In this document: positions 1-64,000 of the stretch, in pieces
Position numbering within the stretch: the first letter of the stretch is position 1
How the letters are laid out: each line of letters begins with the position of its first letter
From: Selenomonadales bacterium 4137-cl
GTDB taxonomy: Bacteria > Bacillota > Negativicutes > Sporomusales > UBA7701
NCBI GenBank assembly: GCA_032334055.1
Contig: JAUOZS010000001.1
Location: 966,501 to 1,030,500, forward strand
Length of the DNA: 64,000 bases
Direction of reading: 5' to 3'
Program-made: the position numbers and the translations under genes
The notes under the pieces: model-generated
Database searches by the model: none
Told to the model about the DNA's origin: nothing
The model's input: the letters and a program-made list of their open reading frames with translations, nothing else

Positions 1-119
1 GTTTCTCCCAGCGGGCCAACGTCATCCTCGACGAAAACGGCAAGGTGATCTGGGTAAAGCTCTATGATATCCCCCAGTTGCCCGACATCGACGAAGTTTT
101 TGCCGTACTAAGCAAATAG
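1..119 (+). CDS. C-terminal end of a redoxin (AhpC/TSA-like) protein, partial
   Basis: The frame is open from the left edge to a TAG at 117-119 and encodes 38 residues. It contains ILDENGKVIWVK, the typical beta-strand, acidic turn and strand near the C-terminus of peroxiredoxin/thioredoxin-fold redoxins, followed by PQLPDIDEV. The start and the catalytic cysteine lie outside the window, so peroxiredoxin versus another redoxin cannot be decided. A strong terminator follows 24 bases downstream. Confidence 0.6.
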   Translation, partial: FSQRANVILDENGKVIWVKLYDIPQLPDIDEVFAVLSK

Positions 120-142
120 CGGGGGATAATCTCCGCAGGCAC

Positions 143-180
143 AAAACCGGGGTTCCGGCTACGGAGCCCCGGTTTTTTTT
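143..180 (+). terminator. Rho-independent terminator after the redoxin gene
   Basis: AAAACCGGGG pairs with CCCCGGTTTT across a loop that can pair further (TCCG/CGGA), and eight T follow. It separates the redoxin gene from dnaE. Confidence 0.9.
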
Positions 181-303
181 CGGCCGCGTCGCCGGACCCC
201 GAAGACGAAAAGAGGACTAGCCGCCACGCGGGGAGAAAATGTCCTACAACGCAGAACGATGACGGCGTAACAGCCGGCGCAAACTCCGAAAGGAAACACC
301 CCC

Positions 304-3300
304 ATGAGCAACTTCGTCCACCTCCACAACCACACCGAATTCAGCCTTCTCGACGGAGCCAGCCGCGTCGAGCGCCTCGTCGCCCGCGCCAAAGAACTCG
401 GCATGCCCGCCGTCGCCATAACCGACCATGGCACCATGAGCGGCGTCATCGACTTCTACAAGCACGCCGTCAAAAAAGGCGTCAAACCCATAATCGGCTG
501 CGAGGTCTACGTCGCGCCGCGTTCCAGGCTGGAGAAAACCACCGTCGAAGGCGAAGCCTACTACCACCTCGTCCTGCTGGCCGAAAACGCCGCCGGCTAC
601 CGCAACCTCATGGAACTCGTCTCCCGCGCCCACACCGAGGGCTTCTACTATAAACCGCGCGTCGACAAAGAGCTCCTCCGCGAATACCACGACGGCCTCA
701 TCGCCCTCAGCGCCTGCCTGGCGGGCGAGCTGCCCGCGCTCCTGCTCCGCGGCGACAGCGCCGGCGCCGAGTCCCTGGCCCGCGAATACGCCGCCATCTT
801 CGGCCCCGGCAACTTCTTCATCGAGCTCCAGGACCACGGACTGCCTGAGCAGAAACAGGTCACCCCCATGCTCTCCGCCCTCGCCGCCAAAATCGGCGTC
901 GGCCTCGTCGCCACCAACGATATCCACTACATCGACCGCCAGGACGCCGAAAGCCACGACGTCCTCCTCTGCATCCAGACCGGCAAAACGGTCGACGACG
1001 CCGGCCGCATGCGCTTTAACAGCAGCGAATTCTACCTCAAGAGCGGCGAAGAAATGGCGGCCCTGTTCGCCGCCTACCCCGAAGCCCTCGCCAACACCGT
1101 CCGCATCGCCGAACGCTGCGACCTCAGCCTCGAATTCGGCAGGCTCTTCCTGCCCGAATTCCCCATCCCCGCCGGCCTGACTCCCGAAGAATACCTTCGC
1201 CGCCTGTGCCTTGAAAGAATGCCCTCCCGCTATCCCGCCGCCGGCCAAACCGAAACCGACCGGCTCGACTACGAACTGTCCGTCATCGGCCAAATGGGCT
1301 TTGCCAGCTACTTCCTCATCGTCTGGGACTTCGTCAACTACGCCCGCCAGCAGGGCATCGCCGTCGGCCCCGGTCGCGGCTCGGCCGCCGGCAGCATCGT
1401 CGCCTACCTCCTCGGCATCACCAACATCGACCCCCTCAAATACGGCCTTCTTTTCGAGCGCTTCCTCAACCCCGAGCGGGTCACCATGCCCGATATCGAC
1501 ATCGACTTCTGCTACGTCAGGCGCGGCAAAATAATCGAATACGTCATCGAGCGCTACGGCGCCGACCGCGTAGCCCAGATCATCACCTTCGGCACCATGG
1601 CCGCCAAGGCCGCCATCCGCGACGTCGGCCGCGCCCTCAACATGCCATACGGCGACGTCGACCGCATCGCCAAACTCGTCCCCGGCGAGCTCGGCATCAC
1701 CCTCCACCGCGCCCTCGAAGTCAGTAGCGAACTCAAAACCCTCTACCAGGCCGACCCCGACATCAAAAAGCTCCTCGACCTCGCCATGAGCGTCGAAGGC
1801 CTGCCCCGCCACGCTTCCACCCACGCCGCCGGCGTCGTTATCGCCAACGAGCCCCTCACCCACTACGTCCCCCTCCAAAACTCCTCCGAAGGCTTCGTCA
1901 CCACCCAGTACGACAAAGACCGCATCGAAGAGATCGGCCTCCTCAAAATGGACCTCCTCGGGCTTAGGACGCTCACCGTCATCGGCGACGCCCTCGCCCT
2001 CATCAAAGACAACCGCGGCCTCGTCATCGACATCGACGCCATTCCTCCGGACGACGCCAAAACCTGCGCCATGCTCGCCGCCGGCGACACCGCCGGCGTC
2101 TTCCAGATGGAATCCAGCGGCATGACCAACCTCGTCAAAGAGCTCAAACCCGAACGGTTCGAAGACCTCATCCCCCTTGTCGCCCTCTACCGGCCGGGCC
2201 CTCTCGGCAGCGGCATGGTCACCGACTTCATCAACGGCCGCCACGGCCGCAAAAAAGTCACCTATCTCCACCCGCTCCTCGAGCCCATCCTCAAAGACAC
2301 CTTCGGCGTCATCCTCTACCAGGAGCAGGTCATGCAGATCGCCTCCGTCCTCGCCGGCTTCACCCTCGGCCAGGCCGACCTCCTCCGCCGCGCCATGGGC
2401 AAGAAAAAGCCCGAAGTCATCGCCGCCCAGCGCGAAAACTTCATGAACGGCGCCGCCGAGCACGGCCTCAGCCCCAAACTCGCCGAAGAAATCTTCAACC
2501 TCATCGCCCACTTCGCCGACTACGGCTTCAATAAATCCCACAGCGCCGCCTACGCCCTCGTCGCCTACCAGACCGCCTGGCTCAAGGCCAACTACCCCCA
2601 GGAATTCATGGCCGCCCTCCTCACCAGTGTCATGGGCGCCAACGACAAAGTCGGCTTCTACATCGAAGAATGCCGGCACATGGGCATCGCCGTCCTCCCC
2701 CCCGACATCAACGCCAGTTCCGCCGGCTTCACCGTCGATGGCGCCGCCATCCGCTTCGGCCTCGCCGGCGTCAAAAACGTCGGCGACAACGCCATCGCCG
2801 GCATCCTCGCCGTGCGCGCCGACGGCGGCCGCTTCACCTCGCTCGTCGACTTCTGCTCGCGCATCGACATGCGGCTCGTCAACAAACGCATGCTCGAAAG
2901 CCTCATCAAATGCGGCGCCTTCGACTCCTTCGGCTGGAAACGCTCCCAGCTCCTCGCCGCCCTCGACCAAGCCGCCGAAGTCGCCGCCTGCCGCCAGCGC
3001 GACCGCGAAAGCGGCCAGCTCGGCCTCTTCGGCGACGACGAGGGCGCCGGCGCCGACGACATCACCCCGCCGCACCTCGACGAACTGCCGCACGAAGAAC
3101 TCCTCGCCCTGGAAAAGGAAATGACCGGCTTCTACGTCACCGGCCATCCCCTCGATAAATACCGCGAAACCATGAAAAGTTACACCGCCGTCAGCCTTCT
3201 CTCCAGCGGCGAATACGGCGACGGCCAGCCCGTAAAAGCCGCCGGCCTCGTCGCCGGCGCCAAGCGCATCACCACCAAAAGCGGCGACATGATGTGTTTC

Positions 3301-3726
3301 GTCGCCCTCGAAGACTTCACCGGCCAGGTCGAAGTCGTCGTCTTCCCCCGCCTGTTCGACCGGGTAAGCCGCTTCCTCCTGCCCGACGCCGCCGTCGCCG
3401 TCGCCGGGCGCCTGAATGTCAGCGAGGAAACCGTCAAAATCATCGCCGACGACATCGTCCCCCTGGGCTCCGGAGCCCAGCCGGTAAACGGCAAAAAGGC
3501 CGGCGAAGTCCGCCTCCGCCTAGGCGAGGGCCAGGAAACGGACAAAGTCTTCGATCTTCTCAAAAGCGTTTTCGCCCGCCACCGCGGCCAATCGACCGTC
3601 TACCTCCACTTCACCGCCAGCCGCCGCGTCGTCCGTGCCGACCGCCAATACTGGCTCGACCCCACCCCCGAGGCTATAAAAGAGTTGGAAGAAATATTAG
3701 GCCCCGGGACAGTGCAAATAAACTAA
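304..3726 (+). CDS. dnaE: DNA polymerase III subunit alpha
   Basis: Replicative DNA polymerase of 1,140 residues, the usual length for the DnaE1 type. An N-terminal PHP domain (about residues 4-170) opens with HLHNHTEFS. The palm has PGRGSAAGS followed by PDIDIDF, whose Asp397, Asp399 and Asp401 are the catalytic metal ligands. The tau/beta-binding helix-hairpin-helix part lies near residues 780-860 and an OB-fold near 980-1060. There is no embedded 3'-5' exonuclease, so it is DnaE and not PolC. A GGAAA ribosome site precedes the ATG. The very high GC content makes long open frames on the opposite strand, which are not genes. It stands as a single gene after a terminator, and the next gene is convergent. 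Confidence 0.97.
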   Translation: MSNFVHLHNHTEFSLLDGASRVERLVARAKELGMPAVAITDHGTMSGVIDFYKHAVKKGVKPIIGCEVYVAPRSRLEKTTVEGEAYYHLVLLAENAAGYRNLMELVSRAHTEGFYYKPRVDKELLREYHDGLIALSACLAGELPALLLRGDSAGAESLAREYAAIFGPGNFFIELQDHGLPEQKQVTPMLSALAAKIGVGLVATNDIHYIDRQDAESHDVLLCIQTGKTVDDAGRMRFNSSEFYLKSGEEMAALFAAYPEALANTVRIAERCDLSLEFGRLFLPEFPIPAGLTPEEYLRRLCLERMPSRYPAAGQTETDRLDYELSVIGQMGFASYFLIVWDFVNYARQQGIAVGPGRGSAAGSIVAYLLGITNIDPLKYGLLFERFLNPERVTMPDIDIDFCYVRRGKIIEYVIERYGADRVAQIITFGTMAAKAAIRDVGRALNMPYGDVDRIAKLVPGELGITLHRALEVSSELKTLYQADPDIKKLLDLAMSVEGLPRHASTHAAGVVIANEPLTHYVPLQNSSEGFVTTQYDKDRIEEIGLLKMDLLGLRTLTVIGDALALIKDNRGLVIDIDAIPPDDAKTCAMLAAGDTAGVFQMESSGMTNLVKELKPERFEDLIPLVALYRPGPLGSGMVTDFINGRHGRKKVTYLHPLLEPILKDTFGVILYQEQVMQIASVLAGFTLGQADLLRRAMGKKKPEVIAAQRENFMNGAAEHGLSPKLAEEIFNLIAHFADYGFNKSHSAAYALVAYQTAWLKANYPQEFMAALLTSVMGANDKVGFYIEECRHMGIAVLPPDINASSAGFTVDGAAIRFGLAGVKNVGDNAIAGILAVRADGGRFTSLVDFCSRIDMRLVNKRMLESLIKCGAFDSFGWKRSQLLAALDQAAEVAACRQRDRESGQLGLFGDDEGAGADDITPPHLDELPHEELLALEKEMTGFYVTGHPLDKYRETMKSYTAVSLLSSGEYGDGQPVKAAGLVAGAKRITTKSGDMMCFVALEDFTGQVEVVVFPRLFDRVSRFLLPDAAVAVAGRLNVSEETVKIIADDIVPLGSGAQPVNGKKAGEVRLRLGEGQETDKVFDLLKSVFARHRGQSTVYLHFTASRRVVRADRQYWLDPTPEAIKELEEILGPGTVQIN

Positions 3727-3771
3727 ACACAAAGAGTCCGCCGCAACGACTGCCGCACCACAAGCCTGCTT

Positions 3772-4347
3772 TCACCGCCGCAGCGTCAGCGCCGCCATCG
3801 CCGCCCCCTCGCGCAAATAATTGCGTACCTTCAGGTACAGCCCGTCCGGCATCGGCGCCGGCGCCGCGCTCGCCTCCAGCCCCAGGTCGCGGGCCAGCAC
3901 CAGCGAGCGGTGTATATGCGAAGCGTTCGAAACGATGATCGCCCGGCGGTACCCCCGCGCCGCCATCATCGCCTGCGAATTGGCCAAATTCTGATAAGTG
4001 TTGTAAGACCCGTCCTCGGTGAATATCCGTTCGCCGGGGATGCCCTGTTTTACCAGGTAATCGCGCATCGCGAACGCCTCGGCCACCGCCTCGTCCTCGC
4101 CGCGGGCCCCGCTCACGATGATCGTCGGCGCCAGACCCTGACGGTAAAGCCGCACCGCCTCCTCCAGCCGCAGCCTCAGCATCGGCCCCGGCTCGGTGCC
4201 GAACACCCTCGACCCCAGCACGATCATCACATCCGCCGGCGCCGGCTTGGCCAGGAAACCGCCGGCCACCACCGGCAGCTCGAGCGCCGCAAACGCGAAC
4301 AACAGCACGGCCAGCAGCCACCTCCGCCAGTGCGGCAAAAATACCAT
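3772..4347 (-). CDS. YdcF/SanA-like DUF218 membrane-anchored protein
   Basis: 191-residue protein with an N-terminal hydrophobic segment (about residues 8-28) and a DUF218 domain with MIVLGSRVFG, TIIVSGARG and VSNASHIHRS motifs. The family (YdcF, SanA, ElyC) is linked to envelope functions, but the biochemical activity is mostly unknown. I start it at the ATG at 4347 because GGGAGG lies seven bases upstream; the ATG 21 bases further out has no ribosome site. It is convergent with dnaE, with 45 bases between the stops. Confidence 0.85.
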   Translation of the reverse strand: MVFLPHWRRWLLAVLLFAFAALELPVVAGGFLAKPAPADVMIVLGSRVFGTEPGPMLRLRLEEAVRLYRQGLAPTIIVSGARGEDEAVAEAFAMRDYLVKQGIPGERIFTEDGSYNTYQNLANSQAMMAARGYRRAIIVSNASHIHRSLVLARDLGLEASAAPAPMPDGLYLKVRNYLREGAAMAALTLRR

Positions 4348-4531
4348 CGTCAAACCTCCCGCTCTCAAGCGAATACATACATATTATAGCACCTACGCCC
4401 CTCAAGGTTCAAAGAGGGCGCGCCCTGGGTCAGGAGTTGCGCCGCCGTCCGCGCACCCGCCCGCACCGCCGTCCCGTAAAGCTCGGGCGCAAAGCCGTGT
4501 CAAATCCCCTGTAGATAAACAGCGACAATTT

Positions 4532-4565
4532 TGTACAGAATTATATACAGGTGTCGGCTAGACAC
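4532..4565. promoter_or_regulatory. Candidate upstream activator sites for a sigma-54 activator
   Basis: TGTACAGAATTATATACA (4532-4549) is an imperfect palindrome, 14 of 18 positions symmetric. Next to it is GTGTC-N5-GACAC (4551-4565). The first motif recurs as TGTACAGAATACTATACA at 14959-14976 beside two other sigma-54 promoters. It lies about 175 bases upstream of the -24 element at 4717, a usual enhancer distance. I see nothing else recognisable in the 424-base gap 4348-4771 apart from the promoter at 4715. Confidence 0.65.
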
Positions 4566-4714
4566 TTTACTCTCAGCCGGCGGCAGGCCGCAGCGAAAAA
4601 AACTTTCGAGCCGCCGACGCGCGCTGGCTGCGCCATTGTTGCGTTGCCTGCGTACCCAGGCGGCGGGGAAGGGGAGGAGGCCCTGGAAATAGCCGGAATA
4701 CAGCCGTAATGGTT

Positions 4715-4731
4715 TTGGCACGGTATTTGCA
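4715..4731 (+). promoter_or_regulatory. Sigma-54 (-24/-12) promoter of the CoA-transferase operon
   Basis: TTGGCACGGTATTTGCA matches the consensus TGGCAC-N5-TTGCA exactly, with GG at 4717-4718 and GC at 4729-4730. It is 40 bases upstream of the CoA-transferase start and downstream of the palindrome at 4532. Transcription would need RpoN and an enhancer-binding protein, most simply the one encoded at 18147. Confidence 0.9.
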
Positions 4732-4771
4732 TATTAATATCGTGAAATCATTAACGGGGAGTGAATCGACC

Positions 4772-6346
4772 ATGGCTAAATTTATCACCGCGCCGGAAGC
4801 CGCCCAACTTATCGAAGACGGTGCGATAGTAGCCACCGGGGGCTTCGTCGGTATCGGGCATCCGGAAGCAATCACCGCGGCGTGTGAAGAAAGATTCCTG
4901 TCGGAAGCCAAGCCCCGCGACCTGACACTTGTATACTGCGCCGGCCAGGGCGACGGCAAAGACCGCGGCCTCAACCATTTCGGGTTTGAGGGCATGGTCA
5001 AGCGCGTCGTCGGCGGTCACTGGAATCTCGCGCCCAAACTCGGCAAACTGGCGGTCGAAAACAAAATCGACGCCTACAACTTCCCCCAGGGCACCCTCAC
5101 CCACTGGTTTCGCAGCGTAGCCGGCAACAAACCGGGCGTCATCACCAAAGTCGGCCTCAACACCTTCTGCGACCCGCGCGTCGAAGGCGGCAAAATCAAC
5201 AGCGTCACCAAGGAAGACCTGGTTGAAGTCCTTGAACTCGGCGGCGAAGAATGGCTGTGGTACAAGCCCTTCCCGATCACCGTCGGCCTCATCCGCGGCA
5301 CTACCGCCGACGAGAACGGCAACATCACCATCGAACGCGAGGCCCTGGCCCTCGAGATACTCCCTATTGCCCAGGCGGCGAAAAACTGCGGCGGCATCGT
5401 TATCGCCCAGGTCGAACGCGTCGTCCAGAAAGGCACCCTCAAACCCATGGACGTCAAAGTGCCCGGCCGGCTCGTCGACTACATCGTCGTCGCCGAAGAC
5501 GCCAGCAAGCACGCTCAGACCTTCGCCGAGCAATACAACCCGGCCTACTCCGGCGAAGTTCGCATCCCCCTGTCCGCCATCCCCCCCATGGCCCTTGACG
5601 ACCGCAAGATCATCGCCCGCCGCGCCGCCATGGAACTTATCCCCGGCGCCATCGTCAACCTCGGCATCGGCATGCCCGAAGGCGTTGCCGTAGTCGCCAA
5701 CGAAGAAGGCGTCGGCGACACCATGACCCTGACCGTCGAGCCCGGCGGCTGGGGCGGCGTACCCGCCGGCGGCCTCAGCTTCGGCGCTGTCACCAACTCC
5801 GACGCTCTCGTCGACCAGCCCTACCAGTTCGACTTCTACGACGGCGGCGGCCTCGACCTTGCCTACCTCGGCTTGGCTGAGACCGACAAGCACGGCAACA
5901 TCAACGTCAGCAAATTCAAAGGCCGGGTCGCCGGCTGCGGCGGCTTCATCAACATCACCCAGAACGCCAAGCGGGTCGTCTTCTGCGGCACCTTCACCGC
6001 CGGCGGCCTCAAGATCGCCGTCGCGGACGGCAAACTCCAGATCGTTACCGAAGGCAAAGCCCGCAAATTCCTCGATCACGTCGAACAGATAACCTTCAGC
6101 GGCGACTACGCGAAAAAAGTCAAGCAACCCGTCCTCTACATCACCGAACGGGCCGTCTTCGAACTCACCGCTCAGGGCATGACCCTCATCGAAGTCGCCC
6201 CCGGGATCGACCTCGAAAAAGACGTCCTCGCCCAGATGGATTTCAAACCGATCATATCCCCCAACCTCAAGACAATGGACGAGCGCATCTTCAAAGCGGA
6301 CAAAATCGGTCTCAAAGAAATGTTGCCTGCCAATGGTAAAAAGTGA
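4772..6346 (+). CDS. Acyl-CoA:acetate/3-ketoacid CoA-transferase (YdiF type, fused subunits)
   Basis: 524-residue class I CoA-transferase with alpha and beta halves fused, the length of YdiF and propionate CoA-transferases. The N-terminal half has the CoA-binding [10 protein letters not shown] loop. The C-terminal half has GIGMPEGV and then [13 protein letters not shown], where Glu323 should be the residue that forms the glutamyl-CoA thioester. It would activate a short-chain acid using acetyl-CoA as donor. The start is the ATG in CCATGGCTAAA, with GGGGAG about ten bases upstream; a longer in-frame reading through the sigma-54 promoter is rejected. It is the first gene after that promoter, and a thiolase follows 64 bases downstream. 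The exact acid substrate is not readable from sequence. Confidence 0.92.
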
Positions 6347-6410
6347 TAAAATAAAGTAGATATTCCGCACACCCAATAAATTTAACAAAGGCAACCGAAA
6401 GGAGATGATC

Positions 6411-7595
6411 ATGTTGAAGGAAGTAGTAATTGTCAGCGCTGTTCGCACGGCGATTGGCACCTTCAACGGCGGACTGGCCACCCTGTCAGCCCCCGAACTT
6501 GGCGCGATTGTCGTCAAAGAGGCCCTGGAAAAGGCCGGCGTCAAAGGTGAAAATATCGACGAAGTAATCCTGGGCAACGTGCTCCAGGCAGGCCTGGGGC
6601 AGAACCCCGCTCGCCAGGCGTCCATCAAAGCCGGCATCCCGGCGGAGGTACCCTCCTACACCGTCAACAAAGTCTGCGGCTCCGGCCTCAAGACGGTCAA
6701 CCTCGCCGCCCAGGCTATCATGTGTGACGATGCCGACATCGTCGTCGCCGGTGGCATGGAAAGCATGACCCAGGCCCCCTACCTGCTGACGAGCAAAGCC
6801 CGCTGGGGCTACCGCATGGGCAACGATAAAGTCGTCGACGTCATGGTCAACGACGGCCTGTGGTGCGCCTTCAACAACTACCACATGGGCATCACCGCCG
6901 AGAATGTTTCCGAACGCTACAGCATTACCCGCGAAATGCAGGACGAACTTGCCAGCCAGTCGCAGGATAAAGCCGTCAAAGCCATCCAGAGCGGCGCCTT
7001 CAAAAAAGAAATCGTTCCCGTCACCATCAAAACCAAAAAAGGCGACGTCGTCTTCGACACCGACGAATACCCCAAAGCCGGCACCACCATCCAGACGCTC
7101 GCCAACCTCAAGCCGGCCTTCAAGAAAGACGGCACCATCACCGCCGGCAACGCCTCGGGTATCAACGACGGCGCCGCCGCCCTCGTCGTCATGAGCGCCG
7201 ACAAAGCAAAAGCCCTCGGCCTCAAGCCCCTCGCCAGAATCGTCGGCTACGGCTCCGGCGGCGTGGACCCCGCCATCATGGGCATGGGCCCCGTCTCCGC
7301 CACCCGCAAGGCACTGGCCAAAGCCGGTCTCACCATCGGCGACATCGACCTCATCGAAGCCAACGAAGCCTTTGCCGCCCAATTCCTGGCCGTCGGCAAC
7401 GAACTCGGCTTCGTCAAGGAAAAAGTCAACGTCCACGGCGGCGCCATCGCTCTCGGTCACCCCATCGGCGCCAGCGGCGCCCGCATCCTCGTCACCCTGC
7501 TGCACGCCATGGAACTCCACGGCGCCAAGCGCGGCCTCGCCACCCTCTGCATCGGCGGCGGCCAGGGCGTAGCCACCATCGTAGAAAAACTGTAG
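6411..7595 (+). CDS. Acetyl-CoA C-acetyltransferase (thiolase) 1
   Basis: 394-residue thiolase with acylation Cys89 in KVCGSGLK, the [10 protein letters not shown] histidine loop and LCIGGGQG near the C-terminus. It condenses or cleaves acetoacetyl-CoA. AAAGGAG sits six bases before the ATG at 6411, which I prefer to the ATG at 6405 inside that spacing. It is likely cotranscribed with the CoA-transferase. A second thiolase at 15146 is related but not identical. Confidence 0.95.
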
Positions 7596-7621
7596 GTTCC
7601 CTGAAGGCAATCGGTGTAATC

Positions 7622-7657
7622 TTTTAGTGCCAATGGGATATCCTATTGGCACTAAAA
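7622..7657. repeat. Perfect inverted repeat downstream of thiolase 1
   Basis: TTTTAGTGCCAAT (7622-7634) and ATTGGCACTAAAA (7645-7657) form 13-base arms around a GGGATATCCT centre that is itself nearly symmetric. The T-rich side is 5' and the A-rich side 3', the reverse of a terminator, and no T run follows. It could be an operator or an mRNA 3' stabiliser. TTGGCAC resembles a -24 element, but no GC lies at the -12 position on either strand. Confidence 0.6.
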
Positions 7658-7668
7658 TAAAAAACTCA

Positions 7669-7694
7669 TGTGATTTTTTTCACATTTTTATAAT
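7669..7694 (+). promoter_or_regulatory. Promoter region with a CRP/FNR-like palindrome before the acyl-CoA dehydrogenase operon
   Basis: TGTGA-N6-TCACA (7669-7684) is the exact consensus arrangement for Crp/Fnr-family regulators, although the six central bases are all T. A TATAAT box (7689-7694) follows at once, with no good -35. A site this close to the -10 would more likely block than activate. The pairing of palindrome and -10 is seen; the regulator is inferred. Confidence 0.5.
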
Positions 7695-7732
7695 ATCGTA
7701 TTAAAAACAAATTAAGATAGGAGAGATAACAA

Positions 7733-8872
7733 ATGCAATTCCAATTGACCGACGAGCAAAAAATGATGCAGAAAATGGTGCGCGAATTCGCCGAAAAGGA
7801 GGTCGCCCCCGGCACGGAAGAACGCGACGAACATGAAAAATTCGAACGGGCCCTGTTCGACTCCCTCGGCGACCTAGGCGTCACCGGCATCTGCTTCCCC
7901 GAACAATACGGCGGCGCCGGCGGCGACGTCCTCAGCTACATCCTCTCCATCGAAGAACTCAGCCGCATCGACGACGGCCTCGGCATCGCCCTGTCCGCGT
8001 CCGTATCCCTGTGCGGCTGGCCCATCTACGCCTACGGTACCGAAGAGCAGAAAAAGAAATACCTGACCCCTATCGCTGAAGGAACCAAACTCGGCGCCTT
8101 CGGCCTCACCGAGCCCAACGCCGGCACCGACGCCGCCTCCCAGCAGACCGTCGCCGTCCGCGAGGGCGACAACTACATCATCAACGGCAGCAAAATCTTC
8201 ATCACCAACGCCGGTGAAGCGGAGATCTACATCGTATTCGCCATGACCGACAAAAGCAAAGGCGTAAAAGGAATTTCCGCCTTCATTCTCGAAAAGGATA
8301 TGCCTGGGTTTACTTTTGGCAAAAAAGAACATAAAATGGGCATCCGTTCCTCCCAGACCATGGAGCTCATCTTCCAGGACGTCAAAGTTCCGGTGGCCAA
8401 CCTCCTCGGCAAAGAAGGCGACGGCTTCAAAATCGCCATGAGCACCCTGGACGGCGGCCGCATCGGTGTCGCCGCGCAGGCCCTCGGCATCGCCCAGGCC
8501 GCCCTCGACCACGCCGTCAAATACTCCAAGGAAAGGGTTCAGTTCGGCAAGCCCATCGCCGCCAACCAGGCCATCGCCTTCATGCTCGCCGACATGGCCA
8601 CGAAAGTCGACGCCGCCAGGCTGCTCACCTATCGCGCCGCCTACCTCAAAGACAGCGGCCAGCCCTACTCCAAAGAGGCCGCCATGGCCAAAATGTACGC
8701 CTCGGACGCCGCCATGGCCGTCACCACCGACGCCGTCCAGATCTTCGGCGGCTACGGCTACAGCCGGGAGTACCCGGTCGAGCGCCTGATGCGCAACGCC
8801 AAAATCACCCAGATCTACGAAGGAACTAACCAGGTCCAGCGCATGGTCGTCTCGGGGGCCATCCTCCGCTAG
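7733..8872 (+). CDS. bcd: Short-chain acyl-CoA dehydrogenase (butyryl-CoA dehydrogenase type)
   Basis: 379-residue flavoprotein, the standard length. It has the [12 protein letters not shown] signature, [18 protein letters not shown] near the C-terminus, and the catalytic base Glu363 in IYEGTNQ, the position used in butyryl-CoA dehydrogenases. It interconverts butyryl-CoA and crotonyl-CoA, with electrons passed to the EtfBA encoded just downstream. A GGAGAG ribosome site precedes the ATG. Whether the complex bifurcates electrons to ferredoxin cannot be shown from sequence alone, though the gene order bcd-etfB-etfA is that of bifurcating systems. Confidence 0.94.
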
Positions 8873-8909
8873 CCGGCGCTTCATCTCACCAGAAACAGGA
8901 GGCTGAAGA

Positions 8910-9695
8910 ATGGAAATCGTCGTCTGTGTCAAGCAAGTACCTGACACCACCGAAGTCAAAATCGATCCCGTCACCAACACGCTCATCCGCCAGGGAGTCC
9001 CGAGCATCGTCAACCCGTTCGACAAGAACGCCGTCGAAGCGGCGCTCGTCCTCAAAGAAAAGCATGGCGGCAAGGTGACGGTCATCAGCATGGGCCCGCC
9101 CCAGGCCAAGGACGCCCTAAAAGAGTGCCTCGCCATGGGGGCCGACGCGGCCATCCTCGTCAGCGACCGCGCCTTCGGCGGCGCCGACACCCTCGCCACC
9201 AGCTACACTCTCGCGGCGGCCATCAAAAAGCTTGGCACAGTCGACGTTATCCTCTGCGGCAAGCAAGCCATCGACGGCGATACCGCCCAGGTCGGCCCCG
9301 AAATCGCCGAACACCTCGGCATACCCCAGGTCACCTACGCCGCCAAAGTCGAAGTCGACGGCTCCGTCGCCCGCGTCGAGCGCGAGCACGAAGAAGGCTA
9401 CGAAGTCATCGAAGTGGGGCTGCCTGTCATGCTCACCGTCGTCAAATCCGCCAACGAGCCGCGCTACCCCACCGTCAAGGGCACCATGCGTGCCAACCGC
9501 GCCGAGATTCCCGTCTGGACGCTCGCCGACCTTGAAGTCGACGAAACCAAGCTCGGCCTCAAAGGCTCGCCCACCCAGGTCCGGAAAATATTCACCCCCA
9601 AACAGCGCACCCAGGGGGTTCTCATCCAGAAGGACACCGCCCGGGAAGCGGTCGCCGAACTGATCGCCAAACTTTCAGAAGCGAAGATCGTCTAG
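8910..9695 (+). CDS. etfB: Electron transfer flavoprotein subunit beta
   Basis: 261-residue EtfB/FixA protein starting MEIVVCVKQVPDTTEVK, the family signature, with GKQAIDGDTAQVGPEIAE in the nucleotide-binding part. It forms a heterodimer with the EtfA encoded 14 bases downstream and takes electrons from the acyl-CoA dehydrogenase just upstream. The ribosome site is AGGAGG. Confidence 0.96.
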   Translation: MEIVVCVKQVPDTTEVKIDPVTNTLIRQGVPSIVNPFDKNAVEAALVLKEKHGGKVTVISMGPPQAKDALKECLAMGADAAILVSDRAFGGADTLATSYTLAAAIKKLGTVDVILCGKQAIDGDTAQVGPEIAEHLGIPQVTYAAKVEVDGSVARVEREHEEGYEVIEVGLPVMLTVVKSANEPRYPTVKGTMRANRAEIPVWTLADLEVDETKLGLKGSPTQVRKIFTPKQRTQGVLIQKDTAREAVAELIAKLSEAKIV

Positions 9696-9709
9696 GGGGT
9701 AGCGAAACA

Positions 9710-10909
9710 ATGGCCATCAAAGTAATCAAAGAACAGTGCATCGGCTGCAGCGCCTGCGTCAGCGCCTGTCCCTTCGGCGCCATCGAAATGCAGGACGACG
9801 CCAAAGCCTTCGTCACCGAAGCCTGCACCGCCTGCGGCGCCTGCATCGACACCTGCCCGGTCAAAACCATCATCAGGGAACAGGAAGAAAAACAGGTCGC
9901 CATCGACAAGAATGCCTACAAAGATGTCTGGGTATACATCGAACTGACTGAAGGCAAACCCCGCAACGTCGGCCTCGAACTCCTCGGCGAAGGCCGCAAG
10001 CTCGCCGACGCCATGAACCAGAAACTGGCCGCCGTCATCCTCGGCGACGGCGTCGAGCCGATCGCCAAGGAAGCCTTCGCCGCCGGCGCCGACAAAGTCT
10101 ACCTCGTCGAAGGCCCCGAATACGCCCACTACAGCACCGACGCCTACACCATCGCCCTCGTCGACCTCATCGGCGCCTACAAGCCCTCCGTCATCCTTCT
10201 CGGCGCCACCAACGACGGCCGCGACCTCGGGCCGCGCATCGCCTGCCGCGTCGGCACCGGCCTCACCGCCGACTGCACCGGCCTCGGCATCGACGAAGCC
10301 ACCGGCCTCGTCGCCTGGACCCGTCCGGCCTTCGGCGGCAACATCATGGCCACCATCCTCTGCCCTGACCACCGGCCCCAGATGGGTACAGTCAGGCCGA
10401 AAGTATTCAAAAAACCCGAGCCCGACTACGCCAAGAGCGGCGAAATAATCCGCGTCGCCAGCAAAGTCAAGCCCGGCGACATCCGCACCAAACTTGTCGA
10501 AGTCATCAAGGTCTGCACCGCCTCCTGCAACCTCGAAGAAGCCGAAATCATCGTCTCCGGCGGCCGCGGCCTCTGCAAACCCGAAAACTTCACCCTCATC
10601 GAAGACCTGGCCAACGTCCTCGGCGGCGCCGTCGGCGCCTCCCGCGCGGCCGTCGACGCCGGCTGGAAACCGGCCCTCCACCAAGTCGGCCAGACCGGCA
10701 AAACCGTAGGGCCGAAAATCTACTTCGCGTGCGGCATCTCCGGCGCTATCCAGCACCTTGCCGGCATGTCCTCGTCCGACATCGTCATCGCCATCAACAA
10801 AGACCCCGACGCGCCCATCTTCAAAATGGCCGACTACGGCATCGTCGGTGACGTCATGGAAGTATTGCCGATCCTCACCGAAGAATTCAAGAAAATCAGG
10901 CAAGCATAG
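9710..10909 (+). CDS. etfA: Electron transfer flavoprotein subunit alpha with N-terminal ferredoxin domain
   Basis: 399 residues, longer than ordinary EtfA (about 320-340) because of an N-terminal 2[4Fe-4S] ferredoxin domain (residues 1-65) with [12 protein letters not shown] and [12 protein letters not shown]. The rest is the EtfA FAD domain with [12 protein letters not shown] and [11 protein letters not shown]. The fused ferredoxin suggests a direct electron exit to ferredoxin or a membrane partner, as in several anaerobe Etf proteins. It is in one operon with bcd and etfB. Confidence 0.96.
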
Positions 10910-10915
10910 CAACGC

Positions 10916-11055
10916 GGCAGTCTAGAAGGTCCATCTGCGGCGCTCCGTCCGGCGGTCTTGAGCCATCCATGGCGTGCCCGGCGCGCGGCCCATTCCGGGC
11001 CGTCGTCGCGGGGCCGCCTCCGGTGCTTGCATCTGGAGCCTCCTAGAGCAGCCTT
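10916..11055. repeat. Dispersed intergenic repeat, copy 1
   Basis: Starts GGCAGTCTAGAAGGTCCATC and ends GCATCTGGAGCCTCCTAGAG plus CAGCCT, so its ends are inverted relative to each other. It shares CCATCTGCGGCG near the left end and CCTCCGGTGC..TTGCATCTGG near the right end with the copies at 17190 and 22232; the middle differs. It has no coding potential and lies inside the operon between etfA and the MaoC gene. Confidence 0.7.
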
Positions 11056-11073
11056 AAGCAGGGAGGAAATCCT

Positions 11074-11490
11074 ATGGTCCGCGACATCCCCTTCGCCGAG
11101 ATCAACATCGGCGACAAAGCCAGCATGACCAAAACGGTCAGCGAACACGACGTCTACACCTTCGCCGGCGTAAGCGGCGACTTCAACCCCGTCCACATCG
11201 ACGCCGAATTCGCCAAAACCACCATGTTCAAAGAACGCATCGCCCACGGCATGCTCTCGGCCGGCTTCATCTCCGCCGTCCTCGGCACCTCGCTGCCCGG
11301 CCGCAACACCATCTACCTTGGGCAGGAACTGGCCTTCAAAGCCCCGGTGAAAATCGGCGACACCGTCACCGCCACCGTTGAGGCGATTGAAAAAATCCCC
11401 GAAAAAAGCCGCATCATCTTCCGCACCACCGTAACCAACCAGGACGGCACCATCGTCATAGACGGCAAGGCCACAGTCCTCAAAAAGTAG
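11074..11490 (+). CDS. MaoC-like (R)-specific enoyl-CoA hydratase
   Basis: 138-residue hot-dog-fold hydratase of PhaJ type. The segment GDFNPVHIDAEFA carries the Asp/His pair of the MaoC active site, and AHGMLSAGFIS follows. It would hydrate crotonyl-CoA to (R)-3-hydroxybutyryl-CoA. Its presence next to the (S)-specific crotonase/Hbd pair suggests that both stereoisomers are handled. GGGAGGA precedes the ATG. Confidence 0.88.
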   Translation: MVRDIPFAEINIGDKASMTKTVSEHDVYTFAGVSGDFNPVHIDAEFAKTTMFKERIAHGMLSAGFISAVLGTSLPGRNTIYLGQELAFKAPVKIGDTVTATVEAIEKIPEKSRIIFRTTVTNQDGTIVIDGKATVLKK

Positions 11491-11587
11491 ACCGGACCCC
11501 CCGTGCCGAACAGGGCAACTGTGCGGTGGCGGGGGTTCGTCACGTTCCCCCGAATGTGAAAAAAATAATTAACTGGGAGGATAAAAA

Positions 11588-12448
11588 ATGGAGATCAAAA
11601 AAGTGCTCGTAATCGGCGCCGGCCAGATGGGCAGCGGCATCGCCCAGGTAATGGCCCAGGGCGGCCTCACAGTCGTCCTCCGCGACATCAAAGACGAATT
11701 CGTCAAAAAAGGCATCGCCGGCATCGATAAAAACCTTGCCAAAGCCGTCGAAAAAGGCAAAATGGCCGCCGACGAAAAAGCCGCCGTCATGGCCCGCATC
11801 TCCGGCGTCGTCGACCTTGACGCCGCCGCCTGCGACGTCGACCTCGCCATCGAAGCCGCCGTCGAAAACATGGACATCAAGCGCGACATCTTCCAGGCCC
11901 TCGACAAACTTTGCCCCGAACACACCATCCTCGCCTCCAACACCTCCTCGCTGCCCATCACCGCCCTCGGCGCCATCACCAAACGCCCGCAGAAATTCAT
12001 CGGCATGCACTTCTTCAACCCGGCCCCGGTCATGAAACTCGTCGAAATCATCACCGGCCTCGCCACCAGCGAAGAAACCTACGCCGCCGTCAAAGCCCTC
12101 GCCGAAGCTCTGGGCAAATCGCCGGTCAAGGTGTCCGACTTCCCCGGCTTCGCCGGCAACCGCATCATGATGCCCATGATCAACGAAGCCGTCTACGCCC
12201 TCATGGAAGGCGTCGCCAGCGTCGAAGACATCGACAACGTCGCCAAACTCGGCTTCAACCATCCCATGGGCCCGCTCGCCCTCTCCGACCTCATCGGCAA
12301 CGACACCGTCCTCTACATAATGGAAGTCCTCTACCAAGGCTTCGGCGACAGCAAATACCGCCCCTGCCCGCTGCTCAGGAAATACGTCGCCGCCGGCTGG
12401 CTGGGCCGCAAAACCGGCCGCGGCTTCTACGACTACAGCCAGAAATAA
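11588..12448 (+). CDS. hbd: 3-hydroxybutyryl-CoA dehydrogenase, (S)-specific
   Basis: 286 residues, the usual length. The Rossmann motif [11 protein letters not shown] occupies residues 9-19. [15 protein letters not shown] carries the catalytic His141, and the C-terminal domain ends [11 protein letters not shown]. It interconverts acetoacetyl-CoA and (S)-3-hydroxybutyryl-CoA with NAD(P). GGGAGG precedes the ATG; crotonase follows after 22 bases. Confidence 0.96.
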
Positions 12449-12470
12449 ATAAATAGGGAGGTAGACAAAA

Positions 12471-13256
12471 ATGAGCGACTACCAGAACCTTATCTTCGAA
12501 AACCAGGACGGCATCAGCGTCATCACCATCAACCGCCCCAAAGCCTTAAACGCCCTCAACGCCGACACCATGGGCGAACTCGACCGGCTTGCCGACACCC
12601 TTGCCAAAGACCCCGCCGTCAAAGTCGTCATCATCACCGGCGCGGGCGACAAAGCCTTCGTCGCCGGCGCCGACATCTCCTACATGCAGCCCCTCGGCGC
12701 CGTCGAAGGCCGCGAATGGGCCAAATTCGGCCAGGCCGTCTTCAACAAAATCGAAAATCTGCCCCAACCCGTCATCGCCGCCGTCAACGGCTTCGCCCTC
12801 GGCGGCGGCTGCGAACTCGCCATGGCCTGCGACATCCGCATCGCCTCCGAAAAGGCCAAATTCGGCCAGCCCGAATCCACCCTCGGCATCCCGCCGGGAT
12901 TCGGCGGCACCCAGCGCCTTGCCCGTCTCGTCGGTAAAGGCCGCGCCAAAGAACTCCTCTTCACCGCCGACATGATCGACGCCGCTGAGGCCTACCGCAT
13001 CGGCCTCGCCAACAAAGTCGTCGCCCCCGAGGAACTCATGGACGCCGCCAAAGCCATGGCCCAGAAGATCATGAGCCGGTCGCCCATCGGCGTCCGGATG
13101 TGCAAAGTCGCCATCAACGAAGGCCTCGACACCGACCTTGAAACCGGCGTCGCCTACGAAGCCGAAGTCTTCGGCCTCTGCTTCGCCACCGCCGACCAGA
13201 AGGAAGGCATGGCCGCCTTCCTCGAAAAACGCAAACCCAACTTCACCGGCAAATAA
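12471..13256 (+). CDS. crt: Enoyl-CoA hydratase (crotonase)
   Basis: 261-residue crotonase-fold protein. ALGGGCELAMACDIR includes Glu115 and FGQPESTLGI includes Glu135, the two acid-base glutamates of hydratases, 20 residues apart as in the mammalian enzyme. It hydrates crotonyl-CoA to (S)-3-hydroxybutyryl-CoA. It is the last gene of the bcd-etf-maoC-hbd-crt run; a strong terminator follows. Confidence 0.95.
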   Translation: MSDYQNLIFENQDGISVITINRPKALNALNADTMGELDRLADTLAKDPAVKVVIITGAGDKAFVAGADISYMQPLGAVEGREWAKFGQAVFNKIENLPQPVIAAVNGFALGGGCELAMACDIRIASEKAKFGQPESTLGIPPGFGGTQRLARLVGKGRAKELLFTADMIDAAEAYRIGLANKVVAPEELMDAAKAMAQKIMSRSPIGVRMCKVAINEGLDTDLETGVAYEAEVFGLCFATADQKEGMAAFLEKRKPNFTGK

Positions 13257-13270
13257 CGGGGGCCCAACAA

Positions 13271-13310
13271 AAAAAATCCCCGCGCAACTTGCGTTGCGCG
13301 GGGATTTTTT
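13271..13310. terminator. Bidirectional terminator between crotonase and the permease
   Basis: AAAATCCCCGCGCAAC and GTTGCGCGGGGATTTT form a 16-base stem with a TTGC loop, with A runs before and T runs after. It serves the converging crotonase (+) and GntP (-) transcripts. Confidence 0.93.
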
Positions 13311-13318
13311 GTGGCCGA

Positions 13319-14728
13319 TCAGCCGGTGAACCCGGTTACGGTATAGATAAGGATTACCGTGATACCGACCAGGAACGGGATGACGAGCGAGGTCATGCCG
13401 ATATCCTTGTAGGATTGGACATGCGTCATGCCGCAGACAGCCAGCAGCGTGATGACCGCGCCGTTATGCGGCATCGTGTCGAAACCGCCGGAAGCCATCG
13501 AAGCGACACGGTGCAGCAGTTCGGGATTCAGGCCCACCTGGTTGGCCCAGGCCAGCCATTCCTTAGCCATGATGCTGAGGGCTATCGACATGCCGCCCGA
13601 GGCCGAACCCGTGATGCCGGCCAGGATGTTGACCGTGAAGAACTCCGACACCAGCGGCGTGCCGCCGAGCTTGATGTTCAGCAGGAAAGTCGCGATCGAC
13701 TTGAAGCCGGGCAGCGAGGAGATAACGTTGCCGTAGCCGACCTCCGAAGCGGTGTTCATGATCGCCAGCAGCGAACCGATGGCGCCGGTGTTGAGAGCGC
13801 GTTGCAGGGAACCGGGCTGTTTCGGGAGGTAGCGGTAGCCGATGCCTACGGCCAGGATGACACCGACCACCAGGCCGATGATCAGCGCCCAAATGCCGGC
13901 GACATTCTTGACCGCCGGAACCATAAGCGGCAGCTTCATAGGCTTGAAGGGTTCCAGAATATTGGGATCCCAGGCGAACTTGGTCATCGCGAAGTTGACG
14001 ACGACAACCGCGAGCAGCGGGAGCAGCGACAGAACCCAATTGGGGGTCTCGAGATCAGAGCTCTTGATTTCCGGCTCGTTCAGCGTATGGTCGCCGTAGC
14101 CTTCGCCGGCGGCCTGGGCGGTTTTCCTGCGCCATTCCAGCCAGGCTACGCCGCATCCGAAGGTCAGGATGGCGGCCAACAGGCCGAGCCACTTGGCGGC
14201 AAACGCGTCGGTGCCGTAAAAGGTCATCGGGATGGCGTTCTGGATCTGAGGCGTGCCAGGCACCATCGTCATCGTGAACGTGAAGGCGCCCAGGGCGATC
14301 GCCCCGGGGATGAGGCGTTTGGGAATGTTGGCTTCCCTAAATATGGCGGCGCCGAAGGGATAAACCGCGAACACGACCACGAACAGGCTGACGCCGCCGT
14401 AGGTCAGGATGGCGCAGGCCAGCACGACGGCGATAATGCCGCGCTCCTTGCCCAGAGCCTGAATGATTTCGTGCGCGATCGATTTGGCCATCCCGGTGTC
14501 TTCCATAACCTTGCCGAGCACCGCGCCGAGCAGGAAGACGGGGAAGAACAGCTTGACATACCCGACCGCCTTGGTCATAAACAGCTCGGTATAAGTCGGC
14601 ATGACGTGCAGTCCCTGCATGGAGGCGGCCAGCAGCGCCAGGATGGGGGCGAAGAGAATTACCGAGAAGCCGCGATAAGCCACGTACATTAGTAGGAAAA
14701 GACTTAAAACAATGCCCAGTATTTCCAT
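13319..14728 (-). CDS. GntP-family permease
   Basis: 469-residue polytopic membrane protein with about a dozen hydrophobic segments, beginning MEILGIVLSLFLLMYVAYRG. GntP-family carriers move gluconate, and some members move D-beta-hydroxybutyrate. The surrounding C4-acid genes and a sigma-54 promoter of the same type as theirs make a hydroxybutyrate or related C4 acid the likely cargo (inference). The start at 14728 has GGGAGG nine bases upstream; a longer reading lacks a site. Confidence 0.9.
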   Translation of the reverse strand: MEILGIVLSLFLLMYVAYRGFSVILFAPILALLAASMQGLHVMPTYTELFMTKAVGYVKLFFPVFLLGAVLGKVMEDTGMAKSIAHEIIQALGKERGIIAVVLACAILTYGGVSLFVVVFAVYPFGAAIFREANIPKRLIPGAIALGAFTFTMTMVPGTPQIQNAIPMTFYGTDAFAAKWLGLLAAILTFGCGVAWLEWRRKTAQAAGEGYGDHTLNEPEIKSSDLETPNWVLSLLPLLAVVVVNFAMTKFAWDPNILEPFKPMKLPLMVPAVKNVAGIWALIIGLVVGVILAVGIGYRYLPKQPGSLQRALNTGAIGSLLAIMNTASEVGYGNVISSLPGFKSIATFLLNIKLGGTPLVSEFFTVNILAGITGSASGGMSIALSIMAKEWLAWANQVGLNPELLHRVASMASGGFDTMPHNGAVITLLAVCGMTHVQSYKDIGMTSLVIPFLVGITVILIYTVTGFTG

Positions 14729-14748
14729 TACTTTTCCTCCCTTGGTCG

Positions 14749-14826
14749 TCAGAATTGGGTGCCATAGAGCAAACACAACATATAAATACCCAGCAAGACA
14801 GAGTGCGCAAAACCCTCTTTTCCCAT
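14749..14826 (-). CDS. Possible 25-residue leader or membrane peptide before the permease
   Basis: ATG at 14826 to TGA at 14749 encodes a short peptide with a hydrophobic run (SVLLGIYMLCLLYG). AAGGAGGTGATG provides a perfect anti-16S match, but it ends only two bases from the ATG, closer than optimal. It lies between the minus-strand sigma-54 promoter and the permease. It may be a small membrane protein, a leader peptide or noise. Confidence 0.35.
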   Translation of the reverse strand: MGKEGFAHSVLLGIYMLCLLYGTQF

Positions 14827-14856
14827 CACCTCCTTATACAACTTTAAATATCATGA

Positions 14857-14873
14857 TGCAAAATCCGTGCCAA
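14857..14873 (-). promoter_or_regulatory. Sigma-54 promoter of the GntP permease
   Basis: Read on the minus strand, TTGGCACGGATTTTGCA matches TGGCAC-N5-TTGCA exactly. It points at the permease, whose start is about 130 bases away, and lies 97 bases from the shared palindrome at 14959. Confidence 0.87.
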
Positions 14874-14958
14874 TATTCCGAATATATGAAATCAGGCTGC
14901 GTACTGCCGCTAAGTCGCCGTTCGGGTACCCAGCCAGGACAAAAAATGTCACACAATA

Positions 14959-14976
14959 TGTACAGAATACTATACA
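14959..14976. promoter_or_regulatory. Shared activator palindrome between divergent sigma-54 promoters
   Basis: TGTACAGAATACTATACA, 14 of 18 positions symmetric, is nearly identical to the motif at 4532-4549. It sits about midway between the -24 elements facing left (14870) and right (15073), so one bound activator could serve both. CCGTG-N12-CACGG lies immediately to its right. No other gene or element is recognisable in the gap 14827-15145 apart from the two promoters. Confidence 0.7.
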
Positions 14977-15070
14977 CCGTGTCTAACATTGTGCACGGAT
15001 AACGGCGGCCGGTTCATCCGCGATCGTGGATATCGCCGGCAAAAAGGGGACACCCGCACCTCCATGCCCT

Positions 15071-15087
15071 TTGGCACAATAATTGCA
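15071..15087 (+). promoter_or_regulatory. Sigma-54 promoter of the thiolase 2 - reductase operon
   Basis: TTGGCACAATAATTGCA matches the -24/-12 consensus, with GG at 15073-15074 and GC at 15085-15086. It is 58 bases upstream of the thiolase start. Confidence 0.9.
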
Positions 15088-15145
15088 TTTAATATTCACT
15101 GCAAGACAAGGCGCAAAGCTAGAAATTAAATCGGAGGGATACTCT

Positions 15146-16324
15146 ATGCGTGAAGTAGTGATCGTCGGGGCTAAGCGTACCCCCATCGGCGACTTCCTCG
15201 GAGCGCTCAAAGACGTAAGCGCCGTAGACCTTGGCGTGGCAGCCGTCAACGCCGCTCTGGGCCAGGCTGGCGTCAAACCGGAGCAGATCAACGAACTGGC
15301 CTGCGGCATGATCTACAAAGCCGGCGCCAAAGGCAACCCCGGACGCCAGATCCAGCTCAAATGCGGCATGCCTGTGGACGGCTACGCCTATACCGTCGAC
15401 CAGCAGTGCGGTTCCGGCATGAAAGCCTTCGAACTCGCCAGCCAGTCCATCCTGCTCGGCAAGACGGACATAGCGGTGGCTGTCGGCGTCGAAAGCATGT
15501 CCCAGGCTCCCTACCTTTTAAAAGGCGCCCGCACCGGCTATAGGATGGGTCAGGCCGACATCTACGACTCCATGCTCTACGACGGCCTCATCTGCGCCAT
15601 CATGGGCTACCACATGGGCAACACCGCCGAAAACCTCGCCGAACGCTACGCCGTTACCCGCCAGGAGCAGGACGAACTGGCCGTGATGAGTCACCAGCGG
15701 GCCACTAAGGCGATTGCCGCCGGAGTCTTCAAAGACGAAATAGTGCCCGTCACCATAGAGACCCGTAAAGGCCCCGTCACCGTCGACAAGGACGAGCACC
15801 CACGGGCCGACGTCTCCCTCGAAAAACTCGCCGCCATGAAGCCCGCCTTCAAAAAAGACGGCACAGTAACCGCCGGCAACGCCTCCGGGGTAAACGACGG
15901 CGCGGCCGCCCTCGTCCTCATGACCGCCGAAAAAGCCAAAGAGCTTGGCATCAAGCCGCTCGCCAAACTGCTCGCCACCGCCAACGCCGGCGTAGCCCCC
16001 GAAATCATGGGCATCGGCCCGGTATACGCGGTCCCCAAGGCGATCAAATACGCCGGCCTCAAACCCGAAGACATCGGCTACTACGAAATAAACGAAGCCT
16101 TCGCCGCCCAATTCCTCGCCGTCAACCGCGAGCTCAAAATACCCTACGACAAAATCAACGCCAACGGCTCCGGAATCGGCCTCGGCCATCCCGTAGGCTG
16201 CACCGCGGCGCGAATACTCGTCTCCCTCATCTACGAAATGGGCCGCCGCGGCGACAAGTATGGCGTGGCCTCCCTCTGCGTGGGCGGCGGTCCCGCCATC
16301 GCAAGCGTCATCGAAAAACTCTGA
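15146..16324 (+). CDS. Acetyl-CoA C-acetyltransferase (thiolase) 2
   Basis: 392-residue thiolase with acylation Cys88 in DQQCGSGMK, GLGHPVGCTAAR in the histidine loop and LCVGGGPA at the C-terminal cysteine loop. GGAGGG is upstream of ATG 15146; upstream in-frame extensions overlap the promoter. Its pairing with a FabG-like reductase resembles PhaA-PhaB order, but no polymer synthase is present in the window. Confidence 0.95.
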   Translation: MREVVIVGAKRTPIGDFLGALKDVSAVDLGVAAVNAALGQAGVKPEQINELACGMIYKAGAKGNPGRQIQLKCGMPVDGYAYTVDQQCGSGMKAFELASQSILLGKTDIAVAVGVESMSQAPYLLKGARTGYRMGQADIYDSMLYDGLICAIMGYHMGNTAENLAERYAVTRQEQDELAVMSHQRATKAIAAGVFKDEIVPVTIETRKGPVTVDKDEHPRADVSLEKLAAMKPAFKKDGTVTAGNASGVNDGAAALVLMTAEKAKELGIKPLAKLLATANAGVAPEIMGIGPVYAVPKAIKYAGLKPEDIGYYEINEAFAAQFLAVNRELKIPYDKINANGSGIGLGHPVGCTAARILVSLIYEMGRRGDKYGVASLCVGGGPAIASVIEKL

Positions 16325-16371
16325 TCCCGGTAAACGCCGGCCAGGAACATCAAAACTGGGAGGTATCGTCA

Positions 16372-17112
16372 ATGAGAGGTCTCAAAGACAAAGTAGTCCT
16401 AATCACCGGCGCCGCGGGCGGCATCGGTAAAGCCACCGCCATTCGCTTCGCCGAAGAAGGCGCAAAAATCGTCGTCGCCGACTTTGCCGACGGGGCCCAA
16501 ACCGTCGAAGCCGTAAAAGCCCTCGGCAGTCAGGCCGTCTATGTCAAAGTCGACGTCACCAGCACCGAAAGCTGCCAGAACATGGTCGACGCCGCCAAGC
16601 AGGCCTTCGGCCGCGTAGACGTGCTCATCAACAACGCCGGCATCACCAAAGACGCCATGATGAAAAAAATGGCCAAAGAAGCCTGGGACGCCGTCATCGG
16701 CGTAAACCTCACTGGCGTATTCAACTGCACCTCCGCCGTTCTGCCCACCCTTCTCGAGCAGCAATCCGGCGTCGTCCTCACCACCTCTTCGATCGTCGGT
16801 CTCTACGGCAACATGGGGCAGACCAACTACGCCGCCACCAAATGGGGCGTAATCGGCATGACCAAATCCTGGGCCAAGGAAATGGCCAAGAACGGCCTGC
16901 GCTTCAACTGCGTCGCCCCGGGCTTCACCGGCACCGAAATGGTCCGCAAAATCCCCGAGCAGGTGCTCCAGGAAAAAATCATCATCAAAATCCCCGCCGG
17001 ACGTCTGGCCGAACCGGAGGAAATCGCCGCCGCCTTCGCCTTCCTCGCCTCCGATGACGCCAAATACATCAACGGCGCAGTACTCAGCGTTGATGGGGCA
17101 TGCACCATCTAG
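16372..17112 (+). CDS. SDR-family 3-oxoacyl-(ACP/CoA) reductase, FabG/PhaB-like
   Basis: 246-residue classical short-chain dehydrogenase: TGAAGGIGKA cofactor loop, NNAGITKDAMMKKM, and the active-site pair Tyr153/Lys157 in NYAATKWG. Next to a thiolase and in a 3-hydroxyacyl-CoA region, a (R)-3-hydroxybutyryl-CoA dehydrogenase or acetoacetyl-CoA reductase role is likely. Sequence alone cannot exclude ACP substrates. GGGAGG precedes the ATG and a strong terminator follows the stop. Confidence 0.88.
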   Translation: MRGLKDKVVLITGAAGGIGKATAIRFAEEGAKIVVADFADGAQTVEAVKALGSQAVYVKVDVTSTESCQNMVDAAKQAFGRVDVLINNAGITKDAMMKKMAKEAWDAVIGVNLTGVFNCTSAVLPTLLEQQSGVVLTTSSIVGLYGNMGQTNYAATKWGVIGMTKSWAKEMAKNGLRFNCVAPGFTGTEMVRKIPEQVLQEKIIIKIPAGRLAEPEEIAAAFAFLASDDAKYINGAVLSVDGACTI

Positions 17113-17142
17113 CCACCTCGGGCGTGCACCCATTATATAAGT

Positions 17143-17176
17143 CCCGCGCGTACCTCTCTACGCGCGGGGCTTTTTT
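17143..17176 (+). terminator. Rho-independent terminator after the reductase
   Basis: CCCGCGCGTA and TACGCGCGGG form a ten-base stem with a CTCTC-type loop, then GCTTTTTT. Confidence 0.92.
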
Positions 17177-17189
17177 ATTCCCGGCCGCC

Positions 17190-17361
17190 CAGCAGCGCCC
17201 ATCTGCGGCGTTGCTCCTCGCCGGCTTGCTAGCTTACGTTCCGAGTACGCGCGATACTGTTAAACGATCCTGTGCAAACCACATATATAAACATTGTCGC
17301 GGAGGAAACGGTGGCGCCAGCCTCCGGTGCGCCTTGCATCTGGGCACTTCTGAACAGCCTC
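17190..17361. repeat. Dispersed intergenic repeat, copy 2
   Basis: Contains CCATCTGCGGCGTTGCTCCT on the left and CCTCCGGTGCGCCTTGCATC followed by TGGGCACTTCTGAACAGCCT on the right, matching the ends of the copies at 10916 and 22232. The centre is different and AT-richer. It fills most of the 297-base gap between the reductase and the isochorismatase gene; a TACAAT -10-like box at 17371 lies just beyond it. Confidence 0.65.
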
Positions 17362-17409
17362 TTCCTATGATACAATATTATCACCAAAACATAGCGGGAG
17401 GGAATACCG

Positions 17410-17964
17410 ATGCCTCATCCCCACAAGCTCGACAAAGCCGGCAGCGTCCTCGTCGTCGTCGATGTCCAGGACAAACTGCTCCACGCCATCCACGACTGGC
17501 CGTCCGTCCTCGACAACACCGTCAAAATGGTCAAAATCGCCCAAACCCTCGGCGTGCCCGTAATCGTCACCGAGCAATACCCCAAAGGGCTTGGCGCCAC
17601 CAATGCCGCCCTCGCCGGGCTCTTTCCGGCCTTCGCCCCCCTTGAGAAAACCGTCTTCAGCTGCTTCGGGGCCGCAGGCTTCGCCGCCGCCCTCCAGGAC
17701 CACGGCGCCAAAACCATCGTTCTCACCGGCATCGAAGCCCATATCTGTGTCCAGCAGACCGCTCTCGAAGCCCTCCACCGCGGTTTCGGCGTCCATGTCG
17801 TCGCCGACGCCGTCGGCTCCAGGGCGCCGGCCAACAAAGAGATCGGTCTCGCCAAAATCCGTCAGGCCGGCGGCGTCGTTTCGGCTGTCGAAATTGCCCT
17901 GTACGAGTGGTTGGAGAGATCCGACGGAGCGGAGTTCAAAGCAATCCTCCCTCTCATAAAATAA
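17410..17964 (+). CDS. Isochorismatase-family cysteine hydrolase
   Basis: 184-residue protein with VVVDVQDKLL (Asp18), a central lysine segment and GIEAHICVQQTA with the nucleophile Cys113, the Asp-Lys-Cys arrangement of the isochorismatase/nicotinamidase superfamily. It resembles YcaC-type hydrolases of unknown substrate. GGGAGG precedes the ATG. It is monocistronic between terminators. Confidence 0.88.
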   Translation: MPHPHKLDKAGSVLVVVDVQDKLLHAIHDWPSVLDNTVKMVKIAQTLGVPVIVTEQYPKGLGATNAALAGLFPAFAPLEKTVFSCFGAAGFAAALQDHGAKTIVLTGIEAHICVQQTALEALHRGFGVHVVADAVGSRAPANKEIGLAKIRQAGGVVSAVEIALYEWLERSDGAEFKAILPLIK

Positions 17965-18031
17965 ACGGCCGTCGATAAGCGACGACTGCGGGGTTGGTGT
18001 GAAGATTTTTTCACCGCCCGTGCAAAAAAAT

Positions 18032-18067
18032 GCCCATCGGGATATACACCCGGTGGCTTTTTTTATT
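18032..18067 (+). terminator. Terminator after the isochorismatase gene
   Basis: GCCCATCGGG and CCCGGTGGC pair around ATATACA, followed by a run of seven T. It lies 68 bases after the stop. Confidence 0.85.
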
Positions 18068-18146
18068 GTCTAAAAAAATGTACAGTGGTTTGCAGGGTTT
18101 TCGGAATCCGTGTATAAACAATGCTATAAAGAGAGGTGGTTTCAAC

Positions 18147-20234
18147 ATGCGCGTCTCCGACATAATGAACACCAGGGTGTTCACGATCCCCCCCACTACC
18201 ATTCTTCAGGAAGCGGCGGCGATCTTCGACCGCAATCGCATCGACGGTGCGCTCGTCGTCGACGGCAGCGGCCACCTGATCGGCCTGATAACCAAATCTC
18301 ACCTCATCAAAGCCCAGGCCAAAAACCAGATGGATCAGCAGGTCGACGCGGTCATGACTACCAGCGTTTTCACCCTGCGCGACACCGTATCCCTAAGCGA
18401 GCTCCAGCGGCCCAACCGTGTCTTCAGCTACAGCGTCTTCCCGGTTGTCGACTCGGAAAACCGTCCCATCGGCATCATCAGCCGCACCGACCTCGTCAAA
18501 TACCTGTCCGAGAAATCCCTCCGCCTCGCCGAAGAAATGCAGGCAGTCCTCAACGCCATCTACAACGGCGTCATCGTCACCGACGCCGAAGGCATCGTCA
18601 CCATGTTCAACCGCGCCGCCGAAAACCTCACCGGGCAGAACGCCGTCAACGTCATCGGCCGCCTGGTGGACGACGTCATGCCCAACACCGGCCTCCGCCG
18701 CGTCCTGGAGCTGGGCGCTCCTGAACTCAACCAGAAACAGAACCTCGGCAACTGCCAAATCCTCACCAACCGTTCCCCCATCCTCAAAAACAACAAAATC
18801 GCCGGCGCGGTCGCCATCTTCCAGGACATTACCCAACTATCCGCCGTCGCCGCCGAACTCGAAGAAGTCAAAAGCCTAAAAAGCACCCTCGAATCGGCCC
18901 TGGAAAGCTTTTTCGAAAACATCGTCATCGTCGATAAAAAAGGGTACATCAAAATGATGAACTCCTCCTACGGCGACTACCTCGGACTCGACCAGCACGA
19001 CGTCGTCGGCAAGCATGTCACCGAAGTCATCGACAACACCCGCATGCACATCGTCGCCGCCACCGGCAAGGCCGAAGTCGCCGAAGTCCAGCGCATCAGG
19101 GACAAAGACTGCGTCGTCACCCGCATCCCCATCATCAAGGACGGCGAAGTCATCGGCGCCGTCGGCAAAAGCCTCTTCAAAGACCTCAAAGACCTAAAAG
19201 CCATGGCCCGCCAAATGAATACCCTCCAGCACCAGCTCGAATACTACAAAGAAGAACTGCGCAAAGTCCAGGGCGGCAAATTCACCTTCGACAGCATCGT
19301 CGGCAAGAGCGAAAAGATGGAATGGCTCAAAACCGTCGCCGTCAAGGCGGCCAAAGGCAACTCCACCGTCCTCGTCCTCGGCGAAAGCGGCACCGGCAAA
19401 GAACTCTTCGCCCACGCCATCCACAACGCCTCCGGACGCCTGCACGGCCCGCTCATCAAAGTCAACTGCGCCGCCGTCCCCGAAAACCTCCTCGAATCCG
19501 AACTCTTCGGCTACGACGAAGGCGCTTTCACCGGCGCCCGCCGCGGCGGCAAACCCGGCAAATTTGAACTTGCCAACGGCGGCTCCATATTCCTCGACGA
19601 AATCGGCGACATGACCCTCGCCATGCAGGCCAAACTTCTCAGAGTCCTGCAGGAAAAAGAAATCGAGCGGGTTGGTGGAACCAAGCCCGTCAAAGTCGAC
19701 GTCAGGGTAATCGCCGCCACCAACCGCGACCTCGAAGGCATGATCGAGCGCGGCGACTTCCGCCAGGACCTCTACTACCGGCTCAACATCATCTCCCTGC
19801 AGATTCCGCCCCTTAGGGAGCGCAAAGAAGACATCCCGCTCCTCTCAAGCACCCTCCTCAAGAAAATCAACAACCAAACCCCCCATTGGGTTGAAGGGGT
19901 TTCTCCCGAAGCCATGGAAATACTTATGGAATATTCGTGGCCGGGCAACGTGCGGGAGTTGGAAAACATCCTCGAACGCGCCGTCAACCTCATGGACGAA
20001 GAAGCCCTCATCACCCCCGACAACCTGCCGCCCGTCCTCAAAAAACAACACAAAAACAAAGACGTCGACGAAGGCGGGAAACATTTAGCAGGAATAATGG
20101 GGGATACGGAGAAACAAGCGATATATAGGGCGCTGGAAGCCGCCGGCGGCAACAAGAGCAAAGCCGCGCAGATCCTCGGCATTCACCGGTCGGGATTTTA
20201 CCAAAAACTCAAAAAGTACGGCCTGAGCGTATAA
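18147..20234 (+). CDS. Sigma-54-dependent transcriptional activator with CBS and PAS sensor domains
   Basis: 695 residues. Two CBS motifs (about 1-120) start [18 protein letters not shown]. One PAS domain follows near 125-230 and a second near 250-365, then a coiled linker. The AAA+ domain has Walker A GESGTGKE (412-419) and the sigma-54-contacting GAFTGA (459-464). A Fis-type helix-turn-helix ends the protein ([18 protein letters not shown]). CBS pairs commonly bind adenosine nucleotides or related CoA/SAM ligands; the signal here is unknown. It is the obvious partner for the three -24/-12 promoters at 4715, 14857 and 15071. A TGTACA half-site at 18079 in its leader hints at autoregulation. 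The start has GAGAGGTGG upstream; the longer reading runs through the terminator. Confidence 0.93.
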
Positions 20235-20259
20235 TCTTATTATCCTGGAGGGCGGCATC

Positions 20260-20457
20260 ATGTGGACAGTGGTGTATATCGCAGCCAACCGTGCGCAAGC
20301 GGAAGAGATCAGGGGACTGCTCTCGGCCGAAGGCGTGCTCGCCAACATCCGGCCGGCGGGGATCGCCATGCTTGGCGACGGACTCTACGAAGTCATGGTT
20401 CTCGAATCCGAAGCCGACGAAGCTCAGGCTGTGTTATGCCAGTTCGCCGCCAGATAG
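20260..20457 (+). CDS. DUF2007-like small protein
   Basis: 65 residues, MWTVVYIAANRAQAEEIRGL, then LANIRPAG and YEVMVLESEADEA. This matches the short ferredoxin-like 'signal transducing' DUF2007 proteins (switching between aligned strand motifs, no catalytic residues). GGAGGG precedes the ATG. It sits between the activator and pyruvate kinase with 19 bases to the latter, so it is probably cotranscribed with pyk. Confidence 0.7.
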   Translation: MWTVVYIAANRAQAEEIRGLLSAEGVLANIRPAGIAMLGDGLYEVMVLESEADEAQAVLCQFAAR

Positions 20458-20476
20458 GCAAGGGAGAAAAACCGCA

Positions 20477-22231
20477 ATGCTGAAAAAGACCAAGATCGTC
20501 TGCACGGTCGGGCCCAGCACCGACAAGCCCGGGGTATTGCAAGCACTCATAAAGGGCGGCATGGACGTCGCCCGCTTCAATTTCTCCCACGGCAGCCACG
20601 ACGACCACGCCCGGCGCATCGCCATGGTCCGCGCAGCCGCCGAGGAGTGCCGCGTCCCGGTCGCCCTCATGCTCGACACCAAAGGGCCGGAAATGCGCAT
20701 CGGCAAAATAGCCGCCGGCAAAGTCACCCTCGAAGCCGGCAGCCAATTCGTCATCACCGCCCGTGAAGTCGCCGGCGACAGCCGGAGCGTATCCGTCAAC
20801 CACAAAGGGCTGCCTGGGGAAGTCGCCCCCGGCAGCACCATCCTCCTCGCCGACGGTCTCATCAGCCTCCGGGTCGAAAAAATCGACGGCGAAGACATCA
20901 TCACCACCGTCGAAAACGGCGGGGAAATCAGCAGCAACAAGCGCGTCGCCGCCCCCGGCGCCGCCGTCAACCTGCCGCCCCTGTCCGAACAGGACGTCGC
21001 CGACATCATCTTCGGCATTGAACAGGGCATGGACATCGTCGCCGCCTCCTTCGTCCAGCGGGCCGCCGACATCCTTGCCATCCGCAAAGTCATCGAAGAA
21101 GCCGGCGCCGCCATGGACATAATCGCCAAAATCGAAAACGCCGAAGGCGTCGACAACATCGATGAAATCCTCAAAGTCTCCGACGGCGTAATGGTCGCCC
21201 GCGGCGACCTCGGCGTCGAAATCCCCACCGAAGAAGTCCCCATCGTCCAGAAACTCCTCATCGAAAAATGCAACGTCGCCGGCAAACCGGTCATCACCGC
21301 CACCCAGATGCTTGAATCCATGCTCGCCAACCCCCGGCCCACCAGAGCCGAAGCCAGCGACATCGCCAACGCCATCTTCGACGGCAGCGACGCCATCATG
21401 CTCAGCGGCGAAACCGCCGCCGGCGCCCACCCCATAGAAGCCCTCCAGACCATGGCCCGCATCGCCGCGCGCACCGAAGCGGCCCTCGACTACAGCGACA
21501 TCCTTCTTGCCAAGGGCCTCACCGTCCAGCGCACCACCACCGGCGCCATCAGCCACGCCACCGTCCAGGTAGCCCACGAACTCGGCGCCGGCGCCATCAT
21601 CACCGTCTCCGAAACCGGCTTCACCCCCCGCATGATCGCCCGCTACCGCCCCCAAGCCACCATCGTCGCCGTAACCCCGCGGGCCAAAACCCTGCGGCGC
21701 TGTCAGCTCTACTGGGGCGTACACCCCGTCCTCGGCGTCGGCACCCAGAACACCGACGAAATGGTCGCCAACGCCATCGACCTCGCCCTGTCCGCCGGCA
21801 TCGTCAAAGAAGGCGACCTCGTCGTCATCACCGCCGGCGTACCTGCCGGCACGCGGGGCACCACCAACATGATCCGGGTCGTCATCGTCGGCAACATCCT
21901 GCTCCGCGGCACCGGCATCGGTCATCGGGTCGTAACCGGCAAAATCTGCGTCGCCCGCACCCCCCGCGACATAAGCGAAAAATTCGCCCCCGGCGACATC
22001 CTCGTCATCAGCAGCGTCGACGAAGAAACCGCCCCCTACGCCGCCAAGGCCGCCGCCATCGTCACCGAAGAAGGCGGCCTCACATCCCACGCCGCCATCG
22101 TCGGCATCAGCTACGGCCTGCCAGTCGTCGTCGGCGTCGAAGGCGCCACCGAAAAGCTCGCCGACGGCATCACCGTCACGGTCGACTCGGCGCGGGGCGT
22201 CATATACAAAGGCCACATCAACGCCAAATAA
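20477..22231 (+). CDS. pyk: Pyruvate kinase with C-terminal PEP-utilising domain
   Basis: 584 residues. The barrel starts KTKIVCTVGPSTDKPGV, has MLDTKGPEMRIG and the MVARGDLGVEIP signature, and LSGETAAGAHPIEA. After the usual C-domain (to about 470) an extra 110-residue domain carries GGLTSHAAIVG, the mobile phosphohistidine-type domain of PEP synthases. This fusion is known from Bacillus/Clostridia-type pyruvate kinases. GGGAGA precedes ATG 20477; the longer frame overlaps the DUF2007 gene and is rejected. Confidence 0.96.
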   Translation: MLKKTKIVCTVGPSTDKPGVLQALIKGGMDVARFNFSHGSHDDHARRIAMVRAAAEECRVPVALMLDTKGPEMRIGKIAAGKVTLEAGSQFVITAREVAGDSRSVSVNHKGLPGEVAPGSTILLADGLISLRVEKIDGEDIITTVENGGEISSNKRVAAPGAAVNLPPLSEQDVADIIFGIEQGMDIVAASFVQRAADILAIRKVIEEAGAAMDIIAKIENAEGVDNIDEILKVSDGVMVARGDLGVEIPTEEVPIVQKLLIEKCNVAGKPVITATQMLESMLANPRPTRAEASDIANAIFDGSDAIMLSGETAAGAHPIEALQTMARIAARTEAALDYSDILLAKGLTVQRTTTGAISHATVQVAHELGAGAIITVSETGFTPRMIARYRPQATIVAVTPRAKTLRRCQLYWGVHPVLGVGTQNTDEMVANAIDLALSAGIVKEGDLVVITAGVPAGTRGTTNMIRVVIVGNILLRGTGIGHRVVTGKICVARTPRDISEKFAPGDILVISSVDEETAPYAAKAAAIVTEEGGLTSHAAIVGISYGLPVVVGVEGATEKLADGITVTVDSARGVIYKGHINAK

Positions 22232-22412
22232 AGGCTGCCTAAAAAGTCCATCTGCGGCGCACTCGCAAGGAGCAGGCCGCGACTCTAAGGCGCTGAAGCA
22301 CCAAGACTCGCGCACTTGCTCCTCGGATGGCCCGCTTGACGTACGCAACCAAGTACGCCGGCGCGGGCCATCCTCCGGTGCGCCTTGCATCTGGAGCTTT
22401 TTAGACAGCCTT
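22232..22412. repeat. Dispersed intergenic repeat, copy 3 (longest)
   Basis: Left end AGGCTGCCTAAAAAGTCCAT and right end ATGGA-type CTGGAGCTTTTTAGACAGCC are inverted copies of each other (about 17 of 20 paired). Inside are shorter inverted pairs such as GATGGCCCGC/GCGGGCCATC. Shared ends with copies at 10916 and 17190 mark a non-coding MITE- or REP-like family. It starts next to the pyk stop and fills the gap up to the next ribosome site. Confidence 0.75.
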
Positions 22413-22448
22413 TGGAATCTAAGCATAAAAATGGGGGAGGGGAGAGGC

Positions 22449-23849
22449 ATGGAAATACTCGCGGCCATCGAGCCTGTCTGGCTTTATGGCGCAGTCGCGG
22501 CCGCGGTCGCCCTGCTCCTGCTCGCCGCCTTCCTCTATAACCGTACCCGCGGCATCGCCGGGCGGCAGCGCCGCCTCGCAGACAGAGTAGCCCGCCTCAA
22601 ACGTGGCCGCTCAAACCCCGAAACCCTCGACCTGCTGCGGCGGCTCTTCTCCCTCGCCCACGCCGCCGTAAGCGCCAAAAACGAACAAGGCGCCTACCAG
22701 GCCGTCGACCTCATCAAAACCGTTTACGGACACGGCATAACCCGGCCCGGCGAAGCCGTCCTGCTCGGCGCTTTAGCCGTACGGGCCGTCCGCGCCAGAC
22801 AGCTCGACACCGCCGCCGCCGTCCTCGACGCCTTCCGGCTGCTCCTGAAACGCCTGCCAACCGAAGAAGTGCCGGACGCCGCCGGACAAATAACCACCAT
22901 CGCCGCAGTCGCCCTGCGGGAAAAACACAACTTTTTGGCTGCGAAAGCAGCCGAAATTACTTTTTCCCTCCTCGAAAAAACCGGCTGGGAAGACGACCGG
23001 GCCGCCCTCCTTGCCGCTTTCAAAGTCTTGGAAACCATCGGCATCCTCGCCCTCCGCCGCCGCGACGGCGACCTCTTCCGCGAAATCGTCACCCGTTTGG
23101 ACGCCGCCCTGCCCGCCAGCCTCGAAGGCGGACCGGCCGCCGCACTCGGCGCCCTCGTCTGCGCCTGGCTCCACCGCGCAGTCCAGAACAACGACAACGC
23201 CACCTTCGCCATCCTGGCCGACTTCACCGCCCGCCGGAGCGCAGGCGGCCTGTGGCCGTCCGCGGACCTTGCCGCCCTTGTCAAAGAATGGCACAAACTT
23301 GCCGGCACCGCCAGCCTTCGCCCCCGCAGCACCCTCGCGCCGGCCATCGCCGAAGCCGCCCTGCGCCTCGCCCTCGCCGGCGCCGACCTCAAGCGCTGGG
23401 AAGCGTCCGTCGCCGGCGCCGGCCAGACCGCCCGCATGGCCATCCAGCGCCACGGCATCGCCGAAGGCTTTGCCCTCGTCCTGCCCCTCTTCGAAATCGG
23501 CCGCGAACTGCTCGCCCTCGAACTCAAATTCGGCGCCCCCGAACACGCCGCCGACTTCCGTCCCCAGGCCCTCTACCTCATCGTGCGCGAAAGCCTAGCC
23601 GTCGCCGAATTCGCCGCCCGCCAGGACATGGTCACCACCGTCGGCGACATCCTCGCCGAATTCCTCCGCTGCTGGGCGGGGGCCGACCGGGCCAACCCCA
23701 AAGCCGCCAAACGCTTCTGTCAGCTCCTCGCCGCCCACTGGCTGCGGTCCAGGACCCGTCAGGCCAAGCGGTCCGCCATCAGCGACGAACTCGCCCTCCC
23801 CGTCCTCCTCACCGACACCGACAAACAAAGGCTGGGATTCCTGCTGTGA
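22449..23849 (+). CDS. Membrane-anchored alpha-helical protein of unknown function
   Basis: 466 residues. One N-terminal transmembrane helix (about residues 9-30, VWLYGAVAAAVALLLLAAFLY) is followed by a basic stretch RGIAGRQRRLADRVARLKRG and a long Ala/Leu-rich helical region without cysteine clusters or recognisable catalytic motifs, possibly TPR-like. I do not recognise the family. GGGGAGAGG precedes ATG 22449. It overlaps the methyltransferase start by four bases (GTGA), so the two are translationally coupled. Confidence 0.75.
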   Translation: MEILAAIEPVWLYGAVAAAVALLLLAAFLYNRTRGIAGRQRRLADRVARLKRGRSNPETLDLLRRLFSLAHAAVSAKNEQGAYQAVDLIKTVYGHGITRPGEAVLLGALAVRAVRARQLDTAAAVLDAFRLLLKRLPTEEVPDAAGQITTIAAVALREKHNFLAAKAAEITFSLLEKTGWEDDRAALLAAFKVLETIGILALRRRDGDLFREIVTRLDAALPASLEGGPAAALGALVCAWLHRAVQNNDNATFAILADFTARRSAGGLWPSADLAALVKEWHKLAGTASLRPRSTLAPAIAEAALRLALAGADLKRWEASVAGAGQTARMAIQRHGIAEGFALVLPLFEIGRELLALELKFGAPEHAADFRPQALYLIVRESLAVAEFAARQDMVTTVGDILAEFLRCWAGADRANPKAAKRFCQLLAAHWLRSRTRQAKRSAISDELALPVLLTDTDKQRLGFLL

Positions 23850-24544
23850 ACGCCAACTACTTCCAAGAACTCGCCGCCAAATACGACGCCTGGTTCGCCA
23901 CCCCCCACGGGCGCTACGTCCACCGCTTCGAGCGCGAAGCCGTCCTGGGCCTCGCCGCCCCCGCGCCCGGGATGAACGTAGCCGACATCGGCTGCGGCAC
24001 CGGCATCTACACCGACGAACTCCTCCAGGCCGGCGCCAGCGTCACCGGCGTCGACATCTCCCCCGAAATGCTCGCCATCGCCGCCGCCCGCACCGCCCGC
24101 CACGGCGACGCCGTTTCCTTCCTTCAAGGCGACGCCGCGGCCCTGCCCTTCGCCGCCGTCAGCTTCGACCTGGTCACCAGCATCACCGCCATGGAATTCT
24201 TCGCCGACCCTCGCGCCTGCCTCCAGGACATGTACCGCATCGTCAGGCCCGGCGGCCGCCTCGTCGTCGCCACCCTCGGCAGCCAAAGCCCCTGGGCTTG
24301 GCAGCGCCGCCTCAAAACCTTCTTCAAAAAAACCGTCTTCCGCCACGCCACCTTCCATAGCATTCAGGACATGCGCGCCTTTTTCGCCCCCCACCCGATA
24401 ACCGCCTGGCGCGGCACCATCTTCGTCCCCCCCTTCGCCCCCGCCGCCCTCATCCGCCACCCCGACCCCTTCGAACGCTGGTGCCAGCGAAACATACCCT
24501 CCTTCGGCGCCTTTTTGGTAGTGCGGGTCGATAAACCCGAATAA
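23846..24544 (+). CDS. SAM-dependent class I methyltransferase
   Basis: 232 residues. Motif I VADIGCGTGIYTDEL (near residue 47), motif II GVDISPEMLAIA, and VTSITAMEFFADP then RPGGRLVVATLG, the Methyltransf_11 pattern. It resembles UbiE-like small-molecule methyltransferases; the substrate is unknown. The GTG start overlaps the preceding stop. It is the last host gene before the prophage. Confidence 0.88.
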   Translation: MNANYFQELAAKYDAWFATPHGRYVHRFEREAVLGLAAPAPGMNVADIGCGTGIYTDELLQAGASVTGVDISPEMLAIAAARTARHGDAVSFLQGDAAALPFAAVSFDLVTSITAMEFFADPRACLQDMYRIVRPGGRLVVATLGSQSPWAWQRRLKTFFKKTVFRHATFHSIQDMRAFFAPHPITAWRGTIFVPPFAPAALIRHPDPFERWCQRNIPSFGAFLVVRVDKPE

Positions 24545-24546
24545 TC

Positions 24547-24584
24547 AACCCGGAGCATTACAGCTCCGGGTTTGCCGTTTTTTT
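24547..24584 (+). terminator. Terminator of the methyltransferase gene
   Basis: AACCCGGAGC and GCTCCGGGTT with loop ATTACA, followed by TGCCGTTTTTTT. It is the last element clearly belonging to the host. Confidence 0.9.
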
Positions 24585-24612
24585 GTCCTCCCAGCAAAAA
24601 CTACAAACAAAA
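24573..24612. other. Zone likely to contain the left attachment site
   Basis: The integrase gene and its own terminator abut the host terminator here, so the prophage-host junction should lie within or beside these 40 bases. The two terminators share AACCCGGAGCAT/AACCCGGAACAT (11 of 12), which may overlap the core site. No tRNA gene is present. The right junction is outside the window, so the core repeat cannot be read. Confidence 0.35.
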
Positions 24613-24635
24613 ACCCGGAACATCAAGTTCCGGGT
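24613..24635 (-). terminator. Terminator of the integrase gene
   Basis: On the minus strand ACCCGGAAC-TTGAT-GTTCCGGGT is followed by TTTTG, immediately after the integrase stop. Confidence 0.85.
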
Positions 24636-24636
24636 C

Positions 24637-25854
24637 TTACTCTGTCTGACCTGGAGAGTGGGCGTCGTTGCTGGATTCTTCGCTCTGGTTCTCTCTCGTT
24701 TTCTCTGGTTCATTGTCACTAATAGGCACTTTGTTGGCACCCAGCCAGGCCCCCATGATGTCCGCAGCCTGCTTGTCGTGCTCTGGTAGCACATGCACGT
24801 ATAAGTCCAGGGTGGTCTTGATGTTCGCATGGCCCAGGCGCTGCGACACGACCTTTACGTTCACCCCGGAGGCGATCAACTGGGTGGCGTGAGTATGGCG
24901 GAGATCGTGAAATCGGTATCCTTCGAGGCTGCATTGAGTCAGCAGGGCCGAAAAGAGCTTGCCTACCCGCGAAGGAGTAAATTCCTCGCCCTTCCCTCGG
25001 TGGAAGATCAGGTCGTAATTCGGATTTTTCAACTCGCTCAGGGTCTCTATAATGGACTTGTCCACCGCTATTGTGCGGCGCGAGTCGGCTGTCTTTGGGG
25101 AGTCGAGGTGGATACCGCCGGCTACCTCTATTAGGCTATCCTTGACCGTTATTGTGGCCGCCTCTTTGTTGATATGACCCCAGCGCAGCGCCACCAGCTC
25201 GCCGCGTCTCATTCCTGTGGCAAGAGCAAGCAGGACCAAGTAGTAAATGTATCGCTCCTGAGTCTTTCGGCCAATTAGGCCCCTTGCGGTCTCCAGCAGG
25301 AGCTGACACTCCTCTTTATTTAAGACTCCTATATTCGCCTTCTTGCGAACGACCGTGTGGCACATCTCCGACACATTGCGGCTAACAATGCCCTCGCGGA
25401 GTGCTAGGTCGAGGAGGTCGTGAAGGAGAACCCTGTGCTTTGAAACTGTGTTATTGGACAGGCCCTCTGCCAGCTTTCCGCTGAGGTAATCGTTAAGGCG
25501 CGCCGTGGTGAGCTTCTGGACCTTCAGTTTCCCCAGGGCGGGCGTCAGGTGCTGCTCGCAGATTCCCTTGTAGCTATCGTAGGAGGACCGCTTAGTTAGC
25601 TGCTTTTTGGCTTTTAGCCACCTCTCGATCAGGTCCGCAAGGGTTGTGCTAGAGGACCCCACAAGGGACCCCTTGATCTTATCCGCCTTGAACTCGTTAA
25701 GCCTGCGGATTGCCTCCGCCTTTGAGGATGAAGTGAATGTGACGCGCTTTCGGTTTCCACCCGTGTCCCAGCCTGCGTCTACCTGGACCTTAAACTTGCC
25801 GTTAGGTAGCTCCTGGAGGGACCCCTCGCCTTTGGGTCTCCGTTGGGTTGCCAT
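24637..25854 (-). CDS. Phage tyrosine integrase
   Basis: 405 residues. An N-terminal arm-binding AP2-like domain (GKFKVQVDAGWDTGGNRKRV), then a SAM-like core-binding domain, then the catalytic domain with the first Arg in ATGMRRGELVALRWG, His316-x-x-Arg319 in HDLRHTHATQ, His342 in RLGHANIKTT and the nucleophile Tyr352 in LDLYVHV. All catalytic residues are present. The domain order is that of Firmicutes phage and Tn916-type integrases. Start chosen at 25854 because GAGGTGG lies about seven bases upstream. It mediates prophage integration and, with an unidentified directionality factor, excision. Confidence 0.96.
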   Translation of the reverse strand: MATQRRPKGEGSLQELPNGKFKVQVDAGWDTGGNRKRVTFTSSSKAEAIRRLNEFKADKIKGSLVGSSSTTLADLIERWLKAKKQLTKRSSYDSYKGICEQHLTPALGKLKVQKLTTARLNDYLSGKLAEGLSNNTVSKHRVLLHDLLDLALREGIVSRNVSEMCHTVVRKKANIGVLNKEECQLLLETARGLIGRKTQERYIYYLVLLALATGMRRGELVALRWGHINKEAATITVKDSLIEVAGGIHLDSPKTADSRRTIAVDKSIIETLSELKNPNYDLIFHRGKGEEFTPSRVGKLFSALLTQCSLEGYRFHDLRHTHATQLIASGVNVKVVSQRLGHANIKTTLDLYVHVLPEHDKQAADIMGAWLGANKVPISDNEPEKTRENQSEESSNDAHSPGQTE

Positions 25855-25997
25855 AATATACCACCTCTCAGGTGCATCATAGCACATCGACCTTCGTTTC
25901 TCAAGAGGAATCTTGACGGTTGTGGCTCGAAGCCTCCCGGTGCTCATCCATTGAGGCGCGACCTTGAGGATTCCTCCTGGTGGAGAGGAGGTGTCCT

Positions 25998-26072
25998 ATG
26001 TGGCGGGATGTCCTGCAAATCCTGGTGCTAATCCTGTGGGTGGCCTGGAGGATGTCCTGCCGGTCCCCGTAG
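25998..26072 (+). CDS. Possible 24-residue membrane peptide
   Basis: ATG to TAG encodes a peptide with a hydrophobic core DVLQILVLILWVAW, preceded by GGAGAGGAGG at a good distance. It is isolated in the gap 25855-26464, which otherwise holds several AGGATGTCCT-like palindromes (26049-26058, 26447-26456 and weaker copies at 25967, 25989 and 26005) and nothing else I recognise. Confidence 0.4.
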   Translation: MWRDVLQILVLILWVAWRMSCRSP

Positions 26073-26464
26073 GATTACCTGGCGTAGTCAAAAGGTCAAA
26101 GTAAAATTTGGCGAAAATTTCCGAGAGGGGACGTTCACGCTTCGCGTTCACTAGCGTTCCCCCGTGGCCCATCCCGAACGTCCGTTCCCTAAGTGATGGC
26201 GTCCCTCTGGGAAATACTTTTGTATACCACAAGCGAACCAAGGCCGCCAGGCCAGTGATGGCGCGGCCGCTAGGCTACATAATGACTATTATTGGACGTT
26301 GGGAGGGCGGCGGGGACGGCGCGGGGGATGACCTGGAGGGGACAGACGCCCGCTAATTAGTACCTAATATTGGGACCAGGTGCTAAGTTTGGGTTAACGT
26401 GCGTTAACTCATCTGTATTAGAGTGTAGAGTAAATTAGACACCTCCAGGACATCCTCTAGTCAC

Positions 26465-26734
26465 CTACTGTCTAACCTTTTGCACACTCTTTCCGCGAGC
26501 CTGTGAGAGACCATGCCAGGCGGCAGTCCACAGGATACCCGCGAGGATATACTCCAGGAGCCTGGGGGACTTCCCGAAGGCCACGCAGGCAGCCACGGCC
26601 AGGCCAACGCCGAGGACGTACCGAAGAGGCCACGAGGTAATAAAACGGCCCACCGCGACAACCAGGAGTAAAACCAGAAGGCCGTCCGAGAGCATAACGC
26701 CAAGGGCACCCGCGAGACTTCCTAAAATGGTCAT
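26465..26734 (-). CDS. Small membrane protein of the lysogeny region
   Basis: 89 residues with three predicted hydrophobic segments (LLVLLLVVAVGRF, YVLGVGLAVAACVAFG, LLEYILAGILWTAAW) and a basic C-terminus. GGAGGTGA precedes the ATG by seven bases. It is transcribed with the integrase strand and not with the lytic genes, so it may be expressed in the lysogen, for example in superinfection exclusion; that role is inference. No family recognised. Confidence 0.7.
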   Translation of the reverse strand: MTILGSLAGALGVMLSDGLLVLLLVVAVGRFITSWPLRYVLGVGLAVAACVAFGKSPRLLEYILAGILWTAAWHGLSQARGKSVQKVRQ

Positions 26735-26778
26735 TACGATTCACCTCCATAATATGGCAATACTTCGACATGGATAGT

Positions 26779-26825
26779 AAAAGCCCTCCTAATGAGTCCG
26801 TAAGGGATTCGCTAGGAGGGCTTTT
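26779..26825 (-). terminator. Terminator after the ribbon-helix-helix gene
   Basis: AAAAGCCCTCCTA and TAGGAGGGCTTTT form a 13-base stem; an inner GAGTCC/GGATTC helix closes the large loop. It follows the minus-strand gene at 26832 by six bases and has T runs on both ends, so it may act both ways. Confidence 0.85.
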
Positions 26826-26831
26826 CGTGTT

Positions 26832-26987
26832 CTAGCTATTCGATTTCACGTAGTCCGCGAGTAGGCGTCTGATTATCTCAGATGCGTTCACGGCGTCCCG
26901 GTCACAGATCGCGGTGAAAGCATCTTTTTCCTCCTGCGGCAGGCGTATCTTGATTTCAGCGTCTTTCGCTGGCTTCTCCTTCGCCAT
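26832..26987 (-). CDS. Ribbon-helix-helix DNA-binding protein, candidate phage repressor
   Basis: 51 residues, MAKEKPAKDAEIKIRLPQEE followed by KDAFTAICDRDAVNASEIIR and RLLADYVKSN. The alternating basic beta strand (EIKIRLP), helix, NASEIIR turn and second helix are the complete Arc/MetJ/CopG fold. GAAGGAGG precedes the ATG. It is transcribed away from the early genes from a promoter that mirrors the early promoter, so it is placed to control both. Role as lysogeny repressor is inferred from position; no other repressor gene is visible. Confidence 0.8.
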   Translation of the reverse strand: MAKEKPAKDAEIKIRLPQEEKDAFTAICDRDAVNASEIIRRLLADYVKSNS

Positions 26988-27023
26988 AATGGCCTCCTTC
27001 CTGAATATTACTCTTTTAGGATT

Positions 27024-27052
27024 ACTTTACCACATGTGGACACAGAGGGCAA
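27024..27052 (-). promoter_or_regulatory. Leftward promoter of the ribbon-helix-helix gene
   Basis: On the minus strand TTGCCC, 17 bases, TAAAGT. The -10 is embedded in CATGTGGTAAAGT, which is repeated in the opposite direction over the -10 of the early promoter (CAAGTGGTAAAGT, 27104-27116). A CCACATGTGG palindrome lies within the spacer edge. Confidence 0.7.
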
Positions 27053-27087
27053 GCCTGAAGATTTTATTTTTTTTTTGCGGGAAAGTG

Positions 27088-27116
27088 TTGACACAAAGGG
27101 GAACAAGTGGTAAAGT
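27088..27116 (+). promoter_or_regulatory. Host-sigma-A early promoter of the phage
   Basis: TTGACA (27088-27093), 17-base spacer, TAAAGT (27111-27116), preceded by a T-rich tract. It is the only strong host-type promoter before the early genes. The -10 overlaps a candidate operator that is mirrored at the leftward promoter, so one repressor could shut both. Confidence 0.85.
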
Positions 27117-27127
27117 GTAATCAAACA

Positions 27128-27141
27128 GGGAACATGTTCCC
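27128..27141. promoter_or_regulatory. Perfect palindrome in the early leader, candidate operator
   Basis: GGGAACATGTTCCC is a perfect 14-base palindrome a few bases past the expected early transcription start. Its half GGGAACA recurs at 27099-27105 (GGGAACAAGTGG). Confidence 0.6.
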
Positions 27142-27159
27142 ACAAAAGGAGGCTAAACA

Positions 27160-27555
27160 ATGACTCTGAAACAGCTTAAGGCGCTAAAAGCCGCCGCCGA
27201 AGAATTGCACCACGGTTCTATTGAGTATGCCAGGGCGATGTTCACCTACCATTCAGAGGCCGCAGAGTATTGGGAAGGGCGGTATGGGTCTGTTTATAAC
27301 GATGACGAGAAGTGTACCGCCAATTGGAACAAACACAACAAGGCAGCCGGCAAGCTCATGGCCGAGATTAAGCGGAGGGAGGCGAAAACCCTGATACCGA
27401 TTGGCATTGGTCATGTGGTCCGCGCGCTACAACTGGCAGCCTTCGGCCACGCGGAAATTATGGCGATGCGTGAGGCGATGATAACCGGCGACTTCAGTAA
27501 AATCGACTTCGGCGAAGATTGCTTCTATAAGAAGGAGGATGCGGCCAATGGCTAA
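27160..27555 (+). CDS. Early phage protein of unknown function
   Basis: 131 residues, helical and charged, MTLKQLKALKAAAEELHHGS at the start and several aromatic residues (YWEGRYGSVYND). First gene after the early promoter, AAAGGAGG upstream. The position equals that of host-takeover genes of T7-like phages, but no family is recognised. Confidence 0.75.
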   Translation: MTLKQLKALKAAAEELHHGSIEYARAMFTYHSEAAEYWEGRYGSVYNDDEKCTANWNKHNKAAGKLMAEIKRREAKTLIPIGIGHVVRALQLAAFGHAEIMAMREAMITGDFSKIDFGEDCFYKKEDAANG

Positions 27556-27739
27556 GATGCGGGCAGCAGTAGACGACTATTCGGTGTGGGTCTACATTGA
27601 CGAATACCGCTGGGTCTCCTTCGGTCGCCTAGGGAAAGCCGGTCTGTACTGTGGCTGTGTGCTGAGTGAAGCGTCCTGCGGAGTGTTCAAGGACGAGGCG
27701 CGACGGGTTGCGGAGCAAGCACTAGAGGGGAGGGAATAG
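27548..27739 (+). CDS. Small early phage protein
   Basis: 63 residues, MAKMRAAVDDYSVWVYIDEY, with CGC and a later Cys and an acidic C-terminus. It overlaps the previous gene by eight bases; AAGGAGGA precedes ATG 27548. Function unknown. Confidence 0.65.
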   Translation: MAKMRAAVDDYSVWVYIDEYRWVSFGRLGKAGLYCGCVLSEASCGVFKDEARRVAEQALEGRE

Positions 27740-27740
27740 C

Positions 27741-27827
27741 ATGTCGAAACTTAGCGCCATCCGTAAGGGATTCCGCAGGGTCCGCCTGGTATACCGCAAG
27801 TCCGGGCAAATCATCTATCAATGGTAG
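27741..27827 (+). CDS. 28-residue basic peptide
   Basis: MSKLSAIRKGFRRVRLVYRK SGQIIYQW, strongly basic. GGGGAGGGA lies seven bases before the ATG, which follows the preceding stop by one base. It may bind nucleic acid or be a leader; unknown. Confidence 0.5.
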   Translation: MSKLSAIRKGFRRVRLVYRKSGQIIYQW

Positions 27828-28048
27828 GAGGGAAGGAAGATGGCAAACCTTGGGTCTTTAATTACGAAGTCGTGGGCACCAAGTACGAGAACGGCACGGT
27901 TGAAGCTGCAACGGGCAAAGAGGCGGCGGCTCAGGTCCTGAAGGAGGAGGTTGTTTACGCGGGCGGCGGCTGGGAAAGTCGAGTTCTGTTCGAGGGCGTA
28001 GGGAGCAAACGACGGGTAGTCTTACGGGAAAGGCGCGCAGCAGATTAG
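27821..28048 (+). CDS. Small early phage protein
   Basis: 75 residues including WVFNYEVVGTKYENGTVEAA and a basic tail GSKRRVVLRERRAAD. The ATG at 27821 overlaps the preceding TAG (ATGGTAG), suggesting coupling, since no separate ribosome site is visible for it; a later start is possible. Its stop lies inside stem II of the first hammerhead ribozyme. Confidence 0.55.
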   Translation: MVGGKEDGKPWVFNYEVVGTKYENGTVEAATGKEAAAQVLKEEVVYAGGGWESRVLFEGVGSKRRVVLRERRAAD

Positions 28049-28124
28049 TCGAAACCTAGCGGGGTCCTATAGACTCCGCGAAGGTCCGCCAAGGGTTGAC
28101 CGCCTGGCGCTGAGGAGACAGGTC
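28043..28124 (+). ncRNA. Type II hammerhead ribozyme, copy A
   Basis: Read 5'-3': stem II strand GTC (28048-28050), core GAAA (28051-28054), stem III ACCT/AGGT with an extended GCGGGGTC/GACTCCGC helix (28059-28066 with 28072-28079), cleavage base C28086, stem I CGCCA/TGGCG (28087-28091 with 28105-28109), core CTGAGGA (28110-28116), stem II strand GAC (28117-28119). Beyond a 2x2 internal loop stem II continues GAT/GTC (28043-28045 with 28122-28124). Every nucleotide invariant in hammerheads is present. Cleavage would fall between 28086 and 28087. The order with open stem II makes it type II. It fills the gap between an early gene's stop and the next ribosome site. Confidence 0.9.
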
Positions 28125-28144
28125 GAGCGAAAGGATGGGGAGGC

Positions 28145-28630
28145 ATGTATAGAGGCAAGAAAGTACCCGGCCGAAAGGAGTACGTGTATGCCGAGGGGCG
28201 ACTAACCAAGATCGGAGACCAAACGCCGTACTTCTCGATAACTGGCGAGGTTTACCCGACCAAGGCAGACGGAACACGGGACAGAAGGCGCAGTATGATT
28301 GCCTGCGGTTGCATCCATGAGACCATCCTGAAAGCGTGGCCGGACCTGGCGGACCTCGTAGCCCTCCACCTTTCGGACATTGATGGGCAGCCGATGCACG
28401 CCATAGAAAACGGATGGTACTGGAACGGCGGGACGAAATGGCAAGCGTACAAGCGGGAGACCTTAGCGGCACACCTCCGGGTGAGCGAAGAGGAGGCCGA
28501 CCGGGTACACGAGACCTGTACCACTAAGGAGCAATTTGCGGCCTATGTGGAAGCCCAGCGGCCCAGATGGAAGGCCGAGGCTGAGGCGGCAATCGCCAAG
28601 TATGACCTAAAGATCAAAGTGAGTAGATAG
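28145..28630 (+). CDS. Early phage protein of unknown function
   Basis: 161 residues, MYRGKKVPGRKEYVYAEGRL, with CGCIHETILKAWPDLADLV and a helical, charged C-terminal half. GGGGAGG precedes the ATG, 20 bases past ribozyme A, so it would become the first gene of the self-cleaved mRNA. The content (CGC, conserved His/Asp) does not match a family I know. Confidence 0.75.
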   Translation: MYRGKKVPGRKEYVYAEGRLTKIGDQTPYFSITGEVYPTKADGTRDRRRSMIACGCIHETILKAWPDLADLVALHLSDIDGQPMHAIENGWYWNGGTKWQAYKRETLAAHLRVSEEEADRVHETCTTKEQFAAYVEAQRPRWKAEAEAAIAKYDLKIKVSR

Positions 28631-28644
28631 GGAGGAGCGGTAAA

Positions 28645-28914
28645 ATGAAAATTCGCCAAGTAGGAGCCAACATGACCGAGGTACACATACCCGGAGCCAC
28701 CATCCTCTTCAGCTATGAAACGCCAGTAGCCGCGCAGGTGTTTGAGAAAACAGGCGTTAGATACTACAGGACCGAAAAGCGTGGGTCTACCACAACCTCC
28801 AAGCATATCGGGAAATGGCTGGATGGTTGTAAGTTCACCGAGAAGCCGCAAGAGTTCTTTGAGCACCTAGTACAGGTAAAGCCGATGGATGGCCTGATTC
28901 CGGCTTACGTGTAG
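28645..28914 (+). CDS. Small early phage protein
   Basis: 89 residues, MKIRQVGANMTEVHIPGATI, with beta-rich N-terminal half (ILFSYETPVAAQV) and TSKHIGKWLDG, the pattern of small conserved phage proteins that start with a strand-rich 'ILFSYxTPVA' segment. Function unknown. AGGAGCGG upstream. Its stop is four bases before stem II of ribozyme B. Confidence 0.7.
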   Translation: MKIRQVGANMTEVHIPGATILFSYETPVAAQVFEKTGVRYYRTEKRGSTTTSKHIGKWLDGCKFTEKPQEFFEHLVQVKPMDGLIPAYV

Positions 28915-28993
28915 CGCGTCGAAACCTCCTAGACTCTTTCCGTGGGTCTGGAGGTCTACCGAGGGATGGCCTCCCGGTACTGAGGAGACAGGC
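28914..28993 (+). ncRNA. Type II hammerhead ribozyme, copy B
   Basis: Stem II GTC (28918-28920), core GAAA (28921-28924), stem III ACCTCC/GGAGGT (28924-28929 with 28950-28955) extended by AGACTC/GGGTCT, cleavage base C28956, stem I TACCG/CGGTA (28957-28961 with 28975-28979) plus GGG/TCC, core CTGAGGA (28980-28986), stem II GAC (28987-28989), then after a 2x2 loop GC/GC (28914-28915 with 28992-28993). Relative to copy A, three of five stem I pairs and one outer stem II pair change on both sides with pairing kept. Cleavage would fall between 28956 and 28957, 60 bases before the next start codon. Confidence 0.92.
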
Positions 28994-29016
28994 CGAACGA
29001 CGAAAAGGAGGATAAC

Positions 29017-29322
29017 ATGGAAAACCTCGAAAACACCGCCACCGAAACCCCTTGCCATTTCTACGCAGCCACCTGTATGAACTGGGCAACGGCCCCGACT
29101 CGGCAGGAAGCCATTGCCAAGGTAGCCAAGGTCGCCGGCCCTGCTTTTATCCGGGAGCAAGTCAAGCATTGTGGCGGCCTGTATGTGGGTACGGTGAAAG
29201 TCCTATTGTCTGAAGATGCTGACTATGAAATCCGCCTTTTCCAGCCGGTCGGCGTCCCGATGGAGGACGCGAAGGAATACCGGATAGTGGACGCCAGGGG
29301 CTATGTAGTCCCTCTAGACTAG
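29017..29322 (+). CDS. Early phage protein of unknown function
   Basis: 101 residues, MENLENTATETPCHFYAATC, with a central helix TRQEAIAKVAKVAG and a strand-rich C-terminal half. AAAAGGAGG upstream; first gene downstream of ribozyme B. No family recognised. Confidence 0.7.
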   Translation: MENLENTATETPCHFYAATCMNWATAPTRQEAIAKVAKVAGPAFIREQVKHCGGLYVGTVKVLLSEDADYEIRLFQPVGVPMEDAKEYRIVDARGYVVPLD

Positions 29323-29347
29323 TAACCAAAAGGAGGAGGACGAGATT

Positions 29348-29575
29348 ATGGCCGTACACAGTTCCTTTCACTGGCGGAGGCAGGAGGACGCTCCCTCTCT
29401 TACCGTCAGCTTAAACCGGGACAGCGCCGGCAGGGACTATTATTCTGTGACGGTTGAAAATTACACAGAAGACGGCGCAGACAGCGCAACCTTTTACTTG
29501 CGGCCGGAGCAATACGAGGCGTTCCGGGATAACGTCCACGCCGTAGAGATCGAAGACCACCGGAACGAGCGTTAG
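29348..29575 (+). CDS. Small early phage protein
   Basis: 75 residues with alternating strand-like segments (APSLTVSLNRD, YYSVTVENYTEDG, ATFYLRPEQYEAF). AAAAGGAGGAGG upstream. The stop codon opens the long hairpin at 29572. Function unknown. Confidence 0.65.
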   Translation: MAVHSSFHWRRQEDAPSLTVSLNRDSAGRDYYSVTVENYTEDGADSATFYLRPEQYEAFRDNVHAVEIEDHRNER

Positions 29576-29627
29576 GTCCAGCTAGGGACCGTTAGGGACT
29601 CCTTAGCGGTCCTCATGGTAGACCTAA
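29572..29627 (+). other. Long intercistronic RNA hairpin, RNase III-type processing site
   Basis: TTAGGTC/GACCTAA (29572-29578 with 29621-29627) encloses GGACCGTTAGGG/CCTTAGCGGTCC (29586-29597 with 29601-29612), a continuous 12-pair helix with an ACT loop. No T run follows, so it is not an intrinsic terminator. It lies between an early gene stop and the next ribosome site, the position of RNase III sites in T7 early mRNA. No hammerhead core is present. Confidence 0.7.
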
Positions 29628-29663
29628 ATAAGCCCGTGTATATTCGAGAGGAGGCAAAGCATC

Positions 29664-30338
29664 GTGAACGTGATCGAGACCTATAAGAACGACAGGTATT
29701 GTCTGAAGGTCATCCAAGACGAAACCCCGGCGAACCCGCGCGAAGACTTCGACAACCTTGGGACGATGATCGGATTCTCGCGGGACTACGTGATGGGAGA
29801 CAAGCACAATTACTACAGCTATCGCCATTTCCTGGAGTGCATGGCAGCCGAGTATGGCTTCAAGGGCTGGGCAGAGAACGCGAGCGACAGAACCCTGGCC
29901 AGCTTTCTTGAGCGGCACCTTATTATTCTACCCTATTACCTCTACGCGCGAGATGGCCTTGCAATTGCTAACGGCTGGGACTATGACCGGGACGGCTTTC
30001 TGCGTGCTGACGGCTTCCTGTACGTGTCCAAGCAGGCCGTCCGGGAAGAGTGGAAAGTCAAGCGGATAAGCCCCGCCCTTCGAGCGCAAGTCCTGCGCGT
30101 CCTAAAGGTCGAATTTGAGACCTACGAGCAGTACCGCCAGGGCGAGGTCTACGGCTTCATCCTCCACGAGCTAAAGGCGCGGGACTGCCTAGCGTGTGGC
30201 GGGGAAGCAGGCTGTGAGGTCTGCCCGGAGGTCGAAGACGAGGAAATCGACTCCTGCTGGGGATTCTACGGGGACGACCCGAAGGTTAACGGTATGATGG
30301 ACCACTTGCCGGAAGCCGCTCGCGGTCTACTGGGATAG
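29664..30338 (+). CDS. Early phage protein with C-terminal cysteine cluster
   Basis: 224 residues. The N-terminal half includes EDFDNLGTMIGFSRDYVMGD, a segment common in uncharacterised phage and plasmid proteins. Near residue 175 CLACGGEAGCEVCPEV offers a zinc-binding CxxC...CxxC. The end is acidic. GTG start with GGAGGCAAAG upstream. Function unknown; nucleic-acid interaction is possible. Confidence 0.75.
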   Translation: MNVIETYKNDRYCLKVIQDETPANPREDFDNLGTMIGFSRDYVMGDKHNYYSYRHFLECMAAEYGFKGWAENASDRTLASFLERHLIILPYYLYARDGLAIANGWDYDRDGFLRADGFLYVSKQAVREEWKVKRISPALRAQVLRVLKVEFETYEQYRQGEVYGFILHELKARDCLACGGEAGCEVCPEVEDEEIDSCWGFYGDDPKVNGMMDHLPEAARGLLG

Positions 30339-30354
30339 AGAGGAGGGAAGGTCT

Positions 30355-30540
30355 ATGTCCATTCACAAGGTCTATGCTACCATGACCGGACGCGAACAGG
30401 CGGCAGTCGATGAGGCGTTCCGTGCAGCCGCCAGGACTCTTCGCGCGCATGGCCTGCCGGCCACAGGTGATGACCGGGCGGAAATTCTGGTCGAGGCAAT
30501 CGCTGTCTACGCGGAAGAGTCGAAGAAGGCAGGGCGCTAG
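30355..30540 (+). CDS. Small early phage protein
   Basis: 61 residues, helical, MSIHKVYATMTGREQAAVDE with a basic middle and acidic C-terminal helix (EILVEAIAVYAEESKKAGR). GGAGGGAAGG upstream. Unknown. Confidence 0.6.
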   Translation: MSIHKVYATMTGREQAAVDEAFRAAARTLRAHGLPATGDDRAEILVEAIAVYAEESKKAGR

Positions 30541-30543
30541 ATC

Positions 30544-30699
30544 ATGGACGAGGAGAAAATTTACGCCATCCAGCGGACGCAGGGCGGGGCCGTCAAGGTT
30601 GCCTACAGGAGACTTTCAGACGCCGCCCTCCACATGAACTGGGTGAACAAGCGCGCAGGCAGGCGCAGCGTGCGGATCGTCCCGGTGACTCTCAAATAG
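30544..30699 (+). CDS. 51-residue basic early phage protein
   Basis: ATG 30544 to TAG 30699, starting MDEEKIYAIQRTQGGAVKVA, with NKRAGRRSVRIVPVTLK at the end. It starts three bases after the previous stop. Short strand-helix-strand appearance; unknown. Confidence 0.5.
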   Translation: MDEEKIYAIQRTQGGAVKVAYRRLSDAALHMNWVNKRAGRRSVRIVPVTLK

Positions 30700-30701
30700 G
30701 A

Positions 30702-30728
30702 CAAAAGTCCCAAAAAGTATGACTTTTG
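30702..30728 (+). other. AT-rich hairpin after the early gene block
   Basis: CAAAAGTC and GACTTTTG form an eight-pair perfect stem around CCAAAAAGTAT, three bases past the last early stop. It could be a weak terminator or a processing site. The remaining stretch 30729-30813 is AT-rich and may hold a promoter (TATATA at 30800), without a convincing -35. Confidence 0.45.
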
Positions 30729-30813
30729 GTAGATGTTTGCAGGGCTAGAAAAGTAAGACAATTTAGACAGAACTAAATACTAGCAATTTCACGGGTTTAT
30801 ATACGCTGTTATT

Positions 30814-30878
30814 GTCCAGGTAAGTCCGTCTATCCGATAGGCTGACAACTGAACTCCCTACTCAGCACATAACCTGGG
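30814..30878 (+). other. Predicted three-way-junction RNA upstream of the RNA polymerase gene
   Basis: Outer stem CCAGGT/ACCTGG (30816-30821 with 30872-30877) encloses two hairpins: GTCTAT/ATAGGC (30828-30833 with 30837-30842) and CTGA/TCAG (30849-30852 with 30862-30865). Joining segments are AAGTCC, TGACAA and CACATA. It does not match hammerhead, twister or a riboswitch that I know. The terminator at 30899 follows 21 bases later, so it could be the sensing half of an attenuator. Confidence 0.4.
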
Positions 30879-30898
30879 ATGCTTTCCGTTTATTTCCA

Positions 30899-30930
30899 GC
30901 CGGTCCCTTGCTATGGGGCCGGTATTCTTT
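30899..30930 (+). terminator. Terminator immediately upstream of the phage RNA polymerase gene
   Basis: GCCGGTCCC and GGGGCCGGT pair with a TTGCTAT loop, followed by ATTCTTTTTG. It would stop host transcription coming from the early promoter before the RNA polymerase gene starts at 30988. Confidence 0.85.
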
Positions 30931-30987
30931 TTGCGCTTTTGAATGTCGATTTTTGCCATAAATGGTAATAATAAGGAGGCAAAGTGC

Positions 30988-33582
30988 ATGACACAGAACC
31001 AACGCGGACCCGAGGAAATCTATGGAGACCTCTTCACGGAACAGCTACGGCTCGAAGATCACTACAGGGAACTAGCCAAGGCCGCCGCGCAACACGTGAT
31101 CGACTCCGCCAAGGCCGAAATGGCCGCGAGTCAGACAGGTGTAGGCCGGAAGCTAGTCAGTTATGGCTTCGAGGACGCCCTAGCAAACGTCAAGACGTGG
31201 CTCCACGAGACGCTCCGACCTAAGCGAGGCACTAAGCCGGGTTACATCACGATCCTGAAGAAGCTCCGGGACACCTATGAGCACCGCGAGGAGGAACTCC
31301 TGGGTCTCCTCACCGTTGTCCCGCTGTCGGCCCTCATCAACCACATCGCCCGCGATTCGATCATCCTCTCGGACCTGGCGCACATCGTAGCCGGTGAAAT
31401 CCAAGCCGAGGCGCGCATGGAAGCATTTATCAAGAGTATCCCCGAACGGAAAGTCGAGGTCCTCCTAAAAGGCATGGCCGAGCGGGCCGATAGTTACTAC
31501 AAGGCGTATTACGCCCGCCGCACGATGAAGCTAGAGAACTTCGAGTGGTCCCGGTGGGACCCGAAGGACGCCGCCCACATGGCCTTCCAACTTCTGGAGC
31601 TAGTGATCGACGGGTCGGGCTTCTTCGAGCGACACGTCCCCAAGAGCGCCCGAGGCGATGAGCAGCTCGTGGCCGTCCCCACAGATTGGCTCCTCAAGAC
31701 CTGGCAGCGAAACGAGGCGCGGCTCCTTGAGAATGTCTACAGGAATTGCCCGATGGTCATCCCTCCGAAACCTTGGGAGGGCCTGAAAGACGGGGGCTAC
31801 TACGGGACCCTTAACGGCCGCCACTCGCTGCTCAGGAGCGACTCCTTGCGCTACGGAGGGACTCCGAACGCATTTACCAAGGCGTACCTTGAACGGCTCG
31901 AAGAGGTTGACCTGTCGGCGATCAAGCAGGCCGTCAACGCCATCCAGGAGACCCCCTGGGCCATCAACAAGGAAGTCCTGGCCGTGGTCGAGGAGATTGC
32001 CCAGCGAGGGGGCGAGATCGGGGATATCCCGCGTATGGACAAGCTCCCGCAGCTCCCGGAGCTAACCGGGGACTTCACCGAGGAACAACTCAAGGAGCAC
32101 CGGAAGAAAAAGTGGGAGATATACAAGAAAGACATAACCAGGGCCACCCTGGCCGCCCGCACCTTAGCGAACCTCAAGACGGCGAGAGCCTTCGCTAAAT
32201 ATGACCACATCTATTTCCCTCATAATATGGACTTTCGGGGCCGGGTCTATCCGATTCCCTCCTTCGGTCCGCAGGGCGACGATGTGACGCGAGGTCTGCT
32301 CCTCTTCGCCGATCCCCCAGCCTGCAATTCAATGGAAGACATTGAGTGGCTCATGGTCCACGGGGCGAACCTGGCAGGGATCGACAAGGTGTCCTTCGAG
32401 GATCGCAAACAGTGGGTCCGGGATAACGAGAAGCATATCCTTGCGAGCGCCGAGGACCCTCTAGGATACCTCTGGTGGGCCGAGCAAGATGACAGCTCCA
32501 TTCAATTTCTGGCGTTCTGCCTGGAGTGGGCGAAGTGGAAAGCATGGGAAAAAGCGCACGGAACTCCCGATGGCTTCGTGACTGGGATTCCTGTGGCGTT
32601 CGATGGCACGTGCTCCGGGCTTCAGCACTATAGCGCCCTCCTCCGGGACCCCGTGGGTGGCGCGGCCGTAAATCTCGTCCCCGACGATCACCCGCACGAT
32701 ATCTATCAAGAGGTGGCCGATAAGGTTATCGAGCTACTGAAGCGGGACGCCATCCACGGAACTATCGACGAACCGAAGACGGCCCAGGACGGGACTCCCT
32801 ACATTAAATATGGCACAAAAAGTCTGTCTCAACAGTGGCTCGCCTACGGGGTTACTCGCAAGGTCACGAAGAGGTCCGTCATGACGCTTCCCTACGGCAG
32901 CCGGGAGTATGGCTTCCGGGACCAGATTCTGGAGGACACCATTAAGGAAGCCCTTAAGGACGGCCGGGGCGGGATGTTCGTGGCTCCCGCTCAGGCGGCC
33001 GGCTACATGGCCCGCCTCATCTGGGAGGTCGTCCAGCAGGTGGTCGTCAAGGCGGTTCACGGGATGAACTATCTCCAAAAGCTCGCCCGGATGGTCTGCA
33101 AGCGGGGTCAAGTGATTACCTGGACGACACCTATGGGCCTTCCGGTGCAGCAGGCGTACATGGAGGAGAAGACGCAGGAAATTCGGCTCCGGCTTCACGG
33201 TGCAATCAGGCGGAGACTCTTTGCCACACAGGCGACCGGCAACATCAAGAAAACCGAGCAAGTCTCCGGGATAGCTCCTAACTTCATCCACTCCCTGGAC
33301 GCCGCCCACCTCCAGCTCACGGTCCTAAACGCCAACGAGAAGGGCATCAAGCACTTCGCGCTCATCCACGACTCCTACGGGGCACCTGTGGCACAGGCAG
33401 GGGAGATGTTCCAGACCGTCCGTGAGGCGTTCCTCCAGCTCTACACTGAGCATGACCCGCTCGGCACCTTCACGAGTGAGATGGGCATCTATCTCGAAGA
33501 GGCAGACGAACTTCCTCCGCTTCCCCGGCAGGGCAAGCTGAAAATTGAGGAGGTCCTAGAGAGCCTTTACATGTTCGCCTAG
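30988..33582 (+). CDS. Single-subunit DNA-dependent RNA polymerase, T7 gp1-like
   Basis: 864 residues (T7: 883). Contains DFRGRVYPIPSFGPQGDD, DGTCSGLQHYSALLRDP with catalytic Asp539, RKVTKRSVMTLPYGS with Lys628 and Tyr636 (equivalents of T7 Lys631 and Tyr639) and IHDSYG with Asp795 (T7 Asp812). All catalytic residues are kept, so it should be active on phage-specific promoters; I could not identify a repeated promoter sequence for it. ATG 30988 has AAGGAGG upstream, better than the start 45 bases earlier. Terminators flank the gene on both sides. Confidence 0.97.
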   Translation: MTQNQRGPEEIYGDLFTEQLRLEDHYRELAKAAAQHVIDSAKAEMAASQTGVGRKLVSYGFEDALANVKTWLHETLRPKRGTKPGYITILKKLRDTYEHREEELLGLLTVVPLSALINHIARDSIILSDLAHIVAGEIQAEARMEAFIKSIPERKVEVLLKGMAERADSYYKAYYARRTMKLENFEWSRWDPKDAAHMAFQLLELVIDGSGFFERHVPKSARGDEQLVAVPTDWLLKTWQRNEARLLENVYRNCPMVIPPKPWEGLKDGGYYGTLNGRHSLLRSDSLRYGGTPNAFTKAYLERLEEVDLSAIKQAVNAIQETPWAINKEVLAVVEEIAQRGGEIGDIPRMDKLPQLPELTGDFTEEQLKEHRKKKWEIYKKDITRATLAARTLANLKTARAFAKYDHIYFPHNMDFRGRVYPIPSFGPQGDDVTRGLLLFADPPACNSMEDIEWLMVHGANLAGIDKVSFEDRKQWVRDNEKHILASAEDPLGYLWWAEQDDSSIQFLAFCLEWAKWKAWEKAHGTPDGFVTGIPVAFDGTCSGLQHYSALLRDPVGGAAVNLVPDDHPHDIYQEVADKVIELLKRDAIHGTIDEPKTAQDGTPYIKYGTKSLSQQWLAYGVTRKVTKRSVMTLPYGSREYGFRDQILEDTIKEALKDGRGGMFVAPAQAAGYMARLIWEVVQQVVVKAVHGMNYLQKLARMVCKRGQVITWTTPMGLPVQQAYMEEKTQEIRLRLHGAIRRRLFATQATGNIKKTEQVSGIAPNFIHSLDAAHLQLTVLNANEKGIKHFALIHDSYGAPVAQAGEMFQTVREAFLQLYTEHDPLGTFTSEMGIYLEEADELPPLPRQGKLKIEEVLESLYMFA

Positions 33583-33617
33583 TTTACCATAAACAACTGT
33601 CCCACGTATTAGAGCAA

Positions 33618-33645
33618 GAAGGCGCTCGTAAGGGCGTCTTTTTGT
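33618..33645 (+). terminator. Terminator after the phage RNA polymerase gene
   Basis: AAGGCGCTC-GTAA-GGGCGTCTT is a nine-pair stem with a GNRA-type loop and a following TTTTTG. It matches the position of the T7 early terminator, where host transcription ends after gene 1. Confidence 0.8.
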
Positions 33646-33668
33646 TATCTGGAAGGAGGAGTGACAGG

Positions 33669-34592
33669 ATGGATCGGAGGGACTGCACCACATGCCTGTA
33701 CGCGAAGAGAGCAGGAGGGGAGGAGCCGTGTAAAACCTGTTCTTACCTGTCCGGGCGCAACGCGGCGAACCTGCCATATTCCAAGTGGGAGCCGAAGACA
33801 GCCCCGGACTGCTCCACTTGTCAGCACCGCCTGAATCGGGCGGGCAAAAAGGTTAAAGAGTATGGGCCTTGTATATACTGCGCTTTGACCTTCGCGGGCC
33901 GGAAACGCGAGCGGCCTATGTGGACGCCAATCCAGGCCGCCTCCGGTAAGACAGCCCGCGATAGCGAGCTAGCGGAGATGATGCGGTATTATAAAGATTT
34001 GGGGGTGTGCCTACAAGAGGCAATCCTCAAGCCGGTTCCTCCAGTCAATGTCCCTCAGAGACCCCTTGTGGTTAACCTCTTCGGAGGCGCGGGGGCCGGT
34101 AAGTCCACCACCAGGGCTGGCGTTTTCCATCGGCTCAAGCTGGCTGGCATCGTCTGCGAGGAAGCCTTCGAGTGGATCAAGTACAAGGTCTACGAGGGCA
34201 ACACCTACGCGCCGACCGATCAGCTCTACATCCTGGCGAAGCAGCGGAAGACCCTGCGGGAGATTGGGGATCAGGTCCAGGTTATCATAACCGATTCGCC
34301 TATCCTCCTCTCGGCCATCTATGACGCGGAGAAAAACCCGCTGTTCCAGCAGCTCGTCCTCCAGGAGTTCAAGAAGTTCAACAACCTCAATTTCGTGGTC
34401 GAGCGTGTGAAGCCTTTTTCGGCGGTCGGCCGCTACGGAGACGAAGAGGACGCGCAGAAATACGACCAGAAAATCGAGCAATATCTGCACGACAACGGGC
34501 TACTACACGCCCACGTCGCTGGAGACGAGAAGGCGGCAGAGGTCATCGCGGCGATCACGAGGCGCAAGCTCGAAGGACGGTGGCCGGTGTGA
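33669..34592 (+). CDS. P-loop kinase-like ATPase with N-terminal zinc-binding segment
   Basis: 307 residues. The first 80 residues have four CxxC pairs (CTTCLYA, CKTCSY, CSTCQH, CIYCAL), a zinc-ribbon-like region. From residue 135 a P-loop domain has NLFGGAGAGKSTTRAGVFHRL, and IITDSPILLSAIYD looks like a Walker B/DxP of nucleoside or nucleotide kinases. An ATP-dependent kinase or AAA protein; substrate unknown. ATG 33669 with GGAAGGAGG upstream. Confidence 0.8.
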   Translation: MDRRDCTTCLYAKRAGGEEPCKTCSYLSGRNAANLPYSKWEPKTAPDCSTCQHRLNRAGKKVKEYGPCIYCALTFAGRKRERPMWTPIQAASGKTARDSELAEMMRYYKDLGVCLQEAILKPVPPVNVPQRPLVVNLFGGAGAGKSTTRAGVFHRLKLAGIVCEEAFEWIKYKVYEGNTYAPTDQLYILAKQRKTLREIGDQVQVIITDSPILLSAIYDAEKNPLFQQLVLQEFKKFNNLNFVVERVKPFSAVGRYGDEEDAQKYDQKIEQYLHDNGLLHAHVAGDEKAAEVIAAITRRKLEGRWPV

Positions 34593-34834
34593 GCGGGCAG
34601 GCGTCCATAGTCGCCCAGATCATGGATGCCGTTTATAGGGCGCGCTGGGAGAGGCGCGGCCAGCATCCCGCCTTCATCGTGTTGGGTTATAGGCAGACCC
34701 TCGCCCTACGCGCTGACCTGGAAGCCGCCATGGTACTGCGCGTCTCGCAAGCCCCGGAAGAGAACGACAGAATCAACGGCATCGAAATCCTCTACTCCCG
34801 CAAGGAGAGTGAGCTTCGAGTCGTTTTCAGTTAA
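34589..34834 (+). CDS. Small phage protein
   Basis: 81 residues with AFIVLGYRQTLALRADLEAA and a strand-rich end (GIEILYSRKESELRVVFS). GTG start overlaps the preceding TGA (GTGA), with AAGGA 11 bases upstream; an in-frame GTG nine bases earlier is less well spaced. Unknown. Confidence 0.6.
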   Translation: MSGQASIVAQIMDAVYRARWERRGQHPAFIVLGYRQTLALRADLEAAMVLRVSQAPEENDRINGIEILYSRKESELRVVFS

Positions 34835-34860
34835 TCAGCATCAACGGAGAGAGGAGGTGT

Positions 34861-35190
34861 ATGCACTTGGCAAAAGCCTCCGTCAAGGCCACCAAAGGAA
34901 TCCTCAACTCTCCTGCGGACTTCTTCATCGGGTCCTTCCGACTCGCTCAGGGTTCCCAGGAGATCAAGATCACAGAGCCGCTGGACATCCCGGAGGGCGG
35001 CGTGGCGATCCTGCGTCTCGTCCCATTCCTGGCGAAGAAGTCAAATCTGCGGCTCGTTAATGAAGTGATTCCGGCCGGCGAGAAGCCCGTGCTCTACATC
35101 GACAACGTGGGTGTGGACGCCTATCGTATCACGAAGGGCACCCCGCTGGTCGAATACTTCATCGTAGCCGGCACCCCCGAAAAACAGTAA
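34861..35190 (+). CDS. Beta-rich phage protein of unknown function
   Basis: 109 residues, mostly strand-like: ADFFIGSFRLAQGSQEIKIT, GGVAILRLVPFL, PVLYIDNVGVDAYRITKG. The pattern recalls dUTPase-like or small virion folds but lacks the dUTPase motifs. AGGAGG is only three bases from ATG 34861 and nine from an in-frame TTG at 34867, which may be the true start. Confidence 0.6.
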   Translation: MHLAKASVKATKGILNSPADFFIGSFRLAQGSQEIKITEPLDIPEGGVAILRLVPFLAKKSNLRLVNEVIPAGEKPVLYIDNVGVDAYRITKGTPLVEYFIVAGTPEKQ

Positions 35191-35215
35191 GCGGAGAGAT
35201 CGAGGAAGATCATAA

Positions 35216-35854
35216 GTGGCAAAACAGTGGAAACAAATGGTATCCCCCGTAGGGGAAGCCTACTGGGCGCGCCTGCGCCGTGAGGAGGAGTACAAGGGTA
35301 AGCCGACCGGGCGATTCTCTATCTCCCTCAAGCTGCCCCTTGAGGCAACCCAGCAGCTCCTCAAAGAGCTGGAGGCCGAGTACGATGTGCTCAAGAAGAC
35401 CTCCAGTGTATTCCAGGGGCAGAAGCCCGCGAAAGGCTCTACGCCCAACTTCGGGACCAAAGAGGATTCGAACGGCGACATCGTGTTCAAGTTCTCGACC
35501 AAGAGCACCTTCGAGAGCAAGAAGACCGGGGAAACCTTCAAGAAGACCATCCCCATCTTCTCGGCCAGCGGGAAAGCCCTGGAGCTGGCGAACGAGATCG
35601 GCAACGGGTCGCGAGTCCGCGTGTCCTTCAGCGTTGCGCCGAAGTTCAAAGACAGTAAGACCTACGGCCTTCAGCTTTTCCTGGACGCCGTGAAGGTCAT
35701 CCAGCTCGTGGAGTACAAGGCTGGCGGCCTCCAGGAGGAAGCCTTTGGCTTTGAGCCGGAAGACGGTTACGAGCCGGATCAGGAGAGTGGTTTCTGTGAA
35801 GAAGACTCGGTAGACGAAACCGAAGACGGTGGGGCTGAAGAGACGGATTTCTAA
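35216..35854 (+). CDS. Single-stranded DNA-binding protein, T7 gp2.5-like
   Basis: 212 residues. Basic OB-fold-like N-terminal part (AYWARLRREEEYKGKPTGRF, FSISLKLPLEATQQL) and a strongly acidic tail ending GGAEETDF. An acidic C-terminus with a final Phe is the hallmark by which gp2.5 contacts the polymerase and helicase. Position just before endonuclease I matches T7. GTG start. Confidence 0.82.
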   Translation: MAKQWKQMVSPVGEAYWARLRREEEYKGKPTGRFSISLKLPLEATQQLLKELEAEYDVLKKTSSVFQGQKPAKGSTPNFGTKEDSNGDIVFKFSTKSTFESKKTGETFKKTIPIFSASGKALELANEIGNGSRVRVSFSVAPKFKDSKTYGLQLFLDAVKVIQLVEYKAGGLQEEAFGFEPEDGYEPDQESGFCEEDSVDETEDGGAEETDF

Positions 35855-36331
35855 TTGACCACTAAGCGCGTCTTTTCGCGCTATGGAGGATACCACGAGG
35901 CCGTTGCAGACGAGTTCCGCAGCGGCCTTGAGGCTTCCATCGCGCGTCAACTTCAGAAGGCGGGAGTTCCCATCATTTACGAGGCGTACTCCCTGCGCTA
36001 CACGATTCCGGCGGCCGGACACATTTACACGCCCGACTTCATTCTGCCGAATGGCATCATCATCGAGGGTAAGGGGCTGTTCGAGGCGTCCGACCGGAAG
36101 AAGCACCTTTACATCAAGGAACAGTGGCCCGAGCTTGACATCAGGTTCATCTTTAGCAATCCGAACACGCGCCTCACGAAGCAGAGCAAGACCTCCTACG
36201 CGATGTGGTGCGAAAAGTACGGGTTCCTCTACGCCAAGCTGACGATCCCCGAGGATTGGTTTAAGGAGAAGCCGAAGACGGCCGAGGGCCTTATCAAGAA
36301 AAAGAAGAAAGGCGAGAAAGGAGACAAATGA
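35855..36331 (+). CDS. Endodeoxyribonuclease I (Holliday junction resolvase), T7 gp3-like
   Basis: 158 residues. FRSGLEASIARQL with Glu26, YTPDFILPNGIIIEGKG with Asp61, Glu71 and Lys73, spaced as in T7 endonuclease I (Glu20, Asp55, Glu65, Lys67). DRKKHLYIKEQWPELDIRF and FSNPNTRLTKQSKTSY also match the family. It resolves branched DNA and degrades host DNA in T7. A TTG start directly follows the previous stop. The next ATG overlaps the TGA. Confidence 0.95.
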   Translation: MTTKRVFSRYGGYHEAVADEFRSGLEASIARQLQKAGVPIIYEAYSLRYTIPAAGHIYTPDFILPNGIIIEGKGLFEASDRKKHLYIKEQWPELDIRFIFSNPNTRLTKQSKTSYAMWCEKYGFLYAKLTIPEDWFKEKPKTAEGLIKKKKKGEKGDK

Positions 36332-36666
36332 AGTTCAGGGTTCGGGAAGCAACAGACTTCCTCTATCTGGTTTTTGCGGATATTGGGGGTCTGTCTGCGG
36401 CTGAACTACATCGGAACGCGAGGAGGGCTGCGAAGTTCGGAATCGACTATCACTATGTAGTTCAAAGGAATGGCCTGGTTGAGGCTGGAAGGGACCCCGC
36501 AGCGGTCGCTGGGGGAGACCTGGAAAACAACAAGACCGCAGTATACGTGCTGGTCGATGGCGGCCCGAAGGGGAAGCCCACGGACGCCCAACAGGTGGGC
36601 CTGAAGAAGCTCCTTGAGGAACTCCAGAAGGCACATCCCCAGGCCAAGCTCAAAAAGGTAAGATAA
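36328..36666 (+). CDS. T7 lysozyme (gp3.5) homologue lacking the zinc site, probable RNA polymerase regulator
   Basis: 112 residues against 151 in T7. REATDFLYLV aligns with the T7 segment RESTDAIFVHC, and DYHYVVQRNGLVEAGRDPAA with GYHFIIKRDGTVEAGRDEMA. T7 zinc ligand His17 is replaced by Val/Phe, and the protein ends just where His122 and Cys130 should be, so no amidase activity is expected. T7 lysozyme also binds and inhibits T7 RNA polymerase; that function may be what is kept (inference). A different lysis enzyme is encoded at 62382. ATGA overlap with endonuclease I. Confidence 0.85.
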   Translation: MKFRVREATDFLYLVFADIGGLSAAELHRNARRAAKFGIDYHYVVQRNGLVEAGRDPAAVAGGDLENNKTAVYVLVDGGPKGKPTDAQQVGLKKLLEELQKAHPQAKLKKVR

Positions 36667-36686
36667 GCGAGAAAGAGGCAGCGGCC

Positions 36687-38357
36687 GTGCGAGATTCGGT
36701 CATTGTCGAGGAACACATCCCTTGTCCAGACTGCGGCAGCAGCGATGCCCGTTGCAAATACTCGGACGGGCATTTCTTCTGCTTTTCGTGCAAGACCTAC
36801 ACCAAAGGAGAAGAAGAGGAATCCTACCACATGGCACCAGGGCGGAAGACCCCCGACATTATCCCGCCTGATGCCCTAACCCTCGGCCCTCTGAAGGCGC
36901 GGGGCATCATGCAGGAGACTTGCCAGAAGTTCTCCTACTTCACATCGAAAATTAACGGGCAACCCGTACAGGTTGCCAACTACTATAGAGACGGCCAAGT
37001 CGTGGGCCAGAAGATACGCTGGAAAGACAAGACCTTCCGCACCTTTGGTGAGGTGGGGGATGTGTTCTACGGCCAGCACCTGTTCCCAGGTGGAGGGAAG
37101 AAGCTCGTCGTCACCGAGGGCGAAATCGACTGTCTGACCGTCTCGCAAATTCAAGGAAATAAATATCCGGTGGTCTCAGTCTCTAAGGGGGCCGGCTCCG
37201 CCAAGAAAACCTTCAAAGCTAACCTCGAATGGCTTGAGAGCTTCGAGGAGGTTATCGTCATGTTTGACGAGGACGAGGCCGGCCGGGCCGCTGTCAAAAG
37301 CGTTCAGGGCCTCCTCAGTCCTGGTAAATTGAAGATCGCCACGCTGCCCCTCAAGGACCCTAATGATTGCCTCTTGGCCGGCAAGGCAGAGGAAGTCACG
37401 AGGGCCATCTGGAACGCGGCCCCTTATCGGCCCGATGGGATAATCAACGGGAGGGACCTCTGGGATCGACTCAACAAGAAAGTCGAGGACGACAAGAGTG
37501 TTCCGCTTCCGTGGAACATCAAGCTCCAGACGATGACCCGAGGAATCCGGCCTGGCGAGATCATCCTCGTCACCGCTGGCTCCGGGATCGGCAAGTCCAC
37601 GGTGGTCCGAACGATAGCTCACTGGCTGGCGACCCACGAGAAGATCAAGGTCGGCACACTCATGCTTGAGGAGCCACCCGAGAGGACCGCTCAGGGCTTC
37701 ATGTCGCTAACCCTGGGGGTGCCTGTGCATCTCGAATGGCAGAACGTGCCGAAGGAAGAACTGAAGCGCGCCTTCGACGAGACCCTTGGCCCCGGCAACG
37801 TGGTTATCTACGACCATTTTGGGTCCATCGAAGGGTCGAACCTCATCAACCAAATGCGGTACATGGCGAAATCCGAAGGTTGCAAGTTCCTGGTGCTCGA
37901 TCATATCAGCATCGCTATAAGCGGGCTGGAAGGCGAAAACGAGCGCCGTATTCTCGATAACCTGATGACTGCGCTTGCCTCCTTGGCGCAGGAGACAGGA
38001 GTGGGGATCATCGTTATTAGTCACCTTCGCAAGACGGATGACAAGCGAAAGTCCCACGAGGAAGGCGGTACAGTGTCTCTCAGCGACCTGCGCGGGTCCG
38101 GGGCATTGTACCAGCTTTCCTTCACCGTCATCGCCCTTGAGCGGAACCAACAGGAGGAGGACCAAGTACTTAAGAACGTCCTCCGGGTCCGTCTTCTGAA
38201 GTGCAGACACACCGGCGAGACCGGCCTAGCGGGTTATCTCTGGTACGACAAAGAGAAGGACCAGCTACAGGCCGTGGAGGATATCGACGCCTTCATCGCA
38301 GAGAACTCAGTCGCCACTGAAGAGGAGGGAAGTACCTCGGAGAGGGGCGATTTTTAG
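36687..38357 (+). CDS. DNA primase-helicase, T7 gp4-like
   Basis: 556 residues (T7: 566). Zinc-binding domain with Cys13, Cys16, Cys32 and Cys35; toprim domain with VTEGEIDCLTV and MFDEDEAG; RecA-like helicase with Walker A GSGIGKST (Lys303) and LVLDHISIAISG. The C-terminus is acidic, ready to contact the polymerase. GTG start; GAAAGAGG upstream. Acts at the replication fork with the polymerase at 39195. Confidence 0.96.
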   Translation: MRDSVIVEEHIPCPDCGSSDARCKYSDGHFFCFSCKTYTKGEEEESYHMAPGRKTPDIIPPDALTLGPLKARGIMQETCQKFSYFTSKINGQPVQVANYYRDGQVVGQKIRWKDKTFRTFGEVGDVFYGQHLFPGGGKKLVVTEGEIDCLTVSQIQGNKYPVVSVSKGAGSAKKTFKANLEWLESFEEVIVMFDEDEAGRAAVKSVQGLLSPGKLKIATLPLKDPNDCLLAGKAEEVTRAIWNAAPYRPDGIINGRDLWDRLNKKVEDDKSVPLPWNIKLQTMTRGIRPGEIILVTAGSGIGKSTVVRTIAHWLATHEKIKVGTLMLEEPPERTAQGFMSLTLGVPVHLEWQNVPKEELKRAFDETLGPGNVVIYDHFGSIEGSNLINQMRYMAKSEGCKFLVLDHISIAISGLEGENERRILDNLMTALASLAQETGVGIIVISHLRKTDDKRKSHEEGGTVSLSDLRGSGALYQLSFTVIALERNQQEEDQVLKNVLRVRLLKCRHTGETGLAGYLWYDKEKDQLQAVEDIDAFIAENSVATEEEGSTSERGDF

Positions 38358-38378
38358 ATTCGAAATAAAGGAGGAGTA

Positions 38379-38828
38379 ATGGTGATTAAAGGAGTCGGCC
38401 CAGATGCCCCCATCGTGACCAACGAGCACGGAGGCCGCCAGTCTGCGGTGCCCTATGCGTTCCACTTATTCGACCCCCAGGCCATCATCGCCACCGCTGA
38501 GGTCATGGCTTATGGGGCCACCAAGCACTCCCCGGACAACTGGCGGAAGATTACCGTGGAAGAGCACCTCAACCACATGATCGGCCACGCCTACGCGGCT
38601 CTGGCGGGGGATACCCAAGACGACCACCTCGGGCATATGGCAGCACGGGCACACATGGCGCTGGCGGTTGACCTGGAAAACAGGAGAAAAGGCGCTGAGG
38701 GCACTTCCACCAAGCCTGATGACAAATACTGCGAAACCTGTTACTTCAATTTTTGCCTGATAGATGAGGCATCCTGCGACCTCTGCGAGGCAGGCAGCAA
38801 GTGGAAACAGGCGCAGAAAAAAAAATAG
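38379..38828 (+). CDS. DUF5664-type dATP/dGTP diphosphohydrolase-like protein
   Basis: 149 residues. PYAFHLFDPQAIIATAEVMA, then YGATKHSPDNWRKITVEEHL and a DDHLGHMAARAHMALAV helix: the MazG-like all-alpha DUF5664 fold with acidic metal ligands. A cysteine pair set (CETCYFNFC, CDLCEAG) forms an added C-terminal zinc-like tail. Such enzymes trim deoxynucleotide pools; relatives accompany Z-genome synthesis, but no PurZ is present here. AAAGGAGG upstream. Confidence 0.75.
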   Translation: MVIKGVGPDAPIVTNEHGGRQSAVPYAFHLFDPQAIIATAEVMAYGATKHSPDNWRKITVEEHLNHMIGHAYAALAGDTQDDHLGHMAARAHMALAVDLENRRKGAEGTSTKPDDKYCETCYFNFCLIDEASCDLCEAGSKWKQAQKKK

Positions 38829-38898
38829 CTGATCCATGCGGACCCTGCCGAGGCGGCGGAACGCTGTGCCAGCAATGTAAGCGAGAAGGAGCAACACC

Positions 38899-39171
38899 AT
38901 GAAAAGCATGAGGACCCTTGAGGTCATCGAAGCGGTATCCGCTGGCATCGTAGAGATCGCCCAGGCGGTTGCCGATAGCGTCCAGAAGGCGGTCAAGGCG
39001 ACCACCAAGTTCCGCTTCAAGAAGATGCGGAGCATGATGAACGACCAGATCAAGTGTCGTCGTCAGCGTATGACACAGATCGAACTGGAATATCTGAAGC
39101 TCGAAGGCGAAATGGGCCGGCTTGAAGATGCGGCTGCCGGCTACCAGGAAAAGTACCTCAACAGCAAGTAA
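38899..39171 (+). CDS. Small helical phage protein
   Basis: 90 residues, almost entirely helical with heptad-like spacing (MTQIELEYLKLEGEMGRLED) and a basic centre (KFRFKKMRSMMNDQIKCRRQ). Possible coiled coil. AAGGAGC upstream. Unknown. Confidence 0.65.
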   Translation: MKSMRTLEVIEAVSAGIVEIAQAVADSVQKAVKATTKFRFKKMRSMMNDQIKCRRQRMTQIELEYLKLEGEMGRLEDAAAGYQEKYLNSK

Positions 39172-39194
39172 CCAAGTGGAGACTGGAGCGCCAG

Positions 39195-41165
39195 ATGCTC
39201 CTTTTCGACATCGAGTCCGATGGTCTGCTGGATGACCTGACAAAAATACATTGCATGACTATCTCGGACCTGTCTACCCGGACCTGCTATCGGCCTGCTG
39301 AGGTCGAGCGAGGGGTCCGCAGGCTCCTCCAGGCCGTCCTCGACGATGAGCCTATTGGAGGCCATAACGTAATCAACTTCGACATCCAAGCGATCCAGAA
39401 GGTCTATCCCTGGTTCGTCATCCCTCGGGACAAGCGGCATCTCGTTGTGGACACGCTGGTCCTCGCCAGGCTCATCTACACGAACCTCGCGGACCTCGAC
39501 GCGCCTCTCCTTCGCTCCGGGAAGCTGCCCGGAAAGCTATACAAGGCGCAGAGCCTGCGGGCCTGGGGGCATCGCTTAGGGGTCCTCAAGGGCGACTTCG
39601 CACTTCACACTGAGGAAGACGAAGAGAAGTGGGCCATCTTCACCGAAGAGATGCTCGCCTACAACGAGCAGGACGTGGCAGTCACGGAGGCCCTTTGGGC
39701 GCGAATCGCCGCCAAGGAATACTCCCCGGTCGCTATCGAGCTGGAGCATCAGGCCCAGTGGCTCATCAGCCAGCAGGTCCGCAACGGCTTCCCCTTCGAT
39801 CAGTTCAAGGCGAAGGAACTGGAGGCTGTCCTTCGAGGTCGCGCTGCGGTTCTTTCGACTCAGCTCGGTGGCGAGGTCCCACCGATCCCCGATAAGGATT
39901 TCATTCCGAAGCGGGACAATAAGAAGCTCGGCTACATCGCAGGCGTGCCGGTGAAGAGATTCAAGACCTTCAACCCGAACAGCCGCCAGCAGATCGAGTG
40001 GATCGTCACGAAACACTTCGGTTATCTGCCGGGAAACCTTGACCTGTATAATCTCCCGGACGATGCTAAGGATGTCCCGGAGGATACCCTCAAGGCTGCC
40101 ATCGCGGCCGGTAAGTATCCGCTCAAGGTCGATGAGACGACCTTCAGATTCATCCAGCACGACGCTGCTGCCCCGGAGGAGCTTCGCAAGATCGCCAGCA
40201 CCTTTGAGGAGTACCTTACGGTATCCAAGAGGCTCGGCCAGCTCGCGGATGGCAAGGAAGCGTGGCTCAAGAGCATCGGAAAGGACGGTAACATTCATGG
40301 AAGTGTTATCACCAATGGCGCAGTCACCGGGCGGGCAACTCACAGCCGGCCGAACATCGCCCAAGTCCCGAAGGTTCTGCACGGAAAGGACGGTAGTGTA
40401 CTCACCGGCTACGAAGGTCGTTATGGTGCCGAGTGCCGAGAGCTGTTCACTGTCCCTCCCGGATGGGTCCAGGCTGGAATTGACGCATCGGGGCTTGAGC
40501 TGCGATGTTTGGCGCACTTTATGGCCCCGTATGATGGCGGAAGCTACGCGGACACTGTTGTCAACGGAGATGTCCACACCCTAAACCAGCAGGCCGCTGG
40601 GCTGCCCTCCCGTGATAAGGCGAAGACATTCATCTACGCTTTTCTCTACGGGGCGGGCGTGACGAAGATCGGCAAGATCGTGGAGGGAACCGACCAGGAT
40701 GGTAAGCGACTCAAGAAGGCTTTTCTTGAGAAGACCCCGGCCCTGGCGTCCTTACAGAAGGCAATCGAAGATACGCTGGTCGCGGAGATGTTCCGGGGCC
40801 GCGTCAGGAAGTGGCGGCGGAGGCACCTTAAGGGCCTTGACGGCCGCCTTTTGCATGTCCGTTATCTACACGCCGCACTCAACACCCTGCTTCAAGCGGC
40901 CGGGGCGGCCATCTGCAAGAAGTGGATCGTCACCCTGGAGGATCGCCTGGTAGCGAAAGGTCTGAAGCACGGCTGGGACGGTGATTTCGCCTACCTTGCC
41001 TGGGTCCATGATGAGGTCCAGGTAGCTTGCAGGACCGAGGAGATCGCCAAGCTGGTCGTCGAGACCGCCCAGGAAGCCATGAGGGAAACACAGGCTTTCT
41101 TCAAGTTCCGCGTCCAGCTCGATACTGAGGGCAAGATCGGCCCGAACTGGGCGGTCTGTCACTGA
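39195..41165 (+). CDS. Family A DNA polymerase with 3'-5' exonuclease, T7 gp5-like
   Basis: 656 residues (T7: 704). Exonuclease motif FDIESDGL at residues 4-11 with GHNVINFDIQ; polymerase motif A GIDASGLELRCLAH with Asp430; motif B RDKAKTFIYAFLYGAG, nearly identical to T7, including the Tyr that accepts dideoxynucleotides; motif C VHDEVQV with Asp606. All catalytic residues are present. Replicates the phage with the primase-helicase at 36687; T7 recruits host thioredoxin as clamp, here unknown. Confidence 0.97.
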   Translation: MLLFDIESDGLLDDLTKIHCMTISDLSTRTCYRPAEVERGVRRLLQAVLDDEPIGGHNVINFDIQAIQKVYPWFVIPRDKRHLVVDTLVLARLIYTNLADLDAPLLRSGKLPGKLYKAQSLRAWGHRLGVLKGDFALHTEEDEEKWAIFTEEMLAYNEQDVAVTEALWARIAAKEYSPVAIELEHQAQWLISQQVRNGFPFDQFKAKELEAVLRGRAAVLSTQLGGEVPPIPDKDFIPKRDNKKLGYIAGVPVKRFKTFNPNSRQQIEWIVTKHFGYLPGNLDLYNLPDDAKDVPEDTLKAAIAAGKYPLKVDETTFRFIQHDAAAPEELRKIASTFEEYLTVSKRLGQLADGKEAWLKSIGKDGNIHGSVITNGAVTGRATHSRPNIAQVPKVLHGKDGSVLTGYEGRYGAECRELFTVPPGWVQAGIDASGLELRCLAHFMAPYDGGSYADTVVNGDVHTLNQQAAGLPSRDKAKTFIYAFLYGAGVTKIGKIVEGTDQDGKRLKKAFLEKTPALASLQKAIEDTLVAEMFRGRVRKWRRRHLKGLDGRLLHVRYLHAALNTLLQAAGAAICKKWIVTLEDRLVAKGLKHGWDGDFAYLAWVHDEVQVACRTEEIAKLVVETAQEAMRETQAFFKFRVQLDTEGKIGPNWAVCH

Positions 41166-41175
41166 GGAGGAAAGT

Positions 41176-41256
41176 ATGACTCCCATTCAGCTCGTCAATG
41201 CGGTGGGTTTCTTTCTGGTTAGCGCCGCCGCTATCAAGATTCTCTGGCTCATGTAG
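41176..41256 (+). CDS. 26-residue membrane peptide
   Basis: MTPIQLVNAVGFFLVSAAAI KILWLM, one hydrophobic helix. GAGGAGGAAAG upstream at ideal distance, ten bases after the polymerase stop. Function unknown. Confidence 0.55.
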   Translation: MTPIQLVNAVGFFLVSAAAIKILWLM

Positions 41257-41283
41257 CCGAAATGAGAAGAGGAGGAACACGTC

Positions 41284-41604
41284 ATGACCAACTTCAGGAA
41301 AACCGTTGCCCAGATCGCGAAGTCCACCTGGGAGGGTACTAAGACCCTTTTGGGCATCCGCACGAAACCCAAGGACAGGCACGCCTGGAAAGCGAAAGAG
41401 CAGCGCCCAGTGGTGATCCTGGCGTGCTCCGCCTGCGGCAAAGCTGGAGGAACCCTTCGGAATATCCGGGGTCTGCTGTTCTGCGAGCGCTGCCTCCGCG
41501 ACAGGGCGGGCGTGGGTGTGTCCCTGAACAGGATCAGAGGCATCCTTCACTCACCCCGCAGGCTGCGCCGAAAACATGGCCTCTGCCGAAAGGTGGCTGT
41601 GTGA
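41284..41604 (+). CDS. Basic zinc-ribbon-like phage protein
   Basis: 106 residues. ACSACGK and FCERC give a CxxC...CxxC zinc ribbon near residues 55-80; both ends are strongly basic (IHSPRRLRRKHGLCRKVAV-type tail). Likely nucleic-acid binding. GAGGAGG upstream; overlaps the next start (TGATG). Confidence 0.65.
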   Translation: MTNFRKTVAQIAKSTWEGTKTLLGIRTKPKDRHAWKAKEQRPVVILACSACGKAGGTLRNIRGLLFCERCLRDRAGVGVSLNRIRGILHSPRRLRRKHGLCRKVAV

Positions 41605-41768
41605 TGGAGTTCTGTGCCTGCGAAACCTGCAAGAAGCAAGGGAGCGACATATGCGAGCACGAGTGCATGACCACGAACGTCTGCCGAGCGTGCCCCAACT
41701 TCTGCCGGTATCCTGCCTGCTACGAAGCGCAGCAAAACCAGGAGGAGGCGAATAGCGATGCCCGCTGA
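41604..41768 (+). CDS. Cysteine-rich 54-residue phage protein
   Basis: Starts MEFCACETCKKQGSDICEHE and has ten cysteines, enough for two metal sites. The ATG overlaps the preceding TGA and the stop overlaps the next gene. Unknown function. Confidence 0.6.
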   Translation: MEFCACETCKKQGSDICEHECMTTNVCRACPNFCRYPACYEAQQNQEEANSDAR

Positions 41769-42033
41769 ACAGGACAACCTCTTTGAGCAGCCCGGCCAGC
41801 ACACCTTTAGTACCGCATTGGTGCTCCTAAAGGATGGCCGGAAGATGCGCCGCCTGGGCTGGTCCTCTCCTGGAATGTGGATAGCCCTCGGGAAGATGCC
41901 CGAAGCGACAATGAACGGGACGCCTATCGTGATGCGGCCCTTCTTCGCCATGCTTGGCCGGGACGGCAACTTTGCGGTCTGGTTTCCGGCAATCTGCGAT
42001 ATCCTAGCGGACGATTGGGTGGTGGTTGAGTAA
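41758..42033 (+). CDS. DUF2829 (Tad2-like) protein, candidate anti-Thoeris factor
   Basis: 91 residues. FSTALVLLKDGRKMRRLGW, a GMWIAL strand, RPFFAMLGRDGNFAVWFPA and the C-terminal ILADDWVVVE match the whole DUF2829 pattern (ALexLKxGKxVxRxGW ... W.xxQxDxLAxDW). Tad2 proteins of this family sequester the cyclic signal molecule of Thoeris defence. The specific ligand here is inference. AGGAGG upstream; it sits among small unknown genes between polymerase and ligase. Confidence 0.78.
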   Translation: MPAEQDNLFEQPGQHTFSTALVLLKDGRKMRRLGWSSPGMWIALGKMPEATMNGTPIVMRPFFAMLGRDGNFAVWFPAICDILADDWVVVE

Positions 42034-42101
42034 TGTTTGAGTTCTGTTTTGCGATCTTTGCCTACCTCCTCGGCGCGGCCATGGGAAGGTGGACAGCCTA
42101 A
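42033..42101 (+). CDS. 22-residue membrane peptide
   Basis: MFEFCFAIFAYLLGAAMGRW TA. Its ATG overlaps the previous stop (TAATG) and its own stop overlaps the ligase start in the same way, so it is read by coupling. Single hydrophobic helix; unknown. Confidence 0.5.
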   Translation: MFEFCFAIFAYLLGAAMGRWTA

Positions 42102-43012
42102 TGGACTTCTTGGCCCTGACAGGGCGACCCAAGGACAAGTTCATCCAGTTTGCTCTCGACTTCAACAAAGTGAAACACCCGGAGCGCCTTACGTTTCCTC
42201 GACTCGCCTCGGAGAAGATCGACGGTGTATTCTGCCTGGCTCACAGGCACGAAGGTGACGTGACGATTTACTCACGAACAGGCGAGGTCTATACCTCCAT
42301 GAGGCACATCGAGGAGGCCCTCAAGGACATCCTGGAGGATGGCGAGATCGTTATCTTCGAGGCGTGTGGGCCGATGGGGACCCCGCAGCCGGTCGTCAGT
42401 GGCTGGTGTCGGGACACCAAGGAACAACACCCTGAGCTGATGGCGGGCTGTCACGACTACATCTACATCAAGGAGTTTTTGCATGGAGGCCACGTGCTCT
42501 ATCACCGGCGACACGCCATCTTGAAGGCGTGCGTTGATAACTGGCGCGCCTTCAAGGCCACCAAGGCAACCTACTGGACCCTCTTCTGCATAGCTCAGAA
42601 GCCTGTAGTGTCCCTCGACGAAGCCAAGGCATACGCCGAGGAAATATGGGCAGGTGGTGGTGAGGGCGTCGTTCTGCGGAACCCTGACGCCGTGTACCAA
42701 CCGGGCAAGCGCAACGATGACATCATCAAGATCAAGAAGGGCGTCTCGTATGACCTGGAGGTCGTGGGCCTGAAGGAAGGCAAGGGCAAGTACAAGGATA
42801 CCCTCGGGACCCTCGTGTGTCGCTGGAAGGATGGCAAGACAATCGAAATCAGCGGCATGACGGACGAGCAGCGGCGATGGTGGTGGAAGTATCCCCACAT
42901 GATCGTTGGTAAGGTTGTCCAGGTGGATGCCATGTGCGAATCCTCCAAGGGCCTGCTGCGGGAGCCGAGATTCAAAGGGCCGCGCTGGGATAAAGAAAAG
43001 GGGGACTTCTGA
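42101..43012 (+). CDS. ATP-dependent DNA ligase, T7 gp1.3-like
   Basis: 303 residues. Adenylation motif EKIDGVF with Lys39, DGEIVIFEACG (motif III/IV), EGVVLRNPDA and DDIIKIKKG (motif V), then a small OB domain. Short phage ligase type. In T7 the gene follows the RNA polymerase; here it lies between polymerase and exonuclease. An in-frame GTG 12 bases upstream is possible, but the TAATG coupling favours 42101. Confidence 0.93.
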   Translation: MDFLALTGRPKDKFIQFALDFNKVKHPERLTFPRLASEKIDGVFCLAHRHEGDVTIYSRTGEVYTSMRHIEEALKDILEDGEIVIFEACGPMGTPQPVVSGWCRDTKEQHPELMAGCHDYIYIKEFLHGGHVLYHRRHAILKACVDNWRAFKATKATYWTLFCIAQKPVVSLDEAKAYAEEIWAGGGEGVVLRNPDAVYQPGKRNDDIIKIKKGVSYDLEVVGLKEGKGKYKDTLGTLVCRWKDGKTIEISGMTDEQRRWWWKYPHMIVGKVVQVDAMCESSKGLLREPRFKGPRWDKEKGDF

Positions 43013-43203
43013 TGTTTAAGCCGTGGTTTCGCGCGCTGATTACCTTTCTCCCGTTCCGCGCCTGGCGTCTTTCGGTCGGCGTGGCGATTCTCCCTGCGTG
43101 TGTTGTCCACTACATCTTTATGGTGTTCCGCGAGTCGCTCGGGGAGTTTGCTGGCGAAGTCAGAGCATTATTTAGAAAACTCTGGCGATGGGAGGACGAC
43201 TAA
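43012..43203 (+). CDS. Small membrane protein
   Basis: 63 residues with one long hydrophobic helix (LSVGVAILPACVVHYIFMVF) flanked by basic residues and an amphipathic C-terminus. ATG overlaps the ligase stop (TGATG). Unknown. Confidence 0.6.
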   Translation: MFKPWFRALITFLPFRAWRLSVGVAILPACVVHYIFMVFRESLGEFAGEVRALFRKLWRWEDD

Positions 43204-43204
43204 G

Positions 43205-43432
43205 GTGGGCAAAGAGTACGTCAACTGCGATCGCTGCGGCGCGCAATTTGAATCGGCCGCCCACGGGCTGTGTCCCCGCTGTACCAAAGAGGTGGTCATC
43301 GTCCCAAAGGCTGAATACGACCGACTCCAGGAGCGGGACAAATTCCTTTCCTGCCTTGAGGCAGCCGGCGTGGATAACTGGGAAGGCTACGAGGACGCCT
43401 GCGCGATGCGGGATGTTAGGGAGGATTCCTGA
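43205..43432 (+). CDS. Small zinc-ribbon phage protein
   Basis: 75 residues: VNCDRCGAQFESAAHGLCPRC gives a CxxC...CxxC ribbon, followed by PKAEYDRLQERDKFL helix. GTG start with GGGAGG eight bases upstream. Unknown. Confidence 0.6.
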   Translation: MGKEYVNCDRCGAQFESAAHGLCPRCTKEVVIVPKAEYDRLQERDKFLSCLEAAGVDNWEGYEDACAMRDVREDS

Positions 43433-43692
43433 TGCAAGTTACCTGGCGAGCCTGGCTTAGGGAGTTTTTCAGGATAACTCTCGACGTTGCAGATAGATGG
43501 GGAGGCAGGCTGGGCTTGGGATGCGTTGCTTCGGCGCTTGCCTACATGTTTACACTCCTCGTCTGCTGCTTTTTCACCGCCCTGGTATGGCCGTGGGCCT
43601 TCCTGTACGTTACCGCAAGGGTTCTATGGTTCTACCTCGGCGAGTTCTACATCTGGATCACCAAGAAACAAGTGGAGACCGGAAGCAAATAA
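43432..43692 (+). CDS. Small membrane protein
   Basis: 86 residues, two adjoining hydrophobic segments (LGLGCVASALAYMFTLLVCC, FFTALVWPWAFLYVTARVLW). ATG overlaps the previous stop. Unknown. Confidence 0.6.
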   Translation: MQVTWRAWLREFFRITLDVADRWGGRLGLGCVASALAYMFTLLVCCFFTALVWPWAFLYVTARVLWFYLGEFYIWITKKQVETGSK

Positions 43693-43932
43693 TTGGACGA
43701 ATACATTCAGGTCCTGCTGAAGATCATCTTCAAGCCTCGGACCTTCCAGTGTGACTTCGCCCGCGAGCACGCGGCAAAAATCGCGGAGATGGCCTCGCGG
43801 GGTCACATCACCTGTATCCTGAACGGCCGGGTCTTTCCGAAATGGTACGGGACCAAGGCCGCGATGGATTTCATCACTCAGCACGGCGTTAAGATTGGCC
43901 TGGAGACGGAGAAGGAGGGAAGCAAATGCTGA
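43693..43932 (+). CDS. Small phage protein
   Basis: 79 residues from a TTG directly after the previous stop; GGAAG lies upstream. Contains CDFAREHAAKIAEMASRGHI and VFPKWYGTKAAMDFITQHG. Overlaps the exonuclease start by seven bases. Function unknown. Confidence 0.55.
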   Translation: MDEYIQVLLKIIFKPRTFQCDFAREHAAKIAEMASRGHITCILNGRVFPKWYGTKAAMDFITQHGVKIGLETEKEGSKC

Positions 43933-44702
43933 CCCTGCTTGTCGATGGCGACATGATCGTCTTCGAGATATGCTCCGCGATTGAGGTTCCTACGTGCTGG
44001 CCCTGCGAAGACGGAGAACCGGGAGACCTCTGGACCCTCCATGCGGATGCAGCCGAAGCTAAGGCCAAGGTTGACGACCGCGTTCAGTCTCTGGTCGAGA
44101 GGGTGCTCCGTAAGGTTAAACATAAGGGCGACTATGAGATCGTCCTCTGCTTCACCGACGAGACCAACTTCCGCAAGCGCATCCTTCCGACCTACAAGGC
44201 GAACCGCGCCGGCAAGCGCAAGCCTGTCTGCTACTACGGGGTTCGGGAATGGATCAAGCAGAACTACAAGGCGTATCAGCGCCCCGGACTTGAAGCGGAC
44301 GACTGCATGGGCATCCTCATGACCAGCGCCAAGAACAAGACGATCCTCCTCTCTGGTGACAAGGACTTCAAGTCTGTGCCGGGGATGTTCTACGACTTCA
44401 AGAAGGATGTCCTGCACGAGACAACCGTAGAAGAGGCCAACTATTGGCACCTCTACCAGACGCTGATCGGGGACGTGGCGGATAACTACAAGGGCTGCCC
44501 CGGCGTTGGTCCGGTTGCGGCCGAGAAGATTCTCGCAAAGGGTGCAACCTGGGACGTGGTTCTGGGTGTCTTCACCTCGCGCGGGCTTTCGGAGGTCGAG
44601 GCGCTGACCCAGGCTCGGGTAGCAAGGATTCTCCGCAAGGAAGACTACGACTTCAACAAAAAGGAGCCGATTCTATGGACTCCCCGAACCGAGAAGAAGT
44701 AA
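43926..44702 (+). CDS. 5'-3' exonuclease, T7 gp6-like (FEN superfamily)
   Basis: 258 residues. LLVDGDMIVF at the start, LEADDCMGILM, LSGDKDFKSV and GDVADNYKGCPGVGPVAAEK (metal ligands plus helix-hairpin-helix) are the FEN/T5 exonuclease motif set. In T7 gp6 removes primers and degrades host DNA. GGAGGGAAG upstream. Confidence 0.95.
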   Translation: MLTLLVDGDMIVFEICSAIEVPTCWPCEDGEPGDLWTLHADAAEAKAKVDDRVQSLVERVLRKVKHKGDYEIVLCFTDETNFRKRILPTYKANRAGKRKPVCYYGVREWIKQNYKAYQRPGLEADDCMGILMTSAKNKTILLSGDKDFKSVPGMFYDFKKDVLHETTVEEANYWHLYQTLIGDVADNYKGCPGVGPVAAEKILAKGATWDVVLGVFTSRGLSEVEALTQARVARILRKEDYDFNKKEPILWTPRTEKK

Positions 44703-45175
44703 AGCTGCTGGAGCGTCGGCTCCTTACGAGCTACGACTTCGATACCCTGGCGAACGCCCTCGGGGCGCATATGCTGCGGGAGGCTGAGAAGGGACACCCA
44801 TTGAGGCACCTCATGGACCTCAAAAAGGTGCGTCAGTGGCTCATGTGGGGCTTCCGTGGCGATCCGTCTACGGGAGTCCTCGATGTATTCGAAGCCGGCG
44901 ATGAGATAGTGGGCGCTCTGGGCTGGGCGGTAGCCCCCATTCCTTGGGGTCGCTACTCGGCTTTAAAGGAGCTTACTGTGTTCTCTGTTGGTCACGAGCG
45001 CGCCGGCTTCGGGCGGGTGGTTTTGGAGCGACTGCGGCATCTGGCGGACAAGCACAATTGTGCCATCATCGAAACCGGCAGCGCCCTTTGTACCGACCCC
45101 GCGCTTCTCAGGAACCTCTACATGGGCCACGGAGGCTTCCAGTGGTCCTATCCCAACTTCGTAAAAGTGCTTTAA
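44675..45175 (+). CDS. GNAT-like phage protein
   Basis: 166 residues. LDVFEAGDEIVGALGWAV and ELTVFSVGHERAGFGRVVLE look like the strand pair and acetyl-CoA loop of GNAT N-acetyltransferases, and the end NLYMGHGGFQWSYPNFVKVL fits the last strand. The usual Q/RxxGxG/A appears only partly (RAGFGR). Overlaps the exonuclease by 28 bases. Role unknown. Confidence 0.55.
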   Translation: MDSPNREEVKLLERRLLTSYDFDTLANALGAHMLREAEKGHPLRHLMDLKKVRQWLMWGFRGDPSTGVLDVFEAGDEIVGALGWAVAPIPWGRYSALKELTVFSVGHERAGFGRVVLERLRHLADKHNCAIIETGSALCTDPALLRNLYMGHGGFQWSYPNFVKVL

Positions 45176-45188
45176 CAGGAGGCCACGC

Positions 45189-45398
45189 ATGGACAGATTC
45201 ATTGATGAACTCGACGACAAGACCCCGTACATCCCGCCCCTGGTGGTAAGCTGGCTCGAAGAGCGGCTTTCGCTCGGTATTTTGCTTGACGAGAAGGGGC
45301 CGGCCGATGGATTGGAACGTCTAGGTTTCCTAAAGGGTGCCCAGCACGTCCTTAACGTCCTGAAGGCCGCCCAGGCGAGGGCAACCAATGTGCTTTAA
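45189..45398 (+). CDS. Small phage protein
   Basis: 69 residues, MDRFIDELDDKTPYIPPLVV, helical C-terminus (FLKGAQHVLNVLKAAQARAT). CAGGAGG upstream. Common style of short gene just before the virion block; unknown. Confidence 0.6.
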   Translation: MDRFIDELDDKTPYIPPLVVSWLEERLSLGILLDEKGPADGLERLGFLKGAQHVLNVLKAAQARATNVL

Positions 45399-45588
45399 GA
45401 TCGGCAGCTACCCGGTGCAGAATACCTCGCTAACCGCGCGGGACATCGTACCCCAGACCGGCTCGGCAACTCCCGACTCTCCGGTCCTCGGGACTGCTGG
45501 GGATTATTCTGGGACCCAAAAGAAGACCGGAAAGGATACCCTGAAGATTGACCTCGACGAGGACACCTCAAACAAGGTTGTCTTTTAG
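45388..45588 (+). CDS. Small virion-associated protein candidate
   Basis: 66 residues, low complexity, with GTQKKTGKDTLKIDLDE near the end, a variant of the 'RKKGKxxLxID' tail seen in small podovirus tail-assembly proteins and in the next gene. Starts inside the preceding gene. Possibly a second gp7.3-type protein. Confidence 0.55.
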   Translation: MCFKIGSYPVQNTSLTARDIVPQTGSATPDSPVLGTAGDYSGTQKKTGKDTLKIDLDEDTSNKVVF

Positions 45589-45609
45589 CAGGTAGAAAGG
45601 AGCGAATTG

Positions 45610-45858
45610 ATGGGTGTTATCTCGTGGATTTTAGGGGCGGTCGCGGCCAAAAAGGCGGCATCGGCGGCCTCGCCTTCAGTCACCACGACCACAGCGCCAA
45701 CCTCGGCAGCCTCGCCCGCAGCGGCGGCAGCAGCCCCCACAACGGCAGATACGGACGCGGATACGGCTAGAGCTATAATCCGCAAGAAGGGGAGAGGAAA
45801 ATCCAGGCTGACGATTGACACCGGCTCCTCCTCGGGAGGGACCGGCCTGAATGTCTAA
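45610..45858 (+). CDS. Tail assembly protein, T7 gp7.3-like
   Basis: 82 residues. Hydrophobic N-terminus (MGVISWILGAVAAKKAAS), an Ala/Thr/Pro-rich middle, and the C-terminal RKKGRGKSRLTIDTGSSSGG that aligns with T7 gp7.3 (RKKARAGGKKSLSVARSSGG). In T7 it helps tail fibre attachment. AAAGGAG upstream; located directly before the portal as in T7. Confidence 0.75.
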   Translation: MGVISWILGAVAAKKAASAASPSVTTTTAPTSAASPAAAAAAPTTADTDADTARAIIRKKGRGKSRLTIDTGSSSGGTGLNV

Positions 45859-47401
45859 CCCCGATTTCTTCGCCCCTGAAACGGTCGCCGGGATGTATAA
45901 GCGCCTCGCCGCCAAGCGGGAGCCTTATATCCGAAGGGCCGAAGAGGCTGCGCTCTACACGATTCCCTCGCTGTTCCCCAAGGAAGGGTCTAACGGCACC
46001 ACTGAGTTCCGTAAGCCCTACCAAGCGTTAGGCGCTCGGGGCCTCAACAATCTCACCGCCAAGATTCTCCTTGCGATGTTCCCGCCGAATACCACATGGT
46101 TTCGCCTGGGGGCCACCGAAAAGGCGAAGGAGGAGGTCAAGCAGCAGATCGGCGAGGATGCGGCCTCCGAGCTGGACCACCGGCTCAGTCTCCGCGAGCA
46201 AAAGATTATGCGCTATCACGAGACCCGTCAATTCAGGGTCACGTTAGGGGAAGCGATCAAACAGCTTCTGATGGCCGGGAACGGCTGCCTCTTCATGCCT
46301 CCGAAGGAAGGCGGCATAAAGCTCTACAAGCTCAGTAGCTACGTGTGCGAGCGGGATGGACTTGGGAATGTTTTTAACCTAATCGCCGAGGACGTTCTCG
46401 CTTATGCGGCGCTCCCCGATGCCGTCCAGGAGCTGATCTCCAGGGGGTCCTCTCAGCACTCCCCGGATCAGGAAGTCAAGATTTACACCCGGACGTTTCT
46501 CCAGGATGACCGATGGATTTCCTACCAGGAAGTTGATGGTCAAAGCATCCCCGACTCCGGGCAAGATTACCCGAAGGACCTTTCCCCCTGGATACCCTTG
46601 AGGATGTCCAAAGTGGATGGTGAGAGCTACGGGAGGGGTTACATTGAGGAGCACATCGGCGACCTCGAATCCTACGACCGCCTGTGTCAGGCCATGCTTG
46701 AGTACGCGGCAATCGCCGCCCAGATCAAGTTCCTCGTCAACCCCAACGGGCAGACGCAAGCTCGTCGCCTGGTGAACTCCAAAAACGGGGACTATATCCC
46801 AGGCCGTAAGCAGGACGTAGAGGCCCTGACACTCGACAAGTTCGCCGATTTCCGCACCGCCAAGGAGCAGGCCGACACTCTCGCAGCGGGACTGTCGATG
46901 TCCTTCCTGCTTAACTCTGCGGTCCAGCGCCAGGCCGAGCGGGTCACGGCGGAAGAAATCAGGTTCGTGGCGAGGGAGCTGGAGGATACCCTCGGGGGCA
47001 TCTACAGTCTTCTCAGCCAGGAGCTTCAGCTTCCGCTTGTCAGGCGGTCTGTGGTCCAGCTTCAAACAATGGGAGAGTTGGAAGAGCTGCCGAAGGGCAC
47101 GGTCGAGCCAACCATCACCACCGGCCTAGAGGCATTGGGCCGGGGCCACGATCTCGAAAAACTGAAAACCTTCCTCTCCTACATGGAAGGAATCCCCGAG
47201 GCCGCCAGCTACATGAAGCTAGGCGGTCTTCTTACTATGGTCGCCACGGCGCTCTCAATGGATATCTCCAGCCTCGTCCGAACTGAGGAGGAAGTCCAAC
47301 AGGCGAACCAGCTCGCGCTTTTGCGTGACATGCTGACCAAGGGAGCGCCTCAATTAGCCGGGGGCTTCGCCCAGGCGCAACTACAAGAAGGAGGTAAATA
47401 A
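45851..47401 (+). CDS. Head-tail connector (portal) protein, T7 gp8-like
   Basis: 516 residues (T7: 536). Starts with a conserved segment MYKRLAAKREPYIRRAEEAA, contains FRKPYQALGARGLNNLTAKI and GDLESYDRLCQAMLEYAAIA, the podovirus head-tail connector pattern. Forms the dodecameric portal used for packaging and ejection. GGGAGG upstream; overlaps gp7.3 by eight bases. Confidence 0.95.
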   Translation: MSNPDFFAPETVAGMYKRLAAKREPYIRRAEEAALYTIPSLFPKEGSNGTTEFRKPYQALGARGLNNLTAKILLAMFPPNTTWFRLGATEKAKEEVKQQIGEDAASELDHRLSLREQKIMRYHETRQFRVTLGEAIKQLLMAGNGCLFMPPKEGGIKLYKLSSYVCERDGLGNVFNLIAEDVLAYAALPDAVQELISRGSSQHSPDQEVKIYTRTFLQDDRWISYQEVDGQSIPDSGQDYPKDLSPWIPLRMSKVDGESYGRGYIEEHIGDLESYDRLCQAMLEYAAIAAQIKFLVNPNGQTQARRLVNSKNGDYIPGRKQDVEALTLDKFADFRTAKEQADTLAAGLSMSFLLNSAVQRQAERVTAEEIRFVARELEDTLGGIYSLLSQELQLPLVRRSVVQLQTMGELEELPKGTVEPTITTGLEALGRGHDLEKLKTFLSYMEGIPEAASYMKLGGLLTMVATALSMDISSLVRTEEEVQQANQLALLRDMLTKGAPQLAGGFAQAQLQEGGK

Positions 47402-48237
47402 TGGTAGGCGAAGACATCAAAGCCACGCCCGAGGAAATCTACGGCAAGAACGCCGTAGTGGGCACAGTGGCGGACTCCGTTCAGGGTCAGCAGGTCACGA
47501 TCCAGACGGCCGGCTCGCAGACTGTGAAAGTATCGGCCGAGGACCTCGTGAGCAAGGGTGCGGATGCCCCGAAGGCTGATCCTGCGGAGGAGCAAGCAAA
47601 AGAGAAGGCCCCGGAAAAGCCGTCCGGGACCGAAGAGACTGCTGAGAGTGAGACAGGTGAAGAGTCAGGCGAGGATGTCCTGGCGGCGGACCTTAAGGAA
47701 CAACTGGAGGCATCCGCAGCGGCTGAGAAGGACCTGACCGAAAAGGGTCTCGACTTCAAGGCGCTTGAGGCCGAGTTTATGAACACCGGCACCCTCAGCG
47801 CGGCCTCGATGGAGGCCCTCGCCAAAGTGGGCTACCCCGAGCAGGTCGTCAAGGCGTATCTCTCGGGCCTGACGGCTACCGTCGAGCGATTCACGTCAAA
47901 GGTCTACGAGATGGCCGGGGGCAAAGAGACGTACAAGCAGATCACCGGCTTCATCAAGGCCCAAGGCAAGGGCCACGTGGACGCCTTCAACGCGGCCATC
48001 GACAGGGGCGACATGAAGAACCTGGAGATTATCCTCCGGGACGCCAAGGCGCAGATAACCGCAGCCCGTGGCACCGCCAACCCCACGATCACCGGGGGAA
48101 CCAAACCATCCGCACCGGGCGGGTTTTCGAGCGAGGCCGAGCTGATCGCGGCCATGTCCGATCCGCGCTATGGGCGTGATTCCGCCTACCGCGCCAGTGT
48201 GGAAAAGAAAGTTGCCAAATCCACGATCTTCTCATAA
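47401..48237 (+). CDS. Capsid scaffold protein, T7 gp9-like
   Basis: 278 residues, acidic and helical (EEQAKEKAPEKPSGTEETAE), with a conserved central segment EAEFMNTGTLSAASMEALAK and a basic C-terminus ending SVEKKVAKSTIFS, as in podovirus scaffolds. TAATG coupling with the portal. Followed by a hairpin and the capsid gene. Confidence 0.9.
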   Translation: MVGEDIKATPEEIYGKNAVVGTVADSVQGQQVTIQTAGSQTVKVSAEDLVSKGADAPKADPAEEQAKEKAPEKPSGTEETAESETGEESGEDVLAADLKEQLEASAAAEKDLTEKGLDFKALEAEFMNTGTLSAASMEALAKVGYPEQVVKAYLSGLTATVERFTSKVYEMAGGKETYKQITGFIKAQGKGHVDAFNAAIDRGDMKNLEIILRDAKAQITAARGTANPTITGGTKPSAPGGFSSEAELIAAMSDPRYGRDSAYRASVEKKVAKSTIFS

Positions 48238-48266
48238 AGAAGCCGTCTCACGCGGGCTTCTCTTTT
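48238..48266 (+). terminator. Hairpin between scaffold and capsid genes
   Basis: AGAAGCC and GGCTTCT around a ten-base loop, followed by CTTTTATTG. A weak terminator or processing site directly before the capsid gene. Confidence 0.55.
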
Positions 48267-48303
48267 ATTGTCAAATCGCTAACACGAAAGGATGAATAAC
48301 TGA

Positions 48304-49296
48304 ATGAGTATTATCGTAGCAACCCCAGGCCGCGACGTTAACGCGACCACCCCTACCAATCTTGACTCCTTTATGAAGGTCTTCTCCGGGGAGGTCCTGA
48401 CGGCTTATAGCCGCGCCTCCAAGACTGAAGGACGACACTTCGTCCGCACCATCTCGGCCGGTAAAGCGGCCAATTTCCCCGTTCTCGGCCGCACCACAGC
48501 CCGCTACCTTCCGCCCGGTAAGAGCCTTGATGAAGGGCGGCAGAACATCCCCGGCACCGAGCTGCCGATCCTGATCGACGGCCTCCTGGTTGCCGATGCG
48601 ATGATTACTGACCTCGACGACGCGATGAACCACTTCGACGTGCGTGCCCCATATTCCACCCAGCTAGGAGAAGCGTTGGCCTATGCGGCTGACGGAGCTG
48701 TCGTGGCGGAGCTGGCGAAGCTCGTGGTGGCAGACGAGGAGAATCTTACCGGCCTCGGCAAGGGGGCAATCGTTGCTAAATCGGCCGCCGCTGGGACTGC
48801 TATCACCAGCGCCACGCTGGGCGCTCTATACCTGGACATGCTGCTCGAAATGCAGTACAACATGGACGCGAATAACGTCCCCGAATCCGACCGTGTGGCC
48901 TATATCGCGCCGGACGTGAGTGCCGCGCTCGTTAACGCAAAGGTCGTCATCAACAGCGACTATGGTGGTTCCTCGAACATCCAGGAGGGACGCCCCGTTC
49001 GTGTTGCAGGTTTCAACCTAGTGAACTTCCCCAACCTGACGCGGGGTGGAGCTTCGACCACGGACATCCTTCAGGGTGACGGCCACATCTTCCCTGCGAC
49101 TTATGCCAGTACCGCGAAGATCGTCGCGGCCCACCGTTCGGCCGTAGGCACCCTGAAGCTGATCGGCCTCGGCATGGAGCACGCCCGCCGCGCCGAGTAC
49201 CAGGCGGACATGTTCGTTGCCAAATATGCGATGGGCCACAGGGGCCTGAGACCTGAAGCCGTCCAGATGGGCACGATGACTATAGAGGCCGGCTAA
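48304..49296 (+). CDS. Major capsid protein, T7 gp10-like
   Basis: 330 residues (T7 gp10A: 345), HK97-fold type. FMKVFSGEVLTAYSRASKTE, HFVRTISAGKAANFPVLGRT and ELPILIDGLLVADAMITDLD follow the T7 capsid pattern. GAAAGGATG upstream. No sign of a frameshifted minor form; a strong terminator follows. Confidence 0.95.
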   Translation: MSIIVATPGRDVNATTPTNLDSFMKVFSGEVLTAYSRASKTEGRHFVRTISAGKAANFPVLGRTTARYLPPGKSLDEGRQNIPGTELPILIDGLLVADAMITDLDDAMNHFDVRAPYSTQLGEALAYAADGAVVAELAKLVVADEENLTGLGKGAIVAKSAAAGTAITSATLGALYLDMLLEMQYNMDANNVPESDRVAYIAPDVSAALVNAKVVINSDYGGSSNIQEGRPVRVAGFNLVNFPNLTRGGASTTDILQGDGHIFPATYASTAKIVAAHRSAVGTLKLIGLGMEHARRAEYQADMFVAKYAMGHRGLRPEAVQMGTMTIEAG

Positions 49297-49314
49297 CTCT
49301 CAAGTAATACAAGG

Positions 49315-49349
49315 AGGGACCTATAGGACAACCTGTAGGTCCCTTTTTT
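49315..49349 (+). terminator. Terminator after the capsid gene (T-phi equivalent)
   Basis: AGGGACCTA and TAGGTCCC form an eight- to nine-pair stem around TAGGACAACCTG, followed by TTTTTT. T7 has its main class III terminator (T-phi) in the same place after gene 10. Confidence 0.92.
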
Positions 49350-49381
49350 ACCTTATTTCAGTGAAAGGAGGCCACCGACTG

Positions 49382-49954
49382 ATGCTCATCTCATCTAACG
49401 TGACCGTAGATGCCATCAACGAAATCCTGAGTGCCATCGGGGACGCCCCGGTCAATTCCATCGAGAACCCCACAAACGTCAATGTCATAAACGCCATCGC
49501 CATCTTGGAGCGGACCAACCGCAAAGAGCAGGCCCGTGGCTGGAGCTTCAACATCCGCGAGTCCTATACCCTCAATCCTGACACCACCACCAAGAAAATC
49601 CCCTGGTCGAACCTGTTCCTGCGAATAAAGAGCGCGGACGGGACGAAGTACGTGCGCCGAGGTGATTACCTCTACAACTTCACAGACCAGACCTATACAT
49701 TCGAGAGGGCAATCGAGGTCGAGTGTATCCTCCTGGTGTCCTTTGAGGAAATGCCCGAGGCGATGCGGAGCTACATCACCGCCAAGGCCGCGCTGGAATT
49801 TCAAGTAAAGTACCAGGGAGATGAAGCCCTGACCGAAGAGCTGAAGAGAAACCTGGCGGATGCCTGGGCGCGCCTTCAGGAAGATGAAATGGACCTGAAC
49901 AACTTCAACGTCCTGGACACCGCCGAGGTCGCCCTGATCGCACGGAGGCATTGA
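49382..49954 (+). CDS. Tail tubular protein A, T7 gp11-like
   Basis: 190 residues (T7: 196). VDAINEILSAIGDAPVNSIE at the start and ARGWSFNIRESYTLNPDTTT are the family pattern. Gatekeeper ring between portal and nozzle. ATG 49382 with AAAGGAGG upstream; a GTG seven codons earlier overlaps that site and is rejected. Confidence 0.94.
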   Translation: MLISSNVTVDAINEILSAIGDAPVNSIENPTNVNVINAIAILERTNRKEQARGWSFNIRESYTLNPDTTTKKIPWSNLFLRIKSADGTKYVRRGDYLYNFTDQTYTFERAIEVECILLVSFEEMPEAMRSYITAKAALEFQVKYQGDEALTEELKRNLADAWARLQEDEMDLNNFNVLDTAEVALIARRH

Positions 49955-49955
49955 T

Positions 49956-52331
49956 ATGGCTTTCATTAGTCAGTCTATCAAGAACCTCCTCGCCGGGGTC
50001 AGCCAGCAGCCCGCCACGCTGCGCTACCCGGAGCAACTGGAGCACCAGGAAAACGGACTTTCGACCGGACCTGCCGGTCTTCAAAAGAGACCGCCAACTC
50101 TCCATGTAGCCGCCTTGGACGCCTCTACAATCGTTTCCGGGGTCAAGCCTCTTGTTCACCTCATTGAGCGCGATGCCTCCGAGCGGTATGTTGTGATGTT
50201 CAACGGGGAGGGGATCGCCGTCTGGGACCTTAACGGAAACCGCAAAACCGTGAACTATGCAGCCGGCACACAAGCCTACCTGGCCTCCGCAAATCCTAGA
50301 GAAGAACTCAAGGCGGTCACAGTGGCAGACTATACCTTTATCACAAACACCGCTGTCGAGGCGGCTATGTCCGAGGAAGTGGTGACAGACGTATGGGCCG
50401 CCCAGGGGGCGCTCGTTCACGTTAAGTCGGGGCAATACGGGCGGACCTATCAGATAATCATTAATGGGGCGGCTGTGTCGTCCTACATAACTCCAGATGG
50501 GTCCGACCCGACGCATACCGCAGCCATAGACACTAATCACATCGCCAGCGCCCTTGGGAGTTACCTCAACGCATCTTACGAGGTCGCCCAAAGCGGGGAG
50601 GGCTGGCTATATATCAGGCCCAAGACAGGAACCCCTGCCATAACCTCAGTCGAAACGAAGGACGGCTTCAATAACCAAGCCATGTTTGGGTTTCTCCAGG
50701 ACACCCAGAAATTTTCCAATCTACCCTCCACCGCGCCGAACGGCTTCACGGTGCGGGTCCAAGGCGAGACCGGGAGTTCGGCCGATGACTATTACGTCAA
50801 GTATGATGCCTCGAATAAGGTCTGGAAGGAGACCGCCAAGCCGGGCATACTCAAGTCTTTTGACGCCTCCACCATGCCACACGTCCTGGTCCGCGAGGCT
50901 GATGGGGCCTTCACCTTCAGAGAGGCGGAATGGGACGGCCGCGAGGTAGGCGACGACGACAGCAACCCGCTGCCGAGCTTCATAGGCCGTAAGATTACTG
51001 ACGTGCTCTTCATTAGGAACCGTTTAGGATTCCTTGCGGGCGAGAATGTCATCCTCTCGAAAAGCGGCGAGTTTTTCAAATTCTGGACATCTACCGCGAC
51101 TGACGTGGTGGACACGGACATGATTGACGATGCGGTCCCTGACGAATCCGTAACCACTCTTCACTACGGAGTGCCTTTCAACGAGGAGCTTCTCCTCTTC
51201 AGCGCGCGAGGGCAGTACATCGGAAAGTCCGATACTGTATTCACCCCGAAATCCTTCAGGATAGATCGCACCACGCGGTTCGACTGTAACCCCCATTGTC
51301 GCCCCGTGCAGGCCGGCCGGCGCGTATACTTCGCCAACAGCCGCGCGGAATACTCCTCGCTCCTGGAGTATTACATCGTCCAGGATGTAACGGAGGTTAA
51401 GGACGCGCAAGATGTCTCCAGCCATGTCCCATCGTTCATCCCCAACACCGTACACAAGATACTGGGGAGTACCTCCGAGAATCTCCTGCTGTCCCTCTCG
51501 ACCGGGGATGAGAGCCGTATTTACACCTATAAGTATTTGTTCAACGAGGCAACTCGTGTGCAAGCATCGTGGAGCTTCTGGGAGATGGGGGATGCGGCCA
51601 TCCTGGGTGGCGGCTTCGTCGGTTCGACCCTCTATCTGCTTCTGACTCGCGGCTCCGGGTTGTACTTGGAAAAGATGCTCTTCACACAGAACACGAAGGA
51701 CAACGATGTGGAGCCTTACCGGGCACATATGGATCGCAAGGCCGTAACGGCCCCTCTGACCACCTATAACATCCTCACGGATTCGACCACTGTGGATGTG
51801 CAGGGGTTGTACGGGGGCGGCTCCTTGCCTGCCTCCGCTACATATCAGGTGGTCCACCCGGACGGTATGGTTTCCCGCTGCGCCGCCTCCGCGATGACTG
51901 GCGGCACGATGCAAATACCCGGAGACCTCACGGGACAGCGAGTGGTCGTGGGGGAGGTCACTAACTTCAAAGTCGTTCTGTCCGAAATCATGATAAAGAA
52001 TGAAGACGGAAAAGGTGGAGTCAAGGCGCGGAATCGGGGCAAGCTCCAAGTCAAAAGCGTCACTCTTCACTACGACAAGTCAGGCTACTTTAAGGTCTCC
52101 GTAGCGCACGCTGGCAAGCAAACCTTCGTCTATGAGATGACGGCCCGCCTCCTTGGGTCCACCAAGAACGTCCTCGGCGCTCTCCCTTTGGACACCGGGA
52201 GCATCACTGTGCCGGTTCAAGGAGACAGTCAGGACGTAACCCTCACCATCGAGAGTGATTGGCCGGCCCCTTTGGCCCTGATCGGTTTTGACTGGGAAGG
52301 GACTTACACTGAAAGGAGCACACCTCGATGA
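49956..52331 (+). CDS. Tail tubular protein B (nozzle), T7 gp12-like
   Basis: 791 residues (T7: 794). Begins ISQSIKNLLAGVSQQPATLR, the diagnostic N-terminus of gp12, with QENGLSTGPAGLQKRPPT. Forms the hexameric tail nozzle. Overlaps the next start by four bases. Confidence 0.96.
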   Translation: MAFISQSIKNLLAGVSQQPATLRYPEQLEHQENGLSTGPAGLQKRPPTLHVAALDASTIVSGVKPLVHLIERDASERYVVMFNGEGIAVWDLNGNRKTVNYAAGTQAYLASANPREELKAVTVADYTFITNTAVEAAMSEEVVTDVWAAQGALVHVKSGQYGRTYQIIINGAAVSSYITPDGSDPTHTAAIDTNHIASALGSYLNASYEVAQSGEGWLYIRPKTGTPAITSVETKDGFNNQAMFGFLQDTQKFSNLPSTAPNGFTVRVQGETGSSADDYYVKYDASNKVWKETAKPGILKSFDASTMPHVLVREADGAFTFREAEWDGREVGDDDSNPLPSFIGRKITDVLFIRNRLGFLAGENVILSKSGEFFKFWTSTATDVVDTDMIDDAVPDESVTTLHYGVPFNEELLLFSARGQYIGKSDTVFTPKSFRIDRTTRFDCNPHCRPVQAGRRVYFANSRAEYSSLLEYYIVQDVTEVKDAQDVSSHVPSFIPNTVHKILGSTSENLLLSLSTGDESRIYTYKYLFNEATRVQASWSFWEMGDAAILGGGFVGSTLYLLLTRGSGLYLEKMLFTQNTKDNDVEPYRAHMDRKAVTAPLTTYNILTDSTTVDVQGLYGGGSLPASATYQVVHPDGMVSRCAASAMTGGTMQIPGDLTGQRVVVGEVTNFKVVLSEIMIKNEDGKGGVKARNRGKLQVKSVTLHYDKSGYFKVSVAHAGKQTFVYEMTARLLGSTKNVLGALPLDTGSITVPVQGDSQDVTLTIESDWPAPLALIGFDWEGTYTERSTPR

Positions 52332-52774
52332 TCGTCATCAAGCCCCTGCTCGTCAAGCACTTTCAGGACTTCATAGCGCACGCGCGCTTGAGTGACTTCG
52401 AGGAAGTGAAGGCGGCAACCGGCCAGCTTTTCCAAGACCTTCCCGCCGCTGATGTAGTCCTCGGGACCCGCGCGATCATCCGCGAAGAATCCGGCGAGGT
52501 ACTTGGTATCGGTGGGTTGGAGCACTTCGGCGACCGGGCTGCTATCTGGGTCATGTTGACTACGCACGTCGAAAAGCACCCCATCGAGTTCCTTCGGTTT
52601 TCTAAGAAGTACCTCAAGGACACTATCTTCCGGCGCTACCGGGAGGTGGCGAACTATGTCCACAAGGACAATCGCCTGCACATCAAATGGTTGAATTGGC
52701 TAGGCGCGGAGTGGCTCCCCTTCGACCACGAGTGCCTCAAGCTGTTCGTTTTGTCAAGAGGGGAGGATGAGTAG
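52328..52774 (+). CDS. Internal virion protein A, T7 gp13-like
   Basis: 148 residues (T7: 138). GNAT-like fold family DUF2833: IIREESGEVLGIGGLEHFGD and a C-terminal HIKWLNWLGAEWLPFDHECL, matching the T7 segment HIRFLKTIGAVFHEEY. ATGA overlap with gp12. Confidence 0.85.
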   Translation: MIVIKPLLVKHFQDFIAHARLSDFEEVKAATGQLFQDLPAADVVLGTRAIIREESGEVLGIGGLEHFGDRAAIWVMLTTHVEKHPIEFLRFSKKYLKDTIFRRYREVANYVHKDNRLHIKWLNWLGAEWLPFDHECLKLFVLSRGEDE

Positions 52775-52776
52775 CT

Positions 52777-53328
52777 GTGGGAGTATTGACAGCCCTCGGG
52801 ACGGCCTTGGGGATTTATGGTCAGGTCGAAGCCTACAACGCACAGGGAAGGGCGGCCCAGCAGCAGGGCCAGGCGGCGATCACCAACATGAACTACGCCT
52901 TTCAGAATTACGAGATTCAACGGCGGGATGCGTTCGATGCGGCGGTTGAGCAGATCGCAAGCACCCGTCTCAACGCGCAGAGCTTAAACGCCGGCGCTGA
53001 TGTGGCTATCAACGAGAAGCTCGGAGCCGGCCGCACGGCGACCCTTCTGAAGCGTTCTGTCCGGGGGGATGAAGCGAGAAAAGTGGCGGCCATCCAGTCC
53101 AACTATCAGCAGAAATCCAATGAAGTTGATCTGAATAAAGAGGCCCAGCTTATCTCCACCAAAAATCGCATCGCCAACATCAAGACGCCGAGCAAGACAG
53201 CCCTCATGGTGGGTGTCGCGTCCTCATTGGTGAAGGGTGTCTCTGCGATGGAGGAGCAGCGCCTCCATGCGGAGGAGAACGACCTGGACTGGGACTTCTG
53301 GGGCGGAGCAAAGAAAAAGGGAGGTTAA
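52777..53328 (+). CDS. Internal virion protein B, T7 gp14-like
   Basis: 183 residues. Ala/Gly-rich N-terminus (GVLTALGTALGIYGQVEAYN), Gln-rich AAQQQGQAAITNMNYAF, then a long helix, the gp14 pattern. In T7 it forms the outer-membrane ejection pore, which makes sense only in a diderm host such as a Negativicute (inference). GTG start. Confidence 0.85.
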   Translation: MGVLTALGTALGIYGQVEAYNAQGRAAQQQGQAAITNMNYAFQNYEIQRRDAFDAAVEQIASTRLNAQSLNAGADVAINEKLGAGRTATLLKRSVRGDEARKVAAIQSNYQQKSNEVDLNKEAQLISTKNRIANIKTPSKTALMVGVASSLVKGVSAMEEQRLHAEENDLDWDFWGGAKKKGG

Positions 53329-53331
53329 ACT

Positions 53332-55632
53332 GTGGCAGACCTTGTAGGAGCCAGTATTGGAACTGAAAAGCAATTCGCAGGGAATCCCGCAGGTCTCTAC
53401 CAGAAGCGCCTTACCGGCGTTTCGGTGGATACTCCCACGGCGTCAGGGATGGACCTGGCGAACGCCCTCGGAGTGCTGGGGGACACTCTCGCTTACGAGG
53501 GAGTGGCCTCCGAAAAGCGCAAGGAGAAGTCAGGGGTTGCGGCGGCGGAGAGGATCGCAGCGGCGGCTTCTGAGGAAGACCTAAAGAAACTCACCGCCAT
53601 TGAGCTGATCGGCAACTATGGCAAAGATAGGGAACTTCAGGATAATCCATACGCTGTGTCCACCATCGAAAGGATGCGCGGGCGCTACTTCGCGGCCCAG
53701 CTTAAGGATGAGTATGCGTCCTGGCGGCTCCAGCAGCCAAAGCTGAAGTCGGCAGATGAAGAACTTCAACAGTTCAACAAGTTTCGGCAGGAACACTACG
53801 CCAAGGTGGGCGATGTCTCCCTGGATAGACAGGCGTTCGACCGGGGGTATAACGAGAAGAACCTTGTTAATCAGCTTGACTTTGCCAGTCAGTTTCGGAC
53901 GGAGCAGGCCCTCGAACTGAAGGCCATCCAAAAGGGGAGCGCAAAGGCTGCCCTTGGAGAACTGATGAGTCATTACTCCGCGCTGCCCCCGGAGGATTTC
54001 ATTAAGGGCCTGAATAATGTCTTCGCGGACGCGCGCATCTCCTGGATGAGCATCCCGGAACGCATGGAACTGGCCCAGGAAGCCTTTAAAAGTATCGCCA
54101 CAGCCCCTGGGGACTACGAGCGAATCAAGAAGGTCGCCTCGGAGGTCATTATCGGGGTGGACCGCAACGGTAAGCCAGTGAAGGCCGGCGACAACATAGA
54201 TATCGAGCCATTCAGGCTGGTGGCGGAACAGAGGACAGCGAGCATCTTCGGGGAGCGCGTCCAGCGGAGCCTTGAGGACCTCCAAAAGATGTCCATTCCC
54301 GAACAACGCGCGCAGTACGCCAAGTGGCAGCGGGAGGACCCCGCCTGGTTCAATGTCATGGCCCCCTACCAGGACAACGCCTACAAGTATCGCCGCGCCC
54401 TGGAGCAGAAGGCGCAGGTATCAATGGCCCGACAGATGACCACAGCGACCGCGCAGACGATGCAGAGTAGTATTATCCAGCGCCAACTCCGCGCCTATCT
54501 TGAGGGGTCCATGACGGATTCTTCCGGGGACACCGTGGCAGCTTCTAAGGGAGCCTTACCCACGCCGGGGGTTCCGGGCGTGGATGTCAACGGCAACCCC
54601 AAGACGCAGAAGCTGACCTGGGATGACGCTTTCCTCAACGCAACCATCCGCAACGAAATTGCTACCATCCAGAACTCTGCCACGTTGTCCGAGGATCAGA
54701 AGACTGCCGAGGTTATGAAGCGCGTGCTGTTCCCACCCTTCGAGGACTTCAGGAAATCCTTGAGGATGACCGTCAATAGTGCCGTGGATAGCTTGGCGGT
54801 CTCGAAGATTACGACCAAGGCGGACGGCGCTGTCGAGCTGCCTCCTGCCCTTCAGAAAGCCCTCGACATGAGCAGGGTGAACCCCGAGGCGTTCCATAGT
54901 ATCGTCGGTGACGAGGCGTACCAAAAGGTGGAAACGATCAAGCACCTGGCGCAGGGCCTCAATGGCGACTGGAAGCAGGCCGTGGCACTTTATGCGCTAG
55001 GCCGCGAGAACTCCAAAGACAAAGAGTTCGTCAGGCTCAAGGATAAAGAGCTGGCGGATGTCCTTAATATCACTCGCCTGGATGGCTTCAAGGACCTGGA
55101 CGGTAACCTTGTGAAGGCGGACGTGGCGCTCGGAACGAACCGCCCGATCATGCAACGAGTGGAGGAGATCGCGAAGTGGCTGGTTTACGCCGGCAAGGCC
55201 CCTGCGGACGCCGTGGTGATGGCAAAGGACAGCGTGCGGCAGACGATGTACGTGTGGGAGAGCGCCGCGATGCCCAAGCAAGTATTCGCGGGGATCAATA
55301 CCGACCGCAAGGCGGAGATCGGAAAGAAGGTCCTTGAGGATTACATGAACGAGTTCCTCCAAAACACCGGAACCGAAAGGAAGTATGTAGCTGTTTCTTA
55401 CATGCCCGACGAGAACGCGCTGGTGTTTCAGGGCGGCGGCGGGTATATGAAGAGGACGGCCAACGACATCGCGTATTCCGGCAATCTCTATCTGGGCGGG
55501 CCACAAGAGAAACGCCCGCGCATCCCCACTATATCGGCCGAGGATGTGAATCGACAGAGGGCCGCAGCGGAAGCCGCGAACGTTGATAACGGCGCGAACC
55601 TTTCGAGCGAATCACAAAGTACGCTGCCATAA
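53332..55632 (+). CDS. Internal virion protein C, T7 gp15-like
   Basis: 766 residues (T7: 747), helical, located between gp14 and gp16 equivalents, with YLEG and SDTVAASKGALPTP-type linkers. Recognised mainly by size, position and the neighbouring genes. In T7 it forms the periplasmic tunnel of the ejectosome. GTG start, GGGAGG upstream. Confidence 0.8.
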   Translation: MADLVGASIGTEKQFAGNPAGLYQKRLTGVSVDTPTASGMDLANALGVLGDTLAYEGVASEKRKEKSGVAAAERIAAAASEEDLKKLTAIELIGNYGKDRELQDNPYAVSTIERMRGRYFAAQLKDEYASWRLQQPKLKSADEELQQFNKFRQEHYAKVGDVSLDRQAFDRGYNEKNLVNQLDFASQFRTEQALELKAIQKGSAKAALGELMSHYSALPPEDFIKGLNNVFADARISWMSIPERMELAQEAFKSIATAPGDYERIKKVASEVIIGVDRNGKPVKAGDNIDIEPFRLVAEQRTASIFGERVQRSLEDLQKMSIPEQRAQYAKWQREDPAWFNVMAPYQDNAYKYRRALEQKAQVSMARQMTTATAQTMQSSIIQRQLRAYLEGSMTDSSGDTVAASKGALPTPGVPGVDVNGNPKTQKLTWDDAFLNATIRNEIATIQNSATLSEDQKTAEVMKRVLFPPFEDFRKSLRMTVNSAVDSLAVSKITTKADGAVELPPALQKALDMSRVNPEAFHSIVGDEAYQKVETIKHLAQGLNGDWKQAVALYALGRENSKDKEFVRLKDKELADVLNITRLDGFKDLDGNLVKADVALGTNRPIMQRVEEIAKWLVYAGKAPADAVVMAKDSVRQTMYVWESAAMPKQVFAGINTDRKAEIGKKVLEDYMNEFLQNTGTERKYVAVSYMPDENALVFQGGGGYMKRTANDIAYSGNLYLGGPQEKRPRIPTISAEDVNRQRAAAEAANVDNGANLSSESQSTLP

Positions 55633-55647
55633 GAGGAGGCGTTTAAG

Positions 55648-58600
55648 GTGGACCTAGAGCAATTCATAGCGGAAGCCTCGCAGGCCGAGGGGGTTCCCGC
55701 AGAGGAAATCCGGGGGATTATCCAACAGGAATCCTCGGGTCGCCATTACCAGGAAGACGGGGCTATCCTCACCTCCTCCGCAGGGGCGCGAGGCTACATG
55801 CAGCTCATGCCCGGAACCGCAGCGGAGCTGGGGGTTAATCCTGACGACCCCCGAGAGAACGTCCTCGGTGGAACCCGCTATTACAAGCAGATGCTGTCGC
55901 GCTTCGGTGGTGACAGGGAGATGGCCCTGGCGGCCTATAATGCAGGGCCGGGGGCTGTGGAGAGATATGGTGGGGTGCCGCCCTATCAGGAGACCCAGGA
56001 GTACGTGAAGAACGTCCTCGGGAATATCTCGGGGAAACCTTATGACTGGCTCTCTCAGGGGTCCGATGCGAACGCCTACGGGACCCGGCCAGGGATAATC
56101 CCGGAGGTCGAGCCTGACCCTCTTACTTTCGCCTCCTATCTCGGGGACAAGTTCCTTGATTCCTGGAACGATTCCTATCTCGGAGGGACTGCCCGTACTA
56201 TCTGGGCTAATATTACCGGCCCTGATGCTGGCCGTGGTTATCTTCCGGGCGATTACAAGGTCTCGCAGGATGACATAGGCTATGTTACGAAGGCCCTACC
56301 GGATGACCCTGCGGGGCAGCGATGGGTTCTGACGCGCGCCCAGAATCCTTATCACCTGGTCAGCCTCATTCAGATGAAGCAGGAAGACGCCAGACGGCGC
56401 GAGAGAATCGAGGCGTACCAGGGCAACTGGGCGGCCTACGGCGCAGGCTTCCTCGCAGCGGCGGCAGGGACGGTTACTTCCGACCCCACCGCGCTCCTGC
56501 CCCTCGGTCAGCAGGCGGTCATGGCGAAGGCCCTGGCAAAGCTCGGTCCGGTGGCTTCCAGGTTATCCATGAGCAAGCTGCTGCGATACTCGGAACTGGC
56601 CGCCGAGAACGCCCTCATCAACGTGGCCGAACGGAAGGCCGCAGAAGTTGGCGGAGGCTATCAGCAGGACTACACCGCAGCGGCCCTGGTAGGAGGCGCA
56701 GCAGGAGGGATTCTAGGTGCCCTTGGGGATGCCATAAGGACCCGCAGCGTGCAGCGTGTGGCAGCCGCAGCGGACAACGCGGAGTCACACGCCCTGGCAC
56801 ACACCATGGGCCTGCCCTTGCCTAACGAGGTCCCGAAGATGCGCGATGCCCTTCAGGGTCTCCATGATGGGGCCTGGGCGAGGGGCCTGAAGTCAAAAAC
56901 CCTGGATGCCCTGGAGGCGTCCGGGAAGGTTATGGCCGTGGCGAAGGCGGACCTCAAGGCACTCGCCAAGCGCCTCGGGGTTGACCTCCCAGAGAGCGTG
57001 GGGGCCTTCCACAAGGCTGATGAGGACCTGACCGTAATCGTCAAGGATGGGCTGCCCGAGGGCGTCAACATAGACAACCTCCTGGCCCACGAGCGGGGCG
57101 TCCACGCGGGCCTCAAGGGTCTCCTCGGGGACACCGGCTATGAGACTCTGCGGAGGACCGTAAGGCAACACATCGAGAACCCTGACGAATCCTGGCTGGC
57201 TGCCATCAAGGCCACCCCGGAGGGCGGCTGGGAGGAAGTCCTCGGTCACTGGATCGAGAGAGCCGACCTGACCGATTCGACCTTCAGGAACCTTCGGAAC
57301 ATCACCATGCGGGGTCTGCGGAAACTCGGGGCCTCCTCGGGATTCTCCGAGGGCGAGATCAAGACTTTCGTCAAGCAGGCCCTTGCGAATGAAGCCACGG
57401 CCGCTACCGGCTACCGAACCCTCGGAGATGGAACAGTAGTTCTGAACGGCCTCCGGTTCTCCGCTGCGAACGTCTTTAACCCGAACATCATCGGGCATAT
57501 GATCGACCTTGAGGGACCACGGAGGGGCATGAAGGCAAAGATCACGGGTCTCCTCGATGACATCAGCAAGTGGACCGAGGAGGGCTGGTACTACGGGACG
57601 CCCTTCGGGGTGCTCACGAACTCCCCCAGTAAGATCGGCCGACAGTTCGCTGCGGATGTCCTCCAGGATGCTCGCCTGCGGGACCGGGAGAGCGACCTCG
57701 TGATCTCCATCGAGGCGCAGCGGGACCGAATCAAGCGGCAGCTCGACACTCACTGGGACAGCTTCACAACGGCACGGAACGAGTGGATAGGAGGGACCGT
57801 CGCTTCGATGGGTCCCCTTTCCAATGCCCGCCGCCTCGACTTTAACAAGGCCGTCCGGGAGTGCTTCAACGTCACCTACACGAATAACACCGCAGGGATT
57901 ATCCGCAAGGAGTGGCCTGCGGAGGTGGTCAAGGGGGCGAAGGCGCTGAAGGCCCTCCGGGATGACATGGTGGGGGTCGCGAAGGCTTCGGCCGAGATGT
58001 TCGGAGTCAAGGGCAAGAACCTCGTTGCCAAAGACTGGAAGGCCCTGGATGACGAGCTGTGGCGAAAGCTGGACGAGGACAGGTGGCTGTCGTTCGTTAA
58101 TCGCTTCCCGAACATACACGACAAGGGTGGCGCGGTGGATTTCCTCACGGAGTACGCGAAGGCGGCTGTGAAGCGAGACAAGGTGCAGGAGAAGCTCCTG
58201 GCTGAGAAGACCGCGAAGTACGAGCGCGACCTGAAGCGGTGGGAGGACAAGACTGCGGACCTGGAGGAAGGAGCGACTCCCCAGGCCAAGCCTGTCCAGC
58301 CGGAGGTCACTGAGAAGGAGATCGACGAGTGGGTCGATAAGGAGGCCCGTAACTGGGCGATGGGTGTGGGCGACCAGAACCTCTCCAACCTGGAACGCTT
58401 TAAGGCTGACCGGGATGGGAACCACGTAGCCTACACGGACCCCATAGATTTCCTCAACGAGAGATTTCCGATGGACACCTCGAAGGTCGTGGAGGCCCCC
58501 TGGGGCGAGTTCAGCTACGACCTGCACCTCCGCTCGGACGACCTGGACAGGATGGTCCCGAGGATCATCAACAGGTTCTCCGGGGAGGCGGCCCTCCACA

Positions 58601-60099
58601 ACAAGTATAAGGACACCGCCGCGATTGCCCACGAGCGGGCGCTCCTGGCGCAGGCCCTGGAGCACGGAGTTACGTTCAAGCAGATCACCCGTAGAGACGC
58701 GAAGAGAAACCTGTACGCAATGGATGAGGCTCTTCTTCAGATTCGCGGCCTCAAGCGGGATGAGGACATCCGCAGCAAGGCCCACGCGCTGGCGCAGACC
58801 CTACGTGGGCAGGCGTACTCTCAGAATGGCTCTAACATGGGCATGAATCAGCTTGGGGAGCTGGGCGGGGCGATTGCTTATGTGGGCCTGAAGGCTGCCC
58901 TTCACTTTGTCCCGACGTTGGCCCGCGAGCTGCGCGACATCCGACTCGGGCGGGGGACAGGCAAGTGGGTACAAGAGACCGAGAAGGAAATCTTCGGAGA
59001 AACCCTGGAGGCTAAGATATGGAAGACCTCGTGGGACTCCCGACTGTGGGCAGACGCAAGCACGCAAGGCTCGAAGCTGGCCTATCTGGACTACGCCAAC
59101 GCAGGCATTAACTATGCCAGTCGCCTCGTGTCAACCGTCTCGGGGTTGCCTAAACTCACCGATCTGATGCTCCGAGGGATTCGCCAGGACACGATCATCG
59201 ACTCCCTGGAGTGGGCCGCAGGCAAGCGTGTGGGCTGGTTCAGGAACCCCTTCAGCGAGAAGAAGCTGAAGGCGGCCGGCGTTGACCAAGCGTGGGCGGA
59301 CAAGATCAAGGCAGACCTCAATAAGTATGTGGAGAGGGACGCCAAGGGGACCCTGAAGGGTTTCCTCCAGGATGCCTGGATCGCAGAATCCCCCGACACG
59401 TACTGGCGGTGGGTGCAGGTAATCGACAATCAAAGCCAGCGCGCGCTCACTCAGAACACCATCGGCAACCGGAATATCCTCGCCAACAGCGGCCCGAAGT
59501 CCAGACTATTCTTCCAGTTCAAGGACTTCAACCTTCGGGTCATGAACAGCCAGCTCGCTCGGGTCCTCACGCACCGCGAGATTGACGACTGGATGTCCCT
59601 GATGTGGTCTATGGCTACCAACGCTAAGGTCTACGCGGCCCTCACGATGGGGCGGGCCTGGTCGTACTATGCGGACGATGACGGAAAGAGGAATCAGTAC
59701 CTGGACCGGACCCTTTCGCTTGAGCGGCTGGCCTCTGCGGCCCTTATCAGGAGTACCATCGGCGGGGCCGCTTCTTCGCTCACGGATGTCTACGAGCTAT
59801 ACTCAGGGGTCCCGACCTTCAGGACCACTGTGGATCGTTCCACGAGTCGGCCAGGTAATCGAGACTTCAGCGACATGGCCGGGGACGCCATCGCGCAGCT
59901 TCCGGGGGTGAGGGCGGCCACAGATATCGGGGTTGCGGCTGGGAGCGCCGGTCGCCTGGCGTTCACCGACAAGGCAACCCAGAAGGACCTGAAGAATCTC
60001 TTCAGGCTCATGCCCCTACAGAACAGCATCCCAATGCTCCGGGCGGCCGAGTTCATGATGGACGAGACGGGCCTGCCTGAGAAACCCTTGAGGAGATAG
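55648..60099 (+). CDS. Internal virion protein D with N-terminal lytic transglycosylase, T7 gp16-like
   Basis: 1,483 residues (T7: 1,318), the largest protein of the window. The N-terminal SLT domain has IIQQESSGRHY with catalytic Glu28, GYMQLMPGTAAELGV and MALAAYNAGPGAVERYGG. The rest is helical, with an acidic charged section (about residues 850-900). It locally opens peptidoglycan and builds the DNA ejection channel. GTG start, AGAGGAGG upstream. Confidence 0.94.
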   Translation: MDLEQFIAEASQAEGVPAEEIRGIIQQESSGRHYQEDGAILTSSAGARGYMQLMPGTAAELGVNPDDPRENVLGGTRYYKQMLSRFGGDREMALAAYNAGPGAVERYGGVPPYQETQEYVKNVLGNISGKPYDWLSQGSDANAYGTRPGIIPEVEPDPLTFASYLGDKFLDSWNDSYLGGTARTIWANITGPDAGRGYLPGDYKVSQDDIGYVTKALPDDPAGQRWVLTRAQNPYHLVSLIQMKQEDARRRERIEAYQGNWAAYGAGFLAAAAGTVTSDPTALLPLGQQAVMAKALAKLGPVASRLSMSKLLRYSELAAENALINVAERKAAEVGGGYQQDYTAAALVGGAAGGILGALGDAIRTRSVQRVAAAADNAESHALAHTMGLPLPNEVPKMRDALQGLHDGAWARGLKSKTLDALEASGKVMAVAKADLKALAKRLGVDLPESVGAFHKADEDLTVIVKDGLPEGVNIDNLLAHERGVHAGLKGLLGDTGYETLRRTVRQHIENPDESWLAAIKATPEGGWEEVLGHWIERADLTDSTFRNLRNITMRGLRKLGASSGFSEGEIKTFVKQALANEATAATGYRTLGDGTVVLNGLRFSAANVFNPNIIGHMIDLEGPRRGMKAKITGLLDDISKWTEEGWYYGTPFGVLTNSPSKIGRQFAADVLQDARLRDRESDLVISIEAQRDRIKRQLDTHWDSFTTARNEWIGGTVASMGPLSNARRLDFNKAVRECFNVTYTNNTAGIIRKEWPAEVVKGAKALKALRDDMVGVAKASAEMFGVKGKNLVAKDWKALDDELWRKLDEDRWLSFVNRFPNIHDKGGAVDFLTEYAKAAVKRDKVQEKLLAEKTAKYERDLKRWEDKTADLEEGATPQAKPVQPEVTEKEIDEWVDKEARNWAMGVGDQNLSNLERFKADRDGNHVAYTDPIDFLNERFPMDTSKVVEAPWGEFSYDLHLRSDDLDRMVPRIINRFSGEAALHNKYKDTAAIAHERALLAQALEHGVTFKQITRRDAKRNLYAMDEALLQIRGLKRDEDIRSKAHALAQTLRGQAYSQNGSNMGMNQLGELGGAIAYVGLKAALHFVPTLARELRDIRLGRGTGKWVQETEKEIFGETLEAKIWKTSWDSRLWADASTQGSKLAYLDYANAGINYASRLVSTVSGLPKLTDLMLRGIRQDTIIDSLEWAAGKRVGWFRNPFSEKKLKAAGVDQAWADKIKADLNKYVERDAKGTLKGFLQDAWIAESPDTYWRWVQVIDNQSQRALTQNTIGNRNILANSGPKSRLFFQFKDFNLRVMNSQLARVLTHREIDDWMSLMWSMATNAKVYAALTMGRAWSYYADDDGKRNQYLDRTLSLERLASAALIRSTIGGAASSLTDVYELYSGVPTFRTTVDRSTSRPGNRDFSDMAGDAIAQLPGVRAATDIGVAAGSAGRLAFTDKATQKDLKNLFRLMPLQNSIPMLRAAEFMMDETGLPEKPLRR

Positions 60100-60110
60100 G
60101 AGAGGATACC

Positions 60111-61919
60111 TTGTCGGATTATAATGCACAGATAACCTACGCAACGGATGGGTCCCAGACGACCTTTTCGTTCCCGTTCGATTATCTGCGAAAAACTTTC
60201 ATATACTGCACCTCGAATGGTGTCGCGCTAGTCTATGGGACTCACTACACGGTCCTTGACAAAGAGGTGGAATTTGCCTCCGCGCCTGCTGCGGGAACGC
60301 TAAGGATACAACGAAGAACCTCGACGGACCCCCTTGTATCGTGGGCGGACGCTTCCGTGCTGCGCGCCCTCGACTTGACGGTGTTCGAGGTCCAATGCCT
60401 GCATCTAGCGGAGGAAACAGCAGATGCGGTGAAAACGGATACGGCCGACCTCGCAGAGGAGGCAGCAGCCTCTGCGGGGGCAGCAGCGTCCTCGGCCAGC
60501 GAAGCAGCAGCCTCTGCGGGGGCAGCAGCGTCCTCGGCCAGCGAAGCAGCAGCCTCTGCGGGGGCAGCAGCGTCCTCGGCCAGCGAAGCAGCAGCCTCTG
60601 CGGGGGCAGCAGCGGCTGAAGTGGCTACCGCCATTGCGAATATAAAGCCTCCGCCCGGCCTCACTAATTACATCGCTAGTGGCCGCAAATTTACCGTGGG
60701 TGCTGACCTCAACCTCTCGATCAGCGCCGGAGTAGATTCCATTAGTGGGATAACGGTCGAGCGTGAAGTTGGTACAATCGCCCTCCACCCCCGCCGCGCA
60801 CAGCTTCTTTACGATACCAAGGCCGGGACAACCGGGATAATCGACGCTACTTTTCCTACTGCTGACGCGGGGACGGTCTGCCGATGGGATTTGTCAAACT
60901 GGGATGGCGTCAGTCAAATTCCATCAACGGCGGGCGCCAACAATCTTATTCCCAACGGTGCTTTGACGCGAGAAGTCGGGTGGGCTGGCGATTACGCCAT
61001 AAAGGGTAATGGCAGTAGTGGGTATTTGGTCAGCGCCAACAGTACCGGATTTCCCACTGGCAATAACCCTGTTGAATTGATAATACCCACTACCTACGCC
61101 AAAGGAAACGCAGACTATACGCTAATTGGTGGGTATGGAGTCAACTCGGCGAATGGTTTTTATATTTATACCGCCGCTGACAACCAGATATATATAGCGG
61201 CTGGCGGTAATATTCCGACTGGATTTTTTCCCGACGAGACGAAATACGTTTTTACGTTATCCCATGACGGCACAACTCTGCGATTGAGAGCCAACGGCCA
61301 AGTAGTTTATTCCGCTCCAGCCACCCTTAACATTACTGCAACACCGTTAAGTATTTTTAGGAACGGAGTACTTACCGGCTATTATAAAGGGGTTATCGAC
61401 TATATTGAACTCCGTAACGCTCCCTGTACCGCTGCCGAAATTGCCGCAATATCAAACGCGCTGTTACTCCCATGCCGGTATTACCCCAGCCCCGCCATAA
61501 ACGAGTATACGGATATATGTTCCGTCCTTCCGGCTGACGCCATATCCCTTGGATTTGTTCGTACCGGCACAACTGCACCACTTGAATCCAATGGCATCGA
61601 TTATAAATATGGCCGGCGCGAGGGGGCTGTGGGAGGCAATCGTAGAGTATTTTTGGGGAGAGTGTATGCGTCAGGAACCGGAACTCCTGTGCCGTTTATC
61701 AACCCATTCGGGACGCGGAAGTTTCACCCACGCTTCACGTGGGCAGCCGATTCCGAAGGTACAGGAGAGTGCGGTGTTGCGGCCCCTTACGTTTACATCA
61801 TAGGCGACCCAAACCCTGATAAAATTATCGTCTATTGTAGCGCCACTGGCTGGGCGAACGTAGCCTTCTCATGGAAAACCTCGGGCCATATTGGTTGCTA
61901 CGCGGAGGTGTTTGATTAA
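60111..61919 (+). CDS. Tail fibre protein, T7 gp17-like N-terminus with a different C-terminal domain
   Basis: 602 residues. Residues 1-110 are the T7 tail fibre attachment domain (ITYATDGSQTTFSFPFDYLR, VLRALDLTVFEVQCLHLAEE). Residues 118-168 are Ala/Ser repeats encoded by perfect 42-base repeats. The C-terminal part contains a concanavalin/laminin-G-like domain (TLSHDGTTLRLRANGQVVY, YYKGVIDYIELRNAPCTAAE) and a distal tip. DNA after about 60,950 is visibly more AT-rich than its neighbours, suggesting exchange of the receptor-binding part. TTG start with GGAGAGGA upstream. Confidence 0.9.
   Translation: MSDYNAQITYATDGSQTTFSFPFDYLRKTFIYCTSNGVALVYGTHYTVLDKEVEFASAPAAGTLRIQRRTSTDPLVSWADASVLRALDLTVFEVQCLHLAEETADAVKTDTADLAEEAAASAGAAASSASEAAASAGAAASSASEAAASAGAAASSASEAAASAGAAAAEVATAIANIKPPPGLTNYIASGRKFTVGADLNLSISAGVDSISGITVEREVGTIALHPRRAQLLYDTKAGTTGIIDATFPTADAGTVCRWDLSNWDGVSQIPSTAGANNLIPNGALTREVGWAGDYAIKGNGSSGYLVSANSTGFPTGNNPVELIIPTTYAKGNADYTLIGGYGVNSANGFYIYTAADNQIYIAAGGNIPTGFFPDETKYVFTLSHDGTTLRLRANGQVVYSAPATLNITATPLSIFRNGVLTGYYKGVIDYIELRNAPCTAAEIAAISNALLLPCRYYPSPAINEYTDICSVLPADAISLGFVRTGTTAPLESNGIDYKYGRREGAVGGNRRVFLGRVYASGTGTPVPFINPFGTRKFHPRFTWAADSEGTGECGVAAPYVYIIGDPNPDKIIVYCSATGWANVAFSWKTSGHIGCYAEVFD
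60462..60611 (+). repeat. 42-base perfect tandem repeats in the tail fibre gene
   Basis: Unit begins GCAGCAGCCTCTGCGGGGGC and ends CGGCCAGCGAA; copies at 60462-60503, 60504-60545 and 60546-60587 are identical, and a fourth is partial (to 60611). Each encodes AAASAGAAASSASE, 14 residues in frame, so copy number changes would alter fibre length without a frameshift. Confidence 0.93.
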
Positions 61920-61958
61920 TGGCCGCACACAGATTAATGGAGAACTGAAGGAAACCCA

Positions 61959-62153
61959 ATGAACCAAAACGACATCCAAAGTGAAGTCATCCGCGCCCTC
62001 CCTCCAGTGGGGGTCTCGGCTACTTCGTATTTCGGGGTCACTCTTCAGGATTGGGTCCTGTACGTGACCATCGTCTACACCCTACTACTGATCGCGCAGA
62101 AAATTCTCAAGCTCGCGGATTGGTGGTGGTGGGAGAGAAAGGGCAAGAAATAG
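61959..62153 (+). CDS. Holin, T7 gp17.5-like
   Basis: 64 residues, one transmembrane helix (WVLYVTIVYTLLLIAQKILK) and a basic tail WWWWERKGKK. The N-terminal IRALPPVGVSATSYFGVTLQDWV parallels T7 gp17.5 (IKAAPIVG..., FGLSLNEWF). Opens the inner membrane at lysis. AAGGAAA upstream; position right after the tail fibre as in T7. Confidence 0.85.
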   Translation: MNQNDIQSEVIRALPPVGVSATSYFGVTLQDWVLYVTIVYTLLLIAQKILKLADWWWWERKGKK

Positions 62154-62155
62154 CC

Positions 62156-62413
62156 ATGTGGCAAGAGCTTAAGGCCAAACTGGCCGAGAATCCAGGAATC
62201 GCCGTCTTCATGATGACGTATCTCGGGGAACAGATGGCGAATGCCCTGTTTAGCTGCGATTTCAATATCAAGGACCTGGAGATTCTCGCGTGGCTCCTTG
62301 GGGGTCGCTATGGGATGAATCAGCTCCTCGGCTCGCCCATCCCCGCGCTAGATCAGTGGAAGCAGAGAGGAGGGCTGAACAATGGAACTGGGGCACCTGT
62401 CCGCAAAGTATGA
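62156..62413 (+). CDS. Small lysis-region protein
   Basis: 85 residues with a moderately hydrophobic segment (GIAVFMMTYLGEQMANALF) and MNQLLGSPIPALDQWKQ. Starts two bases after the holin stop and overlaps the muramidase gene by 32 bases. Could be a second holin/antiholin-like or chaperone; unknown. Confidence 0.6.
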   Translation: MWQELKAKLAENPGIAVFMMTYLGEQMANALFSCDFNIKDLEILAWLLGGRYGMNQLLGSPIPALDQWKQRGGLNNGTGAPVRKV

Positions 62414-62960
62414 GTCTAACGGCGACCCCGGAGCTATCGCCTACACAGTAGGAGACGCCGGCGGGGCCTCTTACGGGGCGTATCAGTTTGCCACCAACGC
62501 CGGTATTCCCCAGGACTTCTGCGCCTCTATGGAGCTTGACTGGGGAGTCCCTGGGACTCAGGAGTTTGACGCGAACTGGCGGGCAATGGCGGAGGCAGAC
62601 CCTGAAGGATTCCTCCTCATCCAGCATCGGTACGTCTACGAGAAATACTTCGTCCCCGCTCACAACCTCCTGGCGGCCTCCGGGTTTTATCTATCGAGCC
62701 ACTCCGAGGCATTGGGTCAGGTTGTCTGGTCGGCTGCTGTCCAGTACGGGCCAGGATATATCGTGGAACTCTTCAACACGGCAGCCGCTCTGTCGGGTGT
62801 AAATGATCCAAACGAACTTCCTGACAGAGTTCTCATTGAAAACATCTACGTCGTGCGGGCTTCTGATGAGTGGACCGCTGGGTCCCCCTCGCTGCGTCCG
62901 GGTCTTCGCGACCGATTCGCGGCAGAGTGTCAGGATGCCCTGGCGATGCTCGAAGAATAA
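62382..62960 (+). CDS. Peptidoglycan hydrolase (VgrG3-C-like muramidase), probable endolysin
   Basis: 192 residues. SAKYESNGDPGAIAYTVGDA followed by GGASYGAYQFATNAGI is the signature of the lysozyme-like domain found at the C-terminus of VgrG3 and in phage lysins; Glu11 is the likely catalytic acid. GAGAGGAGGG upstream. Takes over the lysis role that the gene-3.5 homologue at 36328 cannot perform. Confidence 0.82.
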   Translation: MELGHLSAKYESNGDPGAIAYTVGDAGGASYGAYQFATNAGIPQDFCASMELDWGVPGTQEFDANWRAMAEADPEGFLLIQHRYVYEKYFVPAHNLLAASGFYLSSHSEALGQVVWSAAVQYGPGYIVELFNTAAALSGVNDPNELPDRVLIENIYVVRASDEWTAGSPSLRPGLRDRFAAECQDALAMLEE

Positions 62961-62985
62961 CACGTGGAGAAATCAGGTAAAATCA

Positions 62986-63213
62986 TTGGTCAAAAAGATT
63001 GACCCCAAGGTCCTCGAAGAAATCGCGGAGCTGGAGGTGCTGGCCCTTCTTGAGGGACTCCAGGACCCGGAACTCCGCAGGAACCCTAGCTTTCTGGAGA
63101 AGGTGCGGAAGTTCATGGCGCAGAACCGCCTCATCACTTCCGAACAGACGCCGGGAATTAGGCAGCTCCAGCGCGAGACCGAAGACATCCCGGAGTTTGA
63201 CGACTTCAACTGA
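62986..63213 (+). CDS. Small terminase subunit, T7 gp18-like
   Basis: 75 residues (T7: 89), helical, VKKIDPKVLEEIAELEVLAL and an acidic end DIPEFDDFN. The TTG start at 62986 is the only start codon available in frame after the previous gene; no strong ribosome site. Overlaps the large subunit start by one base (TGATG). Confidence 0.8.
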   Translation: MVKKIDPKVLEEIAELEVLALLEGLQDPELRRNPSFLEKVRKFMAQNRLITSEQTPGIRQLQRETEDIPEFDDFN

Positions 63214-64000
63214 TGACCCGGTGGACAGCGGAGCAGATCGCGCGGGCTAAGAAGGACTTCAGGGTCTTCGTCTTCATCGTATGGCGCTCTATTGGCTTGC
63301 CTAAGCCGACTGAAGTGCAGAACGACATCGCGAATGTCCTTCAGAATCCTCCAGGGGACCGCATCATAATCGAGGGCTTCCGTGGGGTTGCCAAGAGCTT
63401 CCTTACATGCGCCCTCGTGGTGTGGCTCCTCTGGAAGAACCCGCTCCTCAAGATCATGATCGTCTCGGCCTCCAAGGAGAAGGCGGACCTCAATGCCGCT
63501 TTCATCAAGAAGATCATCTACACCATCGACTTCCTGGAGTGCCTTCGCCTGACCGACGAGGACCGCCGAGCGGGCCTGCGCGACACCAACAATCTTTTCG
63601 ATGTCCACGGGGCCGTCCCGGACATCAGCCCTTCAGTGAAGAGTGTGGGCATCACCGGACAGCTCACAGGCAGCCGCGCGGATGTCCTCATCTCAGATGA
63701 CGTGGAGGTCCCTGGCAACTCCGGGACCCAGCTCCAGCGGGACCGCCTGTCGGAACTTGTCAAAGAGTATGATGCCATCCTCAAGCCCGGCGGCCGGATC
63801 ATCTACCTTGGGACGCCTCAGTGCGAGGCGAGCCTGTACGTGGAGCTTCAGAATCGCGGCTACCAGACCGTCATCTGGCCCGTGGAGTACCCGAACGATG
63901 CGAAGGAGCGCGAGTTCTATGGGGACCGCCTGGGGCCACTCCTCAAGAAACGCTACGATGCGGACCCTGAGAAGTGGAGAGGCAAGCCCACCGATCCGCT
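63213..64000 (+). CDS. Terminase large subunit, T7 gp19-like, partial
   Basis: 262 codons are present before the window ends (T7 gp19: 586). Walker A variant EGFRGVAKS with Lys61, coupling segment VSASKEKADLNAAF and Walker B ADVLISDDVEV. Packaging ATPase-nuclease; the nuclease domain is outside the window. Confidence 0.95.
   Translation, partial: MTRWTAEQIARAKKDFRVFVFIVWRSIGLPKPTEVQNDIANVLQNPPGDRIIIEGFRGVAKSFLTCALVVWLLWKNPLLKIMIVSASKEKADLNAAFIKKIIYTIDFLECLRLTDEDRRAGLRDTNNLFDVHGAVPDISPSVKSVGITGQLTGSRADVLISDDVEVPGNSGTQLQRDRLSELVKEYDAILKPGGRIIYLGTPQCEASLYVELQNRGYQTVIWPVEYPNDAKEREFYGDRLGPLLKKRYDADPEKWRGKPTDP

Follow-up and report, generated by a model that had tools for sequence, protein, structure and literature searches.

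Does the early transcript of a T7-like prophage cut itself between genes? In the window (the whole 64-kb stretch of DNA analyzed here), we identified two predicted type II hammerhead ribozymes, copies A and B, with two early genes between them. From the sequence and modeled folds, we hold with considerable confidence that copy A belongs to the type II hammerheads, that it and copy B form a pair within the early operon of this prophage, and that copy A would likely cleave the early transcript, in cis, at a point between genes.

Hammerheads of this type in phages, and the idea that they process mRNA, are already known from other prophages. Perreault et al. (2011, PMC3088659) describe type II hammerheads, their pseudoknot and clusters that flank prophage genes, and propose that processing of long phage RNAs yields mRNAs the length of an operon or a gene. 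Type II activity was shown there, and three tandem arrangements cleaved in vitro (one of them also in E. coli). A 2017 review links prokaryotic hammerheads with phages and calls their biological role an open question (PMC6155905), and a 2020 review reports all three hammerhead types in prokaryotic and phage genomes (PMC7761336).

Prophage and early operon

The prophage encodes an integrase, T7-type RNA polymerase, primase-helicase, SSB, DNA polymerase, connector and capsid, which bears out the claim of an earlier note on this DNA that copy A lies in the early operon of a T7-like prophage. The early gene block, with ORFs starting from 27160, is located 5' of the RNA polymerase gene, and T7-type replication and structural genes are present. 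The main features are listed here (loci compared with the window carry L numbers).

24637-25947, minus strand: phage integrase family protein
26832-26987, minus strand: small ribbon-helix-helix protein with a homologue in L262 (53% over 43 aa)
27088-27116, plus strand: sigma-70-like promoter, possible early promoter (TTGACA-17-TAAAGT, TG before the second hexamer; consensus match only)
27821-28048, plus strand: early ORF, 75 aa; its stop codon shares 1 base with copy A
28145-28630, plus strand: early ORF, 161 aa, phrog_17696; starts 58 nt after the predicted copy A cut
28645-28914, plus strand: early ORF, 89 aa, phrog_5643; stops 3 nt before copy B
28918-28999, plus strand: predicted type II hammerhead copy B
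29017-29322, plus strand: early ORF, 101 aa; starts 60 nt after the predicted copy B cut
30899-30923, plus strand: intrinsic-terminator-like hairpin at the boundary between the early genes and the RNA polymerase gene (consensus match only)
30988-33582, plus strand: T7-type RNA polymerase; likely start 30988, longest ORF from 30943

Copies A and B flank the 161-aa gene (with a homologue in L131, 57% over 134 aa) and the 89-aa gene on the gene strand, and each occupies the gap from a stop codon to the ribosome-binding site of the following gene. Sigma-70-like promoter sites number two in the region, compared with 2.6 expected in shuffles, and terminator-like sites seven, compared with 5.6; neither kind exceeds what chance would produce.

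Other features of the region were also identified. A palindrome (GGGAACATGTTCCC, 27128-27141) directly follows the promoter-like site, within a 19-nt stretch common to L262 (18/19). Because this stretch and the ribbon-helix-helix gene both have L262 counterparts, they are likely an operator and the gene for its repressor. A very stable hairpin between runs of A and T (26780-26825), the strongest local fold in the scanned interval 26700-31100, is possibly a terminator. Between early genes 29348-29575 and 29664-30338 there is a long near-perfect hairpin with an internal-loop region and no U tract (29572-29627), which could be an RNase III site in the same operon as both hammerheads. About 220 nt of non-coding sequence with predicted structure, ending in the terminator-like hairpin (30700-30925), directly precedes the RNA polymerase gene, and attenuation or antitermination of polymerase expression is possible there. 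By eye, a terminator-like hairpin also precedes the polymerase gene in L130 and L131. Repeats at 60453-60631, within ORF 60111-61919, weakly match several unrelated Rfam families.

Structure of the two hammerheads

The invariant core of hammerhead ribozymes consists of CUGANGA, GAAA, the A15.1-U16.1 pair and H at position 17. By direct reading, copy A spans 28048-28129 on the plus strand, 3' pseudoknot tail included, in the order GUC-GAAA-stem III-U-C, predicted cut, stem I-CUGAGGA-GAC. Its parts are as follows.

28048-28050, plus strand: stem II, 5' strand GUC, pairing with GAC at 28117-28119 (3 bp)
28051-28054, plus strand: core GAAA (12-15.1 in the customary numbering)
28054-28085, plus strand: stem III hairpin (inner 4 bp, A/GA internal loop, distal 8 bp)
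28086, plus strand: the base we take to be C17 by hammerhead numbering; predicted cleavage 3' of it, between 28086 and 28087
28087-28109, plus strand: stem I hairpin CGCCA/UGGCG with a 13-nt loop
28096-28101, plus strand: loop I pseudoknot strand UUGACC, which can pair with 28121-28126
28110-28116, plus strand: core CUGAGGA
28121-28126, plus strand: 3' tail pseudoknot strand GGUCGA, which can pair with loop I

Base 28048 doubles as the final base of the upstream TAG stop codon. Inner stem III pairs 28054-28057 with 28082-28085, A15.1-U16.1 being among its four pairs, and the distal helix pairs 28059-28066 with 28072-28079. The stem I strands are 28087-28091 and 28105-28109 (5 bp). Copy B has the same plan, with a predicted cut between 28956 and 28957, core at 28980-28986 and a pseudoknot of 28967-28971 with 28991-28995. 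In both copies the canonical core bases are complete, stems I and III are closed and stem II is open, and the descriptor allows a loop I/tail pseudoknot of up to 6 bp; most type II hammerheads have one of at least 4 bp.

The earlier note had called copy A a type II hammerhead with helices in the order II-III-I-II and perfect inner pairing in all three. The order, which defines type II, is as claimed, and the assignment is supported by core, topology, predicted pseudoknot and paired changes in relatives. Stems I to III are complementary, but stem III is not a single perfect helix. Because loop I can pair with 28121-28126, a pseudoknot absent from that note, the motif, given there as 28043-28124, should extend to about 28129. 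The predicted cut does fall between two genes as proposed, namely ORFs 27821-28048 and 28145-28630.

Nested minimum-energy folds favor other structures: with the pseudoknot uncounted, the full hammerhead is 2.3 (A) and 2.8 (B) kcal/mol worse, and in four sequences the best nested fold is more stable than the hammerhead fold by 0.4-3.9 kcal/mol. The pseudoknot duplex is worth about -5 to -7 kcal/mol, a figure whose sum with nested energies is only indicative. Nested folds of longer pieces containing copy A and copy B differ and lose stem I.

Scores and number of copies

Applied to both strands of the 64-kb window, the hammerhead descriptor matches copies A and B and nothing else. With stem III set to at least 4 pairs it found copy B and missed copy A, and the limit was then set to 3. 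A window of this size offers many hairpins that might fall into such an arrangement by chance, but 100 mononucleotide shuffles of one strand gave no descriptor match, and there are two copies and relatives with paired changes; we give chance almost no credence.

The earlier note had proposed a search of the window with the Rfam hammerhead II model. Copy B scores 40.4 bits (RF02276), over the cut-off of 37, but copy A, at 29.6 bits (E 9.9e-4 for the genome), falls short of it. These are the sole matches to this Rfam model at E <=0.001 in the 4.5-Mb genome, with 150 of 2326 first-look candidates scored. We built a covariance model (R1) from four sequences, namely copies A and B, one L126 copy and one L131 copy; it gives copy A 91 bits, copy A being part of the model by construction. 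With filters off, R1 shows no third copy in the window, the next match after A and B having 13 bits.

The start of a small ORF at 27743-27830 (ATGTCGAAACTTAGCG, GUCGAAACUUAGCG...) resembles the 5' half of copy A. A decayed third copy was rejected there, as no CUGANGA follows and R1 (filters off, E up to 10) lists nothing at this place; we judge the resemblance to be chance.

Relatives of the prophage

Among cultured phages, the best-placed polymerase matches (Vibrio phages) have 38.7% identity over 97% of the query, and all 2594 matched records are below 60%. Homologues among genome and metagenome proteins reach 67%. The polymerase as a single-sequence query found no relative on viral contigs; such relatives came up when an alignment of 26 homologues was the query. 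We searched 107 loci with R1 at default filters (the best 80 of 594 viral-contig relatives and 27 genome-contig loci), many of which hold little upstream DNA, where absence means little. At E <=0.001, copies were identified in L126 (two), L131 (two) and L130 (one), and the L130 copy sequence is also present in genome G035 (L262). Three of these are outside the R1 training set (L126 3467, L131 7730 and L130 1618). All five are in early operons, upstream of the polymerase gene and on its strand; the L131 copy at 7730 is 2.2 kb from that gene, and the other four are within about 1.1 kb. Further copies beyond two each were not found in the whole L126 and L131 records.

With the Rfam model, hammerheads in L126 (41.8 bits) and L130 (37.1 bits) are over the cut-off and both L131 copies are under it (nine loci searched). 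At the Rfam gathering level, the L262 hammerhead is the sole match in eight polymerase-family loci including L262. The second L126 copy (3467-3546) has CCGAUGA in place of CUGAUGA, and this one changed core base suggests that it is possibly weakened or inactive.

In a polymerase tree of 31 rows, hand-picked from 101 extracted sequences (L158 and L133 being absent from those extracted), the window, L126, L262, L131 and L263 form a clade (SH-aLRT 98), and four of the five carry the motif. No copy was found in L263, which has about 11 kb upstream (R1 with filters off, best 11.3 bits). Because L263 is without a copy and the second L126 copy has an altered core, the element can apparently be lost or decay.

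The motif extends beyond this clade. Among 380 genomes of the host's class, the window's own included, five have the polymerase at E <=1e-50 and 14 give a covariance-model match. Twelve of these 14 are without a polymerase at that level, so the motif is not restricted to T7-like phages. When the early region was compared with phage records by megablast, nothing matched, and distant blastn of copy B gave partial matches only (E about 3). A stem I/loop pattern matched 10 viral stretches, of which the descriptor confirmed L233 (same record as L131) and L237 (same record as L126) only. The covariance model added L242 (57.5 bits), and the remaining seven score at most 16.8 bits.

Conservation and paired changes

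Comparison with relatives reveals paired changes in stem I, stem III and the pseudoknot. In the four-sequence alignment, 8 of 23 pairs are changed on both sides (shuffled mean 3.9, one of 500 shuffles as high) and 94.5% of cells are paired, compared with 25-44% when partners are slid by 1-3 columns; this alignment and that of seven sequences are small, and the structure was drawn from the same sequences. The inner pseudoknot pairs are GACC/GGUC in copy A, GGCC/GGCC in copy B and AGCC/GGCU in L126 and L131. With seven sequences, 97.1% of pseudoknot cells are paired and two of five pairs are changed on both sides, a count also reached in 66 of 500 shuffles; the pseudoknot covariation score was reached in 3 of 500. 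In the three divergent copies, MAFFT placed stem I and the cleavage site one column off, and the seven-sequence alignment was therefore counted for stem II and the pseudoknot only.

We compared window positions 27001-31000 with relatives by blastn (E <=0.01). For positions 1-4100 of L126, the nearest relative readable for early-operon DNA, there are two matches only: the longer runs from copy B through the next start codon ATG (28918-29019, 82% identity), and the other joins part of copy B to the second L126 motif. L131 matches at two places: 28307-28476 within the 161-aa gene (71%), and from copy B to 29016 (79%). L262 matches a 45-nt part of copy B and 19 nt at the early promoter region, and L263 has no match to this interval. 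Thus, the ribozyme and ribosome-binding site are kept while most neighboring genes differ.

Could the hairpins be decayed or inactive hammerheads, or be kept only as stabilizers of mRNA ends? Copy A is below the Rfam cut-off, the second L126 copy has its altered core, and the prophage itself may be defective. However, core bases are intact in both window copies, and copy B is 85% (L126) and 79% (L131) identical to its counterparts, with changes that are often paired, amid genes most of which have no nucleotide match. We consider either reading very unlikely.

Placement relative to genes in viral contigs

A loose type II pattern matched at least 120 stretches on viral contigs, so that the frequencies given here describe the matches listed and are not estimates for all phages. 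Full-descriptor instances (169 distinct) occur in 87 of 120 stretches, and 33 hold none at those limits. We left out 20 instances less than 400 nt from a locus end and counted 149. ORFs were called naively, the pattern favors one stem II, and instances from the same phage are not independent.

Among these matches, a stop codon (ORF of at least 50 aa) lies within 60 nt upstream of 136/149 instances (opposite strand 46/149, random places 199/745), and a start lies within 60 nt downstream of 103/149 (37/149 and 211/745). Both are present for 94/149 (13/149 and 75/745), and 11/149 fall within an ORF of at least 150 aa (22/149 and 228/745). The stop codon is at most 3 nt away in 97 of the 149 candidates; GUCGAAA without a hammerhead, taken from the same loci as a control, abuts a stop in 2 of 115. 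The distance from predicted cut to next start has a median of 58 nt (quartiles 50.5 and 228.5, n=147). Copy A follows this rule (1-nt stop overlap, 58 nt from cut to start), as does copy B (3 nt past the stop, 60 nt). A pseudoknot of at least 5 bp is possible in 49% of the 169 listed instances, compared with 10% when tails are shuffled, and 50 of the 169 have none of at least 3 bp.

Motif counts in the five richest loci among the matches listed are 6, 7, 7, 8 and 9, and most ORFs of these arrays are followed by one motif. Three of the five (L018, L040 and L063) have copies that pass the Rfam cut-off, and the other two (L055 and L070) have none. Four of ten multi-copy loci (L046, L055, L057 and L070) are without a hammerhead over this cut-off, and the motifs there are supported by the descriptor alone.

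A broader proposal is that type II hammerheads are a standard punctuation cassette of phages (stop codon, ribozyme, ribosome-binding site, start), with up to nine per operon giving one-gene mRNAs. In this proposal, the stop codon abuts or shares bases with the first ribozyme strand, so that a ribosome terminating there would hide stem II and GAAA and translation of the upstream gene would gate the cut; the cassette would serve also as a seam for swapping early genes. We regard this proposal, gating included, as rather doubtful.

Predicted processing of the early transcript

Intercistronic processing by predicted cleavage is the best reading of the hammerhead pair. Copies A and B would cleave in cis during transcription and yield three products: a 5' message, an 870-nt bicistronic message (28087-28956, with the 161-aa and 89-aa genes) and a downstream message. 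The 3' end of each upstream product would consist of the stem III hairpin and a single further base, which would bear a 2',3'-cyclic phosphate. Downstream products would begin with the stem I hairpin and pseudoknot, carrying a 5'-OH 58-60 nt before the start codon, and the hairpins may protect both product ends. The ribozymes would thereby do, without protein, what RNase III does for T7 early mRNA.

Alternatively, active ribozymes could mainly destroy or down-regulate the mRNA, with degradation of the 5'-OH product switching the operon off or rebalancing its cistrons. The host's class, likely Negativicutes, contains Pectinatus, which is listed under Bacillota, and RNase J-type enzymes are common in Bacillota. 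RNase J1 of B. subtilis degrades the 5'-OH RNA that glmS self-cleavage leaves (PMC3328962, PMC11780869); hammerhead cutting could thus destabilize downstream mRNA in a glmS-like manner. However, the downstream product is predicted to retain its ribosome-binding site and to be paired from its first nucleotide, and a 5' end of this form would be expected to hinder an RNase J1-type enzyme. Further, repeats after most genes of the arrays in five viral loci look like separation rather than a switch, and Rfam at its cut-offs identified no riboswitch in the window. Destruction as the main function is therefore unlikely in our judgment.

Two copies that bracket two genes could also free the segment between them for ligation or circularization into circular mRNAs or small RNAs, and a hammerhead can in principle ligate its own ends. 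The ligase gene at 42089-43012, the one scanned, best matches DNA ligase families. Perreault et al. raised this idea, and they did not detect spliced or circular products (PMC3088659). Such a fate seems highly improbable here.

Comparison with known systems

The predicted ribozymes resemble RF02276 and the hammerheads described by Perreault et al. (2011) in their core, open stem II, closed stems I and III and pseudoknot, and also in their prophage setting, gene-flanking clusters and proposed processing of long transcripts. Unlike RF02276 generally, stem III is longer here (distal 8 bp in A), and copy A is under the cut-off. The T7-like RNA polymerase lineage is not named in the accessible text of PMC3088659. 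We found no earlier report of hammerheads in T7-like phages among the literature matches listed, as judged by title and start of abstract and with subscription literature thinly covered. What is new is this lineage, within that scope, and the sharper placement rule.

RNase III cuts T7 early mRNA at five sites (PMC4858673), and the comparison with T7 drawn in the earlier note is sound. Both phages have a polycistronic early transcript, cut sites between genes (predicted here) and a single-subunit RNA polymerase. However, the predicted cutter here is the RNA itself, and the predicted ends are 5'-OH and 2',3'-cyclic phosphate rather than the 5'-phosphate and 3'-OH left by RNase III. The T7 polymerase gene is in the early transcript, whereas here a terminator-like hairpin precedes it. 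The glmS ribozyme, as described in the sources cited above, is likewise self-cleaving, lies 5' of a bacterial ORF and leaves a 5'-OH product; it differs in fold and from the intercistronic placement here, where there is no sign of ligand dependence.

Given that its cousin T7 uses RNase III on the equivalent transcript, a T7-like phage offers a clean case for asking whether ribozymes take the place of a host nuclease. The spacing rule, in which a stop codon abuts the ribozyme and a start is often found about 58 nt past the predicted cut, makes both processing and translational gating directly testable.
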